From assembly GCA_017476665.1 (NCBI GenBank), contig JAFUZJ010000050.1:1-64000 (forward strand): a stretch of 64,000 bases of DNA. Reading direction: 5' to 3'. The position numbers and the translations under genes were made by a program. This DNA comes from Lachnospiraceae bacterium. GTDB taxonomy: Bacteria; Bacillota; Clostridia; Lachnospirales; Lachnospiraceae. Numbering within the stretch: position 1 is the first letter of the stretch; the number at the start of each line of letters is the position of its first letter. The notes under the pieces were generated by a model. It searched no databases and was not told the DNA's origin. It worked only from the letters and a program-made list of their open reading frames with translations. Shown in pieces: positions 1 through 64,000 of the stretch.

Positions 1-1
1 A

Positions 2-633
2 CTTGGAGAGATCACCATCGAGAATAAGCCCTCTGAGTTTACAAAATTAACCACGAAATGTAAGAGGTATTGTACTGACGGGAAAGGGATTGTCTTTGCG
101 TTGGAGAATGCTTACGGCTATGGACGAGCGTTGGCTGCATGGCTGATTGAGAGAGATTATATCGTGAAAGATGTCAATCCGGCTTTATCATATGCCTACA
201 GAAAAAGCGTTCCGCAGTACAAAGTCAGCATAGCTGACTTCAAAGAATGATAGCTATGATGCACAATGTGTGGCCAGAGTAGCTATCAACGAACTAAATA
301 AGTTGCCGGATGCCATGCCAGAAGATATGTATTGGACACTCAGTCAGTTGGTAAATCGCAGATCAAATTTGAAAACGCATCACATCAGACTGAAAAATCA
401 ACTGCATGAGCAGATATGTATAGCGTATCCGAGTTACAAGAAGTCTACAGAGTATAATATACTTTTGGGTTATTCAGATGATACAAATATCCGCTAAGGG
501 TATGCCGAGAAATCCGAGTTTTTATGCATACTACCAGAAGCAACTGGCAAGAGGGAAGAGCAAAACGCAGGCGTTGATCCTGATCTCCCGACGGCTGATC
601 AATATCATTCATGGTATGTTGAAGAAAGTTTGA
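2..633 (+). pseudogene. IS110-family transposase remnant (broken)
   Basis: Three consecutive pieces of one IS110/IS1111-type transposase are readable in different frames. The first, open from the window edge to the stop at 248-250, carries the DEDD-type N-terminal part (ENAYGYGR, then VKDVNPALSYA). The second, from about 270 to 497, carries the following helical segment (WTLSQLVNRR, IRLKNQLHEQ). The third, 502-633, is the extreme C-terminus (NPSFYAYYQKQLARGKSKTQ). Frameshifts and an internal deletion that removes most of the catalytic C-terminal half mean no functional transposase is made. The 5' end lies outside the window. Family identification is by recognition of conserved segments; I am confident it is a relic, less so about the exact subgroup. 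Confidence 0.8.
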
Positions 634-707
634 AATATATGATTTTAAAGAAACAGAGCGTAAATTATAAAAATAATTGATAAAAATACAAATAAGTGAT
701 AAAATGT

Positions 708-713
708 TATAAT
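708..713 (+). promoter_or_regulatory. Candidate -10 box for the 768-2814 gene pair
   Basis: A perfect TATAAT lies about 55 bases before the first gene of the pair. No good -35 hexamer is seen 16-18 bases upstream (TTGATA at 677-682 is too far), so this is a weak promoter prediction in very AT-rich sequence. Confidence 0.35.
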
Positions 714-767
714 AAATACATGGCAAAAATATAAAGCATATGAAAGCACGAATAGTTGGAGGTTACT

Positions 768-1466
768 GTGTATAAAATGGAACCTGTAAGTGATTTTGAT
801 GAAATAAGTAAAGAGATACTAAAAAATTACAGAGATGGAGAGGTAATTACGATAGGAATATTGTTAGCAGATGGTCAACAAGATGAAGCCAAGCAATATA
901 TCATTAATTATATGGACAGATTCGATAGAAAATCTGGTAAATATATAGATTTTTATATCCCGGGATATTATGAATTAAACACTGAAAATGTTCAAATACA
1001 TAGAAAATATCATCCTAATTCATATTTTAAAAGAGATGAAGTCAAAAAAGAACTGGCATTTTATATCAGAAGAAATCAGACGGCATATTATTTTGATAAA
1101 TTTTTATTCGATGATTTTATTGAGGAAATGAATTCACGCATGGGAATTGAATATACATATAACCCCATGTTGATACTGGTAGAAGTTAATATGAATAAGA
1201 ATAGAGGAAATATTGAGTTCCAAGATAAAATGGTAATAGAGTTGGATGAAGACAGTAATAGAGGGTTAAGACGTTCGGGTCAATTGTTTGATGAAATATT
1301 TTCTATTGCAAAGCAACAAGTAAAGTTGGATCGGTTCGAAAAGGATGTTAGGATGTACTATATTAAAGGAAAGGCAGTAGAAAATTTTATTAGAATCCTC
1401 AGCGGGAGTTGGCTAGAAGCTGTTACGGATATAGTTAGCGATGTTCATCGTTTTAGAATTAAGTGA
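768..1466 (+). CDS. Hypothetical protein, first gene of a pair with an MBL-fold hydrolase
   Basis: I do not recognise this protein of about 232 residues. It is rich in Lys, Glu, Asp and aromatic residues, has no signal peptide or membrane segment, and shows no catalytic motif I can name. The GTG at 768 is preferred because TGGAGG at 757-762 is well placed for it; ATG at 777 is an alternative. The frame also runs upstream to a TTG at 756, but that codon lies inside the ribosome binding site. The gene is AT-rich like the rest of the island and lies 151 bases upstream of an MBL-fold hydrolase on the same strand, which suggests a two-gene module. Function is unknown. Confidence 0.6.
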   Translation: MYKMEPVSDFDEISKEILKNYRDGEVITIGILLADGQQDEAKQYIINYMDRFDRKSGKYIDFYIPGYYELNTENVQIHRKYHPNSYFKRDEVKKELAFYIRRNQTAYYFDKFLFDDFIEEMNSRMGIEYTYNPMLILVEVNMNKNRGNIEFQDKMVIELDEDSNRGLRRSGQLFDEIFSIAKQQVKLDRFEKDVRMYYIKGKAVENFIRILSGSWLEAVTDIVSDVHRFRIK

Positions 1467-1617
1467 AATGGAAACATGAGAATAATTATAATGTTATAAC
1501 CAATTAGATTGATAAGGGGAGCTTTCTCATATATTACCATATTCAATTATATAGTATAAAATCAATAGATGTGAAAAGCTGTTTGGATGAGAATGGCATT
1601 TAAAAAGCACAAAAGGA

Positions 1618-2814
1618 ATGGGACAGATTGTGAAAATTTTTGAAATACTCAATGTAGGACAGGGTGATAGCATAATAATGAGACCGCCCAAAAGATGTAA
1701 ATATACGGGGAAAACATTTATTGTTGATCTAGGACCGGGAAATTATAATATAACAAATCACATTGGAAGCAATGAAAACATTCACATTGTATTGACACAT
1801 CACGATAATGATCATATGGGTGGAATGAATTTCTTTGTAGGAAAGATGGGACAGGTTGAGACGTTAATCGTACCTTTTTACCAGAATGAAATTACACTTA
1901 TAGCTCGCACTATACTAAATTTAAAAGGCATAAGCTCATCAAAGGATTGTAATGAGTTTATAAAAGAATTAGAGAGTATAGTAAAGAATCAGGTAAGCAT
2001 AAAAACGTTTTTGGATAATGGCATGATACATTATTTGTCATTTGCATATGAAGGCATGAACGTATGTGATCATATAGAATGCCTTAATCCGCCTTTAGCC
2101 ATTGAATCCTATGACTGGATACATGAAATGGACAGGGATAACTTGATTCAACTTATGTATGAATTATTTACAGAAACATTTGCAACAGAGATGGAGGCAT
2201 ATATACGTGCCAATGTTGATGGGAATAATGCAGTATACAAGAGTGAGATACGAGACTATGAACATTACTGGCTGAGAAGCAGAGAAGATTATGATATATC
2301 GGTTGAACAATATAATAAATGTAATTATGTGTTTGCTTTTATTTTTAAGAATATGGCTCTTCTTAGAATGTTTAATAATAAAGCAACTAGAAATAATTTG
2401 AGAAAAATATACAGTGAATATGTGAAGTGCACGCATGATGTATGCGTAGTGTTAAAAACTAGTTATGAAGGCGAAACTATGTTGCTTACTGGAGATGCAA
2501 GCAAAAAAGTATTTAATCGTTTGATCAAAGAAGGGAAGGATATATCAGCCACATATTTAAAAGTTCCGCATCATGGCAGTAAGCATAATATGAGTAAAAA
2601 AATACTTGACGCCATACAACCGAAAGTTGCAATTATTTCGCATGGGAATGGTCATTTTGGAAAATCAAAAGACACACATCCAAATCAAGAAATCTTAGAT
2701 ATGCTGTTGCATAGAGGAATTAAGATTCTCATTACTAATGATGTGCAAAAAGGAAATATTACTATTATGCAAAAAAGAAAACATTGCCAAGATAGTTATG
2801 TGGAGATCCAGTAG
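1618..2814 (+). CDS. ComEC/Rec2-type metallo-beta-lactamase-fold hydrolase
   Basis: A protein of 398 residues with the MBL fold as found in the C-terminal domain of ComEC. The N-terminus reads FEILNVGQGDS, the family's opening strand. The metal-binding motif HHDNDH is at residues 61-66, followed by LLTGDAS and VPHHGSKHN in the C-terminal half, and by ISHGNGHFG, which fits the last metal ligand. No membrane segments are present, so it is a soluble stand-alone enzyme, plausibly a nuclease or phosphodiesterase. The middle third (about residues 100-260) is not typical of ComEC and may be a family-specific insertion. The start is uncertain: GTG at 1630 would also give a normal N-terminus. Its location beside an unknown gene in a defense-rich stretch suggests an accessory immune function, which is inference. 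Confidence 0.75.
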   Translation: MGQIVKIFEILNVGQGDSIIMRPPKRCKYTGKTFIVDLGPGNYNITNHIGSNENIHIVLTHHDNDHMGGMNFFVGKMGQVETLIVPFYQNEITLIARTILNLKGISSSKDCNEFIKELESIVKNQVSIKTFLDNGMIHYLSFAYEGMNVCDHIECLNPPLAIESYDWIHEMDRDNLIQLMYELFTETFATEMEAYIRANVDGNNAVYKSEIRDYEHYWLRSREDYDISVEQYNKCNYVFAFIFKNMALLRMFNNKATRNNLRKIYSEYVKCTHDVCVVLKTSYEGETMLLTGDASKKVFNRLIKEGKDISATYLKVPHHGSKHNMSKKILDAIQPKVAIISHGNGHFGKSKDTHPNQEILDMLLHRGIKILITNDVQKGNITIMQKRKHCQDSYVEIQ

Positions 2815-2837
2815 TCTGAAGTGGTGGTATTAAGCTT

Positions 2838-3302
2838 ATTTATTTCAACTGTTTTGATGACAGGAATCTTGCTTTGTTGGAATTGTGCGGCCAGGAGAAA
2901 TGACCATCCTTGACCCATTTGGTGAAGAAGAGGAAACCATCGACTTCCCATACAAGTCCTTTAATTTTGTTAGTATGTTTGTCATTGAACGGAAACAGCG
3001 TTTATGGGACAAAGCGAGGTGGATGATAATTTGTGTTGATGATAGCAGCAAGGCAATTGATGCCATACCGCATATCAGTCCTGCCACAAACAACATAGAT
3101 TTCTGCGAATGAGCACGAGTCAGCGTCTCAAAAAATGGCGCATCGCCTTCAGAATCCAGAAGATACAGTCATCGAAAGCATCCGCATTGAAGGTAATTTG
3201 AACACCGTCCGAAGAGATGGTAATGGCATCAGGAGCCGGGCCGGTCTGGAAATTGTGCAAGTTGCTCAGGTTGTACAACTCATGTTTTTCAGTTGCAGTC
3301 AC
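2838..3302 (-). pseudogene. IS66-family tnpB (Orf2) and flanking tnpA-like remnant
   Basis: Read on the minus strand, about 3116 to 2840 encodes an IS66 Orf2-like protein: IYVVCGRTDMRYGIN near the start, then an in-frame stop (TAA), then KIKGLVWEVDGFLFF and DGHFSWP, which match the family's conserved core. Just upstream on the same strand, 3302-3120 encodes a 60-residue piece (VQITFNADAFDDCIFWIL) that could be the tail of the IS66 TnpA-like partner. The large transposase gene tnpC is missing. This is a decayed fragment of a mobile element between two candidate defense modules. The Orf2 assignment is fairly firm; the tnpA assignment is tentative. The rest of the 2815-3609 gap shows nothing else I can name. 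Confidence 0.65.
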
Positions 3303-3609
3303 TGCGACATTGGAAAGAAATGAGAATCGGTCGAAATGTGGCTACAGAACAGATCCGGGAAGAATGGATTGTATATGGGTCTCTTTGGCAATCCAGCTGA
3401 GGCTGAGTGGGAGTGATAGCAAATAAAAACGGATGTAAACTAGATGGATAAAAGGCTGAGATAGATATAGGTTAGTTTATTGCATCTTGAATTATAGAAA
3501 TAATTATAATATATAAAGATATTAAACAAGGAATTTGACTGCGCTTGTTCAATTAAAAAATTTTTCTTGATTGCATTTAGGCAAAGTTAATTTAGGGGGA
3601 GAAGAGAGA

Positions 3610-5778
3610 ATGAGTACAAAAGAAATTTTATTTGAAAGTATGAAACAATTTTGTAAAAATACTTCCGGGAAGTGCAGAAATGCCTTTTTTGAAAACTGGT
3701 TTACTAAAAATGGAAAAACATATAATTTTATTTTTAAACAAAATCTATATGTAACTAATATACAGTATAGAGAGTTGATTGATCTTATTCAGTTAAATAC
3801 GACAAGAGAAAGTAAAAGAGTACAAATAAATTTTATGACGACAAAAGATTTTTTTGATTTTATGTCAAACATTATAGAGTCATTTATTGATATGAATTGC
3901 TTAAGAAAAATAAGAGAGAACACATGTGAAATTGAATTAGTATCAAACGATTTAGAACGTTTATGCAAAAATTATTTAAATATTTTTGAGAATATCGTTG
4001 TGGTTGATTCTTTTTATACTTCGTGTATTGTATCAATACCGAATGGAATGGTTATGGATATTCAGCAGATATGTTTTCAATCTGGATATATACATTCTTG
4101 TGGTGAAAATATTTATACGAGAAACATGAAAAAGGCAAAATATGATAGTTTTGTCTCACGATTGGAAGAATATATTGATAATAGTGATAATATTCTAAAT
4201 TTTATTATGTATACACATGAAGATTATCCAATTAAAAACAAATTATATGTAAATGATTTCCAAAAACATGGTCTTGATGAAATAAAATTTTATCTTGAAA
4301 AGTTTTATATGCAAGATATTTCTTTATTACAAGTTGTTGAAAAACTCAAAAGTAATGGGAATTTGAAAAACAAAATAAGAATTGTGAGTAGGTCGGAGGC
4401 TAAAAGAACACAAGCAAATGAATGTATATGGATGATTATTGATAGATCCATAAGTGAAGATTTAAAATATCCAGGAGAAAGAAGATACTATATATGTTAC
4501 AAGCAAATGTATATAAATGAGAATCCCTTTCATATTTTTGATGAAAACAAACCTGGGTGGATTGATAGTGTAACAATTCCGCATACATTAATGGGAGCAA
4601 TGCTTAACATAGGTTTAGCGGGATGTTTGATTAATGAGCGGGATAAATATATAGTTGTGGATCCGTTTGTTGGAACAGGTACAACTTTACTTGAAACATT
4701 AAAGTATACAAAAATTGATTTTTGGGGCGGAGATAAATGTGCAATAACACAAATAGTATCTGAATTGAATTTGATTTTCTTTGCAATGAAAAAAAGTTCA
4801 TTAAATAAAATACAGAATATTGTATTGGAAATCATTGACGTAGGAGATTCTGCCAAATGTCAGAAAATTATATCAGATTTACAAATTAAAAATTATAGTA
4901 GTGAAAAGTGGCATGATTTGGCAGTTTGTATTAGTGGTTACTTGACAAATTGTATAAATGATTTTGTTTTAAAAGGATTTGAGTTTGAAACTAAATTTTG
5001 TTCACTTACAGAAGATCTTTATAATGAAATTAAGAATTCAAAAAAAAATTCTGGTTTATCAAATGAAGAATGTTGTTTAATCTCAAAAGTTTGTCTTTTG
5101 ATTGTATGGAAAACATTTAAACGGAAAGAATTTATTTACAGAAAAAATTCAAATCAAGAGAATTCTTTTATAAAAGAAGTGGCTGAGGAATTTAAAGGAT
5201 TTTTATATCGTTTAATATCATATATTCATATACGTGAAAGAATTAAAGACAATGCCAATGATGAAGAAAGAATTATAGTATACAATGGAAAATATACAAG
5301 GGCATGTTCAATTAATAGTAACTATATTAAAAATAATATAACTGTTGAGTCATCTAAAATAAAACAAAACATAGATATAATAGATTTTCTTAAAGGCTTG
5401 CAGAATGAGCAAAAAAAGGTTGATTTGATTATTACTGATCCGCCTTACGGATTTAACACAATTGAAGATAAGAATTCTTTTGCAGAATTATATATTAATT
5501 TTATTGAAGAAATGGTTAAAACTATAAATAATGGAGGACAAATAATTATGTGTTTGCCTGCATGGTCATATTCAGGTAAAACTGTAAATTTTTTTGCTCA
5601 GAAAGAAGTCGTGAGTCGACAATTTATGATTGCTGCACAAAGAAACAATATGTATATTGCAGAGAAAAAAGAAGTATTAACAGAGCCGACAAAATTGTTT
5701 GAATTTCCTTTTTATTGGGATTCAGAGAAAGCGCTGAGAAGAGATATTGTCAAATTTCAATTTTTTAAAAGAAGTTGA
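3610..5778 (+). CDS. Large Trm11/UPF0020-like SAM-dependent methyltransferase, island gene
   Basis: A protein of 722 residues starting at ATG 3610, which has a good ribosome binding site (AGGGGGA, nine bases upstream). A Rossmann methyltransferase is recognisable from motif I, VDPFVGTGTT at about residues 350-359, and motif IV, TDPPYG at about residues 609-614, in the order seen in Trm11, RlmL and UPF0020 RNA methyltransferases and in some DNA methylases. DPPY is typical of amino-group methylation. About 250 residues of helical, Lys-rich sequence separate the two motifs, far more than usual. The N-terminal 340 residues are unfamiliar and may be a target-binding domain. The gene lies 418 bases upstream of an RlmN-like/PIN fusion on the same strand. 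RNA as substrate is inference; a DNA methylase is possible. Confidence 0.7.
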   Translation: MSTKEILFESMKQFCKNTSGKCRNAFFENWFTKNGKTYNFIFKQNLYVTNIQYRELIDLIQLNTTRESKRVQINFMTTKDFFDFMSNIIESFIDMNCLRKIRENTCEIELVSNDLERLCKNYLNIFENIVVVDSFYTSCIVSIPNGMVMDIQQICFQSGYIHSCGENIYTRNMKKAKYDSFVSRLEEYIDNSDNILNFIMYTHEDYPIKNKLYVNDFQKHGLDEIKFYLEKFYMQDISLLQVVEKLKSNGNLKNKIRIVSRSEAKRTQANECIWMIIDRSISEDLKYPGERRYYICYKQMYINENPFHIFDENKPGWIDSVTIPHTLMGAMLNIGLAGCLINERDKYIVVDPFVGTGTTLLETLKYTKIDFWGGDKCAITQIVSELNLIFFAMKKSSLNKIQNIVLEIIDVGDSAKCQKIISDLQIKNYSSEKWHDLAVCISGYLTNCINDFVLKGFEFETKFCSLTEDLYNEIKNSKKNSGLSNEECCLISKVCLLIVWKTFKRKEFIYRKNSNQENSFIKEVAEEFKGFLYRLISYIHIRERIKDNANDEERIIVYNGKYTRACSINSNYIKNNITVESSKIKQNIDIIDFLKGLQNEQKKVDLIITDPPYGFNTIEDKNSFAELYINFIEEMVKTINNGGQIIMCLPAWSYSGKTVNFFAQKEVVSRQFMIAAQRNNMYIAEKKEVLTEPTKLFEFPFYWDSEKALRRDIVKFQFFKRS

Positions 5779-6196
5779 AAATAAATTGACAATATTATAG
5801 GAGCTTCCAGTGTGGCAATCATGAGAAAGAGTCCGTAACACTTAAACAAAGAATGAGCCAGTAGTCGGCAGGAATATTTTCCATAAGGCAAGACCCTGCA
5901 TAGGAGCTAAGCTGAAACCCTGGTTATGGACAGTCGGGACGAAGAAAGTTAGAACCCTAAAGAAATGCAGGTGATCCTGGTAGACGTGGGAGGTTTGCTC
6001 TGTAGATGGAGGAGCATACACAAGGCCATGCAAAGCGAAATACACAGACGTTTTACTTCGTGTACCCCAAACCAACTATTTTTGTACCAGATACAGAGAA
6101 ATGTCCATCTACATGGCTCATTTATCTGAGATATGAACTGAAAATTTCCATGAAAAATAAGGAAAAACACTTGACTAAATAGGGAGGAAATCACCT
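5779..6196. other. Unexplained non-coding segment, more GC-rich than its flanks
   Basis: Between two very AT-rich genes lies a stretch (roughly 5830-6110) with clearly higher GC and no convincing coding frame on either strand; short frames on the minus strand lack start signals and recognisable content. It has runs that look capable of pairing and begins close to a GTGTG at 5810-5814. It could be a structured RNA or a decayed mobile-element piece such as the 5' part of a group II intron, but I see no domain V motif and cannot name it. The last bases (6181-6187) supply the strong ribosome binding site of the next gene. Confidence 0.4.
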
Positions 6197-8002
6197 ATGA
6201 TAGATATATGGGAAAATACGTTTAATATTAAAAAAATATATAATAAAGAAATGTATTATAAATCCAGAAGCTGGAATCGACAGAGGGTGCAAAAATTTTT
6301 GCTTGCATATGATAATGAAAGAATTCTAGAGTGTATGTTGATAATTCATTACAACAATGAACAGAGTCGAGATTTAACAATAGAATTAAGTAATATGTAT
6401 AATTGTATTGTAGGATGCCAGTTTTGTGCGTCAGGAAATTTAAAACAATCTGCAGTCGAATTATCTGAATATGATTATATTGCTCAAATAAATACGTGTT
6501 TAAAGTATAGTGATGTTGATCCTAATAATTATGAAAATTTTTATATAAGTTTTTACGGGATAGGAGAGCCTTCAGTTGTCTATAGAAGAATAGGAAATGT
6601 CATTCCTGTCATTAAAAGAAAGTTTTTGCATGCTCAGTTTAATATAGCTACTTTTGGATTTAATGAGAAATGTTTTGATTATTGGAGAGAATTTACACCT
6701 GATATAAGAACTTTACAAATCCCTTTTTATAGTAGCAATCGTAATACATTAAAAAAAATTGTAAGAAATTTGCCTGATAATTATGATTTTGTCAAGGTGT
6801 TAAAACAAGCAATAGGGTATAAAAAATATCATGAAAAATGCAGAGTAAAAATAAATTATATTGTTATACAAGATTGCAATGATAATGTGGATGAAGTGAA
6901 AAAACTTATGGAAATTTTATATCCTTATTTATCTATGATTTGTATTAGAATTTCTTATTTAAATTATACCAGAATTGGGAAAAGAAATGGTTATATTTCG
7001 GCATCAACTTATAAAATTAAAGAAATATATGATTTATTAAGTAGTAGGAGATTCGAATGTTATATTTTTGGGACAGAAAAGAATATAGAAGTGGGGTGTG
7101 GACAGTTGCTACAAAATCATATTTCTTCAGAGATGAAGAAAACAACTATATATTTAGATCATAACATATATATTGAATGTTTGGATAATCCCGATTTTAA
7201 ATCTAACATCATGGAAACGAGAGAAAAGGGTGAGCGTCGGATCGTTTATAGTCCAGCACATATTGAAGAAGTGTACAAAGTGGCTAAAGATAGTAATTCT
7301 AAGTATCAAAACAAAATGTCAGATTTGCTAAAAATAATTGATGAGATTACAAAATCGGAGGAATTCTTGCCAGCATATGGAGGAATTTATATAACTACAG
7401 AACCTACAAGAAAATGCTATAAAAGAGTGATAAATGTGGATACAACGGAAAGAGTGAGAACTGATAGTCTTGCTAAGTTTGAGGTAGATTCGTCGAATTA
7501 TAAAAAGATGATTTCAGAAGATAAACATAATACTTTTATTACAAATTTGTCAGCAGAAGAGATATGGCAGTTCGAGATATTAACGAGGCTTTTAGATGAT
7601 TTAAACAAAAATATCAAAAAAATTATTTATGATTACAATAATAGTCTTATAAATTCTTTACTATGTCAGGCAGGAGTAGATAAAAGGTTGTCAGATGACT
7701 TTTGTTTTAAAAGGGGCAATTATTCTGATAGATTAAAAAATAATTATAATGAACTTGAGTATACGATTGAAATACTTATGCGATTATTGAATTTTTGCGG
7801 ATATAATGCAGAGAAGACAGAAAGAACAGCAATATCGTCAACACATGATGTAACACATTGCATTTATGCTACTGGGGCTGATCGCATTCTTACTATGGAC
7901 GAAAGATTTGCAAAGAAATGTGGAGCTGTATATAAATTTTTGGGGGTAGATACCCAAGTTATTTTTTGCAAAACGAATGAACAAGTACTGGAAAATATGT
8001 AG
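6197..8002 (+). CDS. RlmN/Cfr-like radical-SAM protein fused to a PIN-like nuclease domain
   Basis: A protein of 601 residues with a very strong ribosome binding site (AGGGAGGAAA). Residues 60-310 resemble RlmN/Cfr RNA methyl-synthases: a radical-SAM cluster motif C70-IVG-C74-QF-C77, the SAM-binding GIGEPS at 121-126, and C301 in GCGQL, which corresponds to the methyl-carrying cysteine of RlmN (in ACGQL). The second conserved cysteine, expected seven residues before the cluster at position 63, is Glu. Residues 316-601 look like a PIN-type ribonuclease: YLDHNIYI with D321, an acidic pair at 357-358, THDVTHCIYA with D551, then D562 and LTMDERF with D568. I know of no standard family with this fusion. 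It follows the Trm11-like gene on the same strand. An RNA-targeting defense or toxin role is inferred. Confidence 0.75.
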   Translation: MIDIWENTFNIKKIYNKEMYYKSRSWNRQRVQKFLLAYDNERILECMLIIHYNNEQSRDLTIELSNMYNCIVGCQFCASGNLKQSAVELSEYDYIAQINTCLKYSDVDPNNYENFYISFYGIGEPSVVYRRIGNVIPVIKRKFLHAQFNIATFGFNEKCFDYWREFTPDIRTLQIPFYSSNRNTLKKIVRNLPDNYDFVKVLKQAIGYKKYHEKCRVKINYIVIQDCNDNVDEVKKLMEILYPYLSMICIRISYLNYTRIGKRNGYISASTYKIKEIYDLLSSRRFECYIFGTEKNIEVGCGQLLQNHISSEMKKTTIYLDHNIYIECLDNPDFKSNIMETREKGERRIVYSPAHIEEVYKVAKDSNSKYQNKMSDLLKIIDEITKSEEFLPAYGGIYITTEPTRKCYKRVINVDTTERVRTDSLAKFEVDSSNYKKMISEDKHNTFITNLSAEEIWQFEILTRLLDDLNKNIKKIIYDYNNSLINSLLCQAGVDKRLSDDFCFKRGNYSDRLKNNYNELEYTIEILMRLLNFCGYNAEKTERTAISSTHDVTHCIYATGADRILTMDERFAKKCGAVYKFLGVDTQVIFCKTNEQVLENM

Positions 8003-8186
8003 ATAGAACGACGGTATATTCATAGTTAATTTACTGACTCACAACGGAGCGTCTCAATAGATGATATTAAACATGTAAGAATATGCAGACACACTTAAGC
8101 CATTACATGATTTATCAAAATATGCAATTGATTTAGTGATATGACATGCAGAGATTTCGTTGACTAGAAATGTTTGTGGAGGGGTT

Positions 8187-9374
8187 ATGGAAAAATTAAA
8201 TGTAATACATTATATGAATGAACTAAGAAACATTTTGTCATATGCTGCAAACATTGGTTTCTTTTTTGGTGCAGGTACATCTTGTGCATTTGGATTGCCA
8301 TCTATTGAACAGTTAACTAATGAAGTGAAAGATTCTCTTTTGGCAAGTCAGAAAGATTTGTTTGTGACAGTCGAGAATTTATTAAGAGATTTATCGAAAA
8401 AAACCACTATTACAATCGAGGATGTACTAAATCACCTAAGAGAAGTGAGAAGTTTGACTCAGGATAGACCAGACTATGAATTTAAAGGGCTGACAGGTGC
8501 ACAGGCTAAGGAATTAGATCACTCTATATGCAATGCTGTGTTTGAAATTATAAAAGCCAGAACAGAGAGTGCAAACGTTTCTGATTTGCGGCGTTTTTTT
8601 GCATGGTATGATGCGGCTAACAGAGGATTTGTTAAAGAGATTTATACAACGAATTATGATATGCTGTTAGAAATGGCAATGGAGGCTAATCGTACTCCGT
8701 ATTTTGACGGATTTACAGGATCTTATGAGCCTTTTTTTTCACCGGAAACGATAGAAGTATTTCCAGGCGAAAAGGATGTGACTAGCAAATGGATAAGATT
8801 GTGGAAAATCCACGGCTCGCTTAATTGGATGAAGAAGCTTGGCGATGAATTATCTGAGGAACACATTATTCGAGTTGGTAAAATTGATAAACCACAAAAT
8901 GAGCTTATGATTTATCCTTCAAGAGCGAAGTACAGTCTTTCCAGAAAAGAGCCGTATATTGCATATTTTGACCGATTAAAGAAGTATTTAAGTTATGGGG
9001 AGTGTGTATTTATTGTGTCAGGATATTCATTTGGAGACGAGCATATTAATGAAGTTATTTTTAATGCGTTGAGAAATAATAGTCGGCTATATGTCGTGGT
9101 GTTGTGTTATGGAGATGAGCAGGTAGAGGCAATGGAGAAATATGCTAGTGCATATATCAATCTGTGTGTTGCGGGTCCGACGAAAGTTATTGTAAATAGT
9201 ATGAAGAAAGAATGGATATATAATGAAGCGGAAGAGCAAGATATTGGCGCTGGGATGTACTGGGACAAAACGAGAAGTAAATTTTTATTGGGTGACTTCA
9301 AGAGCTTGATTGACTTTTTCATTGAAAATTCTGGACGAAAGAATGTCATTGAGGAGATGACTAATGCAAAGTGA
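8187..9374 (+). CDS. SIR2-family NADase of a SIR2-HerA defense system
   Basis: A protein of 395 residues starting at ATG 8187 behind GTGGAGGGG. SIR2 signatures are in order: GAGTS at 28-32, TTNYD at 154-158, the KIHGSLNW motif with His209, and SGYSFGDEHINE at about 278-289. Proteins of this type in two-gene SIR2-HerA systems hydrolyse NAD+ when phage DNA is sensed, causing abortive infection. The last bases overlap the start of the HerA gene (ATG at 9364, stop ending at 9374), so the two are translationally coupled. Catalytic residues appear intact. The role is known for the family and not shown for this protein. Confidence 0.88.
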   Translation: MEKLNVIHYMNELRNILSYAANIGFFFGAGTSCAFGLPSIEQLTNEVKDSLLASQKDLFVTVENLLRDLSKKTTITIEDVLNHLREVRSLTQDRPDYEFKGLTGAQAKELDHSICNAVFEIIKARTESANVSDLRRFFAWYDAANRGFVKEIYTTNYDMLLEMAMEANRTPYFDGFTGSYEPFFSPETIEVFPGEKDVTSKWIRLWKIHGSLNWMKKLGDELSEEHIIRVGKIDKPQNELMIYPSRAKYSLSRKEPYIAYFDRLKKYLSYGECVFIVSGYSFGDEHINEVIFNALRNNSRLYVVVLCYGDEQVEAMEKYASAYINLCVAGPTKVIVNSMKKEWIYNEAEEQDIGAGMYWDKTRSKFLLGDFKSLIDFFIENSGRKNVIEEMTNAK

Positions 9375-11136
9375 TGTTACATACTTAGGAAAAGTAATTC
9401 GAGTAGATTCTAATTCAATAGAGGTTGAGATCAGCAATGACATTCCATCGTCAAGTCCTATTATTAATGGAAAAGTTTATAAGTTAGGACAGATAGGAAC
9501 TTTTGTGAAAATTATCGCAGGAAATATCACAACTTTTGGACTGGTGGATTCTGTCAGTAATGCAGCGTCAAATATGTCATTGAATGCACAGGAAATGAAT
9601 CTTGGAAGTAGATTTTTAACGGTTAGTCTTGTTGGTGAAAAGATTGGGAGCAGAAGTTTTCAAAAGGGAATTGGACTCTATCCTACGATCAACGATGAAG
9701 TTCACCTTGTGACTGTCGAGGACCTTCAGGATATTTACGGAGGAACTACAGATATTGAGGGATGTCTTGCGATAGGAAAACATTCATCATCTGACAATTT
9801 GGACGTGTATTTAAATATACACAAGCTGGTTCTTAGGCATTCAGCAATATTAGGTTCTACGGGAAGCGGTAAATCTAACAGTGTTGTTGCTATTATAAAA
9901 AAACTGACAAGCCAAATGCTTAATTCTCGTATGGTTCTAATTGATCCGCATGGTGAATATGGATCAGCTTTTCCAGATGCAAAGGTATTTCGCATTGGTG
10001 ATCCCCAACGCCCGCTATATGTACCGTTTTGGTTGATGAACTTCGATGAACTTATGTATTTTTTGGTAGGTGCAAAGCCTGCGGATGATCAACGACCTGA
10101 ATATCGAGCATTTAGAGAGCTTATTGTTAGTGAAAAAAAGAAAAATTATCAATTGTTGGCAGGTGATGTAAATCGGGATTATATTACCGCAGACTCACCA
10201 ATTCCATTTAATATTCGCCAGCTATGGTATGATTTAAACAGGCGAGTGAACGCTACATACAAAAATCCGTCAACCCAGACAAGAGATACGGAATGTCTTG
10301 TTGATGAGGGAAATGCAGATAATTTGATACCTGCATCATTTAAACCGTATTCATTGAGCAATCAGGCCCCATACAAGTCGAAAGATACTATGTTTTACGC
10401 ATATGAAAAAAAGCTGATTTCCAGGTTGAAAGATAGTCGGTATGACTTTATGTTCTATCCCGGAGAATATCGTGATAGAGAATCGGGAAAAGATTTGCAT
10501 AATCTTCTGCAAGAATGGATTAGTGGCGAAGAAAGATTGACTATTCTTGACCTTAGCAATGTGCCTTTTGAAGTTATGGACATTACCGTGGGGCTGATTA
10601 CACGGTTTATCTATGATAGTATGTTCTGGGGACGATTTGAGGCAAATACCGGCAGAAACAGACCACTGTTGATTGCATATGAAGAGGCTCATACATATCT
10701 GGGGAAGGGCAATACATTTTATGCCAAGGATGCTGTTGAAAGAATATTTAAGGAAGGTCGGAAATTTGGCTTGGGAGCTATGGTAATTTCTCAGAGACCG
10801 TCAGAGCTTTCTGAAACAATACTTGCACAGGTTGGGACTTTTATTGCTTTACGATTAACTAATTCTTCAGACCAATCTATTGTGAAGTCAATGGCACCTG
10901 ATAATATGAGCAGTTTAATAAATTTGTTGCCATCATTGAGGATTGGAGAGGCTGTGATTGTAGGTGAGGCTATCAATATTCCTTCCAGGGTGAAGTTGCC
11001 CTTGCAGACGCCAAGACCGGATAGTTCTGATCCTGACGTGGTATCAGCCTGGAATAAAACATATCAAGTTACGGATGACAGCTATAAATCTGTCATTATG
11101 AATATACGTGAACAAAGAATTGCAGGAAGGACATAG
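9364..11136 (+). CDS. HerA-type DNA translocase/ATPase of the SIR2-HerA system
   Basis: A protein of 590 residues of the HerA/FtsK superfamily. The N-terminal 100 residues fit the HAS beta-barrel. Walker A is GSTGSGKS at 164-171, Walker B is LLIAYEEAH at 435-443, and ISQRPSE at 475-481 matches the conserved sensor/arginine segment. The family forms hexameric rings. Paired with SIR2 proteins they assemble large complexes that act in anti-phage immunity. The start overlaps the SIR2 gene by 11 bases and the stop is two bases before the KTSC gene, giving a tight three-gene unit. Confidence 0.88.
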   Translation: MQSDVTYLGKVIRVDSNSIEVEISNDIPSSSPIINGKVYKLGQIGTFVKIIAGNITTFGLVDSVSNAASNMSLNAQEMNLGSRFLTVSLVGEKIGSRSFQKGIGLYPTINDEVHLVTVEDLQDIYGGTTDIEGCLAIGKHSSSDNLDVYLNIHKLVLRHSAILGSTGSGKSNSVVAIIKKLTSQMLNSRMVLIDPHGEYGSAFPDAKVFRIGDPQRPLYVPFWLMNFDELMYFLVGAKPADDQRPEYRAFRELIVSEKKKNYQLLAGDVNRDYITADSPIPFNIRQLWYDLNRRVNATYKNPSTQTRDTECLVDEGNADNLIPASFKPYSLSNQAPYKSKDTMFYAYEKKLISRLKDSRYDFMFYPGEYRDRESGKDLHNLLQEWISGEERLTILDLSNVPFEVMDITVGLITRFIYDSMFWGRFEANTGRNRPLLIAYEEAHTYLGKGNTFYAKDAVERIFKEGRKFGLGAMVISQRPSELSETILAQVGTFIALRLTNSSDQSIVKSMAPDNMSSLINLLPSLRIGEAVIVGEAINIPSRVKLPLQTPRPDSSDPDVVSAWNKTYQVTDDSYKSVIMNIREQRIAGRT

Positions 11137-11138
11137 AT

Positions 11139-11357
11139 ATGGAAAGACAATATGTTGATTCAAGTATGATTACCAGTATAGGATATGATTTTTCGACATG
11201 TACTTTGGAAATTGAATTTAAGGGAGGTGCAGTATGGGATTATCCGGGAGTTCCGGAATATCTCTGGTATGAATTTGAGAACGCTGATTCCAAGGGAAAG
11301 TTTTTTCATCAAAATATAAATAAGCAGTATACTCCGCAGGGATATAGGGTTCAATAG
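11139..11357 (+). CDS. KTSC-domain small protein
   Basis: A 72-residue protein that is essentially one KTSC domain: SMITSIGYDFSTCTLEIEF, then VWDYPGVPEYLWYEF, and the defining run NADSKGKFFHQNI. The domain takes its name from lysyl-tRNA synthetase C-terminal-like sequences and has no settled function; binding to nucleic acid or to a partner is usually suggested. It starts two bases after the HerA stop, so it is co-transcribed with SIR2-HerA and may be a small accessory or regulatory subunit. That link is inferred from position. Confidence 0.8.
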   Translation: MERQYVDSSMITSIGYDFSTCTLEIEFKGGAVWDYPGVPEYLWYEFENADSKGKFFHQNINKQYTPQGYRVQ

Positions 11358-11478
11358 TTTTACGCAGATAGACAGAAAGCTGCTTTTAGGATCAGAATAG
11401 AAATACTATTTTAAAGCGTAATATAAATTTATTTAATGACGTTTCATTATAAAGTAGGCGATTTAAAGGTGGATAGCG

Positions 11479-13038
11479 ATGTATACTTTTCAAGTCATAA
11501 GATCCGAAAATAACATAAAACGAAATGGTTTTTATTTAGTACCAGATGATTGGGATGATTGGTTCGAATTTGAGATATCATTTCGTTTATGGATAATTGA
11601 CACTGAAAAGCAATGTATAGGCCGAGTAAAAATCGCGGAAATTAATCAAAGCGAAAGAAAGCCTTGTTTGCCTTCTTCTTTCAAAAATCTAGGGGATAAT
11701 TATGTTTCTGTTGGTTTTAATGAAGAATATTATGAAACATTAAAGCAAACAAAGTACAGAGAAAAAATTTTGAAGGCACTTAATGATATTGCCTATAATA
11801 TTAATATTTATGAGCAAGTTAAAGAATATCGTGTAACGAGGATTGCATTAATGCGGGAGTATTCTGATTCTATGTTACGAGGTCAGATTCATCGAATGGC
11901 ATTAGGTGGAGCTAGACTTACAGATTATAGATTTACTTATATTTTTCCCTCAAAGAATCCATTAACTGGTAAAAACGTTGAAATGCAGTTTGAAGTAGAG
12001 AGAGAAAATAAACCAGCAAGTAATATTCATGTTTTGATAGGGAAAAATGGTATCGGAAAAACTACAATTATTAAAAATATGATATATGCACTGGAAAATT
12101 GTAAAACAAAAGAGGAAGTAGGAAGATTAGAAAGTGATTGTATCACTGATTTTGTAAACATAGTATTTGTATCGTTTAGTGCATTTGATGAGGCAATATT
12201 TGAAGAGAACTTTGAAACAAAGTTTCCCATACAATATAAATTTGTAGGACTGTTAAAAAATAAAAGTATTAAGAGTAGAGATACACTTACAGAAGAATTT
12301 GTAGAAACAAGTTTTAACTTTTACACCAATTTATCTAAAATGAGATTGTGGAAAGAGACGATTCAGATATTGGAATCAGATAATACATTTCAGGAGTTAG
12401 AGATTACTGAATGGATTAGTGAGTCACATAAATCAAAATGGAAAAAGGAGATAGAAAACCGAGTAAAGGAAGATCCAAATGCGGATATAGATTCACGGAG
12501 AAGAATGTTAGGGGAAAGTCATCGGGAAAAGATTTACCCATTGTTTTCAATGCTGAGTTCTGGTCATAAGATTATTTTATTAACACTTGCTAATTTAATT
12601 AATTTAGTAGAGGAAAAAACCATTGTTTTTTTAGACGAACCGGAGGAACATCTACACCCTCCTCTTGTTGCTGCATTTATAAAAGCATTGTCTAATTTAT
12701 TGATATATCGGAATGGGGTAGGAATTATTGCAACACATTCTCCTGTTATAGTGCAAGAGGTACCTAAAAAATGTGTATGGATTTTAAAGCGATCAGGTAA
12801 TTATCTGATCCCGAGGAGACCGGAAATAGAGACTTATGGAGAAAACCTGGGTGAGTTAACTACGGAAGTATTTGGATATGAAGTAGATAGTTCAGGATTT
12901 CACAAAGAACTTCAGGAGGCTGTAAAAATAAGTAATACATATGAAGAAGCACGGGAAATTTTTAATAATCAGTTGGGCAAGGAAGCCAAATCTATATTAA
13001 GGGCGTATATGTACGATAAAGAGGAACACATGAAATAA
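11479..13038 (+). CDS. ptuA: Septu-type ATPase (PtuA-like)
   Basis: A protein of 519 residues of the SMC/ABC-like AAA class found in Septu and related nuclease systems. Walker A is GKNGIGKTT at 188-196, an ABC-signature-like LSSGHK is at 359-364, Walker B is TIVFLDEPEEHLHPP at about 381-395, and the His-switch IIATHSP is at 416-422. The N-terminal 170 residues before Walker A are unusual and may bind the target. An AAAGGTGG ribosome binding site precedes ATG 11479. The stop overlaps the next gene's ATG by one base. PtuA ATPases partner HNH nucleases in anti-phage defense; the exact subtype cannot be fixed from sequence alone. A promoter is presumably in 11358-11478, which is AT-rich and otherwise empty. 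Confidence 0.78.
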   Translation: MYTFQVIRSENNIKRNGFYLVPDDWDDWFEFEISFRLWIIDTEKQCIGRVKIAEINQSERKPCLPSSFKNLGDNYVSVGFNEEYYETLKQTKYREKILKALNDIAYNINIYEQVKEYRVTRIALMREYSDSMLRGQIHRMALGGARLTDYRFTYIFPSKNPLTGKNVEMQFEVERENKPASNIHVLIGKNGIGKTTIIKNMIYALENCKTKEEVGRLESDCITDFVNIVFVSFSAFDEAIFEENFETKFPIQYKFVGLLKNKSIKSRDTLTEEFVETSFNFYTNLSKMRLWKETIQILESDNTFQELEITEWISESHKSKWKKEIENRVKEDPNADIDSRRRMLGESHREKIYPLFSMLSSGHKIILLTLANLINLVEEKTIVFLDEPEEHLHPPLVAAFIKALSNLLIYRNGVGIIATHSPVIVQEVPKKCVWILKRSGNYLIPRRPEIETYGENLGELTTEVFGYEVDSSGFHKELQEAVKISNTYEEAREIFNNQLGKEAKSILRAYMYDKEEHMK

Positions 13039-13886
13039 TGATAAAACTAATAAAACCAGAGTTTAATCAATATGAAATTATTACTGACTGTACTTCACAA
13101 ATGAGAGATGACGATCGAAAACAACTTATACTAAACTGCAGAGATGAAATAGTTAGCGCAAGTGAGGAATATGACAGAAAGGCTAGTGCAGGGCAATTAT
13201 CACTCATTAGTGTTCACGATAGGTTACTTGGCGGTGCGTCAAAAGATGATATGACAAAACTTTATGAACAGAGATTTGCTTCTAAAAGAGCATATGGGAG
13301 AGTATATTATGATAAGATTAAATTGCTATCTCCCAATTTTAGATGCCCTTATTGTGCGCAAAGAGGGGTTGGTACATTAGATCATTATTTACCAAAATCA
13401 AAATATCCGGTTTATGCGGTAACTCCCTATAATCTGGTGCCGGCATGTATGGAATGCAATAAAGTAAAGATGGATGAAAATTTTGGTCGTAGAGAGGAGG
13501 AGGTAATACATCCATATTACGACGATTTTTCCGGTGAAAAATGGGTTGCAGCAAATATGATAGAGGAAGAACCGATTGCATTTGAGTTTTTTGTAAGATG
13601 TCCAGAGTGTTGGGATCATACTAAGAAAAGAAGGGCGGAAAACCATTTTTATAGATTTCAATTAGGTACACTGTATAAGCCGTATGCATCTGAAGAATTT
13701 GGAGCATGTTACAGCAGAATAAAAAGATTATATTTAAAAGGCGGAAAAGATTTAGCTGTTAAAGATTTAAATGAGCAGATAATAGATAGAGATACCATTC
13801 GGTTAAATACATGGCAGGCTGCGATGTATCAAGCTATTATAGATAGTCAGTGGTTTTGGGAGACTTATTTGCCACAAAATACCTAG
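13038..13886 (+). CDS. ptuB: HNH endonuclease (PtuB-like) of the Septu pair
   Basis: A protein of 282 residues with an HNH nuclease in its first half: zinc-binding CPYC at 103-106, the catalytic DHYLPKSKYP with H116, and CMECNKVK at 137-144 completing the zinc site and the Asn of the motif. This is the arrangement of PtuB-type effectors, which cut nucleic acid when licensed by the PtuA ATPase. The start overlaps the ATPase stop by one base (TAATG), implying coupled translation and fixed stoichiometry. The C-terminal 130 residues, including a further Cys pair (RCPEC), are family-specific. Confidence 0.82.
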   Translation: MIKLIKPEFNQYEIITDCTSQMRDDDRKQLILNCRDEIVSASEEYDRKASAGQLSLISVHDRLLGGASKDDMTKLYEQRFASKRAYGRVYYDKIKLLSPNFRCPYCAQRGVGTLDHYLPKSKYPVYAVTPYNLVPACMECNKVKMDENFGRREEEVIHPYYDDFSGEKWVAANMIEEEPIAFEFFVRCPECWDHTKKRRAENHFYRFQLGTLYKPYASEEFGACYSRIKRLYLKGGKDLAVKDLNEQIIDRDTIRLNTWQAAMYQAIIDSQWFWETYLPQNT

Positions 13887-13904
13887 ATATATAAGGGGTA
13901 TAAC

Positions 13905-14858
13905 ATGGACGAAAGAGAAATGATTGAGAGTATTTCAAAATTTGAATGTTCTGATGGAAGAAACTTAAATTTATCAGATCAATTTATTAAAAATAAGTTG
14001 TGTAATGCGTTATCAAATAAAAATATTTTATGTTTAGCACGCGGGGAGGGGCGTAGCGGAGTATTAAATGATATAGTATTTCATCCAGAAATATTGTTTG
14101 ATTGGGGTGAAAAATCAGTACATGCTTTATTAAATAATGAAGATCAGCATTTAAGGAGATTTTGTGATCCAGGTATTATAGATAAAGATATAATGGAGTA
14201 TTATATTACTAAATATGCAGAACAACTAAAGGGATACTATTATCGGTATAGATATTTCAAGCGTAGTGAACAAGATGTAAATAGATTTCTCGATAAATTG
14301 AAAGAACAAATTAATGAAGAGTATAATGAAGAGGAACTTTTATGTGTAAAAGAATGGTTAATCTATGCACTTCATACAATGGGAGAAAAGGAATTTAAAA
14401 AGATTACGCCATGTATATCATGCAGTTATGGAACAAATCGGTTTACAATTGCTCATAAATTTGGACTCGGACATAATAATCCTTATTTTGTAATAATGGA
14501 TTGTTGGGTTGATAAAAGAGAAGAGGGGCGTGCATATAAACGGACAGAATACGTAAATGAAGTTCTAAAAAAATATGGATTGGATTGGTTTAATAATAAA
14601 AATAATGAAATAATGCTTAAGTATGGAATTTTTCCGCAGCATTTAGTGGGCTACTATTTACTAGATAGAGATTCTACATATAAATATGTCATTAATAGAC
14701 ATTACGTAGATGAGTGGGAAAGAAATTCGGATTTCGAAATAGGAGATCCAATATATTTTGAACAGATAATCGATTTTAAAAATTTAGGCCCCTACAACAC
14801 GGTATATGAGTATAATGGAAGATGTTTTTCGATTGCAGCAAAAAGGTCTAGTTTATAA
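13905..14858 (+). CDS. Hypothetical protein following the Septu pair
   Basis: An unrecognised protein of 317 residues, starting 18 bases after the HNH gene with a modest AAGGGG ribosome binding site. It has no signal peptide or membrane segment. Visible features are a possible loop LARGEGRSG near residues 46-54, a Tyr/Arg-rich stretch (YYYRYRYFKR) and a Cys-Ile-Ser-Cys segment near residue 170. None identifies a family for me. It shares the base composition, strand and spacing of the Septu genes and is probably a third component, a protective partner, or an independent passenger. Confidence 0.55.
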   Translation: MDEREMIESISKFECSDGRNLNLSDQFIKNKLCNALSNKNILCLARGEGRSGVLNDIVFHPEILFDWGEKSVHALLNNEDQHLRRFCDPGIIDKDIMEYYITKYAEQLKGYYYRYRYFKRSEQDVNRFLDKLKEQINEEYNEEELLCVKEWLIYALHTMGEKEFKKITPCISCSYGTNRFTIAHKFGLGHNNPYFVIMDCWVDKREEGRAYKRTEYVNEVLKKYGLDWFNNKNNEIMLKYGIFPQHLVGYYLLDRDSTYKYVINRHYVDEWERNSDFEIGDPIYFEQIIDFKNLGPYNTVYEYNGRCFSIAAKRSSL

Positions 14859-14973
14859 GAGTACAAAAGAATAGGTATTTGTGATTAAGAACATGCAGAT
14901 TATATATTGTTTCAGCTATCTGCTTTGTTTAAGTTGTACAAGTCGTGCATCTTAAGCAAGGTTTTTAGAGAAT

Positions 14974-15195
14974 TTATTTCATGGATGAGGTATTTCTACA
15001 TGATAATTCCTCGGAATCCTCATCGACCTTATTTCCAGTGCTGTTCATATGATCCAACGCATACTTGCAGCACTGGACAACCAGGGCATTGGTGGAAACA
15101 TTCTCTGTTGCAGCGATTTGCTCCAGCTTTCTTAATAAGGTTTCTTCAATTCGGAAAGTTTTGTTGATGTAATGTTTTTTTTCTACTTTGAACAT
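14974..15195 (-). CDS. Ribbon-helix-helix DNA-binding protein
   Basis: A small protein of about 73 residues with one predicted ribbon-helix-helix fold: the strand YINKTFRIEE, then helices LLRKLEQIAATEN and VSTNALVVQCCKYALDHM. Such proteins bind operators as dimers and are often antitoxins or plasmid/island regulators. The ATG at 15195 is chosen over an upstream TTG at 15207; neither has a strong ribosome binding site. It is convergent with the last island gene and near the island's edge. No toxin partner is seen beside it. Confidence 0.6.
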   Translation of the reverse strand: MFKVEKKHYINKTFRIEETLLRKLEQIAATENVSTNALVVQCCKYALDHMNSTGNKVDEDSEELSCRNTSSMK

Positions 15196-15233
15196 ATAAA
15201 TATGCAACGTTTTAAAAGATATGAAATAAACGT

Positions 15234-15611
15234 TTAACTATACTTTTTGATCACAGCTTTTAACTCTGCTATATCTTTCTTCATGCGGGTGTCATCCTCG
15301 TTTGTTTTTAATAATGCATCGCAAAGAGTGCTTATTGAAATGGCATTGCGAAAACACATATAAGTATCGCGGAAATTGTTCAGGATGGCATCTTTACAAG
15401 CCTCTGTCGGACGGTAGGTGCGACTTAATACCTTGCCGCTATGAGTGACACCGGTTACCTCTATGAGGTTTTCACGCAAAAGTTTGCGAAGTACTGCTGT
15501 AACCGTACTTTGGGTCAGACCATCTCCTGCATTTACAATATCAGTTGCCATCATAGGCTGTTCAGCTTTCCATAAAATATTTAAGATATCTAATTCTCTT
15601 CGACTCATCAT
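15234..15611 (-). CDS. BlaI/MecI-family transcriptional repressor
   Basis: A protein of 125 residues with the winged-helix N-terminus of BlaI/MecI/CopY repressors: SRRELDILNILWKAEQPMMATDIV, then LTQSTVTAVLRKLLRENLIEV, where the recognition helix is expected. The C-terminal part would form the dimerisation helices. Family members repress genes until a BlaR1/MecR1-type membrane protease cleaves them; no such sensor gene is adjacent. AGAGAGG precedes the start. The gene has its own consensus promoter and a palindromic candidate operator, which fits autorepression. Confidence 0.82.
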   Translation of the reverse strand: MMSRRELDILNILWKAEQPMMATDIVNAGDGLTQSTVTAVLRKLLRENLIEVTGVTHSGKVLSRTYRPTEACKDAILNNFRDTYMCFRNAISISTLCDALLKTNEDDTRMKKDIAELKAVIKKYS

Positions 15612-15661
15612 GTGTTTTTACCTCTCTGTACAAGGACAAATTATTTGTATAAGCTAAAAAA

Positions 15662-15703
15662 TGTAAACATGTATATTATAAAGCACATTTATTGACAAGT
15701 CAA
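15662..15703 (-). promoter_or_regulatory. Promoter and candidate operator of the BlaI-type gene
   Basis: On the minus strand TTGACT (15703-15698) and TATAAT (15680-15675) are 17 bases apart, a near-consensus sigma-A promoter. Just downstream, over the expected transcription start, is a partly palindromic TATACATGTTTACA (15675-15662, overlapping the -10). TACA/TGTA half-sites are typical of BlaI-family operators, so autoregulation is likely. Confidence 0.6.
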
Positions 15704-15838
15704 TTCTCAACTATTTGACAAAAGCGTCTTTACGAAATAAGTGCGGTGATATAAAATAGGAGGTGCCTGTGGTTTTGAGGCAAGAATATATTATTGATTA
15801 GAAGGTATGACGCAATAATCTGGTAGGAGGAATCAGAC

Positions 15839-17197
15839 GTGAGCAAGAAGAAAAAAACAACACAAAGTACTGAGGTAAAAACCGGAACGTCTGCGCTGGG
15901 CGAAGCCGGAATCTATGACGCCAGGACGTTAGGAACACCGAAAATGCTGCTGCTCGGACTGCAGCACATGTTCGCCATGTTTGGGGCTACGATCCTGGTG
16001 CCGATGCTGACCGGACTGGATGTGTCCACGACGCTTTTGTTTGCGGGTTTGGGGACGCTGTTGTTCCATCTGATCACAAAGGGGAGGGTACCGGCATTTC
16101 TGGGATCTTCGTTTGCGTATCTGGGAGGATATGCGGCGGTGGCGCCCATGATAGACGGCGTGGCGAACAAAGCGATGCTGCCTTACGCATGCTTCGGCGT
16201 GGCCTGTTCAGGCTTGCTGTATCTGGTTTTAGCGGCGTTGATCAAGGCGTTTGGCGTGGAGAAGGTGATGCGGTTTTTCCCGCCCATTGTGACCGGACCG
16301 ATCATCATTGCCATTGGATTGACTCTTTCCCAGTCTGCGATTGATAACTGCTCTGCCGATTGGCTGGTAGCGCTGGTGGCGATCGTGCTGGTGATCGTCT
16401 GCAATATCTGGGGCAAAGGGATGGTGCGGATCGTCCCCATTATCATCGGCGTGATAGGGTCCTATTTATTTGCAGCTGTGTTGGGACGTGTGGATTTTAC
16501 GGCGGTGCGGGAGGCACAATGGTTTGGTTTGCCAATCCATTGGAATGAGACAGCATTTTCGGTGCTGGGGAACGGAGACAGCTCTATGCTGATCACGGCG
16601 ATGATCACGATCATGCCGATCGCGTTGGCTACGATGGTGGAGCATATCGGAGATATCTCGGCAATCTCGATGACGGTGGGAAAGAACTTTATTGCCAGTC
16701 CGGGACTGCATCGTACGCTGACCGGCGACGGTATTGCGACGATCCTTGCTTCCCTGTTCGGTGCGCCGGCTAACACAACGTACGGAGAAAATACAGGCGT
16801 GCTTTCTCTGACTAAGGTGTATGACCCGGTGGTGATCCGGATCGCAGCGGGATTTGCAATTTTGTTCGCGTTTTCACCCAAGGTGGCGGCAGTGATCGGG
16901 TGCATGCCGACGGCAACCTGCGGCGGTGTGTCGCTGGTGCTTTACGGTATGATCTCTGCGGTGGGTGTGCGGAATATCGTGGAGACCCAGGTGGATTTCA
17001 CCAAGTCCCGCAATGTGATCATTGCGGCGTTGATCCTGGTGCTTTCCATCGGAATTAAGTACAGCGCGGCAGGAGCGCTGGCGTTTCAGCTGGGCAGTCT
17101 GAATATCAGTCTGTCGGGATTGGCAGTGGGAGCAATCGTGGGAATCGTCCTGAATGCGATCCTGCCGGGAAAAGATTTTAAGTTTGAGATGACTTAA
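15839..17197 (+). CDS. uraA: Uracil permease, NCS2 family
   Basis: A protein of 452 residues with about 12-14 hydrophobic segments, typical of NCS2 nucleobase:cation symporters. Diagnostic motifs are LGLQHMFAMFGAT in the first membrane helix, the substrate-site EHIGDIS near the middle, and GENTGVLSLTKVYDP, which matches the UraA branch more than the xanthine or urate branch. The GTG start at 15839 is supported by AGGAGG eight bases upstream. Its 3' end overlaps that of the convergent thioesterase gene by a few bases. It imports uracil for salvage at the cytoplasmic membrane. Confidence 0.85.
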   Translation: MSKKKKTTQSTEVKTGTSALGEAGIYDARTLGTPKMLLLGLQHMFAMFGATILVPMLTGLDVSTTLLFAGLGTLLFHLITKGRVPAFLGSSFAYLGGYAAVAPMIDGVANKAMLPYACFGVACSGLLYLVLAALIKAFGVEKVMRFFPPIVTGPIIIAIGLTLSQSAIDNCSADWLVALVAIVLVIVCNIWGKGMVRIVPIIIGVIGSYLFAAVLGRVDFTAVREAQWFGLPIHWNETAFSVLGNGDSSMLITAMITIMPIALATMVEHIGDISAISMTVGKNFIASPGLHRTLTGDGIATILASLFGAPANTTYGENTGVLSLTKVYDPVVIRIAAGFAILFAFSPKVAAVIGCMPTATCGGVSLVLYGMISAVGVRNIVETQVDFTKSRNVIIAALILVLSIGIKYSAAGALAFQLGSLNISLSGLAVGAIVGIVLNAILPGKDFKFEMT

Positions 17198-17694
17198 TAC
17201 CCCTCCTTATGTCGCATCATGCGCAGTTCTCTGCGTTTCTTCGCGTTCTCCCACTCCATCTGTTCGCCTTCGTTTTCCGTGATCAGGGGCGGAACCTTGG
17301 TGGGTCTGTCGTCGTCGCCCATGCAGACCATGACGAAATAGGCCCGGTTGATGGGGTGGCGGGAGCCGTCGTTTTTCTCAATATAAGAGTCTACACGCAC
17401 CTCCAGGGAGGTGTTGCCTACATAGGTTACCTTGCCTACCAGAACGACCAGATCATTCAGATAAGCACCGGATTTGAAGTGCAGGTTGTCCACTGCGACG
17501 GTGGTAGCGTCCCTGCCGCAATGGCGCTTGGCTGCGATGCCGGCGGTCTCGTCGATCCATGCTAAGAGCTGTCCGCCGAAGAGACGGTTGATGCCATTGA
17601 TGTGTTCATGCATGACCATATGAAACTGCTCCGTGGTGGAGTCAGATACTTTCTTGGGGGTAAGGGGATTGGGTTCATTCTTTTCCTGTGACAT
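17194..17694 (-). CDS. Acyl-CoA thioesterase, hotdog fold
   Basis: A single-hotdog protein of 166 residues of the YciA/BACH type. The segment INRLFGGQLLAWIDETAGIAAKRHCG carries the active-site region with the conserved Asp in the long helix, and VDNLHFKSGAYLNDLVVL fits the CoA-binding strand region. These enzymes hydrolyse acyl-CoA esters to free acid and CoA in the cytoplasm. AAAGGAG precedes the start. The substrate range cannot be read from sequence. Confidence 0.8.
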   Translation of the reverse strand: MSQEKNEPNPLTPKKVSDSTTEQFHMVMHEHINGINRLFGGQLLAWIDETAGIAAKRHCGRDATTVAVDNLHFKSGAYLNDLVVLVGKVTYVGNTSLEVRVDSYIEKNDGSRHPINRAYFVMVCMGDDDRPTKVPPLITENEGEQMEWENAKKRRELRMMRHKEGY

Positions 17695-17859
17695 ATAGGG
17701 AAACTCCTTTCTATAGATGGGATTGTCTGACCTAAAGTATACACTAATTTGCTTTGTATTTCCAGTTTTTGGAAGACATTAGGAATATTTTTTGCAAAAG
17801 CAGGAAAACTGTGATTGTAAGATCAATGCAAAGGTGTATGACCGGGAAAGGAGAATGTT

Positions 17860-18141
17860 ATGGATACAAACGGAATGCCCATAGAAGGTTTTTATTCCAC
17901 AAATGTGCCGGCGGGATTGGGAGCGGCGCCGCCGCTTTCGGCGAATCTGCTGCCTTCCGCGGAAAAGACGGACGGATATGAGGAACTGAATCAGACCACG
18001 GAGTCGGAGATGGAGAAACTGATCCTGGAATTCAAGGCGGCGCATTCAGACAGGCAGGCGGAAAAAATTTTGAGAGAAAAGGTTTCAGACAGGCAGATGG
18101 ACCGGGTGCTCGACAGGCTGGAGGAGGATATGCTCTCCTAG
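17860..18141 (+). CDS. Small hypothetical protein
   Basis: A 93-residue protein with a good ribosome binding site (AAAGGAG before ATG 17860). The first 40 residues are low-complexity, rich in Pro, Ala and Gly. The rest is charged and helical (SEMEKLILEFKAAHSDRQAEKILREKVSDRQMDRVLDRLEEDML) in pieces that suggest an amphipathic two-helix region. No family is recognised. Confidence 0.6.
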   Translation: MDTNGMPIEGFYSTNVPAGLGAAPPLSANLLPSAEKTDGYEELNQTTESEMEKLILEFKAAHSDRQAEKILREKVSDRQMDRVLDRLEEDMLS

Positions 18142-18168
18142 GGCGTCTGACGTAGAAAGACGGCTGGA

Positions 18169-18894
18169 TCAAATCCAGCCGCCGTCTAATGTGATGATCT
18201 GTCCGGTCAGGTAATCAGGTGCCTGTGCCAGGTGGAGAGCCAGCTGCGCCACTTCTTCGGGTTTACCGAAGCGGTCGGCGGGAATTTCTTCCTGCAGCGC
18301 GGCGCGTTCCTCCTCCGTGAAGCAGGCGTTCATGGTGGTATCGATGACGCCGCAGGCGATGGCATTTACCTGGATGCCGCTGGGGGCAAGTTCTTTGGCA
18401 AGCGCCTTGGTCAGAGCATTCATGCCGCCCTTGGAGGCGGAGTAAGCCGTTTCCATGGAGGCGCCCACGTTTCCCCATACGGAGGAAATGTTGATGATGC
18501 GTCCTGCGTGGTCTTGCAGCATCAGAGGGATGGCGGCACGACAGGTCAAAAAGCAGCTGCTCAAATTGGTATTTATCACGTTCTGCCAAGCGTCCCAGGT
18601 CATGCCGGAGAGAAGACCGATATAGGAGATCCCTGCATTGTTGACCAGGACATCCAGCTGGCTGATCTCTTCAAACAGTCTGTTCACGTCTGATTCATTG
18701 CTCATGTCTGCCTGGACAGGAGTACACTTCACCAGATATTTCTCTGTGATCCCTTCGCACAATGCCTGCAGCAGATCCATTGATTTATTGCAGGTCAGGA
18801 TCAGGTCATAGCCATTTGCGGCAAATTCCAGAGCAATTGCGGCGCCGATCCCGCGGGATGCGCCTGTGATCAATGCAACGGGTGTGTTATGCAT
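18169..18894 (-). CDS. Short-chain dehydrogenase/reductase, FabG-like
   Basis: A protein of 241 residues with the classical SDR plan: the cofactor loop TGASRGIG near the N-terminus, NNAG in the middle, the catalytic Ser in INISSVWG, and YSASKGG carrying the catalytic Tyr and Lys. The tail LTGQIITLDGGW is typical of 3-oxoacyl-ACP reductases. It may reduce beta-ketoacyl-ACP, but it stands alone and not within a fab cluster, so another ketone substrate is possible. AGAGGAGG precedes the start. Confidence 0.8.
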   Translation of the reverse strand: MHNTPVALITGASRGIGAAIALEFAANGYDLILTCNKSMDLLQALCEGITEKYLVKCTPVQADMSNESDVNRLFEEISQLDVLVNNAGISYIGLLSGMTWDAWQNVINTNLSSCFLTCRAAIPLMLQDHAGRIINISSVWGNVGASMETAYSASKGGMNALTKALAKELAPSGIQVNAIACGVIDTTMNACFTEEERAALQEEIPADRFGKPEEVAQLALHLAQAPDYLTGQIITLDGGWI

Positions 18895-18931
18895 AAGATC
18901 CCTCCTCTATTTTTGTCGTGGTACAATCCGA

Positions 18932-21658
18932 TCAATCATCGTCATCATCGTCGTCATCAACATATACATCCTCCGGTATACCGCCCCGCTGGTTCATCTC
19001 CCAGATCTGTTCGTTCAGAATGGTCTCATAGTCCGGATTCATGAAGAACATCGCATCGTGAGGACAATAGTTTGTCGTGTGCGGTGAAATTATGGTGGTA
19101 GTACCGTCCTCATTTTCGATAATGGTGGTAGAGCCAGCCAGCAATGCCGGATTCTCGGGCAGGGTCAGCATAGCAATACCATGGTAAGCAAAAGGACACT
19201 GGTCTGTTGCGATCAGACCGGAGTATGCGCATACGCGGCCTTCAAAATGGATATCGCAGGATTCAGTGGGTTCAGTGCCTTCCGCAAAGTATTCGGTTTT
19301 CACACAGCCGGCTTCTGCACAGAGGTGAGTGGGCAGTTTGCCGGACTTGGAGCAGATCTCCATTTCCACCAATCCTTCGGGAATGGGAAATTCATTGATG
19401 TTGGGGAGTTCCTCATGAACCCGCTTCATGATCGCTTTCCACAGACGCTTGGCTGTGTTGGATTCGTTGACGCTCTCGTTGGTGCTGGTATTCATGTTTA
19501 CATTATTGTCGTAGCCCGCCCAGACCGTTGCGGTATAGTACGGTGTAAAGCCTGCAAACCAGACATCCTGTGTCTTCTGGGAAGTACCGGTCTTGCCGGC
19601 AATCGCCATCTTGGAGTTGAAATTACATCTTGCACCGGTTCCCTTGGTCACCACGTCCCGCATGGCGTCTGTCAGCAGGAAAGCGGTAGTTTCCTTGATC
19701 ACCTGGCGGCTCTTGGGAATGGTATTGTCCAGGATCACATTGCCGTCCGCATCGGTGACGCGGGTGTAAAGCTTGGGGGTCATGTAATAGCCCAGGTTTG
19801 CGATAGATGCATATGCAGCGTTCAGCTCATAGGGGCTGACGCCATAGGTAATGCCGCCGATGGCGGTGGGTTGCTGGACATCCGAATATTTCTGTCCGTT
19901 GATCCACACGCCGTCCGTCAGGGTGGTGAAGCCGAAATTCAGCAGATATTGATATCCGAGCTCCGGTGTTACCACGGTAAAGGTCTTTACGGAAATAATG
20001 TTCAGGGACTGTTCAATCGCGTAACGGATGGAGCAGATGCCTTTATAGCCTTTGGTGTTGGCGTCATACCAGTTGCTTACCGGCGTGCCGTTGTCGTAGT
20101 TGAAAGGTGCATCGTTGTAAACGGTGGCAAGCGTCTGCCCGTTGGCGTCCAATGCCGGTGCAAAGGCGGCTAATACTTTGAAGGTGGAACCGGGAGAACT
20201 GCCGGCGGAGGTTGCCCTGTTCAAGGTGCGGCGGCCTTCCTTTGTGCCGCGCCCGCCTACCATGGCCACCACATAACCGGAGGTCTGATCTTCAATGACG
20301 ATGGCAGCCTGAGGCTGAGGCGTCATGGAGATGGTCTCCTCATAGTTGGTGGAGTCGGTGTTTATTCCCAATGTTTCCATCATGGCAAACCGATAAGTGT
20401 CGATCGCTTCATAGGCTTTCTCCTGGTCGGCAAAGATCAGATTGAAATTCCGGTCTTTGTTTTCCTTGAACCAGGACATCATATTTTCCTTGCTGTAATT
20501 GTGCTTTTGACCGTCCGAATCCGTGAGGGTCAACGCGTAACTCAGATACCAGTGCACATTTTTATTGTAGTTTTCTTCATTTTCAAATTCTTCATTGGCG
20601 ATCGTCTGGATCTTGGGATCCAGGGTGGAATCGATGCGCAGGCCGCCGGCGGACATCATGTATTCCGCTGTGGCGGAAGGGTAGCCTGCCGCAATCAGGT
20701 CTGCCATTACCTGGTCATAAAGGGCATCCGAGAAGTAGGAGCCGGAGGTGGTGTCATCCACCTTATAATTGATGTCGTGCATGCTGATGCGGTCATATAC
20801 CGCGTCGGTGTCAGCCATCGCCACGTTGTATTCGTCCTGGGTGATAAATTCCAATTCCAACATTGCCGTCAGGCATTCTGCACGGCGCTCTTTATTTTTG
20901 TCAGGATGTCTCAGCGGGTTGTAAGCGGAAGGATTCTGGGTGATGCTGGCGATCACGGCGCATTCGGAAAGATTGAGGAACGAACAGGACTTCCCAAAAT
21001 AGCGCAGGGAAGCGGCCTCCACGCCCAGGGTATTCTGTCCCAGGTTGATGGCGTTCATGTAACGCAGCAGCACATCATCTTTTTCCGTATTCTTGGTCAC
21101 TTCCAAGGCCAGGTACTGTTCCTGGATCTTACGCTTGATGCGTTCGATATCGCTGTCTTCCTCGGTCCATGTGGTGAAGACGGTGTTTTTCAGAAGCTGC
21201 TGGGTGATGGTGCTGGCGCCCTGCTTTTCCTTGCCTCTGGTCTTGACAAACTGATAGCCGGCGCGCACAATACCGATCACGTCGATGCCGTTATGCTGAT
21301 AGAACCGCCGATCTTCGATGGCTACAAATGCTTGTCCCAGATGTTTGGGCACCTGATCGATGGTCACATAGATCCGGTTGGAATTCATGCTGACATACTG
21401 ATCAATCTCATTCCCTTCCTTATCATACACGATGGTCGCCTGACCGGGCGCCACCACATCACTGATCCGGATGCTCGGCGTATCCTCCAGGATACCGTGG
21501 AACGCACCGATGCCGCCTGCCACCCCGCAGATGCCGATGCCGAGTATTCCCACAAGTATCAGTTCAATACAGGTCAAGAGAAGTTTCCTGCCCCATTTGC
21601 CGCCCTTTGCGTTGAGCTGGCGTTCTTTATCGCGAATTCCTTTTTTTCCGTAATTCAT
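18932..21658 (-). CDS. Class A penicillin-binding protein (PBP1A-type)
   Basis: A bifunctional peptidoglycan synthase of about 908 residues. A cytoplasmic Lys/Arg-rich start is followed by one membrane segment (about 28-55). The GT51 transglycosylase domain shows EDRRFYQHNG with the catalytic Glu and GASTITQQLLKN. The transpeptidase domain shows STFK (the nucleophile serine at about 491) and KTGT near residue 690. The C-terminal region has Cys-rich segments (CSKSGKLPTHLC, CPFAYHG) and ends in a run of eight aspartates. ATG 21658 is preferred over an upstream TTG at 21664 because GAGGG is well spaced. It builds and cross-links glycan strands outside the membrane. Confidence 0.9.
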   Translation of the reverse strand: MNYGKKGIRDKERQLNAKGGKWGRKLLLTCIELILVGILGIGICGVAGGIGAFHGILEDTPSIRISDVVAPGQATIVYDKEGNEIDQYVSMNSNRIYVTIDQVPKHLGQAFVAIEDRRFYQHNGIDVIGIVRAGYQFVKTRGKEKQGASTITQQLLKNTVFTTWTEEDSDIERIKRKIQEQYLALEVTKNTEKDDVLLRYMNAINLGQNTLGVEAASLRYFGKSCSFLNLSECAVIASITQNPSAYNPLRHPDKNKERRAECLTAMLELEFITQDEYNVAMADTDAVYDRISMHDINYKVDDTTSGSYFSDALYDQVMADLIAAGYPSATAEYMMSAGGLRIDSTLDPKIQTIANEEFENEENYNKNVHWYLSYALTLTDSDGQKHNYSKENMMSWFKENKDRNFNLIFADQEKAYEAIDTYRFAMMETLGINTDSTNYEETISMTPQPQAAIVIEDQTSGYVVAMVGGRGTKEGRRTLNRATSAGSSPGSTFKVLAAFAPALDANGQTLATVYNDAPFNYDNGTPVSNWYDANTKGYKGICSIRYAIEQSLNIISVKTFTVVTPELGYQYLLNFGFTTLTDGVWINGQKYSDVQQPTAIGGITYGVSPYELNAAYASIANLGYYMTPKLYTRVTDADGNVILDNTIPKSRQVIKETTAFLLTDAMRDVVTKGTGARCNFNSKMAIAGKTGTSQKTQDVWFAGFTPYYTATVWAGYDNNVNMNTSTNESVNESNTAKRLWKAIMKRVHEELPNINEFPIPEGLVEMEICSKSGKLPTHLCAEAGCVKTEYFAEGTEPTESCDIHFEGRVCAYSGLIATDQCPFAYHGIAMLTLPENPALLAGSTTIIENEDGTTTIISPHTTNYCPHDAMFFMNPDYETILNEQIWEMNQRGGIPEDVYVDDDDDDDD

Positions 21659-21747
21659 AAACAAGCCCTCTTTATTTCCATAGATAGTTATAGTATATCA
21701 AAAAATAAATGGTAAATAAAGGTTTTCTTTTCAGTATTAAGAATTGT

Positions 21748-21776
21748 TTCACATTTTTCTGAAAATATGCTAAAAT
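21748..21776 (+). promoter_or_regulatory. Candidate promoter for the IMPACT-family gene
   Basis: TTCACA (21748-21753) and TAAAAT (21771-21776) are 17 bases apart, 38 bases before the start at 21814. This is a fair sigma-A match in an otherwise empty 155-base divergent region. Confidence 0.5.
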
Positions 21777-21813
21777 AAAATAATGTGTAGAATTGTGAAA
21801 AAAGGAGTTTCCG

Positions 21814-22443
21814 ATGGGCGCGTACAGGGTATTGCTGGAAGGCGGAGAGGGCGAGATCGTTGAGAAAAAGTCGCGCTTTATTGCTACGGTGGCGAAGTGT
21901 GAGTCGGAGGAAGAAGCCATCCGCTTTATCGAGAGTATCAAAAAGAAATATTGGGATGCCAGGCATAACTGTTCCGCATTTGTCATCGGGGACAGGGGAG
22001 AACTGACGCGCTGCAGCGACGACGGGGAGCCGTCGGGGACGGCAGGACGGCCCATGCTGGAGGTTCTGTTGGGCGAGGAGATTCACAATGTCTGTGTGGT
22101 GGTGACCCGGTATTTCGGCGGCGTCCTGTTGGGGACGGGCGGTCTGGTGCGGGCGTACACCCAGGCGGTGAAAGAGGGGCTGGCACACTGTAAGATCGGC
22201 ACCAGAAGGCTGGGGTGTGAGCTGGAGATCGGCACGGATTACACTGGAATTGGCAAGATCCTGTATCTGCTGGGGCAGAAAGGGATCGAGCCTTTGAACA
22301 GTGATTATACGGATCTGGTGGTGCTGCGGATCGTGATCCCTGTGGAGGAAGAGGAGACTATGCGCAGGGAGATCACGGAGGCAACGCTGGGAAAGGCGAG
22401 GATTGAGAAAAAGCAGGAGCTTTTTTATGTAGAAAAGGGATAG
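21814..22443 (+). CDS. YigZ/IMPACT-family protein
   Basis: A protein of 209 residues. The N-terminal UPF0029/IMPACT domain is clear from KKSRFIATVA, then HNCSAFVIG, GEPSGTAGRPML and VTRYFGGVLLGTGGLVRAY. A smaller C-terminal ferredoxin-like domain follows. Family members are cytoplasmic, related to translation-associated IMPACT proteins, and of unclear biochemical function. A strong AAAAGGAG ribosome binding site precedes it. It is followed closely by mgtE on the same strand. Confidence 0.85.
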   Translation: MGAYRVLLEGGEGEIVEKKSRFIATVAKCESEEEAIRFIESIKKKYWDARHNCSAFVIGDRGELTRCSDDGEPSGTAGRPMLEVLLGEEIHNVCVVVTRYFGGVLLGTGGLVRAYTQAVKEGLAHCKIGTRRLGCELEIGTDYTGIGKILYLLGQKGIEPLNSDYTDLVVLRIVIPVEEEETMRREITEATLGKARIEKKQELFYVEKG

Positions 22444-22462
22444 GCAGAAAGGGTGGTGCAGG

Positions 22463-23812
22463 ATGGAACAGGATCTGACATTGGAAGAAGTACTGGAATT
22501 ATTGGACACAAAACAGTATACCAAACTGCGACAATCTCTTGCGGAGCTGAATGAGGCCGATGTGGCGGCGCTTTTGGAGGAATTGAATGAGGATCAGCTG
22601 CTTCGGGTGTTCCGGATCCTGCCCAAGGATTTGGCGGCCGATGTGTTTTCCTATATGGAGCCGGAGAATCAGCAGACCGTCATTGCAGCTCTTTCTGACC
22701 GTGAGACGGCAAACATCATCGATAATCTGATGGCCGATGATGCAACGGATCTGTTGGAAGAGATGCCTGCCAATGTGGTGAAAAAGATCCTGGCGAATGT
22801 GAGCCCGGAAACCAGACGGGATATCAATCATCTGCTGCGCTATCCGGAGGATTCCGCCGGAAGCATCATGACGGTGGAGTATGTGGATCTGAAGGAAAAT
22901 CTCACGGTGGAAGGCGCCATTGCCCGAATCCGGGAGGTGGGTCTGGACAGTGAGACCATCAATGTCTGCTATGTGCTGGATGCCCAGAGAAGACTGGTGG
23001 GAACGGTGGCATTGCGCTACCTTCTGTTGTCAGATCCCCAGGAGAAGATCGGAAACATCATGCATGAGAACGTCATTGCCCTGGGAACGCTGATGGACCA
23101 GGAGGAGGTTGCCAACCAGTTTAAGAAGTATGACTTCACCACAATGCCTGTGGTGGACAACGAAAACCGTCTGGTGGGCATTATCACGGTCGATGATATC
23201 ATGGATATCATGGTAGAGGAGACCACAGAGGATATGGAAAAGATGGCCGCAATCGTGCCCAGTGACAAGCCGTATATGCGTACGGGCATTTTTGAGACCT
23301 TTCAGAAAAGAATTCCGTGGCTGTTGCTCTTGATGGTGTCGGCTACGTTTACCGGGGCGATCCTCACCCGTTTTGAGGATGCGCTGAGCGCCTGCGCAGT
23401 GCTGATCGCCTTTATTCCCATGCTGATGGATACGGGCGGTAACGCCGGCGGACAGGCCAGCGTGACGGTGATCCGCGGGCTGTCTTTGGGAGAAATCGAA
23501 TACCGCGATGTGCCGCGGGTTATTTTTAAGGAAGTCCGGGTGGCGGTATTGTGCGGCATATGTCTGGCGGCGGCAAATTTCGTGAAGCTGCTGGTATTTG
23601 ATAAGGTGGGTATGATGGTGGCGTTCGTGGTGTGCATTACCCTGGTGGCAGCAGTGCTCATGGCGATGTTGGTGGGCTGCCTGCTCCCCATCGGCGCCAA
23701 ACGCCTGGGCTTTGACCCGGCTGTGATGGCGAGCCCGTTTATCACCACCATCGTGGATGCGCTGTCGCTGTTAATCTACTGCAGCGTTGCCAGAGTCCTG
23801 CTGGGGTTGTGA
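22463..23812 (+). CDS. mgtE: Magnesium transporter MgtE
   Basis: A protein of 449 residues with the full MgtE layout: an N-terminal superhelical Mg-sensing domain (about 1-125), two CBS domains (about 130-255, e.g. TTMPVVDNENRLVGIITVDDIMDIM), a connecting helix, and five membrane segments with the pore-region motif DTGGNAGGQAS. The channel imports Mg2+ and is gated by Mg2+ binding to the cytosolic domains. It starts 20 bases after the IMPACT gene, suggesting one transcript. Confidence 0.92.
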   Translation: MEQDLTLEEVLELLDTKQYTKLRQSLAELNEADVAALLEELNEDQLLRVFRILPKDLAADVFSYMEPENQQTVIAALSDRETANIIDNLMADDATDLLEEMPANVVKKILANVSPETRRDINHLLRYPEDSAGSIMTVEYVDLKENLTVEGAIARIREVGLDSETINVCYVLDAQRRLVGTVALRYLLLSDPQEKIGNIMHENVIALGTLMDQEEVANQFKKYDFTTMPVVDNENRLVGIITVDDIMDIMVEETTEDMEKMAAIVPSDKPYMRTGIFETFQKRIPWLLLLMVSATFTGAILTRFEDALSACAVLIAFIPMLMDTGGNAGGQASVTVIRGLSLGEIEYRDVPRVIFKEVRVAVLCGICLAAANFVKLLVFDKVGMMVAFVVCITLVAAVLMAMLVGCLLPIGAKRLGFDPAVMASPFITTIVDALSLLIYCSVARVLLGL

Positions 23813-23852
23813 CGATTGTGACGCCGGGGCTGCCATCTTGGAAAAACCACCC

Positions 23853-23881
23853 TTGACGTGTCAGAAAACATATCATATAAT
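23853..23881 (+). promoter_or_regulatory. Sigma-A promoter of the yicC-remA-gmk-rpoZ group
   Basis: TTGACG (23853-23858) and TATAAT (23876-23881) are exactly 17 bases apart. A perfect 10-bp hairpin begins three bases after the -10 box, so transcription should start within its left arm, and a leader of about 200 bases precedes yicC. Confidence 0.8.
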
Positions 23882-23883
23882 GT

Positions 23884-24030
23884 GAAATGATGCACAGCAT
23901 CATTTCAACAGAAATGCGTAGCATTTTTTGGAAAACGCGTAGCGTTTTTCGAGTCTGACTCAGATGCATAGCATCATTTCAACGAGGAAATTGCGAAGCA
24001 ATTTTCGAGTCTGACTCAGCTGCAAAGCGT
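23884..24030 (+). repeat. Ladder of triloop mini-hairpins in the yicC leader
   Basis: Five perfect stems follow one another: arms GAAATGATGC/GCATCATTTC with loop ACA (23884-23906); AAATGC-GTA-GCATTT (23912-23926); AAAACGC-GTA-GCGTTTT (23932-23948); GATGC-ATA-GCATC (23963-23975); AAATTGC-GAA-GCAATTT (23988-24004). All close on G-C with a three-base loop while the outer stem bases differ. TTTTCGAGTCTGACTCAG occurs twice as a linker (23946-23963 and 24002-24019) and ATTTCAAC also recurs. Confidence 0.85.
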
Positions 24031-24085
24031 TTGAGTCTGAGTGGGAAGAACCGGTGGCAGAGAAGCGCCGGGTGGGGGACTGCAA

Positions 24086-24964
24086 ATGATAAAAAGTATG
24101 ACCGGTTTCGGTAGATGCGAAATCTCCGAAAACAACAGGAAGTTTACGGTGGAGATGAAATCAGTCAACCACCGTTATCTTGATGTCAACATCAAGATGC
24201 CCAAAAAATTAAACATTTTTGAGGCAGCGATCCGCACGGAGTTAAAAAATTATATCTCCAGAGGAAAGGTTGATATTTTTATTACGTATGAGGATTTTTC
24301 CGAGAGCAATACCACGGTGCGCTACAATAAGGAAGTGGCACAGGAATATCTCAACTATCTGCGTCAGATGGCGAGGGATTTTCAGCTGGATGATGATATC
24401 AGGGTATCCACGCTCTCTAAGTACCCGGAGGTTTTCACCATGGAGGAGCAGACCGTGGATGAGGAGGAGCTCTGGAAGGAGTTGGAAAAGGCTCTGCGGG
24501 GAGCTGCGGAGATGTTTGTGCAGACGCGGATCACCGAGGGCGAGCATCTGCGGGATGATCTGATCGGAAAACTGGACGGTATGCTCAAGATGGTTGATTT
24601 TATCACCGAGCGTTCTCCGAAGATCGTGGCGGAGTACAGACAGAAATTGCAGGAGAAGGTGCAGGATCTTCTCGGCGACAATACTGTGGATGAGGCGAGA
24701 CTTTTGACGGAAGTCACCATCTTTGCGGACAAGGTCTGTGTGGACGAGGAACTGGTGCGGCTGCGCAGTCATATCGAGACTACAAAGAATACGCTGATCG
24801 CAGGCGGCAGCATCGGAAGAAAGCTGGATTTCATTGCACAGGAGATGAACAGAGAGGCAAATACCACCCTGTCAAAGTCCAATGATCTGGAGATTTCTAA
24901 CTGTGCGATCGAGCTCAAGACAGAGATTGAGAAAGTGCGCGAGCAGATTCAGAATATCGAGTAA
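24086..24964 (+). CDS. yicC: YicC-family endoribonuclease
   Basis: A protein of 292 residues beginning IKSMTGFGRCEI, the hallmark of the family, with the matching C-terminal DUF1732 region (LLTEVTIFADKVCVDEELVRLRSH, GRKLDFIAQEMNREANT). YicC/YloC proteins are implicated in RNA processing and decay and act in the cytoplasm. The start at 24086 fits both the GGGGGA ribosome binding site and family N-termini; the longer frame upstream has no support. It heads a group with remA, gmk and rpoZ, an order common in Firmicutes. Confidence 0.9.
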   Translation: MIKSMTGFGRCEISENNRKFTVEMKSVNHRYLDVNIKMPKKLNIFEAAIRTELKNYISRGKVDIFITYEDFSESNTTVRYNKEVAQEYLNYLRQMARDFQLDDDIRVSTLSKYPEVFTMEEQTVDEEELWKELEKALRGAAEMFVQTRITEGEHLRDDLIGKLDGMLKMVDFITERSPKIVAEYRQKLQEKVQDLLGDNTVDEARLLTEVTIFADKVCVDEELVRLRSHIETTKNTLIAGGSIGRKLDFIAQEMNREANTTLSKSNDLEISNCAIELKTEIEKVREQIQNIE

Positions 24965-24970
24965 GAAATT

Positions 24971-25261
24971 ATGTTAGTTCATATTGGTTTTGGCAATATT
25001 GTAAATACGGAGAAGATCATAGCGATCGTCAGTCCGGAGTCTGCGCCGATCAAACGGCTGGTGCAGAGGGCGAAGGAGGACGGAACGGCCATCGATGCCA
25101 CACAGGGGCGGCGGACAAAATCTGTGCTCGTGATGGAGAGCGGTCAGGTCGTGCTGTCGGCGCTTTTGCCGGAAACGATTGCAGGCAGAGCACTGATGCC
25201 CGGACAGGATCCGGGAATGATCGCAGACAGAGAGGATTCGGAGCCGGATGAAAAGGAATGA
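24971..25261 (+). CDS. remA: RemA-family (DUF370) regulator
   Basis: A protein of 96 residues; the first 85 match the RemA/DUF370 fold ([39 protein letters not shown]). RemA is a DNA-binding activator of matrix genes in Bacillus subtilis and is widespread in Clostridia next to gmk. The acidic tail ([11 protein letters not shown]) overlaps the start of gmk by 14 bases. Its target genes here are unknown. Confidence 0.88.
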
Positions 25262-25901
25262 TACAGAAAAAGAAAAAGGGATATTGATCGTTTTGTCCGG
25301 GTTTTCCGGAGCAGGCAAGGGAACTTTGGTCAAAGAGCTTTTGAATACCTACCGGGATGAATATGCGCTTTCGGTGTCCATGACCACCAGAGCGCCCAGA
25401 GAAGGCGAGCAGGACGGCGTCCATTATTTCTTTACGGACAGGGCGCATTTTGAAGATACGGTGGCGAAGGGCGGTCTGATCGAGCACGCGGAATACTGCG
25501 GCAATTATTACGGAACGCCCAAGGCATATGTGGAGGAGCAGATGGCGGCAGGCAGGAATGTGCTGCTGGAGATTGAGATCCAGGGCGCTTTGCAGATCAA
25601 AAAGCTGTTTCCGGAGAGTCTGCTTTTGTTCGTGACACCGCCGACGGCCGCGGAGCTGGAGCGGCGACTGAAAAACCGGGGGACGGAGACCGAGGAGGTC
25701 ATTGCAAAACGTCTTTCCAGGGCAAGTGAAGAATCAGAAGGCATGGAAGCCTATGATTATATTGTGATCAATGATGACCTGCAGGCATGCGTGAAGGAAC
25801 TGCACGGGATCGTGCAGGCGGCGCGCAGGGAGCCGGTGCGGACAAAGGCGTTCATTGAGGAGATCCAGAAAGAATTAAAAGGGTTTGTGAAAGGAGAATA
25901 A
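25248..25901 (+). CDS. gmk: Guanylate kinase
   Basis: A protein of 217 residues that phosphorylates GMP to GDP with ATP. The P-loop [10 protein letters not shown] is near residue 20, followed by the GMP-binding segment [19 protein letters not shown] and the lid region. The start overlaps the end of remA, with the ribosome binding site inside remA. It is normal length for the family with a slightly extended N-terminus. Confidence 0.93.
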
Positions 25902-25905
25902 ATTC

Positions 25906-26145
25906 ATGTTACATCCGTCTTATTCCGATCTGATGAAGGTCGTAAACAGTGAGGTTGAGCCCGGTGAGGCACCGGTAGTCAACAGTCGTTATTCCATCGT
26001 TATGGCAACGTCCAAGCGTGCAAGGCAGATCATCGGGGGTGAGGAGCCTTTGGTGGATGGCAAAAATGAAAAGCCTTTGTCATTGGCGATTGAGGAGTTG
26101 AATCAGGGCAAGATCAAGATCCTCGGAGACGACGAGGAAGTATAA
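25906..26145 (+). CDS. rpoZ: RNA polymerase omega subunit
   Basis: A 79-residue omega subunit. The core NSRYSIVMATSKRARQII is the family signature and binds the beta-prime C-terminus to help assemble RNA polymerase. It lies four bases after gmk, the usual neighbour. The C-terminus SLAIEELNQGKIKIL is conserved in Firmicutes. Confidence 0.92.
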   Translation: MLHPSYSDLMKVVNSEVEPGEAPVVNSRYSIVMATSKRARQIIGGEEPLVDGKNEKPLSLAIEELNQGKIKILGDDEEV

Positions 26146-26159
26146 AAGCTTGAATGCGG

Positions 26160-26231
26160 TAGCCGGCGGGAAGAGGTTGGGTCTTTCGTGAGCCGGCTAT
26201 CATTTCGTTACAGGAAGTTGCGAAGCAACTT
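26160..26231 (+). repeat. Two hairpins between rpoZ and rimO
   Basis: TAGCCGGC (26160-26167) pairs with GCCGGCTA (26192-26199) around a 24-base loop, without a T-run, so it is not a clear terminator. Next comes AAGTTGC-GAA-GCAACTT (26215-26231), a member of the triloop mini-hairpin family also seen before yicC and hpf, placed directly before the rimO ribosome binding site. Confidence 0.7.
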
Positions 26232-26248
26232 GATAAAAGGAAGATTTT

Positions 26249-27577
26249 ATGAAGATTATGTTTGTGTCCCTGGGCTGCGACAAAAATCTGGTGGACTCCG
26301 AGATGATGCTGGGAATGTTATCGCAGAAGGGTTACAGTTTTACGGATGAAGAGACGGAAGCGGACGTGATCGTTGTCAATACCTGCTGCTTTATCGGCGA
26401 TGCAAAGGAAGAGAGTATCAACACGCTCTTAGAGATGGGGGAACTGCGGAAAGCGGGGCAGATCAAGGCCCTGATCGCCTGCGGATGTCTGGCACAGCGC
26501 TATAGAGAAGAGATCCAGAAAGAGATTCCGGAGGTGGATGCGGTCCTGGGCACCATGGCCATCGATGAGATCGCGGATGCGGTGGAGGAAGTGCTGGCGG
26601 GACGGTCTGCCAACCATTACAAGAGTCTGGATACGGCACCGGTGACGGGCAAAAAGCGTGTGGTGACCACCGGCGGGCATTACGCCTATCTGAAGATTGC
26701 GGAGGGGTGCAACAAGCGCTGCACCTACTGCATCATTCCGAAGGTGCGGGGCAATTATCGCAGTGTGCCCATGGAAAGCCTGATTGCGGAGGCCGTACAG
26801 CTGGCCGAAAACGGAGTGAAAGAGCTGATCCTGGTGGCGCAGGAGACGACGCTGTACGGCATGGATCTGTACGGTGAGAAGCGTTTGCCGAAACTTCTGC
26901 ATGAGCTGGCCAAGGTGCCTGGAATCTATTGGATCCGGATCTTATACTGTTATCCGGAGGAGATCACGGAGGAGCTGATCGAGACCATTGCCACAGAGCC
27001 CAAGGTGTGTCATTATCTGGATATTCCCATCCAGCATGCATCGGATGCGGTACTCGCGCGGATGGGGCGGCGCACCACACAGGCGGAATTCAGAGCATGG
27101 ATTGCGAAGCTGAGGGAACGGATTCCGGATATCTGTCTGCGGACCACCCTGATCAGCGGTTTTCCGGGGGAGACCCAGGAAGATTTTGAGGAGCTGTACC
27201 GCTTTGTGAACGAGATGGAATTTGACAGATTGGGTGTTTTCCCCTATTCTCAGGAGGAGGACACGGTGGCAGCCGAGATGGAAGATCAGATTCCCCAGGA
27301 GGTCAAAGAGTTTCGCCGGGATGAACTGATGGAGCTGCAGCAGGCGATTGCTTTCGAAAAAGCACAGGACAGGATCGGACAGGTGCTCACTGTGATGATT
27401 GAGGGCAAGGTGGCGGACGAGGATACTTATGTGGCGCGAACTTACGGGGATGCGCCGAATGTGGATGGATACCTGTTCCTGAATACGTCCGCAAACCTGA
27501 TGACCGGGGATTTTGTAAAGGTGATCGTGACGGATTCCAATGAATATGACTTGATAGGAGAATTGTTTCATGAGTGA
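26249..27577 (+). CDS. rimO: Ribosomal protein S12 methylthiotransferase RimO
   Basis: A protein of 442 residues with the methylthiotransferase layout: an N-terminal UPF0004 domain (SLGCDKNLVDSE, with further Cys in VVNTCCFIGDAKEES), a radical-SAM core with CNKRCTYCIIP, and a C-terminal TRAM domain. The residues after the cluster and the SLGCDKNLVDSE start distinguish RimO from MiaB. It adds a methylthio group to an Asp of ribosomal protein S12. Its last bases overlap the start of pgsA. Confidence 0.92.
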   Translation: MKIMFVSLGCDKNLVDSEMMLGMLSQKGYSFTDEETEADVIVVNTCCFIGDAKEESINTLLEMGELRKAGQIKALIACGCLAQRYREEIQKEIPEVDAVLGTMAIDEIADAVEEVLAGRSANHYKSLDTAPVTGKKRVVTTGGHYAYLKIAEGCNKRCTYCIIPKVRGNYRSVPMESLIAEAVQLAENGVKELILVAQETTLYGMDLYGEKRLPKLLHELAKVPGIYWIRILYCYPEEITEELIETIATEPKVCHYLDIPIQHASDAVLARMGRRTTQAEFRAWIAKLRERIPDICLRTTLISGFPGETQEDFEELYRFVNEMEFDRLGVFPYSQEEDTVAAEMEDQIPQEVKEFRRDELMELQQAIAFEKAQDRIGQVLTVMIEGKVADEDTYVARTYGDAPNVDGYLFLNTSANLMTGDFVKVIVTDSNEYDLIGELFHE

Positions 27578-28199
27578 GACCAAGAAGAGCGAGGCTGGGA
27601 AGCAGGGAATGAACCTGCCCAACAAACTGACGGTTTTCCGGGTGATTCTGATCCTGCCGTTTGTGGTGATGCTGCTTGGCAGTTATCAGAAATGGGGCTG
27701 GTATGAAGCATTGTTTGGCGGACTGGGAAGCGGCGCGGAATGGATCGCGCTGGCAATTTTTGTGGCGGCCAGCCTGACAGACATGCTGGATGGGAAGATT
27801 GCAAGAAAATATAATCTGGTGACGAATTTCGGCAAATTTATGGACCCTTTGGCGGATAAACTGCTGGTCTGTGCCGCCATGATTGTTTTGGTGGAGATGG
27901 AACGGATCCCTTCCTGGATCGTGATCATCATCATCAGCCGGGAATTCATCATCAGCGGATTTCGGCTGATCGCCTCGGATAACGGGGTTGTGATCGCGGC
28001 AAGCTACTGGGGAAAGTTTAAGACCACATTCCAGATGGTCATGATCGGCATGATGATCGTGGTGGATCTGCCTTTCTGGGGAAATTGGTTCGGAATCCTG
28101 ACCAATGTGATCATGTGGATCGCTCTGACATTGACGATCATTTCTCTGGTGGATTATCTGGTAAAAAATAAAGATGTGATGAAGGATGGTGCGATATGA
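27570..28199 (+). CDS. pgsA: CDP-diacylglycerol--glycerol-3-phosphate 3-phosphatidyltransferase
   Basis: An integral membrane protein of 209 residues. The CDP-alcohol phosphatidyltransferase motif D-G-x2-A-R-x8-G-x3-D-x3-D is visible as DMLDGKIARKYNLVTNFGKFMDPLADK. It makes phosphatidylglycerol phosphate. NLPNKLTVFRVILI near the N-terminus is typical of PgsA. It overlaps rimO by eight bases and cinA by four, so the three genes form an operon. Confidence 0.92.
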   Translation: MSETKKSEAGKQGMNLPNKLTVFRVILILPFVVMLLGSYQKWGWYEALFGGLGSGAEWIALAIFVAASLTDMLDGKIARKYNLVTNFGKFMDPLADKLLVCAAMIVLVEMERIPSWIVIIIISREFIISGFRLIASDNGVVIAASYWGKFKTTFQMVMIGMMIVVDLPFWGNWFGILTNVIMWIALTLTIISLVDYLVKNKDVMKDGAI

Positions 28200-29461
28200 T
28201 AGTTGAACTGATCAGTGTGGGAACGGAAATTTTGCTCGGAAACATTGTCAATACCAACGCGGCGTATCTGTCGGAAAAGTGCGCCGGGCTGGGGCTTTCC
28301 TGTTATTTTCAGACGGTGGTCGGAGATAACGAGGAGCGGCTGACGCAGGTGTTAAAAACAGCGGTAGGGCGTTCGGACATCATCATTCTGTCAGGCGGGC
28401 TGGGACCCACCGAGGATGATCTGACGAAGGAAACCGTGGCAAAGTTCTGCCATAAGAAACTGATCAGTAACCCGATGTGGAGAAAGCACATTGAGGATTA
28501 TTTTGCAAAGAAAAACATGACGCCCACGGAAAACAACTGGAAGCAGGCCATGCTGCCGGAGGGGGCGTTAGTGTTGGACAACCCGAACGGAACTGCGCCG
28601 GGTATGATCCTGGAGACGAAGAGCTGCCGGATCATCTTGCTGCCCGGACCGCCGAGTGAGTTGATCCCTCTGTTTGAGTCCGGCGTAAGGCCGTATCTGG
28701 AGCAGCTGACGGACGGCGCGCTTTATTCCCAGACAGTGAAACTCTGCGGCGTGAGTGAGAGCGCCGTGGAAACGAAGATCAAAGATCTGATCGATGCACA
28801 GACTAATCCCACCATCGCGACTTACGCAAAGACGGGAGAAGTGCATCTGCGGGTGACTGCTTCCGGCGTGGATGCGAAGGAGGCAAAGAAGCTGACGAAG
28901 CCTCTGGTGAAGGAACTGAAGTCACGCTTTGAGACGGAACTGTACACCACGGAAGAAGACGTGACATTGGAAAAGGCCGTGATCGACATGCTGGCAGCCA
29001 ACGGGATGACTTTAACCTGTGCAGAGTCCTGCACCGGCGGCATGCTCGCCGCAAGGCTGGTGAATGTACCCGGGTGTTCCGATGTGTTTAAGTCCTGCAC
29101 AGTGACCTATTCCAACAAGGCGAAGCGGAAGCTGTTAGGGGTGAAAAAATCGACCCTGCAGAAATACGGGGCGGTCAGCGCCAAGACCGCGGAGGAAATG
29201 GTGAAGGGAGCCGTGTTCACCAGCAAATGCGATACGGCGGTGTCCGTCACGGGGCTTGCGGGACCGGACGGAGGCACAAAGGAGAAGCCGGTGGGCCTGG
29301 TATATATCGGCTGCAATGTGAAGGGCACAATCACCGTGGAAGAATATCATTTCAGCGGAAACCGCTCGAAGATTCGGGAGAGCGCTACCGCAGCGGCATT
29401 GGCGCTCCTGCGCAGATGTCTGTTAGTGTATATCGGGAAAACCTCATTCGGGAAAAACTAA
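28196..29461 (+). CDS. cinA: CinA-family protein (competence/damage-inducible)
   Basis: A protein of 421 residues with both CinA domains: the N-terminal MoCF-like domain (ELISVGTEILLGNIVNTNA, LSGGLGPTEDDLT) and the C-terminal nicotinamide-nucleotide amidase domain (CAESCTGGMLAARL, SVTGLAGPDGGT). Such proteins recycle NMN and ADP-ribose-type products. Placement just before recA is conserved in many Firmicutes. Confidence 0.92.
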   Translation: MIVELISVGTEILLGNIVNTNAAYLSEKCAGLGLSCYFQTVVGDNEERLTQVLKTAVGRSDIIILSGGLGPTEDDLTKETVAKFCHKKLISNPMWRKHIEDYFAKKNMTPTENNWKQAMLPEGALVLDNPNGTAPGMILETKSCRIILLPGPPSELIPLFESGVRPYLEQLTDGALYSQTVKLCGVSESAVETKIKDLIDAQTNPTIATYAKTGEVHLRVTASGVDAKEAKKLTKPLVKELKSRFETELYTTEEDVTLEKAVIDMLAANGMTLTCAESCTGGMLAARLVNVPGCSDVFKSCTVTYSNKAKRKLLGVKKSTLQKYGAVSAKTAEEMVKGAVFTSKCDTAVSVTGLAGPDGGTKEKPVGLVYIGCNVKGTITVEEYHFSGNRSKIRESATAAALALLRRCLLVYIGKTSFGKN

Positions 29462-29493
29462 AGAGCAGTGCAATCGGAAGATGATAAAAAATG

Positions 29494-29532
29494 GGGACCG
29501 GCCGGCTTGGGCCGGAACCCATTATACTTTTT
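29494..29532 (+). terminator. Possible terminator after cinA
   Basis: GGG and CCGGCC (29494-29503) pair with GGCCGG and CCC (29510-29520) around a six-base loop. A T-rich run follows only after ATTATAC, so termination strength is doubtful. Confidence 0.4.
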
Positions 29533-29774
29533 ATAAAATAAAAATTTTAAACTTGTGTTTTCGGAAAAAGTGTGGTAAATTCAGATTGTCTGATACTTCT
29601 ATTATCATGCAGATGGTTTCAGTTTCTGTATTCCGGCATTTCGCCATAAGTTTCAGCGCAAAAAAGAAAAGAGACGGAGGGATGCTTTTGAGGGAGTTTT
29701 AATGGACAAACTGTGTAGTATGATAAAATTGTTTCACAGGGAAGCGAAAAAACAGGATTTTTTTGCAAATTCAG

Positions 29775-29828
29775 TTGACAAAATCGAACAGATGTTTTAT
29801 CCTAGATAACAGATAAGAACATTTGTTC
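29775..29828 (+). promoter_or_regulatory. recA promoter with Gram-positive SOS (LexA/DinR) boxes
   Basis: TTGACA (29775-29780) and TATCCT (29798-29803) are 17 bases apart. A perfect GAAC-ATTT-GTTC LexA/DinR box sits at 29817-29828 near the expected transcription start. A weaker one, GAAC-AGAT-GTTT (29786-29797), lies between the -35 and -10. This is direct support for LexA repression of recA-recX. The rest of 29462-29849 shows only a 35-codon frame (29702-29809) of doubtful reality. Confidence 0.85.
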
Positions 29829-29849
29829 CTTTGAAAAGGAGAATCTAAG

Positions 29850-30920
29850 ATGGAAAAAGAAGAAAAGTTAAAAGCATTGGACGCGGCGATCAGCCAGCTT
29901 GAGAAACAGTACGGGAAAGGCACAGTGATGAAGCTGGGCGATCCGTCAGCGCAGATGAATGTAGAGACCATTCCGACAGGATCCTTAAGCCTTGATATTG
30001 CGTTGGGACTGGGCGGTATTCCTAAGGGAAGGATCGTGGAGATCTACGGTCCCGAGTCCAGCGGTAAGACGACCGTTACGCTGCATATGATCGCAGAGGT
30101 ACAGAAGAGAGGCGGCATTGCGGGATTTATCGACGCAGAGCATGCGCTGGATCCTGTTTATGCGAAGAATATCGGCGTGGATATCGACAATCTGTATATT
30201 TCCCAGCCGGATAACGGAGAGCAGGCAATGGAGATTGCTGAGACCATGGTCCGTTCCGGCGCGATCGATATTGTGGTAGTGGACTCCGTGGCTGCGCTGG
30301 TGCCCAAGGCGGAGATCGACGGCGACATGGGAGACAGTCATGTGGGTCTGCAGGCGAGACTGATGTCACAGGCGCTGCGTAAGCTCACTGCTGTCAGCAG
30401 TAAGTCGAATTGTACGGTGGTGTTTATCAATCAGCTGCGTGAGAAGATCGGTATCATGTTCGGAAATCCGGAGACGACCACCGGTGGACGGGCGTTGAAA
30501 TTCTATTCCTCCGTGCGTCTGGACGTGCGCCGTATCGAGTCCTTGAAGCAGGGCGGCGAGGTGATCGGTAACCGTACCCGCGTGAAAGTTGTGAAGAATA
30601 AGATTGCGCCGCCCTTTAAAGAAGCGGAGTTTGATATCATGTTCGGAGAAGGTATCTCCATGGTGGGAGATATCCTGGATCTTGCGGCATCTATCGACGT
30701 GATCGTGAAGTCCGGCGCATGGTATGCATACAATGGCAATAAGATCGGTCAGGGGCGTGAGAATGCAAAGCAGTATCTGAAGGATAATCCCGAGGTCTGT
30801 GCGGAGGTTGCAGCCAAGGTAAGGGCTCATTTTGGGCTGGATGCGGGAGAAGCATCTGCTGAGGTGGGGCAGGAGAAAGCGGATTCCGGGAAGACAGCAA
30901 AGGCGAAGGCTGAAGACTGA
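29850..30920 (+). CDS. recA: Recombinase RecA
   Basis: A protein of 356 residues with Walker [10 protein letters not shown], the [22 protein letters not shown] segment, loop regions with [10 protein letters not shown] and the [14 protein letters not shown] strand. It forms filaments on single-stranded DNA, pairs homologous strands and triggers LexA self-cleavage. The stop overlaps the recX start (TGATG). An upstream SOS box indicates damage induction. The acidic/Lys-rich tail is normal. Confidence 0.97.
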
Positions 30921-31531
30921 TGCAGGTAACGCGGATCGAGGAATTGGATAAAACCCGGAGCAAGGTGTATCTGGACGGAGAGTTTGCCTTTGTTCTGTAC
31001 AAAGGTGAGCTCAGGCAGCACCAGATCAGGGAAGAGAGCGAACTGCCTCAGGATATTTATGAGCTGATCATGGAAGAAGTGCTGCCCAAGCGGGCGAAAA
31101 TGCGGGCGATGCATTTGCTGCAGAAAAAGGAATATACGGTGGCGCAGCTCAGGGATAAGCTGAATCAGGGATGGTACCCGCCGCAGATCGTGGAGACTGC
31201 GCTGCAGTATGTGGAGTCCTTTCACTATACGGACGATCTTCGCTATGCGGTGCAGTATATTGCCATTCATGAGGGCGACAGAAGCCGCAGGCGGATCGAG
31301 CAGGATCTGGCAGGAAAGGGAATCGCGCGGGAGACGATCTGCGATGCGTGGCGGACCTGGGAGGAACAGGGCGGTGCGCAGGACGAAGTGCAGATGATGC
31401 GTAAACTTTTGGAAAAACGGCATTTTGATCCAGAGAAAGCGGATTTTGCGGAACGGCGGAAACAGGCGGCATTTCTGATGAGAAAGGGATTTCGGGTGGA
31501 AGATATACAAAGGATATTATCTTTTACTTGA
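30920..31531 (+). CDS. recX: RecX regulatory protein
   Basis: A protein of 203 residues made of helical RecX repeats (e.g. RAKMRAMHLLQKKEYTVAQL, YVESFHYTDDLRYA). RecX binds RecA filaments and limits their activity. The one-base overlap with recA implies coupled expression. The stop codon lies inside the -35 box of the rny promoter. Confidence 0.9.
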   Translation: MQVTRIEELDKTRSKVYLDGEFAFVLYKGELRQHQIREESELPQDIYELIMEEVLPKRAKMRAMHLLQKKEYTVAQLRDKLNQGWYPPQIVETALQYVESFHYTDDLRYAVQYIAIHEGDRSRRRIEQDLAGKGIARETICDAWRTWEEQGGAQDEVQMMRKLLEKRHFDPEKADFAERRKQAAFLMRKGFRVEDIQRILSFT

Positions 31532-31556
31532 CATCAGAGACATTTCAGTTTAAAAT
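31528..31556 (+). promoter_or_regulatory. rny promoter
   Basis: TTGACA (31528-31533) and TAAAAT (31551-31556) are 17 bases apart; the -35 overlaps the recX stop codon. It gives rny its own transcription independent of SOS-controlled recA-recX. Confidence 0.7.
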
Positions 31557-31649
31557 TTAAATGTTGCAAATTGCTTGTTTGAATGATTTTAAAACCCTGT
31601 TTTACAGGCAAAATGTACAATGAAAATTTCATAAGGAGGTGCTCCTGTA

Positions 31650-33209
31650 ATGCCACAAGTAGTTATTACACTTGTAGTTGTTGCATTGGTTTGCATCCTT
31701 GTCACTGCTGTGATCACAAATAAGGTCACTACGTCTTACTTACAGAAGTCCGCTGACAATACCATTGGAAATGCGGAGACGAAGGCGAGAGAGATCATTG
31801 ACGAAGCACTCAAGACCGCAGAGACCAAGAAGAGAGAATCCTTGCTTGAGATCAAGGAAGAGTCCATTCGCACCAAGAATGAATTGGACAAGGAGATCAA
31901 GGAACGGAGATCTGAGGTACAGCGGGATGAACGCAGAGTACAGCAAAAGGAATCCAACATTGACAAGAAGGCAGATGCAATTGAGAGACGTGAGCAGAGT
32001 TTGGCGGCGAAAGAAGAAAACATCAACAAGATGAAGGAAGAAGTTTCCAAGCTGAACGAACAGCGTTTACAGGAACTGGAAAGAATTTCCGGATTGACCT
32101 CTGAACAGGCAAAAGACTACTTATTGAAAATTGTTGAAGACGATGTGAAGCATGAAACGGCCGTGATGATCAAAGAAATGGAGAGTCAGGCCAAAGAGGA
32201 AGCTGACAAGAAAGCAAAGGAATATGTTGTTTCCGCAATTCAGAGATGTGCTGCAGACCATGTCTCCGAGACAACGATTTCTGTTGTACAGCTCCCGAGT
32301 GATGAAATGAAGGGAAGGATCATCGGTCGTGAGGGCAGAAATATCCGTACCCTGGAGACCATGACGGGGGTTGATCTGATCATTGACGACACACCGGAAG
32401 CAGTTATTCTTTCCGCATTTGATCCGATCCGCCGTGAGGTGGCAAGAATTGCGCTGGAGAAGCTGATCGTAGACGGCCGTATCCATCCCGCCAGAATCGA
32501 AGAGATGGTGGAGAAAGCGCAGAAGGAAGTTGAAGTAATGATCAAAGAGGAGGGTGAAGCCGCTGTACTTGAAGTCGGTGTTCACGGTATTCATCCCGAA
32601 CTTGTAAGATTACTCGGAAAGATGAAGTTCAGAACCAGTTATGGACAGAATGTCCTGCGTCACTCCATTGAAGTTGCTCAGCTGTCAGGTCTGTTGGCTG
32701 CGGAGATGGGATTGGATGTGAGACTGGCAAAGAGAGCAGGACTTCTTCATGATATCGGTAAGTCTGTCGATCATGAGATGGAAGGCTCCCATGTACAGCT
32801 TGGTGCTGAACTTTGCAGAAAGTATAAAGAGAATGCTGTAGTAATCAACGCAGTGGAATCTCATCATGGTGATGTAGAGCCCACGTCCCTGATTGCATGT
32901 ATTGTACAAGCTGCGGATACAATCTCTGCTGCAAGACCGGGGGCAAGAAGGGAGACGCTGGAAACTTATACCAGCAGACTGAGACAATTAGAAGAAATAA
33001 CAAACAATTTCAAGGGTGTAGATAAGTCTTTTGCGATTCAGGCAGGTCGGGAAGTTCGAGTTATGGTTGTGCCCGAGCAGGTCAGCGATGCCGATATGGT
33101 ATTGATGGCGCGTGATATTTCCAAACAGATTGAAGCTGAGATGGAATATCCCGGACAGATCAAGGTGAATGTGATCCGTGAGAGCCGCGTAATTGATTAT
33201 GCGAAGTAA
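31650..33209 (+). CDS. rny: Ribonuclease Y
   Basis: A protein of 519 residues with an N-terminal membrane anchor (about 5-25), a long coiled coil rich in Glu and Lys (about 30-190), a KH domain ([17 protein letters not shown]) and an HD domain ([12 protein letters not shown]). It is the membrane-bound endonuclease that starts mRNA decay in many Firmicutes. An AAGGAGGTG ribosome binding site precedes it. Followed by an intrinsic terminator. Confidence 0.95.
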
Positions 33210-33297
33210 GGGATAACAGAAAACGGAGAGACCATAAACAGTTCGAGCAAGATTTGACTAAAATTTCATAAACAACAAAATAAGTTACAGAGATGAT

Positions 33298-33332
33298 AAA
33301 AACCGCTGCATAGATATGTGGCGGTTTTTTCT
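33298..33332 (+). terminator. Intrinsic terminator after rny
   Basis: AAAAACCGC (33298-33306) pairs with GCGGTTTTTT (33321-33330) and ends in a T-run. Confidence 0.85.
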
Positions 33333-33355
33333 TACAGTTTTCTTGTAAAAAACTC

Positions 33356-33384
33356 TTGTCTAAACCCTGCATTTATAGTATGAT
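33356..33384 (+). promoter_or_regulatory. Aminotransferase gene promoter
   Basis: TTGTCT (33356-33361) and TATGAT (33379-33384) are 17 bases apart, just after the rny terminator and about 85 bases before the chosen start. Confidence 0.55.
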
Positions 33385-33469
33385 AGACCAAGTGTATGAT
33401 TGTATACGATTATGCAAACATAAAGATGAGAGTCATGAAATTGCTGAGACAGCGGAATGTGAGGAGATT

Positions 33470-34753
33470 ATGAAAACGTACCAGGAACTGAGCAGAGAAG
33501 AGTTATTAAAGTTACAGTCTGATTTGAACAAAGAATATGAGGAAGCGAAAGCAAAAGGGCTTTCCCTGAATATGTCCCGCGGTAAGCCGGCAGCGTCTCA
33601 GCTGAATATGGGAATGAGTTTTCTGGATGTGTTGAACAGCAATTCGGATATGAAGACAGAAGCAGGGGTGGATACCCGTAACTATGGAGAACTGACCGGA
33701 ATTCCCGAGGCGAAGAAGCTGATGGCGGATATGATGGGAGTATCTGCGGACAATGTGATCGTCTGCGGAAATGCCAGCCTGAATATTATGTATGATACCA
33801 TTTCCAGATCCATGACACACGGAATCTTGGGGAACACCCCCTGGTGCAAACTGGATCAGGTGAAATTCCTGTGTCCCGCGCCGGGATATGACAGACACTT
33901 TGCAGTGACGGGACATTTCGGGATTGAGATGATCACGGTTCCCATGTCCCCCGAAGGTCCCGATATGGATCTGGTGGAGAAGCTGGTGGCGGAGGATGCT
34001 TCCATTAAGGGAATCTGGTGTGTACCCAAGTATTCCAATCCCCAGGGTTACACTTATTCCGATGAGACGGTGAGAAGATTTGCGGCTTTGAAGCCTGCTG
34101 CAAAGGATTTCCGTATCTTCTGGGATAATGCTTATGTGATCCATGATCTGTATGAGGACAGAAGTGATTCCTTGCTGGAGATCCTGAGCGAATGCGAGAA
34201 AGCCGGAAATCCGGATATGGTATATGAATTTGCATCCACCTCAAAGGTTACCTTTGCGGGAAGCGGCATTGCAGCGATTGCATCCTCTCAGGCGAACCTG
34301 GACGAGATGAAGAAGTCCATGACAATTCAGACCATCGGTTATGACAAGGTAAATCAGCTGCGGCATGTGCGTTATTTCAAGAATATTGATGGCATGAAAG
34401 AGCATATGAAGAAGCATGCGGCGATCATGCGGCCGAAATTCGAAGCGGTTCTGGCGGTTCTGGACAGAGAACTGGCCGGTACGGGGATCGGAACCTGGAC
34501 CAGACCCAACGGCGGTTATTTTATCTCCTTTGACGCCATGGAGGGATGTGCAAAAGCCATTGTGGCAAAGTGTAAAGAGGCAGGCGTGACGCTGACCGGA
34601 GCAGGTGCTACCTATCCTTACGGCAAGGATCCCAAGGACAGCAATATCCGTATCGCACCGTCCTTCCCGACACAGGAAGAACTGGCAATGGCAACGGATC
34701 TGTTTGTACTCTGTGTAAAACTTGTCAGCGTAGAGAAGCTGTTGCAGGCATAA
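33470..34753 (+). CDS. Class I-type aminotransferase (aspartate aminotransferase-like, subgroup Ic)
   Basis: A protein of 427 residues starting at ATG 33470 behind GAGGAG; longer frames upstream run through the promoter region. PLP-fold signatures include NMSRGKPAASQL near the N-terminus, YGELTGIPEAKKLMADM, KYSNPQGYTYS, FWDNAYVIHDL and FASTSKVTFAGSG, where the PLP lysine is expected. The C-terminus has IRIAPSFP with the carboxylate-binding Arg. The sequence fits the PF12897-type group described as aspartate aminotransferases; other amino donors are possible. Confidence 0.85.
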   Translation: MKTYQELSREELLKLQSDLNKEYEEAKAKGLSLNMSRGKPAASQLNMGMSFLDVLNSNSDMKTEAGVDTRNYGELTGIPEAKKLMADMMGVSADNVIVCGNASLNIMYDTISRSMTHGILGNTPWCKLDQVKFLCPAPGYDRHFAVTGHFGIEMITVPMSPEGPDMDLVEKLVAEDASIKGIWCVPKYSNPQGYTYSDETVRRFAALKPAAKDFRIFWDNAYVIHDLYEDRSDSLLEILSECEKAGNPDMVYEFASTSKVTFAGSGIAAIASSQANLDEMKKSMTIQTIGYDKVNQLRHVRYFKNIDGMKEHMKKHAAIMRPKFEAVLAVLDRELAGTGIGTWTRPNGGYFISFDAMEGCAKAIVAKCKEAGVTLTGAGATYPYGKDPKDSNIRIAPSFPTQEELAMATDLFVLCVKLVSVEKLLQA

Positions 34754-34781
34754 AACAAAACATAATGACAGGAGGAAGTTT

Positions 34782-37516
34782 ATGAGGGTTTTCGAACTTT
34801 GGAAAAAGATGGCAGTGGTTGTGACAGCGGCTGTTCTTCTTGCAGGAGGTGCGGTAAGCCCTCTTTTGGTATCCGCAGGGGAGCAGCTGGGACAGACGGA
34901 TTTCGAGAACAGTGTCGGTCTGCCCTGGCATATCATGGAGTCCGGTACGGGTCAGATGGATTTTGAGATCAAGGACGGACAGTATGTGATCACGATCGTA
35001 AGTCCCGGCGGAGCATCCAGAGGCGGTGAGGACAGATGGGACTGTCAGTTTCGTCACAGAGGACTGAAGATCGTATCCGGACATCAGTACCGGGTGCGCT
35101 ATGAGATCACGCCATCCAACGGCGGAAAGTATTATACCAAGATCGGCAACCTGGCCGGGGATGTGGAAATCTGGCACAACATGAGCAACGGCTATGATCT
35201 GGGCAGTACCTGGGACCCGATCTGGATCGGGGCAAACGAGACCAAGAAAGTTGACCTTACCTTTACGGCCGGTCAGAGCATGGACGTGGCTGAGTGGGCG
35301 TTTCATCTGGGCGGTGACGGGCAGTATACCAACGGAGACTGCTTCCCTGCCGGAACGGTGATTAAATTTGACAACATGTCTCTCATCGACCTGACTTCCG
35401 ATGAGAACGATTATGTGCCTGCACCGGTATGGGACAGAGCGAATATTGTGACCAACCAGGTGGGATATTTCTCCGGCTCCGTGAAGAAGGCAACCCTGAT
35501 TAACAGCAGTTCAGGCGCGATTGATTTTGAAGTGCTGGATGCAGGTGGGAAGAGCGTATTCCAGGGGAAATCCGTATACAAGGGGATGGATGCCGATTCA
35601 GGTGATCCGGCGCATGAACTGGATTTCAGCGGACTGAATACGCCGGGAACCTATACGATCAAGGCTTCGGACGGTTCCGAGTCCCGGGCTTTTGACATTG
35701 ACAACAGTGGAAAATATTCTGCCATGTTGTACGATTCCCTGAATTATTTTTACCAGAATCGTTCCGGAATCGCGGTGGAGAGCAAATATATTACTTCCGG
35801 GGACGTAAATGCCCTGGCGAGAGCGGCAGGACATCCTTCCGACAATGCGACCATCCAGCAGACCTGGGGATACAGCGGCTCCTCGGGAAGCCAGGATGTG
35901 ACCGGCGGCTGGTACGATGCGGGAGATCATGGAAAATATGTGGTAAACGGCGGCATTTCCCTGTGGATCATGCAGAATCAGTATGAGACTGCAAAGTTTG
36001 TGGGCGTGGAGTCCGCTTATGCCGACGGCACCATGAACATTCCGGAGAATCAGAACTCTTATCCGGACCTTCTGGACGAGGCCCGCTGGGAGATGGACTG
36101 GATGATGAAGATGCTGGTGAAGGACGGGGATTACAAGGACATGGTCTATCACAAGGTTCATGACCAGAAATGGACCGGACTTGCCCTGGCGCCTGCGGAT
36201 GATCCGCAGCCCCGTATCATTCTGCCTCCTACGACAGCGGCGACGCTGAATGTTTCCGCGTGTGCGGCACAGGCAGCCCGCGTGTGGAAGGGAATTGACG
36301 ACACCTATGCGGCAAACTGCCTGGATGTGGCAAAGCGCACCTATGAGGCGGCGAAGAAGCATCCCTCCATGTATGCGCCCTTAGAGGACGAAGAGGGCGG
36401 CGGCCCGTACGGTGACGACAATGTGACGGATGAGTTTTATTGGGCGGCCTGCGAACTCTATATCACCACCGGAGAGAGCGGTTATCTGGACGATATGAAA
36501 CAGTCAAATTTCTATCTTCAGGTACCGACGGCGTTGAACGGCGGTGAGGCAGTCGGCGCTTACGGAAGTTTTGACTGGGGCCATGTGGCGGCGCTGGGGG
36601 ATCTGAGCGTTTGTCTGAATGAGAAAGTGTGGATTCCGCCGTGTTCAGCGGTGCGGTAAACAGCGTGCGTGCGGCGGCGGAAAATTATCTCGCCAAAGAG
36701 AGCGCCCAGGGGTACGGACAGCCCTATGCGGCTTCTGCACTGGGATATAACAACAGCAATGAGGGATATATCTGGGGTTCCAATTCACTGGTGATGGACA
36801 ATGGTATGATCCTGGCTTATGCATATATGAATTCCGGAGAACAGCGCTTCTTAGATGGCGCAATCTCAGCGTTTGACTATATTCTGGGTAGAAATCCCAT
36901 GGATATTTCCTATGTGACGGGCTACGGTACCCATACCTCTCTGTACCCGCATCATCGTTATTGGGCACATCAGGTGGATGATTCTTTCCCGATGGCGCCT
37001 TGCGGTGTGCTGGTGGGAGGACCCAACTGCGGTCTGGAGGATCCCTGGGTACAGGGCTCCGGCTGGAAAGCGGGAGAGATCGCGCCGGCAAAGAGTTACA
37101 TGGATCACATTGAGGCTTATTCCGTCAATGAGTGTACCATTAACTGGAATGCGCCTTTGGCCTGGATGAGCGGGTTCGTGACCGGATTTTCCAAGGACGG
37201 CATCATCATCGGCAGTACCGGAAACGGCAGCGGGGTTCAGCTTTCAGAGCTGAAGTCTGCCGGGAACCAGAACGGACAGAATATGCAGAATGCCACGCAG
37301 ACAAACGGTCAGGCTGTGACCAATCAGACCACGGCGCGGGCACAGACGGACAATGCAGCACAGCAGACAAATGTTTCTACGGGCGCAAAGACGTCCTCCA
37401 ATGTGCCTTTGATCCTGGCCATTATTTTCGCGTTTATTCTGGCCTTGGTGATCGCGGGAATGGTATTTATCTATAAGATGACGAAATTGAAACAGGGAAG
37501 TGGAAAAAATGAGTGA
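34782..37516 (+). pseudogene. GH9 endoglucanase, membrane-anchored, split by a frameshift
   Basis: One gene read in two frames. Frame one (34782-36659) has a signal peptide, a carbohydrate-binding-like domain (about 35-205), the Ig-like GH9 N-terminal domain (about 220-310) and most of the catalytic domain, including VTGGWYDAGDHGKYV with the catalytic base Asp. Frame two (about 36629-37516) completes the domain (PHHRYW; VNECTINWNAPLAW with the expected acid Glu), then a Gln/Thr/Asn-rich linker and a C-terminal membrane anchor. The frames meet at GTGTGG (36627-36632); removing one TG dinucleotide restores EKVDSAVFSG. As read, the first product lacks the acid Glu and the anchor, so the gene is disrupted unless this is a sequencing error or phase variation. 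Confidence 0.85.
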
Positions 37517-38060
37517 AGTAAATGAGATCAAAAGACTTGACAGGACATTGATCGCTCACGGCGCAATCCTGGATTACTATCAGGATACCATGCAGATCCC
37601 CAACGGAAATATAGCCAAGTGGGATCTGATCGATCACAAGGGTGCGGCGGCTGTTGTGGCGGTCAAGGGAAACGGAAAACTCCTGATGGTGCGGCAGTAC
37701 AGAAACGCGCTGGAGCGATATACGTTGGAGATCCCTGCAGGCGGTCTGAACGGACGGGGGGAACCCACCATTGATGCGGCCAGGAGAGAGCTGGAAGAGG
37801 AGACCGGATACAGCTGCGACGAGTTGGAACTGCTGAATTCCATCTATACCACGGTTGCTTTTTGTAATGAGAAGATCGACATTTATCTGGCCAGAGATCT
37901 AAAACCCGGAAAACAGCATTTGGATGAGGACGAATATCTGAATGTGGAGGAGTGGGAGCTGGATGATCTGCTCCAGATGATCTTTGACGGAAAGATTCAG
38001 GATTCCAAGACGATCTGCGCCATCTTAACCTATGCGGTCAAGTATGGCAGAGAGGACTAA
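37509..38060 (+). CDS. NUDIX hydrolase, ADP-ribose pyrophosphatase-like
   Basis: A protein of 183 residues with a complete NUDIX box in GLNGRGEPTIDAARRELEEE followed by TGY. The region before it (AAVVAVKGNGKLLMVRQYRNALERYTLEIPAGG) matches ADP-ribose pyrophosphatases, which split ADP-ribose into AMP and ribose phosphate. ATG 37509 overlaps the end of the GH9 gene by eight bases. Confidence 0.87.
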   Translation: MSEVNEIKRLDRTLIAHGAILDYYQDTMQIPNGNIAKWDLIDHKGAAAVVAVKGNGKLLMVRQYRNALERYTLEIPAGGLNGRGEPTIDAARRELEEETGYSCDELELLNSIYTTVAFCNEKIDIYLARDLKPGKQHLDEDEYLNVEEWELDDLLQMIFDGKIQDSKTICAILTYAVKYGRED

Positions 38061-38129
38061 AAAGGGATTAAAAGGGACATATCGCATGCCCAACCTGCAT
38101 ATATTGGAAGAGCAGAGGCGGGTGACGGG

Positions 38130-38705
38130 ATGCGGACAAGAAAGTTTTTTCTCTATTTGTTTTTGGCGGGAATGACTGCGGGAATTTTATGTTTGATTCT
38201 GAAAAAGAGCGCATGGCTTGCACATACGGACTTATGGACAGCGGACATGATAGAAGCAATGTCTGCCATGAGTCTGCAGAGCGGCGCTCTTTTTGCAACG
38301 CTTTTATACCGGCGGGGGATCCGGTTTCTGGGAATTTCCCTTCTGGCAACGACCTATCTGGGCAGCGCCGCCTGTTTTTGTGCCGCATTCGGCTGTGGTC
38401 TGGCGTTCGGGGTATACCTGGCGTCGGCGGGGATCCGGCTGGGAATGAAGGGAATTTTGCTGGCTCTGGTCGGCATGCTGCCGCAGGGCATTCTGTATGG
38501 CGTATTACTGTACGGAATTTTGACATGGTGCCGGAAGACCTGCGCCATGATCTATGGGAAGGACCGGCAGGCATTAAAAACACCCGTCCTCATGGAACGG
38601 GTGTTGTCCTGGTCGGTGTTACTTTTGTTATTGGTCGCCGGCTGCGCGCTGGAGAGCTATGTGAATCCCGCTATCTTACGGGGAATCGCCGGCAGGCTTT
38701 TCTGA
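38130..38705 (+). CDS. SpoIIM-like membrane protein
   Basis: A protein of 191 residues with about five hydrophobic segments. The FGVYLASAGIRLGMKGILLALVGMLPQ region and the C-terminal ESYVNPAIL resemble stage II sporulation protein M, part of the engulfment machinery in endospore formers. Identity is by partial resemblance. The gene after a NUDIX hydrolase is a familiar arrangement in Clostridia. No strong ribosome binding site is seen (GACGGG). Confidence 0.65.
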   Translation: MRTRKFFLYLFLAGMTAGILCLILKKSAWLAHTDLWTADMIEAMSAMSLQSGALFATLLYRRGIRFLGISLLATTYLGSAACFCAAFGCGLAFGVYLASAGIRLGMKGILLALVGMLPQGILYGVLLYGILTWCRKTCAMIYGKDRQALKTPVLMERVLSWSVLLLLLVAGCALESYVNPAILRGIAGRLF

Positions 38706-38718
38706 GATCCCTCGCGAA

Positions 38719-39759
38719 TCATTCATATTCCGCCAGATCGTAGATCAGACGTTCTGTATCTGTCCATCCCAGGCAGGGATCGGTGATGGATTTGCCGTAG
38801 ACGCCGCCGCCGATCTTCTGGTTGCCCTCTTCGATATAACTCTCGATCATCAGACCCTTCACCAGACTGTGGATGTTGGCGTTGAGTTTGCGGCTGTGCA
38901 TGATCTCTTTTGCGATGCGGATCTGCTGTGCAAACTGCTTGCCGGAGTTGGAATGATTGGTGTCCACCACGCAGGCGGGATTCTTCAGATCCATCTTCTC
39001 ATACATTTCCCAGAGCAGATTCATATCCTCATAGTGATAGTTGGGCAGATTCTGGCCGTGCTTGTTGGTGGCACCGCGCAGAACCGTGTGCGCCAGTTCG
39101 TTTCCGGCGGTGTTTACTTCCCAGCCCCTGTAGATGAAGGAGTGGGGATGCTGTGCCGCATAGACGGAGTTCAGCATGACGGAGAAATCACCGCTGGTAG
39201 GGTTCTTCATGCCGGCGGGAATGTCAAAACCGCTGACGGTCAGACGATGCTGCTGGTCCTCCACGGAGCGGGCGCCGACTGCCACATAGGACAGGATGTC
39301 GGAGAGATAGCCCCAGTTCTCCGGATACAGCATCTCATCTTCCGAGGACAATCCGGTCTCTTCAAATGCACGGATATGCATTTTGCGGATCGCGATCAGA
39401 CCTGCCAGAAAATCGGATTTCTGCTGCGGGTCGGGCTGATGGATCATTCCCTTATAGCCCTCACCGGTGGTGCGGGGTTTATTGGTATAGATCCTGGGGA
39501 TCAGGATCAGCTTATCGCTTACTTTTTCATTCACCTTTGCCAGACGGCTCACGTAATCGCAGACGGAATCTTCGTTATCTGCGGAGCAGGGCCCGATGAT
39601 CAGCAAAAATTTATTGCTCTTTCCGGTGATCACATCCCGGATCTCGGCGTCGCGTTTCTTTTTCTTTTCCGCCAACTCGGCAGGAAGCGGGAATTCCTCG
39701 CGGATCTCCGCAGGAGTCGGAAGTTTCTTGATAAATTCAAAACCCATGTTAGTCACCAT
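38719..39759 (-). CDS. 3-deoxy-7-phosphoheptulonate synthase, class I (AroFGH type)
   Basis: A protein of 346 residues that joins phosphoenolpyruvate and erythrose 4-phosphate in the first step of aromatic synthesis. Markers are LLIIGPCSADNED, RIYTNKPRTTGEGYKGM, GARSVEDQQHR and DTNHSNSGKQ. ATG 39747 (GFEFIKK) is an alternative start. Length and motifs match the E. coli-type class I-alpha enzymes, which are allosterically inhibited by an aromatic amino acid; which one cannot be told. Confidence 0.93.
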   Translation of the reverse strand: MVTNMGFEFIKKLPTPAEIREEFPLPAELAEKKKKRDAEIRDVITGKSNKFLLIIGPCSADNEDSVCDYVSRLAKVNEKVSDKLILIPRIYTNKPRTTGEGYKGMIHQPDPQQKSDFLAGLIAIRKMHIRAFEETGLSSEDEMLYPENWGYLSDILSYVAVGARSVEDQQHRLTVSGFDIPAGMKNPTSGDFSVMLNSVYAAQHPHSFIYRGWEVNTAGNELAHTVLRGATNKHGQNLPNYHYEDMNLLWEMYEKMDLKNPACVVDTNHSNSGKQFAQQIRIAKEIMHSRKLNANIHSLVKGLMIESYIEEGNQKIGGGVYGKSITDPCLGWTDTERLIYDLAEYE

Positions 39760-39800
39760 ATCAGGGATTTTTCCGTCCCTGTTCCTTTCTGTCGGAAATC

Positions 39801-39829
39801 ATTATAGTATAAGTTGGCACAAGATGCAA
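39801..39829 (-). promoter_or_regulatory. DAHP synthase promoter
   Basis: On the minus strand TTGCAT (39829-39824) and TATAAT (39806-39801) are 17 bases apart, about 40 bases before the gene. Confidence 0.65.
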
Positions 39830-39910
39830 ATTTTATTTTAATTTTTACTTTCCCAGCTAGTGACAATGTGGTATACTGTTACAGAAGTATCGATTCAAGG
39901 GGCAGGGAAG

Positions 39911-40777
39911 ATGTCGGATAAATTGAAAAATTCTGTGCTGCTTGCGATATTGTTCATAACTGTAGTCTGCTGTGCTTTTTTGTTTTACCGGGTGAACGAC
40001 CTGGAACAAAAGGTTGACCGTATGTCGGAGAGTATAGTGGAAGCGGACAGGACGAAGCGCCTGCAGGAATTGTTTGACAGGCTGGCGCAGACCGGTCAGA
40101 AGACTGAGACACAGGGGGAGCCGGAGCAGATTGCGGACGTGCAGGACGGGATCGGACATAAAGTATATCTGACCTTTGACGATGGACCGAGCGTTTACAC
40201 AGATGAAATTTTGGATATATTGGCAGAATATGATGTGAAGGCCACTTTTTTTGTGGTCGGCAAAGAGGATGAGAAGTCCCAGGCCGCGATCGAGCGGATC
40301 GTGGACGAGGGACATACACTTGGCATGCATTCATACAGCCATAAGTACATGGAACTGTATGAATCATTGGACAGTTTCAAAGAGGATTTTGAAAAACAGC
40401 GGAATTATCTGGAGGAACTGACCGGAGTGAAATGTAAGTATTACCGTTTTCCCGGGGGAAGTTCCAACACGGTGAGCAAGCAGGATATGAGGTTCTTTGC
40501 CTATTATCTGGACAGCCAGGATGTGGTGTTCTACGACTGGAATGTGGATTCCGGAGATGCGGCAAATCGGCATATCAGTATCGATCTGCTGGTGCAGAAC
40601 AGCACGGCAACGATACCCCGCTGGAAGACATCCGTGGTGCTGATGCATGATGCGGCGGATAAGAGAGCCACAGTGGATGCTTTGCCAAAGATCATTGAGA
40701 CGATTCAGGCGATGGAGGACACCGAATTATTGCCGATCACGGAGGACACCGTGCCGGTACAGCATCTGCATCGCTAA
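39911..40777 (+). CDS. Membrane-anchored polysaccharide deacetylase (NodB domain)
   Basis: A protein of 288 residues from ATG 39911 (AGGGGCAGGG upstream). A short cytoplasmic N-terminus is followed by a membrane anchor (about 8-25) and a coiled stretch, then the CE4/NodB domain: LTFDDGPSVYTDEIL with the catalytic and metal Asp, HSYSHKYM supplying the two His ligands, and RFPGGSSN. It probably removes acetyl groups from peptidoglycan or another surface glycan outside the membrane. A TATACT -10 box lies at 39872-39877. Confidence 0.88.
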   Translation: MSDKLKNSVLLAILFITVVCCAFLFYRVNDLEQKVDRMSESIVEADRTKRLQELFDRLAQTGQKTETQGEPEQIADVQDGIGHKVYLTFDDGPSVYTDEILDILAEYDVKATFFVVGKEDEKSQAAIERIVDEGHTLGMHSYSHKYMELYESLDSFKEDFEKQRNYLEELTGVKCKYYRFPGGSSNTVSKQDMRFFAYYLDSQDVVFYDWNVDSGDAANRHISIDLLVQNSTATIPRWKTSVVLMHDAADKRATVDALPKIIETIQAMEDTELLPITEDTVPVQHLHR

Positions 40778-40817
40778 AGCAGGATTGTCTGCATAATAAA
40801 GGTGGAGGGGGAAAAAA

Positions 40818-42254
40818 ATGGGTTTTTTCTCGGATTTGAAAGAAGACTTGTCCCAGGCTGTGGACGAGCTGATGCCGAATGAAAATGGCGGAGCCGCAGC
40901 CGGTGGAAATCATATCATGACGCAGGAGGAGATCATGGCGGCGTTTGCGGCGGCAGCCGCAGCGGAGGAGCCGGCAAGTGAGGTGCCGGAAGAGCAGCAG
41001 ACATCGGATACGGTGCAGGACGCAGCCCAGGATGTTTCGGATATTTCGTTGGAGGAGATGTTGAAAAATATTGACAGCATTGCTTTCCCGGAGGAGGATA
41101 CCACCGAAAGTACCCAGATGAAGGTGGTGTATCCTGAAACGCAGGAGCCGGCTGCGGAAGACGAAAGCGATCCGGCGGACATGCAGTCGCTGGAGGATAT
41201 GCTTGCGGCGGCGATCGCAGCGCTCCCCGAGGAAGAAGAACAAATTCCGGAAGAGCCTCAGGAGCCTGTTGCGGAGGCAATACCGGAACCTGTGGTAGAT
41301 GCGGAGCTGGAGTCCATTCTGGAAGAATTGTCTGAGCCGGCTATTGAGTCCGAGCCCGTTATGGAAGCGGAACCGGAGCCTGTTGTGGAACCGGAGCCTG
41401 CACCGGTGGAAGAGCTGTTGGAAGCATCCGACACGGAGATTGCAGCGGAATGGGGCGGGGAGAATGCAGAGGCAGAAGCGGTTGCTGTGGCAGATGTGAT
41501 CGGGGAAGAACCAGATGCCATGCTTGCGGAAGAAGACGGACCGGTATATGACGGTTTGGAGTTGGAGGAAGACATACCGGAAGAATTGGTGATTGAAGAA
41601 CCTATGGTGGAAGAGGCAGCGATGCCCGAAACATTCCGGAGAGAATTGCTCAAGGAAATGCCGTTTTTGGAGGAAACTCAGGAGCAGCAAAGTTCAGTAC
41701 CTGCACAGGAGGATGCGGATCGTCCTGAGGAAGCGCCCAAGGCAGATATGGCTCAGATTGCGGAGATGAATCTGGAAAGAGCAGCCAAGGAAATGAGCTA
41801 TGTGGCAGAGGGAACCTCTGTCATTGCCGCAGGAATGAATATTTACGGTGATCTGTTTGCCAATGCTCCTGTCAGCGTGATGGGTGCGGTCGAAGGGAAT
41901 GTGGAGACCACCGGAAAACTCAGTGTGAGCGGACAGATCCACGGAAATGTCCGTGCAGCGGAGGTATACGCGGAGGGTGCCAAGCTGACTGGGGATATTG
42001 TCAGCGACGGTGCGGTGAAGTTGGGGTCAAAAGCGGTGGTGCTTGGCAACATCTCGGCAAACAGTGCTGCCATTGCAGGCGCTGTAAAGGGCGATATTGA
42101 TGTGCACGGCCCCATTATTCTGGATTCCACGGCAATCGTGGTGGGCAATATCAAGTTCAAATCCATCCAGATCAACAACGGTGCCGTGATCGAGGGAATG
42201 TGTCTGCAGTGTTATGCGGATATCAACCCGACCAGTTTTTTTGACGCAGTATAG
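40818..42254 (+). CDS. Bactofilin with a long acidic N-terminal extension
   Basis: A protein of 478 residues. The last 150 residues are a bactofilin domain of repeating beta-helix rungs (AGMNIYGDLFANAPVSVMG, VEGNVETTGKLSVSGQIHGN, KGDIDVHGPIILDSTAIVVG). The first 320 residues are unusually long for the family, dominated by Glu, Pro and Ala and low in complexity, probably disordered. Bactofilins form cytoskeletal polymers that organise envelope synthesis. It lies between a deacetylase and pyrH. The EPEPVVEPEPAP-type repeats could expand or shrink by slippage. Confidence 0.85.
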   Translation: MGFFSDLKEDLSQAVDELMPNENGGAAAGGNHIMTQEEIMAAFAAAAAAEEPASEVPEEQQTSDTVQDAAQDVSDISLEEMLKNIDSIAFPEEDTTESTQMKVVYPETQEPAAEDESDPADMQSLEDMLAAAIAALPEEEEQIPEEPQEPVAEAIPEPVVDAELESILEELSEPAIESEPVMEAEPEPVVEPEPAPVEELLEASDTEIAAEWGGENAEAEAVAVADVIGEEPDAMLAEEDGPVYDGLELEEDIPEELVIEEPMVEEAAMPETFRRELLKEMPFLEETQEQQSSVPAQEDADRPEEAPKADMAQIAEMNLERAAKEMSYVAEGTSVIAAGMNIYGDLFANAPVSVMGAVEGNVETTGKLSVSGQIHGNVRAAEVYAEGAKLTGDIVSDGAVKLGSKAVVLGNISANSAAIAGAVKGDIDVHGPIILDSTAIVVGNIKFKSIQINNGAVIEGMCLQCYADINPTSFFDAV

Positions 42255-42290
42255 TTCTTTCAAAAGAATTGATAGAAAAAGGAGGCCAGG

Positions 42291-42992
42291 GTGCATATGC
42301 GCAGAATTTTGCTGAAACTTTCAGGAGAAGCATTGGCGGGAGAAAAGAAGACAGGGTTTGACGAGGATACGGTCAGAAAGGTTGCCCTTCAGGTCAAGGA
42401 ACTGGTGGATGACGGAATCCAGGTGGGGATTGTTATCGGCGGCGGTAACTTCTGGCGCGGCAGATCCAGCGAAAACATTGATCGTACCAAAGCGGATCAG
42501 ATCGGTATGCTGGCCACGATTATGAATTGTATCTACGTTTCGGAGATCTTCCGTTCTGTGGGCATGATGACCAATATCCTGACGCCTTTTGAGTGCGGCT
42601 CTTTCACAAAGCTGTTTTCCAAGGACAGGGCAAATAAATATTTTGAAAAGAATATGGTGGTATTTTTTGCTGGCGGAACGGGGCATCCTTATTTTTCCAC
42701 GGATACAGGCGTGGTATTGCGGGCCATCGAGGTGGATGCGGACGTGATCCTGCTGGCGAAGTCCATCGACGGCGTGTACGATGCAGATCCTGCGAAGAAT
42801 CCGGGGGCAAAGAAATACACCGAGGTGACAATCGATGAGGTGATCGCGAAGAATCTGCAGGTTGTGGATATGACGGCTTCCATTCTGGCGAGAGACAACA
42901 AGATGCCTATGTGGGTGTTCGGTCTGAATGAGGAAAACAGTATCATCAATACAGTAAAGGGAAATTTCAATGGCACGAAAGTGACAGTGTAA
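42291..42992 (+). CDS. pyrH: UMP kinase
   Basis: A protein of 233 residues: RILLKLSGEALAGEKKTGFD at the start, VIGGGNFWRGR, and the amino-acid-kinase fold with DGVYDADPAKNP. It converts UMP to UDP. The GTG start at 42291 has AGGAGG five bases upstream; ATG 42297 is an alternative. It is followed by frr as in most bacteria. Confidence 0.94.
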   Translation: MHMRRILLKLSGEALAGEKKTGFDEDTVRKVALQVKELVDDGIQVGIVIGGGNFWRGRSSENIDRTKADQIGMLATIMNCIYVSEIFRSVGMMTNILTPFECGSFTKLFSKDRANKYFEKNMVVFFAGGTGHPYFSTDTGVVLRAIEVDADVILLAKSIDGVYDADPAKNPGAKKYTEVTIDEVIAKNLQVVDMTASILARDNKMPMWVFGLNEENSIINTVKGNFNGTKVTV

Positions 42993-43022
42993 GAGATAGA
43001 GTTTATTGAGAGGAGAAGACTT

Positions 43023-43574
43023 ATGGACGCAAGATTACAGCAGTATGATGACAAAATGAAAAAGGCAATGGACTTTCTGGAGCAGGATTACGCCGGAATC
43101 CGCGCGGGACGTGCGAATCCCCATGTGCTGGACAAACTTCGCGTAGATTACTACGGCACACCGACTCCCATTCAGCAGGTGGGCAATGTGACGGTGCCGG
43201 AGGCGCGGATCATCCAGATTGCTCCCTGGGAGAAAAATATGATCAAGGCCATCGAGAAGGCGATCCAGACTTCCGATATCGGCATCAATCCGTCCAATGA
43301 CGGCAGCGTGATCCGCCTGGTGTTCCCGGAGCTCACGGAGGAGCGCAGAAAGGATCTGGCGAAAGAGGTAAAGAAAAAGGCTGAGGATGCAAAGGTTGCA
43401 GTGCGCAATATCAGAAGAGACGGAAATGATGCATTCAAGAAACTGGCGAAGACCGAGATTTCCGAAGATGAGATCAAGCAGCTGGAAGAGGAGCTGCAGA
43501 AGATCACCGACAAGTACATCAAAGAGATTGATGTGGTGATGGAAGCAAAATCCAAGGAGATCATGACTGTGTAG
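43023..43574 (+). CDS. frr: Ribosome recycling factor
   Basis: A protein of 183 residues; RAGRANPHVLDKLRVDYYGTPTPIQQVGNV and VPEARIIQIAPW are family signatures. It splits post-termination ribosomes with EF-G. A GAGGAG site precedes it, and it follows pyrH by 30 bases. Confidence 0.95.
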   Translation: MDARLQQYDDKMKKAMDFLEQDYAGIRAGRANPHVLDKLRVDYYGTPTPIQQVGNVTVPEARIIQIAPWEKNMIKAIEKAIQTSDIGINPSNDGSVIRLVFPELTEERRKDLAKEVKKKAEDAKVAVRNIRRDGNDAFKKLAKTEISEDEIKQLEEELQKITDKYIKEIDVVMEAKSKEIMTV

Positions 43575-43609
43575 TCTGGAATATAAGAGCAAGACAGGGC
43601 GGAGGGGTT

Positions 43610-44374
43610 ATGCTCATCCGCCTTGTTATGTACACGCGGATAGAGGTGGCAAGAATGGACGAAAATCTGCAAATGCCGAAGCATGTGGCAATTATTTTGG
43701 ACGGAAACGGACGGTGGGCAAAGGCGAAGGGACTTCCGCGCAATTACGGCCATGTGGAGGGGGCCAAAACCGTGGAAAAGATCTGCGAAGAAGCGTACAA
43801 AATGGGGATTCAATATCTGACAGTGTATGCCTTTTCCACGGAGAACTGGAACCGCCCACAGGATGAAGTGGACGCGCTGATGAAGCTTTTGCGCAACTAT
43901 ATGAAAAACTGCCTGAAGACGGCGGAGAAAAATCGCATGTGCGTGCGCGTGATCGGGGATCTGACCGGTCTGGAGGAGGACCTTCAGGTAAAGATCGCTG
44001 AGCTTATGGAAGCCACGAAGGACAACGACGGTCTTCATTTCCAGATTGCCATCAACTATGGAGGCAGGGATGAGATCACCCGTGCTGTGAAGAAACTGGC
44101 AGGGAAGGTGCAGGCGGGAGAACTGAGTGCACAGGATATCACCGCGGATCTGATCAATGCACAGATCGACACGGCGGGGATTCCCGATCCGGATCTGCTG
44201 ATCCGCACCTGCAATGAGCAGCGCATCTCCAACTTCCTGCTGTGGCAGCTGGCTTATACGGAATTTTATTTTACGCCCGTGGCATGGCCTGATTTCACAA
44301 AAGAAGAATTGGTCAAAGCTGTGGAGGCATATAATCATAGGGACAGAAAGTACGGCGGCTTGAAGGAGGAGTAA
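43610..44374 (+). CDS. uppS: Undecaprenyl diphosphate synthase
   Basis: A protein of 254 residues from ATG 43610, which has GGCGGAGGGG upstream; ATG 43655 (DENLQMPKHVAIILDGNGRW), with AGAGGTGG upstream, is equally plausible and gives the usual family length. Signatures are HVAIILDGNGRWAK, YLTVYAFSTENWNRP and DLLIRTCNEQRISNFLLWQLAYTEFYF. It makes the C55 lipid carrier for wall synthesis. Confidence 0.93.
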   Translation: MLIRLVMYTRIEVARMDENLQMPKHVAIILDGNGRWAKAKGLPRNYGHVEGAKTVEKICEEAYKMGIQYLTVYAFSTENWNRPQDEVDALMKLLRNYMKNCLKTAEKNRMCVRVIGDLTGLEEDLQVKIAELMEATKDNDGLHFQIAINYGGRDEITRAVKKLAGKVQAGELSAQDITADLINAQIDTAGIPDPDLLIRTCNEQRISNFLLWQLAYTEFYFTPVAWPDFTKEELVKAVEAYNHRDRKYGGLKEE

Positions 44375-44376
44375 AT

Positions 44377-45177
44377 ATGTTTTGGACCAGACTGATTAGC
44401 GGAATTATTTTACTCATCATTGCCGTTGGTGTCATGTTTTTGGGGGAGTGGCCGCTTTTGCTGATCCTCCTGTTGTGTTCCCTGATCGCATACAGGGAGC
44501 TGACAAAGCCGTTGGGATGCAGTGGCTGGCTGGAGGGCATTGGCCTTGCAGGCGTTGTCTCGTACTATGCAGCGGTTTATTTTTCTACGGATAAAGTGAT
44601 GCTGCTGATGTGTATTGTGGCGGTTTTTCTGGCGGAGATGTTCTGTTATGTGGTGACGTTTCCGAAATATCAGGCATCTCAGGTGACGTCGGCTGTGTTT
44701 TCTTTTCTGTACGCGCCGGTGATGCTCTCCTTTGTGTATCTGACCCGTATGAGTGAACTGGGGCAGTATCTGGTGTGGCTGATCCTCATCAGTTCCTGGG
44801 GCTGTGACACTTGTGCATACGTGGTGGGAAAACTGATCGGCAAAAAGAAAATTTTCCCGGTTCTCAGCCCCAAGAAGTCTCTGGAAGGCTGTATCGGCGG
44901 CGTGCTCGGCTCGGCGTTTATCGGCGGAATTTACGGATATTTTGTGGTGGAGCCCGCATTTCCCGACAATCAGGTCTATCTGACACTGGCGTTTATCTGC
45001 GCCATTGGCGCGGTGATGAGTATGGTGGGAGATCTGGCGGCATCCGCAATCAAGCGAAACAATAATATCAAAGATTACGGGAATCTGATCCCGGGACACG
45101 GCGGGATCATGGACCGCTTTGACAGCATGACCGTGACGGCGCCGATGGTATATTTCCTGGCGCTGCTGATGATCTAA
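44377..45177 (+). CDS. cdsA: Phosphatidate cytidylyltransferase
   Basis: An integral membrane protein of 266 residues with about seven hydrophobic segments. The family signature is at the C-terminus (GDLAASAIKRNNNIKDYGNLIPGHGGIMDRFDS). It makes CDP-diacylglycerol for phospholipid synthesis. It starts two bases after uppS; its stop codon lies in a large hairpin. Confidence 0.93.
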   Translation: MFWTRLISGIILLIIAVGVMFLGEWPLLLILLLCSLIAYRELTKPLGCSGWLEGIGLAGVVSYYAAVYFSTDKVMLLMCIVAVFLAEMFCYVVTFPKYQASQVTSAVFSFLYAPVMLSFVYLTRMSELGQYLVWLILISSWGCDTCAYVVGKLIGKKKIFPVLSPKKSLEGCIGGVLGSAFIGGIYGYFVVEPAFPDNQVYLTLAFICAIGAVMSMVGDLAASAIKRNNNIKDYGNLIPGHGGIMDRFDSMTVTAPMVYFLALLMI

Positions 45178-45268
45178 CGCCGCACGGCGAAAAGCAAGCG
45201 CCGCTGAAGGCGGCATTTGCTTTTCGGGCGGCGTTACCGAGAAAGTGCGTGCGCAGCAGCGCACTTTC
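45176..45268 (+). repeat. Tiered hairpins between cdsA and dxr
   Basis: A three-level stem: AACGCCGC/GCGGCGTT (45176-45183 with 45228-45235), CGAAAAGCAA/TTGCTTTTCG (45188-45197 with 45217-45226) and GCCGC/GCGGC (45200-45204 with 45210-45214). A second hairpin follows, GAAAGTGCG/CGCACTTTC (45241-45249 with 45260-45268). There are no T-runs, so this looks like an mRNA-processing or stability element more than a terminator. The second ends in TTTCGAG, as do the mini-hairpins elsewhere. Confidence 0.75.
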
Positions 45269-45284
45269 GAGGGAAAGATGAACG

Positions 45285-46454
45285 ATGAGGGATGTTATGG
45301 ATACAAAGAAAAAAATCGCAATTTTAGGTTCCACGGGTTCCATCGGAACGCAGACGCTGGAGGTGGTCCGGGCGAACGGAGACCTGGATGTGGTGGCTCT
45401 GGCGGCGGGAAGCAATGTGGAGCTGATGGAACAACAGATCAGAGAATTCCGTCCTAGCCTTGCGGCAATGTGGAGCGAGGAGGCTGCGGAGGATCTGAAA
45501 GTACGTGTGGCCGATCTGGCGGTGAAGGTCGTCTGGGGAATGGACGGTCTGCTGGAAATTGCCACAATGAAGGAGTCGGAGGTATTAGTTACCGCGATCG
45601 TGGGTATGATTGGTATCAGACCGACCATTGCGGCAATCGAGGCAGGAAAAGACATTGCGCTGGCGAATAAAGAGACTTTAGTATGCGCCGGTCATATTAT
45701 CATGCCGTTGGCGGCAAAATGCGGCGTATCGATCCTGCCCGTGGACAGCGAGCACAGCGCTATTTTTCAGTCCCTGAACGGGGAGCCGAAGGACAAAATT
45801 GAAAAAATCCTGCTGACCGCATCGGGCGGACCTTTCCGGGGCAAGGCCAGAGCGGAGCTGGCCGGGATGCGGGTGGAGGATGCGCTGAAGCATCCCAACT
45901 GGTCCATGGGAAGAAAGATCACGATCGATTCCTCGACATTGGTGAATAAAGGACTGGAAGTGATGGAGGCAAAGTGGCTGTTTGATGTGGATTTGGACCG
46001 GATCCAGGTGGTGGTACATCCGCAGAGCATTATCCACTCCGCCGTACAGTATGTGGATGGCGCGATCATCGCGCAGTTGGGAACCCCTGACATGAAGCTT
46101 CCCATCCAATATGCGCTGTATTATCCGGACAGACGCCCCATGGGCGGGAAAAGAGTAGACTTTTTTGAACTGGCACAGATCACGTTCGAGAAGCCGGATA
46201 CGGATACATTCGTGGGACTGAAGCTGGCCTATCGCGCGGCCACGGCAGGGGGCAGTATGCCTACGGTATTTAACGCGGCAAATGAAAAAGCGGTGGGTCT
46301 GTTCTTAAACAGGGAGATTTCTTATCTGCAGATCACGGAGCTGATCGAGGCATGCATGGATGCACACAAAAACATCTCTGATCCGAGCGTGGATGAGATC
46401 CTGGCGGCTGAGCAGGAAGCGTATGAAGCGATTCAAAACAGAAAACATGGTTAA
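45285..46454 (+). CDS. dxr: 1-deoxy-D-xylulose 5-phosphate reductoisomerase
   Basis: A protein of 389 residues: NADPH-binding ILGSTGSIGTQTLEVV, ANKETLVCAG and VDSEHSAIFQ are characteristic. It makes MEP in the non-mevalonate isoprenoid pathway, feeding uppS. The start may be ATG 45285 or ATG 45297 (GAGGGA close upstream). It is followed by rseP at 18 bases. Confidence 0.94.
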   Translation: MRDVMDTKKKIAILGSTGSIGTQTLEVVRANGDLDVVALAAGSNVELMEQQIREFRPSLAAMWSEEAAEDLKVRVADLAVKVVWGMDGLLEIATMKESEVLVTAIVGMIGIRPTIAAIEAGKDIALANKETLVCAGHIIMPLAAKCGVSILPVDSEHSAIFQSLNGEPKDKIEKILLTASGGPFRGKARAELAGMRVEDALKHPNWSMGRKITIDSSTLVNKGLEVMEAKWLFDVDLDRIQVVVHPQSIIHSAVQYVDGAIIAQLGTPDMKLPIQYALYYPDRRPMGGKRVDFFELAQITFEKPDTDTFVGLKLAYRAATAGGSMPTVFNAANEKAVGLFLNREISYLQITELIEACMDAHKNISDPSVDEILAAEQEAYEAIQNRKHG

Positions 46455-46471
46455 AAGGGTAGAATTGTAGT

Positions 46472-47551
46472 ATGGCAACAATCAGAACGATCATTTTATT
46501 TTTTCTTATTTTCGGCATTGTGGTGATCTCACACGAGATGGGGCATTTTCTGTTGGCGAAGGCCGGCGGGATCCATGTGGTGGAGTTTGCCATCGGTATG
46601 GGGCCGACACTCCTGGGATTTCAGCGGGGAGACACCAAATATTCTCTGAAACTGTTCCCTATCGGCGGTGCCTGTATGTTTGAAGGTGAGGATGGGCTAA
46701 ACACAAAGGAAGGCGAGGAGCATCCGGGAGCCTTTCCCAATGCAAATGTGTGGAAACGGATTTCCACCGTGGTGGCAGGGCCGCTGTTTAACTTTATTCT
46801 GGGCTTTTTTGTGGCGTTGGCGTTGGTCAGCCTAAGCTCCTATGGCGACGGGGATGGCATTCAGGTACCGGTGGCTACCCAGGTTCTGGAAGGCGGCGCT
46901 GCGGCAGCGGCAGGGATGCAGGACGGGGACAGGATTGTTTCTTTGAACGGAGAAAAGATCCACCTCAGACAGGAGTTGATCCTGTTTAATGCGCTGTACC
47001 GCGGCGGAGAAGTGGAAGTGGGCTATGAGCGCGACGGACAGTACGGCACGGTGATGGTGACGCCGCGCTATGACGAGGAATACGGGCGGTATATGTTCGG
47101 CTTTCTCAACGGGACTTATGTGAAACCGGAAGGGATCGAGGCAATCAAATACGCCTGGTACCATATGGAATTTTACATGAAATATACCTACAAGAGTCTG
47201 AAGCTTTTGCTCTCCGGACAGGTCGGACGCAAGGATATCGCGGGACCGGTGGGGATCGCCAACATGGTAGGTGAGACCTATGAGGTTGCAAGACAGTACG
47301 GCTGGCTGGATGTGGTGCTGAGTATGCTGGATATCACGCTGCTGCTCACGATCAATCTCGGCATTTTGAATCTGTTGCCCATTCCGGCGCTGGACGGCGG
47401 AAGACTGGTCTTTTTGCTGATTGAGGTGGTGCGTGGTAAGCCTGTGCCGCCGGACAAAGAGGGCATGGTGCATTTTGTCGGGCTGATGTTCTTTATGATA
47501 TTGATGGTATTTATTTTCTTTAACGATATTGCCAATGTGTTGGGATTTTAA
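46472..47551 (+). CDS. rseP: Site-2 zinc metalloprotease RseP/RasP
   Basis: A protein of 359 residues with the intramembrane active site ISHEMGHFLLAK in the first membrane helix, one PDZ domain (about 125-205) and the second active-site segment NLLPIPALDGGRLVFLL. It cuts membrane-bound anti-sigma factors and signal peptide remnants. It ends the pyrH-to-rseP run and is followed by a terminator. Confidence 0.92.
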   Translation: MATIRTIILFFLIFGIVVISHEMGHFLLAKAGGIHVVEFAIGMGPTLLGFQRGDTKYSLKLFPIGGACMFEGEDGLNTKEGEEHPGAFPNANVWKRISTVVAGPLFNFILGFFVALALVSLSSYGDGDGIQVPVATQVLEGGAAAAAGMQDGDRIVSLNGEKIHLRQELILFNALYRGGEVEVGYERDGQYGTVMVTPRYDEEYGRYMFGFLNGTYVKPEGIEAIKYAWYHMEFYMKYTYKSLKLLLSGQVGRKDIAGPVGIANMVGETYEVARQYGWLDVVLSMLDITLLLTINLGILNLLPIPALDGGRLVFLLIEVVRGKPVPPDKEGMVHFVGLMFFMILMVFIFFNDIANVLGF

Positions 47552-47581
47552 GATTTTTTCCCAAAACGAATACGGAGTATA

Positions 47582-47628
47582 AGACGCAGTCGGACTGTGT
47601 AAAAACAGTCGGATTTGCGTCTTTTTAT
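47582..47628 (+). terminator. Intrinsic terminator after rseP
   Basis: AAGACGCA (47582-47589) pairs with TGCGTCTT (47617-47624), with an inner stem GACTGT/ACAGTC and a T-run after it. Confidence 0.85.
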
Positions 47629-47660
47629 CGTTTTATTCCGGGAAAAATTGTGATCATGTA

Positions 47661-47689
47661 TTGACAAACCGAAAAAACAATAATATGAT
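47661..47689 (+). promoter_or_regulatory. Promoter of the Rpn-type gene
   Basis: TTGACA (47661-47666) and TATGAT (47684-47689) are 17 bases apart. A leader of about 160 bases follows, with no gene or named element in it. Confidence 0.75.
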
Positions 47690-47856
47690 ATCAACATAGA
47701 AATTCAGGTGCATATCTGGCGTATCGCCGTTTATTTCACTTTGAAGAAAAAAGAATAATGGATGTGTGAGGAAGGTAGGTGTATACGGCAGATTTTTCTC
47801 TATACGGAAAGTGTAAACAATAAGCCGAAAACCTTCTGCGGCACAAAAGGAGGTTT

Positions 47857-48870
47857 ATGGGGAAATGCGATGAAACAATGTATAACTATTTATCGGAGCC
47901 GGAACGCTTTGCAGACCTGTTCAATGCGGGGTGTTTTCGCGGCAGGCAGTTGGTGGAGGCCGGAAAGCTGGAACAGCTTCCGGAGCGGGTACAGATAACC
48001 GAGGTGCCCGAGCGGCGACGTTCCAGAAAGTATAAAACCCGTCCCAAAAGTATTTACAGGGATATCAGAATGAAACTGCCGGACGGAACAAAGTTTATCA
48101 TCCTTGCGGTTGAAGACCAACAGGTCATTGATTATGAGATGCCTTGGCGGATCATGCGCTATGACTGTGCTGATTATGAGAATCAGATCAATGCGATCCA
48201 TAGGAGGAAACGCAAAGATCGAGAGGCGAGGTCTTCGGGTAAATCCGGTCGATTTAAATTGGCGGAAAAGATGGATGCGTCAGACCGGCTGACCCCGGTG
48301 TTCACAATCTGCTTTTATCATGGAACGGAACCGTGGACGGGACCGCGCAGCCTGAGGGACATGATGGAATTTGGCGAGAATACTGAAAAATGGAAAGAGT
48401 TGTTTGCCGATTATCAGATAATATTTGTGGATGCAGGCGATCCGTCACTTGCTGCAAACTGCCGGACGGATCTGAGACTTTTGTTAGATGTACTTCGTCT
48501 GCGTGGCGACAAGGAGCGTATGTTTGAGCTTTTACAAGGGCAGAGCTATGATAATGTGAGTAAGGAAACGGCAGAGACGATCGCAGTTATGGCAGATATG
48601 CCGGAAGTGCTGGAAAATATGGAGCAATATGAAAATACAGATGGAGGTGGCTATAAGATGTGTATAGCGATGGACGGAATCAGGGAAGATGCAAGACTGC
48701 TGGGAGTCAGTCAGGGAATCAGTCAAGGGATCAGTCAGGGAATCAAAATTATTTCGATGATACAGTCAAGCCGACGTGAGGGCAAAGAAGACCCGGATAT
48801 TAAAAAGGCGATTATCGAAGAGTTTGGGCTGACTCCTGAGGATGCGGACGGATATATGGTGATTCGATGA
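47857..48870 (+). CDS. Rpn-family recombination-promoting nuclease/putative transposase
   Basis: A protein of 337 residues of the Rpn/PD-(D/E)XK type common in Lachnospiraceae. The N-terminal NYLSEPERFADLFNAGCFRGRQ is typical, IYRDIRMKLPDGTKFIILAVEDQQ holds the nuclease core (Asp followed by a strand with E-x-Q), and TPVFTICFYHGTEPWTGPRSLRDM is a conserved segment. The C-terminus contains three copies of SQGI, encoded by near-identical 12-base units at about 48709-48744. AAAAGGAGG lies close upstream of ATG 47857. These proteins cut DNA and promote RecA-independent recombination in E. coli; the role here is unknown. Confidence 0.8.
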   Translation: MGKCDETMYNYLSEPERFADLFNAGCFRGRQLVEAGKLEQLPERVQITEVPERRRSRKYKTRPKSIYRDIRMKLPDGTKFIILAVEDQQVIDYEMPWRIMRYDCADYENQINAIHRRKRKDREARSSGKSGRFKLAEKMDASDRLTPVFTICFYHGTEPWTGPRSLRDMMEFGENTEKWKELFADYQIIFVDAGDPSLAANCRTDLRLLLDVLRLRGDKERMFELLQGQSYDNVSKETAETIAVMADMPEVLENMEQYENTDGGGYKMCIAMDGIREDARLLGVSQGISQGISQGIKIISMIQSSRREGKEDPDIKKAIIEEFGLTPEDADGYMVIR

Positions 48871-49035
48871 TTACTATGCGTTGTCACAGGATGTGGCAGA
48901 GAAATACATGGCGGTCTGAAGTGAGAAAATTTGTCTGTCGGGGTGCTCTTGTGGGACATTTGATGGACATGGTGTGGTATACTAATAGTAAATTCAATAC
49001 TGTCTCAGTAAGCTGGTGTTTTGGAGGGAAAATTG

Positions 49036-50025
49036 ATGAAATTATTATTTTATGCTGCAAAGATGTACGACAAAAAGTCTTTTGGGATGATCCTGGATCA
49101 GTTCCCGGAGATTGAGATCGAGTATATCGATCATGAGCTGGAGCCCAGGACGGCGGCATTGGCGAAGGGATATGACGCGATCTGCGCGTTTGTGAGTGCC
49201 GATGTGGGTGCGGAGACGCTGCAGACGCTGTATGACTGCGGTGTGAAGATTGTGTTGATGCGGTGCGCGGGCTTTAACAACGTGGATGTGGAGAAGGCGA
49301 AAGAGCTGGGCATCCTTGTGAAGCGTGTGCCGGGATATTCGCCGGAATCCGTGGCGGAGCTTGCCATGGGGCTGGCATTGGCAGTCAACAGAAGGCTATA
49401 CAAAGCATATAACAAGGTGAGAGAGAACGATTACAGCTTAAAGGGGCTGCGCGGCGTGAATTTCTACCAGAAGACCGCAGGTATTGTGGGAACCGGCAAG
49501 ATCGGTGCGGCGATGTGCCGGATCTGCCGCGGTTTCGGGATGCGCGTGATCGCTTACGACGTGTATGAGAATCCTGTGCTGAAGGATTTTGTGGAATATG
49601 TGTCCCTGGATGAGCTGCTTAAGCAGAGTGACTTGATCTCCCTGCACTGTCCGCTGATGGATTCCACTTATCATATGATCAATCTGGAGAATATTAAGAA
49701 GATGAAGGACGGCGTGATCCTGGTGAACACCTCCAGAGGCGCGCTGGTTAACACAAACGAGCTGATCGAGGGCATCCGGATGCGGAAATTTCTGGGCGTT
49801 GGCCTGGATGTGTATGAGGAGGAGACCGGGAATGTGTATGAGGACCGTTCCGACGATATCATGGAGCATTCCGTGACAGCAAGACTTCTGGCATTCCCGA
49901 ATGTGATGATTACTTCCCATCAGGGCTTTTATACCATGGAGGCACTTGCGGCGATCGCGGAGACTACACTGCAGAATCTGATGGACGCAAAGGAAGGAAC
50001 TCGAAACGGAAATGATGTGGCGTGA
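49036..50025 (+). CDS. ldhA: D-lactate dehydrogenase (D-2-hydroxyacid dehydrogenase family)
   Basis: A protein of 329 residues from ATG 49036 with GGAGG upstream. The NAD-binding GTGKIGAAMCR is followed by the catalytic triad region: Arg in NTSRGALVNT, Glu in DVYEEE and His in TSHQGF. VEYVSLDELLKQSDLISLHCPL is typical of D-LDH. It reduces pyruvate to D-lactate with NADH. A TATACT at 48978-48983 may be its -10. Confidence 0.88.
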   Translation: MKLLFYAAKMYDKKSFGMILDQFPEIEIEYIDHELEPRTAALAKGYDAICAFVSADVGAETLQTLYDCGVKIVLMRCAGFNNVDVEKAKELGILVKRVPGYSPESVAELAMGLALAVNRRLYKAYNKVRENDYSLKGLRGVNFYQKTAGIVGTGKIGAAMCRICRGFGMRVIAYDVYENPVLKDFVEYVSLDELLKQSDLISLHCPLMDSTYHMINLENIKKMKDGVILVNTSRGALVNTNELIEGIRMRKFLGVGLDVYEEETGNVYEDRSDDIMEHSVTARLLAFPNVMITSHQGFYTMEALAAIAETTLQNLMDAKEGTRNGNDVA

Positions 50026-50055
50026 CAGGAAGGAAAGGCAGAAAAGGGAAAAGCG

Positions 50056-50084
50056 GTTTTCGTAGTAAATGTCTTTACGAAAAC
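50056..50084 (+). repeat. Hairpin between ldhA and the flavoprotein gene
   Basis: GTTTTCGTA (50056-50064) pairs perfectly with TACGAAAAC (50076-50084) around an 11-base loop. No T-run follows; it could be an operator or a weak terminator. Confidence 0.5.
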
Positions 50085-50163
50085 GGGATGATGATATAAA
50101 ATAAAAAAGAATGGAAAAACTGCAATGAAGAAGCAAAAAATGACACAGGAAGGAGAGCATTGC

Positions 50164-51081
50164 ATGTATGATCTGATCATCATCGGCGCCGGACCGGCCG
50201 GTCTTTCCGCAGCGGTATATGGCGTCAGAGCGGGACTAAATTTACTGGTTTTGGATCAAAGCCCTATGAGCGGAGGGCAGATCCTGAATACTTATGAGGT
50301 GGATAACTATCTGGGACTGCCGGGTATCAGCGGTATGGATATGGGGCAGACATTCCGGGCACATGCGGATAAACTCGGTGTGGAATTTGTGACGGCACGG
50401 GTGAAGGAAATCGTGGATAACGGGGATTCCAAGGTTGTACGGACCAGAAAGCAGGATTTTGAAGCGCGTGCGTTGATCCTGGCAGCAGGAGCGGAGCATG
50501 CACATCTGGGTGTGCCGGGAGAGGAGCAGTTCTCAGGCATGGGCGTGTCTTATTGTGCGACCTGTGACGGGGCGTTTTTCAAAGGGAAAACGGTTGCGGT
50601 CGTAGGCGGCGGAGATGTGGCTCTGGAGGATGCTATCTATCTGGCGAGGACCAGCGAGAAAGTGTATCTGCTGCACAGAAGGGATGAACTGCGCGGTGCA
50701 AAGATGCTGCAGGACGAATTGCTGTCCCTGCCCAACGTAGAGGTGTTGTACAGTCATACTTTGCAGGAAATCCGGGGAGAGCAAAGCGTTCAGAAGCTTT
50801 TGATCCGGGATGTAAAGACCGAGGCGGAGCGGGAGCTTCCGGTGGACGGCGTGTTCATTGCCGTGGGAATCCATCCGTGCAGCGAACTGGTCAAGGGTCT
50901 GGTGGAGCAGGATGAAGTCGGATATGTGCTAGCCGGAGAGAACTGTGCAAGCAGTGCGCCCGGGATCTATGTGGCGGGCGATATCAGAAAGAAACCCCTC
51001 AGACAGGTGGTCACGGCGGTGGCGGACGGAGCCAATGCGGCGGTGGCTGTTGCAGAATTTTTAAGAAATTTTAAGAACTGA
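50164..51081 (+). CDS. trxB: Thioredoxin reductase-like flavoprotein
   Basis: A protein of 305 residues with FAD-binding IIIGAGPAGLSAAVY, the redox pair CATC (in SYCATCDGAFF), NAD(P)-binding VVGGGDVALEDA and the closing VAGDIRKKPLRQVVTAVADGA. ATG 50164 is chosen for its GGAAGGAG site. It reduces thioredoxin or a similar small dithiol protein in the cytoplasm. No thioredoxin gene is adjacent. Confidence 0.88.
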   Translation: MYDLIIIGAGPAGLSAAVYGVRAGLNLLVLDQSPMSGGQILNTYEVDNYLGLPGISGMDMGQTFRAHADKLGVEFVTARVKEIVDNGDSKVVRTRKQDFEARALILAAGAEHAHLGVPGEEQFSGMGVSYCATCDGAFFKGKTVAVVGGGDVALEDAIYLARTSEKVYLLHRRDELRGAKMLQDELLSLPNVEVLYSHTLQEIRGEQSVQKLLIRDVKTEAERELPVDGVFIAVGIHPCSELVKGLVEQDEVGYVLAGENCASSAPGIYVAGDIRKKPLRQVVTAVADGANAAVAVAEFLRNFKN

Positions 51082-51118
51082 CAAAAATGTTACAAAAATT
51101 TAATAAATATTGTATCGG

Positions 51119-51156
51119 AAAAAAAGCAGTTCAAAAGGACTGCTTTTTGGCTTTTT
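51119..51156 (+). terminator. Intrinsic terminator after trxB
   Basis: AAAAAGCAGT (51121-51130) pairs with ACTGCTTTTT (51139-51148) around an eight-base loop, with further T-runs after it. Confidence 0.85.
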
Positions 51157-51160
51157 GTTG

Positions 51161-51220
51161 TTGACAAAAGGAGAACGGAGTGATATAGTTTTTGGTGTAC
51201 GTAACAAATTTGTAACAAAT
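51161..51220 (+). promoter_or_regulatory. Promoter and direct repeats before the NlpC/P60 gene
   Basis: TTGACA (51161-51166) and TATAGT (51184-51189) are 17 bases apart. GTAACAAAT occurs twice just downstream (51201-51209 and 51212-51220), 11 bases apart, on one face of the helix, and could bind a regulator. Confidence 0.6.
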
Positions 51221-51257
51221 CGTATTATTTTTTTAAATTTTTTGGAGGAAGGAAACA

Positions 51258-52493
51258 GTGCGTAGGTTCAGAAGTACAATTGCCGGTTTTTCGGGTATGG
51301 CATGTGCAACATGTGTATTGTCTTTGGCATTGATGTTTTCCGATGTGTCATCTGTGCATGTATCGGCGGCTTCTTTGAGCAATTCCGCGTTGCCCAGCGG
51401 CGGTGTGGCGTTGAGTTTGGACAGCACCGCGATCGCGCTTGAGAATATAGCAGGAACTGAGAATAAGAATGTAAGGACAAGCACAGTCATCGCTGCGGTG
51501 AAGGAGGCGTCGGCCGCTTCCGCAGAGAAGACTGTGGCGGTGAAGGAAGCAGAGCCCACAGAGGAGGAGTTGTTCCGGAATCTGGTGATCGCGCAGGTAC
51601 ATAATTATGTGAACGTGAGAAGTCTCCCCAGCGAGGCGGGTGAGATCGTCGGAAAGCTGTATGATAAATCTGTCGGCAATCTCCTGGAAGAGGAGAATGG
51701 CTGGTATAAAATTGAATCCGGTTCGGTGACCGGTTATGTGAAGGCTGAGTTCTGTGTCACTGGGGACGAGGCGGTGGAGTTGGCGAAGAAAGTGGGAACC
51801 AGACTTGCTACTGTCACCACGACGACTCTGAAAGTCCGGACGCAGCCGGGACTGGACGCATCCGTCATGGGTCTGGTGCCCATTGATGATGAGTTGGTGG
51901 TATCCGATCAGGTTGAAGGTTGGGTACAGGTTGATGTGGAGGAAGGAATCGGCTGGGTGTCCACCGATTATGTCACTTTGCGGACCGAGTTCGTAAAAGC
52001 GGAATCCAAAGCGGAGGAGGAAGCCCGACTGAAGAAAGAGGCGGCGGAGCGTGAAAAAGCCAGAAAAGCGGCTGCTTCCAAAGCTTCTCAGAAGACTTCG
52101 TCGAGTCAGACGACGGTTTATACCGCAAATGCTTCATCCGGCAGCGGAACAGGACAGGAAGTTGTGGACTATGCGCTTCAGTTTGTCGGCAATCCTTATG
52201 TGTATGGCGGTACCAGTCTGACAAACGGCGCGGATTGCTCCGGATTTGTCATGAGCGTGTACGCGAATTTCGGTGTGTCACTGCCCCATTCGTCCGCGGC
52301 GGACAGAAGTCAGGGATATGCAGTGGAAGGCGGTCTTGACAATGCACAGCCGGGAGATATTGTATGTTACTCCGGTCATGTGGCGATCTATGCAGGCAAC
52401 GGACAGATCGTGCATGCTTCCACCAGCAAGACGGGAATCATCGTATCCAGTGCGGATTATAAGAAGCCTCTGGCTGTCAGAAGAATTTTCTGA
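51258..52493 (+). CDS. Secreted NlpC/P60 peptidoglycan hydrolase with two SH3 domains
   Basis: A protein of 411 residues. A signal peptide (about 1-38) is followed by two bacterial SH3-like domains (about 112-165 and 180-240; NVRSLPSEAGEIVGKLYDK, KVRTQPGLDASVMGLV), a Lys/Ala/Glu-rich coiled linker and a C-terminal NlpC/P60 domain: GADCSGFVMSVYANFG with the catalytic Cys, and GHVAIYAGNGQIVHAS with the catalytic His. It cuts peptide bonds in the cell wall. The GTG start has GGAGGAAGG upstream. Confidence 0.9.
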   Translation: MRRFRSTIAGFSGMACATCVLSLALMFSDVSSVHVSAASLSNSALPSGGVALSLDSTAIALENIAGTENKNVRTSTVIAAVKEASAASAEKTVAVKEAEPTEEELFRNLVIAQVHNYVNVRSLPSEAGEIVGKLYDKSVGNLLEEENGWYKIESGSVTGYVKAEFCVTGDEAVELAKKVGTRLATVTTTTLKVRTQPGLDASVMGLVPIDDELVVSDQVEGWVQVDVEEGIGWVSTDYVTLRTEFVKAESKAEEEARLKKEAAEREKARKAAASKASQKTSSSQTTVYTANASSGSGTGQEVVDYALQFVGNPYVYGGTSLTNGADCSGFVMSVYANFGVSLPHSSAADRSQGYAVEGGLDNAQPGDIVCYSGHVAIYAGNGQIVHASTSKTGIIVSSADYKKPLAVRRIF

Positions 52494-52512
52494 TATAATA
52501 ATGAATATGCGA

Positions 52513-52549
52513 AAGCTGCGTCACTTATGTCCGGTGCGCAGCTTTTTTC
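52513..52549 (+). terminator. Intrinsic terminator after the NlpC/P60 gene
   Basis: AAGCTGCG (52513-52520) pairs with CGCAGCTT (52537-52544), continuing into a T-run. Confidence 0.85.
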
Positions 52550-52564
52550 GCGAGCGAAAGTGCA

Positions 52565-52577
52565 AGCGCGAAGCGCT
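52565..52577 (+). repeat. GAA-loop mini-hairpin before the dihydrouridine synthase gene
   Basis: AGCGC-GAA-GCGCT, a member of the triloop hairpin family found before rimO, yicC and hpf. It is 20 bases upstream of the gene start. Confidence 0.6.
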
Positions 52578-52598
52578 GGTACTGTGAAGGAGAGCACT

Positions 52599-53549
52599 AT
52601 GAAGTTTTACATGGCTCCCATGGAGGGAATGACAGGATATGTTTTTCGAAATGTGTATCATAAGTACTACGGGGATGTGGATAAGTATTTTACCCCGTTT
52701 CTCTGCAGTACGGGTCTGAGTCACAAAGAATTGCATGATGTGATGCCGGAGCACAACCAGGGGATGCCTGTGGTGCCGCAGATCCTGACGGATCGGGCGG
52801 AGGATTTCCTGAAGATCGCAGAGCGCCTGAAAGAGTTCGGATATGACACGGTGAACCTGAATCTTGGATGTCCTTCCGGGACAGTGGTGAGCAAGGGCAG
52901 GGGCGCGGGATTTTTGAAGGATACGGAGCGGCTGGAGCGGTTTCTGGAGGAGATCTTTGCAGGCTGTCCGTTAAAGATTTCCGTGAAGACGAGGATCGGC
53001 GTGCAGGCGCCGGAGGAGTGGGGAAAACTGCAGGAGATTTACAATTGTTTTCCGTTGGAGGAGCTGATCGTTCATCCCAGGGTGCAGAAAGATTTTTATA
53101 GGCATCCGGTGAGGCGGGAGATGTTCCGGTCTGTGCTTGAGCAGAGCAGTATGCCGGTCTGCTATAACGGGGATCTTCACAGTGTGACCGATTTTCGTGA
53201 ATTTACGGCGGCATATCCCGATGTGGACTGCGTGATGATGGGCAGAGGGATCTTTAAAGACCCCGGCCTTGTGAGGGCCTGCAAAAACCGGTCTGTGACA
53301 CAGGAGGAGCGGTTTTCCACCCTGCGAGCAATGTTGGCGGAGCTGTTGGCAGAATATCGCAGGGAGATGGGGAACGACACGCATACACTTTATAAAATGA
53401 AAGAAGTGTGGACATACCTGGGGCAGAGCATTCCCGGAGGAGAGCGGCCGTTAAAGGAGATCACAAAGGCGAGGAGCATCAGCGAGTACAAGGTTGCGGC
53501 GGGAGAGGCGCTTCGCAGGTGGGAAGAAAACTGTTGTATGGATAATTAG
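52599..53549 (+). CDS. tRNA-dihydrouridine synthase
   Basis: A protein of 316 residues, FMN-dependent TIM-barrel: MAPMEGMTGYVFRN at the start, LNLGCPSGTVVSKGRGAGFL with the catalytic Cys, KTRIGV and VMMGRGIFKDPGLV. It reduces uridine in the tRNA D-loop. ATG 52599 is chosen for AAGGAGAG and the family-typical N-terminus. The Dus subgroup is not clear, so no symbol is given. Confidence 0.88.
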   Translation: MKFYMAPMEGMTGYVFRNVYHKYYGDVDKYFTPFLCSTGLSHKELHDVMPEHNQGMPVVPQILTDRAEDFLKIAERLKEFGYDTVNLNLGCPSGTVVSKGRGAGFLKDTERLERFLEEIFAGCPLKISVKTRIGVQAPEEWGKLQEIYNCFPLEELIVHPRVQKDFYRHPVRREMFRSVLEQSSMPVCYNGDLHSVTDFREFTAAYPDVDCVMMGRGIFKDPGLVRACKNRSVTQEERFSTLRAMLAELLAEYRREMGNDTHTLYKMKEVWTYLGQSIPGGERPLKEITKARSISEYKVAAGEALRRWEENCCMDN

Positions 53550-53671
53550 TGAATTTGTCAAAATATAAAAAGATGAAAAAATAGTCTTGACATTTCAAAA
53601 TTATACAAAATGCACAAAAAAAATTGGTAAGTCGAAATAAAGAATAAAATAAAACGATAATAAGAATACAA

Positions 53672-53742
53672 TTATCCACCGTAAGAAATGCCTTAAATCA
53701 AATAAAAGGAATTTATACACCGATTTATACACATTATCCACC
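53672..53742 (+). promoter_or_regulatory. Cluster of four DnaA-box-like 9-mers
   Basis: TTATCCACC (53672-53680), TTATACACC (53713-53721), TTATACACA (53725-53733) and TTATCCACC (53734-53742) lie on one strand. TTATACACA fits the TTATNCACA consensus; the others differ at the last base. The stretch before them (53550-53670) is extremely AT-rich. The gene context (dus, hpf) is not that of a chromosomal origin. Apart from this and the hpf promoter, 53550-54026 holds no gene. Confidence 0.55.
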
Positions 53743-53893
53743 AAATTTTTGCCTTTTCCAGGGGGTGAAAAAAGCCTGTCAAGCAAAACATTTGTTTTGT
53801 GAAGTTCGTATAAAAAAACAAAAAGCAAGGGAGAATTTCAAAAAAAGAATTGACAGACACAATTCATAAATCGGTAAAAAATTTGCTAAATTG

Positions 53894-53980
53894 TTGCAAA
53901 ACTATCTGTATACATGGTATAATGTGAGACAAAGCAAAGCTTTGTCTCAACGAGGAAAACGCGAAGCGTTTTTCGAGTCT
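53894..53980 (+). promoter_or_regulatory. hpf promoter with 5'-end hairpins
   Basis: TTGCAA (53894-53899) and TATAAT (53918-53923) are 18 bases apart. Two bases after the -10 begins a perfect 10-bp hairpin, GAGACAAAGC/GCTTTGTCTC with loop AAA (53926-53948). Then come AACGAGG and AAAACGC-GAA-GCGTTTT (53956-53972), ending in TCGAGTCTGA. The layout copies that of the yicC leader with different stem bases. Confidence 0.8.
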
Positions 53981-54026
53981 GAACCAAGGTGATGCTTCAC
54001 AATCTGGAATCGAAAGGGATGATAGC

Positions 54027-54554
54027 ATGAAATTTACAATTGTAGGCAGAAACATCGATGTAACACCCGGTTTGCGTTCCGCAGTGGAAGACAAGATCGG
54101 AAAACTGGACAAGTATTTTAATCCGGACACGGAGGTGCATGTAACCCTGAGCGTGGAGAAAGAGCGCCAGAAGATTGAAGTTACGATTCCGGTCAAGGGA
54201 AATATCATCCGTTCTGAGCAGGTGAGCAATGATATGTATGTTTCCATTGACCTGGTGGAGGAAATCATTGAGAGACAGCTGAAGAGATACAAAAATAAGC
54301 TGGTGGACAGACATCAGGCGGGAGGCGATTTCAGCCAGATGTATGTTGAGAATGATTATATGGACGACGAGGAGATCAAGATCGTTCGTACGAAGAAGTT
54401 CGACATTAAGCCCATGTATCCTGAAGATGCCTGCATCCAGATGGAACTGTTGGGACACAGCTTCTATGTATTTTGCAATGCAGAGACGGATCAGGTGAAC
54501 GTGGTATATAAGCGAAAGGGCGACACCTATGGTCTGATCGAGCCGGAGTATTGA
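54027..54554 (+). CDS. hpf: Ribosome hibernation-promoting factor, long form
   Basis: A protein of 175 residues: an N-terminal S30AE domain (FTIVGRNIDVTPGLRSAVEDKIGKLDKYF) that fills the decoding centre and a C-terminal dimerisation domain (IVRTKKFDIKPMYPEDACIQMELLGHSFYVF). Long HPF joins two ribosomes into inactive 100S particles in stationary phase. It has its own promoter with a structured 5' end. Confidence 0.93.
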   Translation: MKFTIVGRNIDVTPGLRSAVEDKIGKLDKYFNPDTEVHVTLSVEKERQKIEVTIPVKGNIIRSEQVSNDMYVSIDLVEEIIERQLKRYKNKLVDRHQAGGDFSQMYVENDYMDDEEIKIVRTKKFDIKPMYPEDACIQMELLGHSFYVFCNAETDQVNVVYKRKGDTYGLIEPEY

Positions 54555-54619
54555 TGCCGCGGCATAGTTTCCGCGAAAAACACATAAGATAAAGGGAATC
54601 AATATCGCAGGTGACGGAT

Positions 54620-55732
54620 ATGAGGATACCCTTTTCTCGTGGAAAAAGATCGGAAAAACAAATTAAAATAGGAAGACAGGCACTGTGGGGAATGGGATGC
54701 ATTCTGGCGGTGCTTGTCTTTTTTGCATGTCAGAAAGAGCTGGCCGTGCAGACGGGGGCTGTCGGCATTGCGGAAAACGGGCAGGAAGACAGTGCGGATC
54801 AGGGGAAAAAGGATTATATCAAGTGGGTGGATTTTACGGTATCCTATGAGGCGTTGTGCAAGGCGTATGATTGGGATGTGGATACGCACGGGACAGAGCA
54901 TGAGGTGCACTGGATAGAGCTGCTGGCCTATACAGCGTGCAGGACAGGGGCTGTTTTTGACAAAAAGGCGTTGGCAACGCTGGAGGATACGGCGAAGAAG
55001 CTGGCAGACGGACAGGCGGATATGGAAACACTGACCCGGGATCTGCAATATTATCCATATTATAAGGAGGCATATTCAGCGGTGCTCGGGGGATTGGTGG
55101 GAGAGTATGAGGTAGAAGTGCCGGATGAGAACGGAAATACGGAGTGGAAAAGTCATTACGGGTTGAAAGCGTATTTTCCGCTGGCCAGGGGATTTGATTA
55201 TTCTCATTACGATGATTTCGGGGTGAGCAGAAGTTACGGTTATAAGCGCAGGCATCTGGGGCATGATATGATGGGGCTGACCGGCACGCCGATCATGGCC
55301 ATTGAGTCCGGCAGGGTGGAGGCTCTGGGATGGAATCAGTACGGCGGTTGGCGGATCGGGATCAGAAGCCTGGACGGTAAGCGGTATTATTATTACGCGC
55401 ATCTGCGACAGAACTATCCCTTTGCGGAAGGCCTGGAGGAGGGCAGTCTGGTGACGGCGGGAGATGTGATCGGGTATATGGGGCATACCGGGTATTCCAC
55501 CAAGGAAAATGTAAATAATATTGAGGTGACGCATCTGCATTGGGGTCTGGAGCTGATCTTTGACGAGTCGCAGAAAGAGAGCGACAATGAGATCTGGGTG
55601 GACGTGTATGCGCTGACCAGATTCCTGGCGAAGCATACACAACCCGCGCAAAAAGTAGAAGGAACAAAAGAGTGGGTGCGTGTCACGGGAATGCGGGATC
55701 CTGAATTGTTATTTTTTTATCAGAAAGAATGA
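54620..55732 (+). CDS. M23-family peptidase, membrane- or lipid-anchored
   Basis: A protein of 370 residues from ATG 54620 (AGGTG upstream; a GTG at 54611 is an alternative). A hydrophobic segment near the N-terminus ends in FFAC, a poor lipobox, so it may be a lipoprotein or simply anchored. The LytM/M23 domain is C-terminal: GHDMMGLTGTPIMAIESGRVEALG, YYYYAHLRQNYPF and VTHLHWGLELIF, where H-x-H and the earlier HD supply zinc ligands. It presumably cuts peptidoglycan cross-bridges. SpoIIQ/SpoIVFA-like roles are possible but not shown. Confidence 0.83.
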   Translation: MRIPFSRGKRSEKQIKIGRQALWGMGCILAVLVFFACQKELAVQTGAVGIAENGQEDSADQGKKDYIKWVDFTVSYEALCKAYDWDVDTHGTEHEVHWIELLAYTACRTGAVFDKKALATLEDTAKKLADGQADMETLTRDLQYYPYYKEAYSAVLGGLVGEYEVEVPDENGNTEWKSHYGLKAYFPLARGFDYSHYDDFGVSRSYGYKRRHLGHDMMGLTGTPIMAIESGRVEALGWNQYGGWRIGIRSLDGKRYYYYAHLRQNYPFAEGLEEGSLVTAGDVIGYMGHTGYSTKENVNNIEVTHLHWGLELIFDESQKESDNEIWVDVYALTRFLAKHTQPAQKVEGTKEWVRVTGMRDPELLFFYQKE

Positions 55733-55740
55733 AAAAGCCA

Positions 55741-55769
55741 TTGCAAAAGAGAAAAGGCTGTGGTACAAT
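55741..55769 (+). promoter_or_regulatory. Promoter of the butyrate cluster
   Basis: TTGCAA (55741-55746) and TACAAT (55764-55769) are 17 bases apart, about 65 bases before thl. Confidence 0.7.
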
Positions 55770-55835
55770 GGCTAAAGGTGAAATGACAAAAAAATAACAA
55801 TATGTAGTTTTAAAACAAAATCGGAGGAAAAAAAC

Positions 55836-57035
55836 ATGGCAAGAAAAGTGGTTTTAGCAGGTGCATGTCGTACTGCAATCGGAACGATGGGCGGGTCTTT
55901 GAGCACCATCCCGGTGGCTGAACTGGGTGCAATTGTGATCAAAGAGGCTGTCAAGAGAGCAGGGGTTGCTCCTGAGGCAGTGGATCAGGTTTACATGGGC
56001 TGCGTGATCCAGGCAGGACAAGGGCAGAATGTGGCTCGTCAGGCTTCCATCAAGGCAGGTCTTCCCATTGAAGTTCCGGCAGTGACCATGAATGTGGTCT
56101 GCGGTTCCGGTCTGAATTGTGTGAACCAGGCTGCACAGATGATCATGGCAGGAGATGCTGATATTGTGGTTGCAGGCGGTATGGAGAATATGTCCATGGC
56201 TCCTTTTGCAATCCCCAATGCACGTTACGGATATCGCATGATGTGGCCGAGCCAGAGCAACGGTGCGCTTGTGGATACCATGGTGAAGGATGCACTTTGG
56301 GATGCCTTCAATGATTACCATATGATCACCACAGCAGACAATATTGCGAAGGAGTGGAATCTGACCCGTGAGGAGCTGGATGAGTTCGCGCTGAAGAGCC
56401 AGCTGAAGGCAGAGGCTGCCATCAAGAACGGTGCATTTAAGAATGAGATCGTTCCTGTAGAGATCAAGAAAAAGAAAGAGACAATTGTTTTTGATACCGA
56501 TGAGGGTCCCAGAGCTGGTTCTACCATCGAAGGGCTGGCAAAGCTGCGTCCGCTGAATCCCGACGGTGTGGTGACGGCAGGTAATGCTTCCGGCATCAAC
56601 GACGGCGCGGCAGCGGTTGTGCTGCTTTCCGAGGAGAAAGCAAAAGAGTTGGGCGTAAAGCCGATGGCAACTTTCGTGGCAGGCGCGCTGGCAGGTGTTC
56701 GTCCCGAGGTAATGGGTATCGGCCCTGTGGCTGCGACTAAGAAAGTTATGGCTAAGACCGGTATGAAGATCGAGGACTTTGATATCATCGAGGCAAACGA
56801 GGCGTTTGCGGCACAGTCCGTTGCAGTGGGCAAGGATCTGGGCATTGATGTGGAGAAGCAGCTGAACCCCAACGGCGGTGCAATCGCGTTGGGACATCCT
56901 GTGGGAGCTTCCGGATGCCGTATTCTGGTGACACTGTTGCATGAGATGCAGGCAAAGGGCGCGAAGACCGGGCTGGCTACGCTGTGTATCGGCGGCGGTA
57001 TGGGATGCGCAACGATTGTGAAGATTGAGGATTGA
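55836..57035 (+). CDS. thl: Acetyl-CoA acetyltransferase (thiolase)
   Basis: A protein of 399 residues that condenses two acetyl-CoA to acetoacetyl-CoA. The nucleophile Cys is in [14 protein letters not shown], the catalytic His in [10 protein letters not shown] and the second Cys in [11 protein letters not shown] strong CGGAGG ribosome binding site precedes it. It is the first gene of the butyryl-CoA cluster and is separated from crt by a large hairpin. Confidence 0.95.
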
Positions 57036-57039
57036 TTGT

Positions 57040-57103
57040 GAAAACTCTTTACGGATATCAAGTGCCTCACAATGCAATCCTGATATCCGGAACTGGAGTT
57101 TTC
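57040..57103 (+). repeat. Two-tier hairpin between thl and crt
   Basis: GAAAACTC (57040-57047) pairs with GAGTTTTC (57096-57103), and inside it GGATATCA (57053-57060) pairs with TGATATCC (57081-57088). No T-run follows. It may protect or separate the thl part of the mRNA. Confidence 0.7.
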
Positions 57104-57152
57104 AACAAATAATGGAACTACTAAAAAGAAACAGACAGAAAGAGGATAAAAA

Positions 57153-57977
57153 ATGGAGTATATTCTATACGAGCAAAAAGGGCAGTATGCGATCCTCACG
57201 ATCAACAGGGAGAAGGCGCTGAATGCGTTGAATTCCCAGGTGTTGGACGAGTTGAATGAGGTGTTGGACAATGTGAATCTGGATGAGGTGCGGGCACTGA
57301 TCATCACCGGCGCGGGCGCGAAGTCCTTTGTGGCAGGTGCGGACATCGGAGAGATGAGCACACTCACCAAGGCGGAGGGCGAGGCTTTCGGCAAGAAGGG
57401 AAATGATGTGTTCCGCAAGATCGAGACATTCCCGATTCCCGTGATCGCTGCGGTGAACGGGTTTGCACTGGGCGGCGGGTGTGAGCTGTCCATGAGTTGT
57501 GATATCCGGATCTGTTCCGACAATGCGGTGTTCGGACAACCCGAGGTGGGCTTAGGGATCACGCCGGGATTCGGCGGCACCCAGAGACTGGCGCGTCTGA
57601 TCGGCGCGGGCATGGCGAAGCAGATGATCTACACCGCAAGGAATATCAAGGCTCCGGAAGCATATCGGATCGGTCTGGTAAACGAGGTTTACGCGGCTGA
57701 GACGGATGCGGACGGCAATGTGGTCAAGAGTGCAGGTGAGGTGCTCATGACATCGGCTGAGAAGATGGCTTCCACCATCGCGAAGAATGCGCCTATCGCT
57801 GTGCGCAACTGTAAGAAGGCAATCAATGAAGGGCTGGATGCGGATATGGACGAGGCGATCGTGATCGAAGAGAAGCTGTTCGGGGACTGCTTTGAGACTG
57901 AAGACCAGAAGTACGGAATGGCGTTTTTCCTGGACAAGAATAAGGAAAAAGTGAAGGAGCCTTTTAAAAACTGCTAA
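57153..57977 (+). CDS. crt: 3-hydroxybutyryl-CoA dehydratase (crotonase)
   Basis: A protein of 274 residues of the enoyl-CoA hydratase family. The oxyanion-hole segments are KSFVAGADIGEM and NGFALGGGCELSMSCD, and the two catalytic Glu fit EL in the latter and QPEVGLGITPGFGG. It dehydrates 3-hydroxybutyryl-CoA to crotonyl-CoA. Slightly longer than the usual 260 residues because of a small insertion around ETDADGNVVKSAG. Confidence 0.92.
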   Translation: MEYILYEQKGQYAILTINREKALNALNSQVLDELNEVLDNVNLDEVRALIITGAGAKSFVAGADIGEMSTLTKAEGEAFGKKGNDVFRKIETFPIPVIAAVNGFALGGGCELSMSCDIRICSDNAVFGQPEVGLGITPGFGGTQRLARLIGAGMAKQMIYTARNIKAPEAYRIGLVNEVYAAETDADGNVVKSAGEVLMTSAEKMASTIAKNAPIAVRNCKKAINEGLDADMDEAIVIEEKLFGDCFETEDQKYGMAFFLDKNKEKVKEPFKNC

Positions 57978-58011
57978 AGATATGTGATTAAAATAAATGG
58001 AGGATACAGAC

Positions 58012-58884
58012 ATGAAAGTTGGTGTTATCGGCGCAGGAACCATGGGACAGGGTATTGCAAAGGCATTTGCCCAGATCGATGGTTACGAGGTAGCACTCTG
58101 CGACATCAAGCAGGAATGGGCAGAGGGCGGAAAGGACAAGATTGCCAAAGGCTACGCAAGATTGGTGGAGAAGGGCAAGATGGAGCAGGCGGCAGTGGAC
58201 GCCATTCTTGCGAAGATCACTCCCGGTCTGAAGGAAGACCTTTGCGCGGACTGTGATCTGATCGTGGAAGCTGCATTTGAGGATATGCAGGTAAAGAAGA
58301 CAACATTCGGCGAGCTGGACAAGATTGCGAAAGCGGACTGCATTTTTGCGTCCAACACTTCCAGCCTTTCCATCACGGAGATTGGCAACGGGCTGAATCG
58401 TCCGATGGTTGGCATGCATTTCTTCAATCCGGCTGACCGTATGAAGCTGGTGGAGGTGATCGCAGGTGTGAATACGCCTGATGAGACCGTGGAGAAGATT
58501 AAGAAGATCTCCGAGGAGATCGGCAAGACGCCCGTGCAGGTGAACGAGGCAGCAGGCTTTGTGGTAAACCGTATTCTGATCCCGATGATCAACGAGGCAG
58601 CTTTCATCAAGATGGAAGGTGTTTCTGATATCGCAGGCATTGATGCAGCGATGAAGCTGGGCGCAAATCATCCCATGGGACCTTTGGAGCTGGGCGATTT
58701 TGTCGGCCTGGATATCTGCCTTGCCATTATGGATGTGCTTTATAAGGAGACCGGGGACAGCAAGTATCGTGCATGTCCGTTGATCCGCAAGATGGTACGC
58801 GGCGGTAACCTGGGTGTGAAGAGCGGAAAGGGATTCTATATTTATAATGCAGACCGCACTAAGACCCCTGTAGATGCGCAGTAA
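58012..58884 (+). CDS. hbd: 3-hydroxybutyryl-CoA dehydrogenase
   Basis: A protein of 290 residues. The NAD-binding start is VGVIGAGTMGQGIAKAFA, the catalytic His is in GMHFFNPADRMKLVEV, and the C-terminal dimer domain has NHPMGPLELGDFVGLD. It reduces acetoacetyl-CoA to 3-hydroxybutyryl-CoA. ATG 58012 is preferred because the upstream ATGGAGGA at 57997 is its ribosome binding site. Confidence 0.94.
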   Translation: MKVGVIGAGTMGQGIAKAFAQIDGYEVALCDIKQEWAEGGKDKIAKGYARLVEKGKMEQAAVDAILAKITPGLKEDLCADCDLIVEAAFEDMQVKKTTFGELDKIAKADCIFASNTSSLSITEIGNGLNRPMVGMHFFNPADRMKLVEVIAGVNTPDETVEKIKKISEEIGKTPVQVNEAAGFVVNRILIPMINEAAFIKMEGVSDIAGIDAAMKLGANHPMGPLELGDFVGLDICLAIMDVLYKETGDSKYRACPLIRKMVRGGNLGVKSGKGFYIYNADRTKTPVDAQ

Positions 58885-58917
58885 AGTAGTAGAAAATAGA
58901 TATGGAGGAAAAATATC

Positions 58918-60084
58918 ATGGATTTTTCTTTGAGTAAAGAACATGAAATGGCGCGGGCTCTGTTCAAGGAGTTCGCCGAGAACGAAGCAAAACCGATCGC
59001 GATCGAGATCGACGAGACAGAGCGTTTCCCGAGAGAGACCGTTGATAAGATGGCGAAGTACGGATTCCTCGGGATCCCCGTACCTAAGCAGTATGGCGGA
59101 CAGGGCTGCGATCCCCTCACCTATGTGATGTGCGTGGAGGAGCTCTCCAAGGTCTGCGGTACCACAGGCGTTATCGTGTCCGCACATACTTCCCTTTGTG
59201 TTGACCCGATCATGACCTATGGTACGGAGGCGCAGAAGCAGAAGTATCTGGTTCCCCTGGCAAAGGGGGAGAAGCTGGGCGCTTTCGGTCTGACCGAGCC
59301 CGGTGCAGGTACAGACGCGCAGGGACAGCAGACCAAGGCTGTGCTGGACGGAGACGAGTGGGTGTTAAACGGCTCCAAGTGCTTCATCACCAACGGTAAA
59401 GAGGCGGACGTGTATGTGATCTTCGCCGTGACCGGTAAGGTGGAGAAGAGAGGCAAGATGTTAAAAGAGATTTCCGCGTTTATCGTGGAGAAGGGTACCC
59501 CCGGATTTACTTTCGGTACCAAGGAGAATAAGATGGGTATCCGCGCATCGTCCACCTATGAGCTGATCTTCACCGACTGCCGCATCCCCAAGGAGAATCT
59601 GCTGGGTCAGAGAGGCAAGGGCTTCAATATCGCAATGCACACGCTGGACGGCGGCCGTATCGGTATCGCCGCACAGGCATTGGGTATCGCCGAGGGCGCT
59701 TTGGAGAGAACCATCGAATACACCAAAGAGAGAAAACAATTTGGTAAGGCAATCGCCGGATTCCAGAATACACAGTTCCAGTTGGCTGACATGGCTACCA
59801 AGGTAGAGGCTGCAAAGCTTTTGGTATATCAGGCTGCCATGAAGAAAGCAGAGTATACCAAGAATCCGAAGATTTCCTACTCTGTGGAGGCTGCTATGGC
59901 AAAACTGTATGCGGCAGAGGTTGCCATGGAGGTGACCACCAAGGCGGTTCAGTTGCACGGCGGCTACGGTTATATCAAGGAATACGAGATTGAGCGTATG
60001 ATGAGAGATGCCAAGATCACTGAGATCTATGAGGGAACTTCCGAAGTTCAGCGCATGGTCATCTCTGCGAATATTTTAAAGTAA
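58918..60084 (+). CDS. bcd: Butyryl-CoA dehydrogenase
   Basis: A protein of 388 residues of the acyl-CoA dehydrogenase family, with FGLTEPGAGTDAQGQQTKA, KCFITNGKEADVY and QLHGGYGYIKEYEIERMMRDAKITEIYEGTSEVQRMVI, in which the Glu of IYEGTSE is the catalytic base. With EtfAB it reduces crotonyl-CoA to butyryl-CoA and, by flavin-based electron bifurcation in related Clostridia, reduces ferredoxin. Confidence 0.95.
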   Translation: MDFSLSKEHEMARALFKEFAENEAKPIAIEIDETERFPRETVDKMAKYGFLGIPVPKQYGGQGCDPLTYVMCVEELSKVCGTTGVIVSAHTSLCVDPIMTYGTEAQKQKYLVPLAKGEKLGAFGLTEPGAGTDAQGQQTKAVLDGDEWVLNGSKCFITNGKEADVYVIFAVTGKVEKRGKMLKEISAFIVEKGTPGFTFGTKENKMGIRASSTYELIFTDCRIPKENLLGQRGKGFNIAMHTLDGGRIGIAAQALGIAEGALERTIEYTKERKQFGKAIAGFQNTQFQLADMATKVEAAKLLVYQAAMKKAEYTKNPKISYSVEAAMAKLYAAEVAMEVTTKAVQLHGGYGYIKEYEIERMMRDAKITEIYEGTSEVQRMVISANILK

Positions 60085-60103
60085 ACAGGGGAGGGAAAAA
60101 GAC

Positions 60104-60889
60104 GTGAAAGTTATCGTTTGTGTAAAGCAGGTTCCCGATACAAAGGGCGGTGTAAAATTTAACGCCGACGGAACATTGGACAGAGCGGCAATGCTTGCCA
60201 TCATGAATCCGGATGACAAGGCAGGACTTGAGGCTGCACTTAGATTAAAGGATCAATACGGCGCAGAGGTTACGGTGCTTACCATGGGACTTCCCAAGGC
60301 AGCCGATGTATTGAAAGAGGCAATCGCCATGGGCGCTGACAAGGGTATCCTCGTGACAGACAGAGTGCTGGGCGGCGCAGATACCTGGGCTACCTCCACG
60401 ACCATTGCAGGCGCGATCCGGAATCTGGAGTATGACCTGATCATCACCGGTCGTCAGGCAATTGACGGAGATACCGCACAGGTTGGTCCTCAGATTGCGG
60501 AGCATCTGGGAATTCCGGTGATCTCCTATGCGCAGGACATCAAGATTGACGGAGACAAGGTGATCGTACAGCGTCAGTATGATGACAGATATCATATGTT
60601 GGAGGCAAAGATGCCCTGTCTGATCACGGCGCTTTCCGAACTGAATGAGCCCAGATATATGACTCCCGGCGGAATCTTTGACGCATGTGCGGCAGAGATC
60701 ACAACCTGGGGCAGAGCGGATCTGAAGGATGTGGATGACTCCAACTTAGGTTTGAAGGGTTCGCCTACCAAGATCGCAAAGGCATCCGATAAAGTACGTA
60801 AGGGTGCCGGTGAGAAGGTTGTTCCCGAATCACCTGAGGATGCAGTGAGCTTCATTGCGGACAAATTGGCCGAGAAACATATTATCTAG
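60104..60889 (+). CDS. etfB: Electron transfer flavoprotein, beta subunit
   Basis: A protein of 261 residues: VCVKQVPDTKGGVKFNADGTLDR, MNPDDKAGLEAALRLKD and GADKGILVTD are typical. It carries the bifurcating flavin side in Bcd-Etf complexes. The GTG start has GGGGAGGG upstream. The stop lies in the first copy of a short tandem duplication of ATTATCTAGG. Confidence 0.94.
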   Translation: MKVIVCVKQVPDTKGGVKFNADGTLDRAAMLAIMNPDDKAGLEAALRLKDQYGAEVTVLTMGLPKAADVLKEAIAMGADKGILVTDRVLGGADTWATSTTIAGAIRNLEYDLIITGRQAIDGDTAQVGPQIAEHLGIPVISYAQDIKIDGDKVIVQRQYDDRYHMLEAKMPCLITALSELNEPRYMTPGGIFDACAAEITTWGRADLKDVDDSNLGLKGSPTKIAKASDKVRKGAGEKVVPESPEDAVSFIADKLAEKHII

Positions 60890-60915
60890 GCACATTATCT
60901 AGGAGGAATAAAAAG

Positions 60916-61965
60916 ATGAATTTAGAAGAATATAAGGGCGTATATGTCTTTGCTCAGCAGGTAGACAATCAGTTGTCCAGCATCTCTTTTGAACTGCTGG
61001 GTAAGGCAAAAGAGCTTGCAGCAGACCTGAAGGAGCAGGTGACCGCAGTTCTGATCGGTTATAAAGTAAAGGATCTGGCGGATCAGTTGGCAGAGTATGG
61101 TGCAGACAAGGTGATCGTTGTGGACGATCCCGAGCTTGAGACTTACAGGACCGAGCCTTATGCGCATGCATTGGCATCTGTGATCAACCAGTACAAACCC
61201 GACATTATGCTGGTGGGGGCTACCGCCATCGGTCGTGATCTGGGTCCTACCGTTTCCGCGAGAGTGGCAACCGGACTGACCGCAGACTGCACCAAGCTGG
61301 ATATCGGTGATTTCCCGTTGGTGGCAATTCCCGGCAAAGAAGCAGAGCAGAAGCATAATCAGCTGCTCATGACCCGTCCCGCATTCGGCGGCAATACCAT
61401 CGCAACCATTGCGTGCCCGGACAACCGTCCCCAGATGGCTACCGTTCGTCCCGGCGTAATGCAGAAGATCGAGCCCATCAAGGGTGCCAAGGCTGTGGTG
61501 GAGGAGTACAATCCCGGATTTACTCCCAACAACAAATATGTGACCATCAAGGAAGTGGTGAAGGCTGTTTCCGATGTGGCAGATATCATGGATGCAAAGA
61601 TCCTAGTATCCGGTGGTCGTGGCGTCGGTTCTCCCGAGAACTTTAAGCTTCTGGAGGATCTGGCAGAGGCACTGGGCGGACAGGTGAGCTGCTCCCGTGC
61701 GGTGGTGGATTCCGGCTGGAAGCCCAAGGATCTGCAGGTTGGTCAGACCGGTAAGACCGTAAGACCTCAGCTTTACTTCGCAATCGGTATCTCCGGTGCC
61801 ATCCAGCATGTTGCGGGTATGGAGGAGTCCGACCTGATCATTGCGATCAACAAAGATGAGGATGCACCGATCTTTGATGTGGCTGACTACGGAATCGTGG
61901 GCGATCTGAACAAAATCGTGCCTCAGCTGACCGAGAAGATTAAGGCGATGAAGGCTGCAAAATAA
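60916..61965 (+). CDS. etfA: Electron transfer flavoprotein, alpha subunit
   Basis: A protein of 349 residues. The C-terminal FAD-binding domain is clear: VSGGRGVGSPENFKLLEDLAEALGG, VDSGWKPKDLQVGQTGKTVRPQLYFAIGISGAIQH and the final DYGIVGDLNKIVP. It partners EtfB and Bcd. AGGAGG precedes the start, formed at the end of the duplicated segment. Confidence 0.95.
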   Translation: MNLEEYKGVYVFAQQVDNQLSSISFELLGKAKELAADLKEQVTAVLIGYKVKDLADQLAEYGADKVIVVDDPELETYRTEPYAHALASVINQYKPDIMLVGATAIGRDLGPTVSARVATGLTADCTKLDIGDFPLVAIPGKEAEQKHNQLLMTRPAFGGNTIATIACPDNRPQMATVRPGVMQKIEPIKGAKAVVEEYNPGFTPNNKYVTIKEVVKAVSDVADIMDAKILVSGGRGVGSPENFKLLEDLAEALGGQVSCSRAVVDSGWKPKDLQVGQTGKTVRPQLYFAIGISGAIQHVAGMEESDLIIAINKDEDAPIFDVADYGIVGDLNKIVPQLTEKIKAMKAAK

Positions 61966-61976
61966 GCGTGGCGGAA

Positions 61977-62034
61977 TTGCAAAAGCGTAAATAGATGGTA
62001 TAATCAGAGGGAGGGCGAAAGCTCTCCCTTTTTG
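61977..62034 (+). terminator. Terminator after etfA overlapping a possible promoter with 5'-end hairpin
   Basis: A stem AGGGAGGGC/GCTCTCCCT (one G-T pair) with a GAAA loop (62008-62029) runs into TTTTT, a good terminator for the butyrate cluster. Just before it TTGCAA (61977-61982) and TATAAT (61999-62004), 16 bases apart, form a promoter for the next gene, so the same hairpin would start that mRNA. Confidence 0.7.
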
Positions 62035-62046
62035 AAGGAGGATGGG

Positions 62047-62745
62047 ATGAGGCGGAACGTGTCACTTTCGGAGATTTCGGACGGGAAATTATATATGGAA
62101 AATGACATGGTGAAGGCGGATTGCCGGGGTTGTGCGGGCTGCAGCGACTGCTGTCATGGGATGGGAGAATCCATTATTCTGGATCCGTATGATGCATTTC
62201 GGCTGTCGGTGGGACTGCGAAGGTCGTTTGCCAGCTTCCTGGAGCGGGAAGTGGAGCTGCACGTGGTGGACGGTGTGATCCTGCCGAATCTGAAGATGGC
62301 GGGGGCGGGAGAGGCGTGTGCTTTCCTGAATGAACAGGGCAGATGCAGCATTCATCCGTATCGTCCCGGCATCTGCAGGATCTTTCCCCTGGGGCGGTAT
62401 TATGAGAACGGTACCTTCCGGTATTTTTTGCAGACAGGGGAATGCAAAGCGGCACATTCCAAAGTCAAGGTGAGCAAATGGATCGACACGCCCGACCAGA
62501 AGCAAAACAGAGAGTTTGTGACGAGATGGCATTACCTGTTGAAGGAAGTGGAGGAACTGGCTGCACAGTCGGATGATGAAACGGCCAAAAAGCTAAATCT
62601 AGCGCTGCTGCAAATATTCTATCTGACGGAATACCCGGCGGATGGGTCCGGAACCGAAGAACAGAATTTACAACAAAAGTTTGATTTTTATAAACATTTT
62701 GAACAATGTGAACAAAACTATCGAAATCTTTTTATTGCAAAATAA
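62047..62745 (+). CDS. YkgJ-family cysteine-cluster protein
   Basis: A protein of 232 residues. The CxxCxxCC-type cluster CRGCAGCSDCC near residue 30 and further Cys in ACAFLNEQGRCSIHPYRPGICRIFP define the family, proposed to bind zinc or an iron-sulfur cluster. Function is unknown. ATG 62047 has AAGGAGGA upstream. It follows the etfA terminator. Confidence 0.8.
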   Translation: MRRNVSLSEISDGKLYMENDMVKADCRGCAGCSDCCHGMGESIILDPYDAFRLSVGLRRSFASFLEREVELHVVDGVILPNLKMAGAGEACAFLNEQGRCSIHPYRPGICRIFPLGRYYENGTFRYFLQTGECKAAHSKVKVSKWIDTPDQKQNREFVTRWHYLLKEVEELAAQSDDETAKKLNLALLQIFYLTEYPADGSGTEEQNLQQKFDFYKHFEQCEQNYRNLFIAK

Positions 62746-62796
62746 AATACCGTATAGTAAAATACTGATATATATACTTAGCAGGAGTTATCTGGT

Positions 62797-64000
62797 ATGG
62801 ATAGCAAGAATGTCTACGAAGTGAAAATCAATAAAAATACCTATGATGTGATTTCGGCGGACACGGCTTTTTATGCGTTTATGGGCGACAGATTGTATGA
62901 GCAGATCATCACTCTGGTTGCGCCTGAGGATGCAAAGCGTTTGCCGGAGTACATCCGTGCCGGCAAGAGTCAGATCGTTTCCCTGCGGGAAAAGGACGGA
63001 AGTCTGATCAAGTGTATTGCGGCCTTTAAAAATCTGGATGATTCGTTGGTGGATATCCGTTTTCTGCTTGTGGACAATATTGCGGATTGGGAGCAGCAGG
63101 TTCGCGGCCAGATCAATAAGAAGAACGATATTCTCGGCTTGTACGGCGATTATTATTTTGAATATGATGTCCCCACCAGGCAGGTGCGGATCTATGCGGC
63201 AGAGCGGTTTGAGCAGAATATGAGCACGCTCACGCTGGAAGAGTTCTCAGAGCATCTGATGGAACGTGCGAACGAGAAGAATGAAGAGGATGTAAAGAAT
63301 CTGATCGCAGCGCTTCAAAACGGAAAAGAGCGTTTTGCCATCAATATCGCCGGAGATATTCTGGACCTCAAGGAGACCGCGTATACTTTGTTTAAGGGAG
63401 TTTCCCATTATGAGGACGGCAAGTATACGTATGCCACCGGATATGTGCATTTCTGGAATGAGCGTTCTACGGATTCCGTAGAGACAAAGCGTGCGCTGGA
63501 GAGAGACTATCTGACCGGGGTTCTCACAAAGGCCGAGATCACAAATTTTGCGATCAATACCGTGGATGTCAAGAAAGTGAACAATGTGACCCTTGCCATC
63601 ATTGATATTGACTATTTCAAAAAAGTAAATGATGTCTACGGACATATGATGGGAGACGAGGTACTCAAGCGGGTAGCGGCCACGATCCGGAATGAAGTGC
63701 GTGACGAGGGAATTGTCGGCAGATTCGGCGGAGATGAGTTTCTGGTTCTTTTTTATAATGCATATGACATGGAAAATATGCGGGAGAGACTGCGCAGTAT
63801 CAAGAACAGTGTGGCATCCTGTTTTGTGAAAACGGAGAATGGGGAGGATATCTCCATTACGCTGTCCATCGGTTGTGCCGCTTATCCCAAGGATGCGGAT
63901 AATTATGAAGATCTGTTTTTCCTGGCGGACTCCGCGCTGTACCGCGCAAAGGAAAAGGGACGGAACCGGTATATTATTTACAATAAAGAGAAACATGGCA
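62797..64000 (+). CDS. GGDEF-domain diguanylate cyclase, 3' end outside the window
   Basis: An open frame from ATG 62797 (AGGAG upstream) runs past the window end; about 401 residues are visible. The first 235 residues are soluble and may hold one or two PAS-like sensor domains. The GGDEF domain begins at about residue 240 (RDYLTGVLTKAEI), with IIDIDYFKKVNDVYGHMMGDEVL binding GTP and metal, and GRFGGDEFLV as the active-site loop. It should make cyclic di-GMP from GTP. An RxxD inhibitory site is not seen before the GGDEF loop. C-terminal extent is unknown. Confidence 0.85.
   Translation, partial: MDSKNVYEVKINKNTYDVISADTAFYAFMGDRLYEQIITLVAPEDAKRLPEYIRAGKSQIVSLREKDGSLIKCIAAFKNLDDSLVDIRFLLVDNIADWEQQVRGQINKKNDILGLYGDYYFEYDVPTRQVRIYAAERFEQNMSTLTLEEFSEHLMERANEKNEEDVKNLIAALQNGKERFAINIAGDILDLKETAYTLFKGVSHYEDGKYTYATGYVHFWNERSTDSVETKRALERDYLTGVLTKAEITNFAINTVDVKKVNNVTLAIIDIDYFKKVNDVYGHMMGDEVLKRVAATIRNEVRDEGIVGRFGGDEFLVLFYNAYDMENMRERLRSIKNSVASCFVKTENGEDISITLSIGCAAYPKDADNYEDLFFLADSALYRAKEKGRNRYIIYNKEKHG

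What the first reader, a model, noticed from the sequence alone, without database searches (positions are those of the whole stretch)
6197..8002. Fusion of an RlmN/Cfr-like radical-SAM methyl-synthase with a PIN-like nuclease
One uninterrupted gene joins an RNA-methylating radical-SAM fold (C70/C74/C77 cluster, GIGEPS, GCGQL) to a C-terminal domain with the acidic pattern of PIN ribonucleases (D321, E357/E358, D551, D562/D568). RlmN and Cfr modify A2503 of 23S rRNA and, for RlmN, some tRNAs. A built-in nuclease suggests recognition, marking or cutting of an RNA target, as in a toxin or an anti-phage effector. I know of no described system with this architecture.
Basis: partly seen in the sequence, partly recalled or inferred. 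Interest (0 to 1): 0.85.

Follow-up and report, generated by a model that had tools for sequence, protein, structure and literature searches.

The report
Radical-SAM enzyme fused to split nuclease
One gene in a gut bacterium's phage-defence island joins an RNA-modifying-type radical enzyme to an RNA-cutting-type nuclease that in relatives is a gene of its own, so it may be a new way of choosing which RNA to cut during an infection; this has not been tested.

Summary
In detail: 6197-8002 is one open frame of 601 codons with its own Shine-Dalgarno sequence. Residues 29-316 match the RlmN radical-SAM model (E 1e-18, 67 bits; cut-off 290). The cluster cysteines, GEP and the methyl-carrying cysteine (C301) are kept. 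The resolving cysteine, present in 33 of 33 RlmN-type proteins aligned, is Glu63, and RlmN's N-terminal domain is missing. Residues 315-601 are a PIN-type domain in two pieces around a ~130-residue insert: both pieces match ordinary PIN proteins above every shuffled control, and the four acids are acidic in 21 of 22 aligned members. This family has no Pfam or NCBIfam model. Its relatives are mostly lone genes without a recurring antitoxin, on mobile elements or beside defence genes. No second rSAM-PIN fusion was found: 0 of 37 loci of the PIN family or weak candidates hold a relative of the rSAM half. Best reading: a single-gene, self-inhibited defence ribonuclease whose RlmN-like half binds, and perhaps covalently captures, the RNA to be cut.

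The parts
6197..8002 (+). rSAM-PIN fusion gene, 601 aa
6181..6187 (+). Shine-Dalgarno AGGGAGG, 9 nt before the ATG; it is the end of the IS110-family remnant
6281..7126 (+). RlmN-like radical-SAM domain, residues about 29-310, without the RlmN N-terminal domain
   Evidence: (TIGR00048 profile 79-354)
6404..6427 (+). CxxxCxxC (C70, C74, C77), [4Fe-4S] cluster motif
6383..6385 (+). Glu63, in the position of the resolving cysteine of RlmN (E. coli C118)
   Evidence: role of C118 from passages
6557..6574 (+). GIGEPS motif (residues 121-126)
7097..7099 (+). Cys301 in GCGQL, in the position of the methyl-carrying cysteine (E. coli C355)
7139..7363 (+). N-terminal piece of the PIN domain (residues 315-389) with Asp321 and Glu358
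7364..7753 (+). ~130-residue insert inside the PIN domain (residues 390-519), with family motif E402-x4-C407-x2-R410-V411
7754..7999 (+). C-terminal piece of the PIN domain (residues 520-601) with H550-Asp551-x2-H554 and Asp568
5831..6187 (+). right end of an IS110-family element without its transposase, lying directly before the gene; not part of the system

Best explanation
A single-gene defence ribonuclease with a built-in RNA-recognition half. The C-terminal PIN domain, split by an insert that probably holds it inactive, is the cutting part; in relatives it stands alone as a one-gene unit. Here an RlmN-like radical-SAM domain has been joined in front of it. That domain keeps the residues for binding the cluster and SAM and for methylating its own cysteine, but has lost the resolving cysteine and the N-terminal domain of RlmN. 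It most likely binds an adenosine-bearing stem-loop of tRNA, rRNA or phage RNA, and so brings the nuclease to that RNA, or releases it, when infection changes the RNA or its modification; the cut stops translation. Shown by sequence: the fusion, the two domain kinships, the kept and lost residues, the setting. Inferred: nuclease activity, RNA target, self-inhibition, trigger, defence.
For: Fusion and intact start. rSAM kinship and kept cluster, GEP and C301. PIN kinship from two independent profile pieces, 0 of 50 shuffles reaching either score; all four acids acidic in 21 of 22 rows, the 22nd being cut off by its contig end. No recurring neighbour in 25 loci listed (ORFs of 60 aa or more), and the 15 small same-strand ORFs (30-130 aa) within 40 nt of 26 genes are unrelated to one another. 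Relatives sit in conjugation-type regions (L018, L098), phage or viral records (L005, L012, L047), after DISARM-like genes (L020) and before type I restriction genes (L003) (gene names in unannotated loci are recalled). Five of the 24 loci carry another N-terminal extension of about 70-250 residues (L028, L032, L033, L034, L038), so the front end seems exchangeable. The window island is AT-rich (genes at GC 0.27-0.39 against 0.507 for 20-64 kb) and holds SIR2, HerA and a PDC-M01A/B pair. Precedent: DS-3, a one-protein defence system with a PIN split between both ends, no antitoxin, catalytic residues needed (PMC13092281, passages seen).
Against: No structure model could be made. hhalign's own probabilities for PIN are modest (27% for the whole domain, 60% and 39% for the two end pieces), no PIN chain of the PDB is found by the family profiles, and only 2 of 22 members touch a Pfam PIN model, at E 0.16-0.17. 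The fusion was seen in one genome only, so conservation cannot show that the joined form is under selection. 32 of 59 near-invariant RlmN positions are changed, including the SLH stretch (residues 176-178), so RNA binding by the rSAM half is uncertain. Being in a defence island is not proof of defence.
Confidence: 0.45

Rival explanations
1. Accidental joining. The PIN half works by itself as in its relatives, and the rSAM half is a passenger that is losing function, or the join is an assembly or recombination accident in this one strain.
For: No second fusion: 0 of 37 loci hold an rSAM-half relative, and genome searches with the whole protein found only the own gene and PIN-only matches (1 of 146, 3 of 392, 1 of 99 genomes positive). 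32 of 59 near-invariant RlmN positions lost. The halves differ somewhat in GC (0.265 against 0.309) and codon use (distance 0.241, more than either half to the neighbouring methyltransferase).
Against: The frame runs through with a linker of about 10 residues and no stop. Cluster cysteines, GEP and C301 are all kept, which random decay would not favour. Low GC and GC3 in both halves fit the same island.
Confidence: 0.22
2. Modify-and-spare system: the rSAM half still methylates an adenosine, with Glu63 as the base that the resolving cysteine supplies in RlmN, and the PIN half cuts RNA lacking the mark; the neighbouring UPF0020-type methyltransferase (3571-5778) may take part.
For: C301 and the cluster residues are kept. 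The resolving cysteine is thought to act as a general base (review PMC9692996, passages), which a Glu could do. The neighbour's best NCBIfam matches include Trm14-type RNA methyltransferases and its best Pfam match is UPF0020; it is close to the rSAM half in GC (0.268 and 0.265) and codon use (distance 0.187; 0.195 to the PIN half).
Against: Mutating that cysteine to Ala in RlmN stalls the reaction as a protein-RNA crosslink. No relative of the methyltransferase is near the PIN gene in any of 37 loci, and an IS remnant now lies between the two genes. The neighbour also matches DNA methyltransferase models weakly.
Confidence: 0.15
3. Toxin of a toxin-antitoxin pair of VapC type, or an RNA-quality-control enzyme of the host without a defence role.
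For: PIN-type domain; VapC toxins are the best characterised bacterial PIN proteins (stated in PMC13092281, passage).
Against: The only small same-strand ORF beside the window gene (6006-6182, 58 aa) lies inside the IS remnant, and no recurring small partner is seen in relatives (ORFs under 30 aa not looked at). Patchy spread: apart from the own genome 3, 0 and 4 positive genomes in samples of 391, 398 and 397, and carriage on mobile elements, speak against housekeeping.
Confidence: 0.1

Closest known systems
DS-3 of the DefensePredictor study (PMC13092281; passages seen, sequence and figures not seen)
   Same: One protein, PIN ribonuclease domain split between the N and C terminus, no antitoxin; the standalone relatives found here have this layout.
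   Different: No radical-SAM domain is mentioned for DS-3; kinship of sequence could not be tested.
RlmN (23S rRNA A2503 / tRNA A37 C2-methyl-synthase)
   Same: Radical-SAM core, CxxxCxxC, GEP, methyl-carrying Cys in CGQL; best profile match (E 1e-18).
   Different: 67 bits against a cut-off of 290; no N-terminal domain; Glu in place of the resolving Cys; fused PIN. The genome has a normal RlmN elsewhere (409 bits).
Cfr (23S rRNA A2503 C8-methyl-synthase)
   Same: Same radical-SAM group (TIGR04432, E 2e-9).
   Different: 37 bits against a cut-off of 550; the same losses as for RlmN. Nothing here suggests drug resistance from it.
VapC-type PIN toxins
   Same: Order and kind of acidic residues; profile match of both ends of the domain.
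   Different: ~130-residue insert with its own E-x4-C-x2-RV motif, extra HD-x2-H and SPAHxEE signatures, no antitoxin found, mostly 240-320 aa instead of the 131-157 aa of most PIN proteins compared.

Membership tests
RlmN (NCBIfam TIGR00048) | Score over the curated cut-off (290 bits) | tested here: not met
   67.4 bits; 68.8
RlmN (NCBIfam TIGR00048) | CxxxCxxC cluster motif, GEP, methyl-carrying Cys in CGQL | tested here: met
   C70/C74/C77, G123-E124-P125, C301-G-Q-L kept
RlmN (NCBIfam TIGR00048) | Resolving cysteine (E. coli C118) | tested here: not met
   Glu63; Cys in 33 of 33 aligned RlmN-type rows and in 28 of 28 RlmN ORFs extracted from 29 loci (L050 gave no ORF)
RlmN (NCBIfam TIGR00048) | N-terminal accessory domain | tested here: not met
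   Match begins at profile position 79 of 355; 28 residues precede it
RlmN (NCBIfam TIGR00048) | Methylation of A2503 / A37 | not testable with these tools
   needs an assay
Cfr (NCBIfam TIGR04432) | Score over the curated cut-off (550 bits) | tested here: not met
   37.0 bits
PIN domain superfamily | Four conserved acids in the order D ... E ... D ... D | tested here: met
   D321, E358, D551, D568; all four acidic in 21 of 22 rows (Asp for Glu358 in 3 rows), L047 being truncated
PIN domain superfamily | Profile kinship to known PIN proteins | tested here: met
   hhalign against 10 PIN proteins: N piece 30.0, C piece 26.5; best of 50 column shuffles 7.4 and 7.1; reversed 2.6 and 6.6; middle piece 1.05. 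hhalign probabilities only 60% and 39%
PIN domain superfamily | Pfam/NCBIfam PIN model over cut-off | tested here: not met
   PF01850 E 0.17 at residues 4-64 of the half; among 22 members one weak hit each to PIN, PIN_3 and TIGR00305
PIN domain superfamily | Alpha/beta PIN fold by model or structure | not testable with these tools
   structure prediction switched off
DS-3-type one-protein split-PIN defence | PIN domain split between both ends of a single protein | tested here: met
   middle piece has no PIN match (score 1.05, 29 of 50 shuffles as good) while both ends do; met by the PIN half and the lone relatives, the window protein having the rSAM half in front
DS-3-type one-protein split-PIN defence | No antitoxin neighbour | tested here: met
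   no recurring partner in 25 loci and no related small ORFs beside 26 genes
DS-3-type one-protein split-PIN defence | Sequence kinship to DS-3 | tested here: inconclusive
   sequence not available; DNA searches of E. coli genomes with two relatives empty
DS-3-type one-protein split-PIN defence | Phage protection dependent on catalytic acids | not testable with these tools
   needs a plaque assay
Type II toxin-antitoxin (VapBC) | Adjacent small antitoxin gene | tested here: not met
   only a 58-aa ORF inside the IS remnant beside the window gene; no recurring one in relatives

The most novel reading that the evidence does not exclude
A radical RNA trap. Because the methyl-carrying cysteine is kept and the resolving cysteine is gone, the radical-SAM half may stop by design at the stage where the RlmN C118A mutant is trapped: a methylene bridge between protein and adenosine. 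The enzyme would then weld itself to its target RNA (a tRNA anticodon loop or a phage RNA) and the attached PIN nuclease would cut that RNA in place, a one-shot, SAM-dependent defence effector.
Probability: 0.1. Interest if true: 0.92.

Novelty: new variant of a known kind. Interest (0 to 1): 0.6.

Why it matters
The split-PIN family is an unnamed, mobile nuclease family without a visible antitoxin, for which one experimental precedent of like layout exists; how such lone nucleases are kept quiet and how they choose their RNA is open. A member that carries an RNA-modification-type domain as its front end offers a concrete guess at the target (adenosine-bearing stem-loops) and a chemistry (SAM, iron-sulfur cluster) that can be switched off by single loss-of-function changes. 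If the rSAM half does act on RNA, it would be the first radical-SAM-steered ribonuclease that I know of (recall). Five paper searches showed none, but only listings were seen and three were capped: 10 of 10 papers, 4 of 4, 15 of 40, 15 of 840, 10 of 76. Passages of five of those papers did not mention it.

Tried and rejected
Group II intron or retron-like RNA upstream of the gene: 5780-6196 looked like one by eye, but Rfam gave nothing at gathering thresholds in the window, only chance-level matches (E 0.27 and up), and the RNA fold of 5795-6110 is no better than shuffles (z 0.71). Related copies follow an IS110-family transposase gene: annotated in L124, by eye in L104 and L105. Several other copies begin at a contig end, and L108 and L109 have other genes upstream within the flank held, so the full element was not traced. 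N-terminus cut off by that IS: considered and set aside, because the right ends of this element commonly stop in a GGAGG-like box 3-12 nt before an ATG (13 of 19 copies; control fraction 0.245, binomial 6.5e-5), so the start codon is probably native.

rSAM and PIN as separate neighbours in relatives: looked for in 37 loci, 605,866 bases, tblastn E up to 1: PIN half in 34 (not L015, L016, L099, which are weak candidates), rSAM half in 0, MTase in 0 (several loci are near-duplicates: L033/L100, L034/L101, L004/L036/L037). Close relatives by peptide pattern from the whole protein or the rSAM half: none in genome contigs or viral contigs. Methyltransferase relatives in plasmids or viral contigs: none. 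G324 holds only a broken PIN end (61% identical over 80 residues) and G999 a frame-broken PIN; L021 is split by a frame break. PADLOC on the 22 PIN rows gave three families in one member each, best PDC-M03B at E 7e-4, taken as weak. A pattern search for another copy of the IS end in the window was empty and not informative.

Rows left out: the 22-row PIN alignment A5 uses 16 of the 24 loci (left out: L021, broken frame; L028, L032, L033, L034, L038, other N-terminal parts; L030 and L037, near-copies) plus L047, L012, L003, L005, L002 and the window. The PIN reference set uses 10 of 14 loci (left out: L080 partial, L082 and L083 long types, L084 no ORF). The RlmN set of 33 uses 27 of 29 new loci (L050 gave no ORF, L059 duplicates L058) plus L044, L007-L010 and L043. 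Of 20 loci given to the IS-end comparison, 18 reach the end and were counted with the window. The genome samples overlap, so they must not be added up.

Full report
WHAT IS THERE. The reading frame 6197-8002 is open for 601 codons from an ATG that has AGGGAGG nine bases before it. It is the only copy in its genome, on a 149.5 kb contig that begins at window base 1. The genome is listed in the same family as G1059; G1059's contig length (3,507,896) equals that of the Hungatella hathewayi record, so I infer Lachnospiraceae.

THE FRONT HALF. NCBIfam RlmN matches residues 29-316 at E 1e-18, and two Cfr models at about 2-3e-9, all far below their curated cut-offs. Pfam, PADLOC and PHROGs give nothing of use for the whole protein. 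I aligned it with 33 RlmN-type proteins: 27 from genomes of the phylum, the genome's own RlmN, and five from phage and plasmid records. In that alignment 59 columns hold one residue in at least 31 of the 33 rows. The fusion keeps 27, among them the three cluster cysteines, G-E-P and C301-G-Q-L, and loses 32. The loss that matters most is at residue 63: Cys in 33 of 33, Glu here. In RlmN this cysteine (C118) resolves the covalent enzyme-RNA intermediate, and C118A traps it; the cysteine is thought to act as a general base (passages of PMC5130265 and PMC9692996). The N-terminal domain of RlmN is missing, as it is in an RlmN-like protein of a 462-kb phage record (L008), which however keeps both cysteines.

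THE BACK HALF. Residues 315-601 belong to a family without a Pfam or NCBIfam model. Across 22 members only single weak hits appear: PIN E 0.17, PIN_3 0.16, TIGR00305 0.037; PADLOC gives one member at 7e-4 to PDC-M03B. PDB profile searches find no PIN chain. Relatives came from plasmids and phages, viral contigs (one locus each) and genomes (24 loci). Among those covering the whole domain, identity to the window runs from 23 to 51% (best L017, Synergistaceae). I cut the family profile in three and compared each piece with 10 ordinary PIN proteins. The first 75 residues score 30.0 and the last 82 score 26.5, against 7.4 and 7.1 as the best of 50 column shuffles; the middle 130 score 1.05 (29 of 50 shuffles as good). 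The whole profile scores 24.4 against at most 7.8 in 30 shuffles. hhalign's own probabilities are modest (27, 60 and 39%), because the insert and short pieces count against it. I read this as a PIN domain opened by an insert. D321, E358, D551 and D568 are acidic in 21 of 22 rows; the remaining row is cut by its contig end. H355, H550, H554 and, in the insert, E402, C407, R410 and V411 are nearly as constant.

CONTEXT OF THE FAMILY. In 25 loci listed there is no constant neighbour on either side, and the 15 small ORFs found directly beside 26 genes are unrelated to one another. By names that I recall from the sequences where the record is not annotated, the gene lies inside conjugation modules (L018, L098), beside a serine recombinase (L019, L021), in phage or viral records (L005, L012, L047), after DISARM-like genes (L020), before type I restriction genes (L003, annotated), and between pieces of a hisH-like gene (L024). 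Other loci show ordinary chromosomal or metal-resistance neighbours (L017, L002, L004). Five of the 24 loci carry another N-terminal extension. None of 37 loci (605,866 bases) holds a relative of the rSAM half or of the methyltransferase next door. Searches of genomes with the whole protein found only the window's own gene and PIN-only pieces. The fusion is therefore, so far, seen once.

CONTEXT IN THE WINDOW. The genes of the first 15 kb are AT-rich (GC 0.27-0.39; 20-64 kb 0.507). They are an MBL-fold gene (1618-2814), a UPF0020-type methyltransferase (3571-5778), the fusion, SIR2 and HerA (8160-11136), and a PDC-M01A/B pair (11479-13886) whose first gene also matches PtuA and whose second has an HNH domain. 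The stretch between methyltransferase and fusion is the right end of an IS110-family element that has lost its transposase. Its end forms the Shine-Dalgarno sequence of the fusion gene, as it seems to do at other insertion sites (13 of 19 with an ATG 3-12 nt on; 8 of 19 with at least 60 open codons).

HOW IT LIKELY WORKS. [quoted passage not shown] figures and supplement not seen). I take the window protein to be such a nuclease with a new front end. RlmN acts on an adenosine of tRNA and of 23S rRNA, so the likeliest job of the rSAM half is to choose the RNA. Three sub-readings stay open: binding only, methylation with Glu63 as base, or a deliberate covalent trap. The kept C301 and cluster argue against mere decay; the many other changes argue against an unchanged RlmN reaction.

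WHAT IS NOT SHOWN. No fold was modelled. Cutting, target, trigger and protection are inferred. The single occurrence leaves room for a recent accident. The most novel reading, the radical RNA trap, is not excluded and is given 0.1.

Noticed in passing
window 5831-6187; L104-L113, L115, L117-L123: Right end of an IS110-family (long right end, IS1111-like) element. In 13 of 19 copies an ATG follows 3-12 nt after its terminal GGAGG-like box (control fraction 0.245; binomial 6.5e-5), and in 8 of 19 that ATG opens at least 60 codons within the 400 bases read. The element may be guided to ribosome-binding sites.
   Followed up: partly
window 3571-5778: 735-aa UPF0020/Trm14-like methyltransferase with no relative found in plasmids or viral contigs; base composition and codon use are close to the rSAM half.
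   Followed up: partly
window 756-1466 and 13905-14858: Two island proteins (236 and 317 aa) without significant family matches.
   Followed up: no
L006:4812-5657, L041:2845-3633, L042:2842-3717: Short phage RlmN-like radical-SAM proteins without N-terminal domain, with Gly in the place of the resolving Cys and no CGQ motif in the ORFs read. In L041 the gene is the second after an SPFH/band-7 gene, and in a Stenotrophomonas phage the match lies under a gene annotated as prohibitin family.
   Followed up: partly
L024 about 9500-11600: PIN gene set between two stretches that both begin like the same hisH-like gene, as if inserted by a site-specific element (name recalled).
   Followed up: no
L028, L032, L033, L034, L038: PIN family members with different N-terminal extensions (about 70 to 250 residues, not named), suggesting exchangeable front modules.
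   Followed up: partly
L014 and L125 (G324:C30, about 31-35 kb): Broken PIN end (61% identical to the window over 80 residues) beside a transposase-like gene and a small membrane protein, apparently a decayed locus.
   Followed up: no
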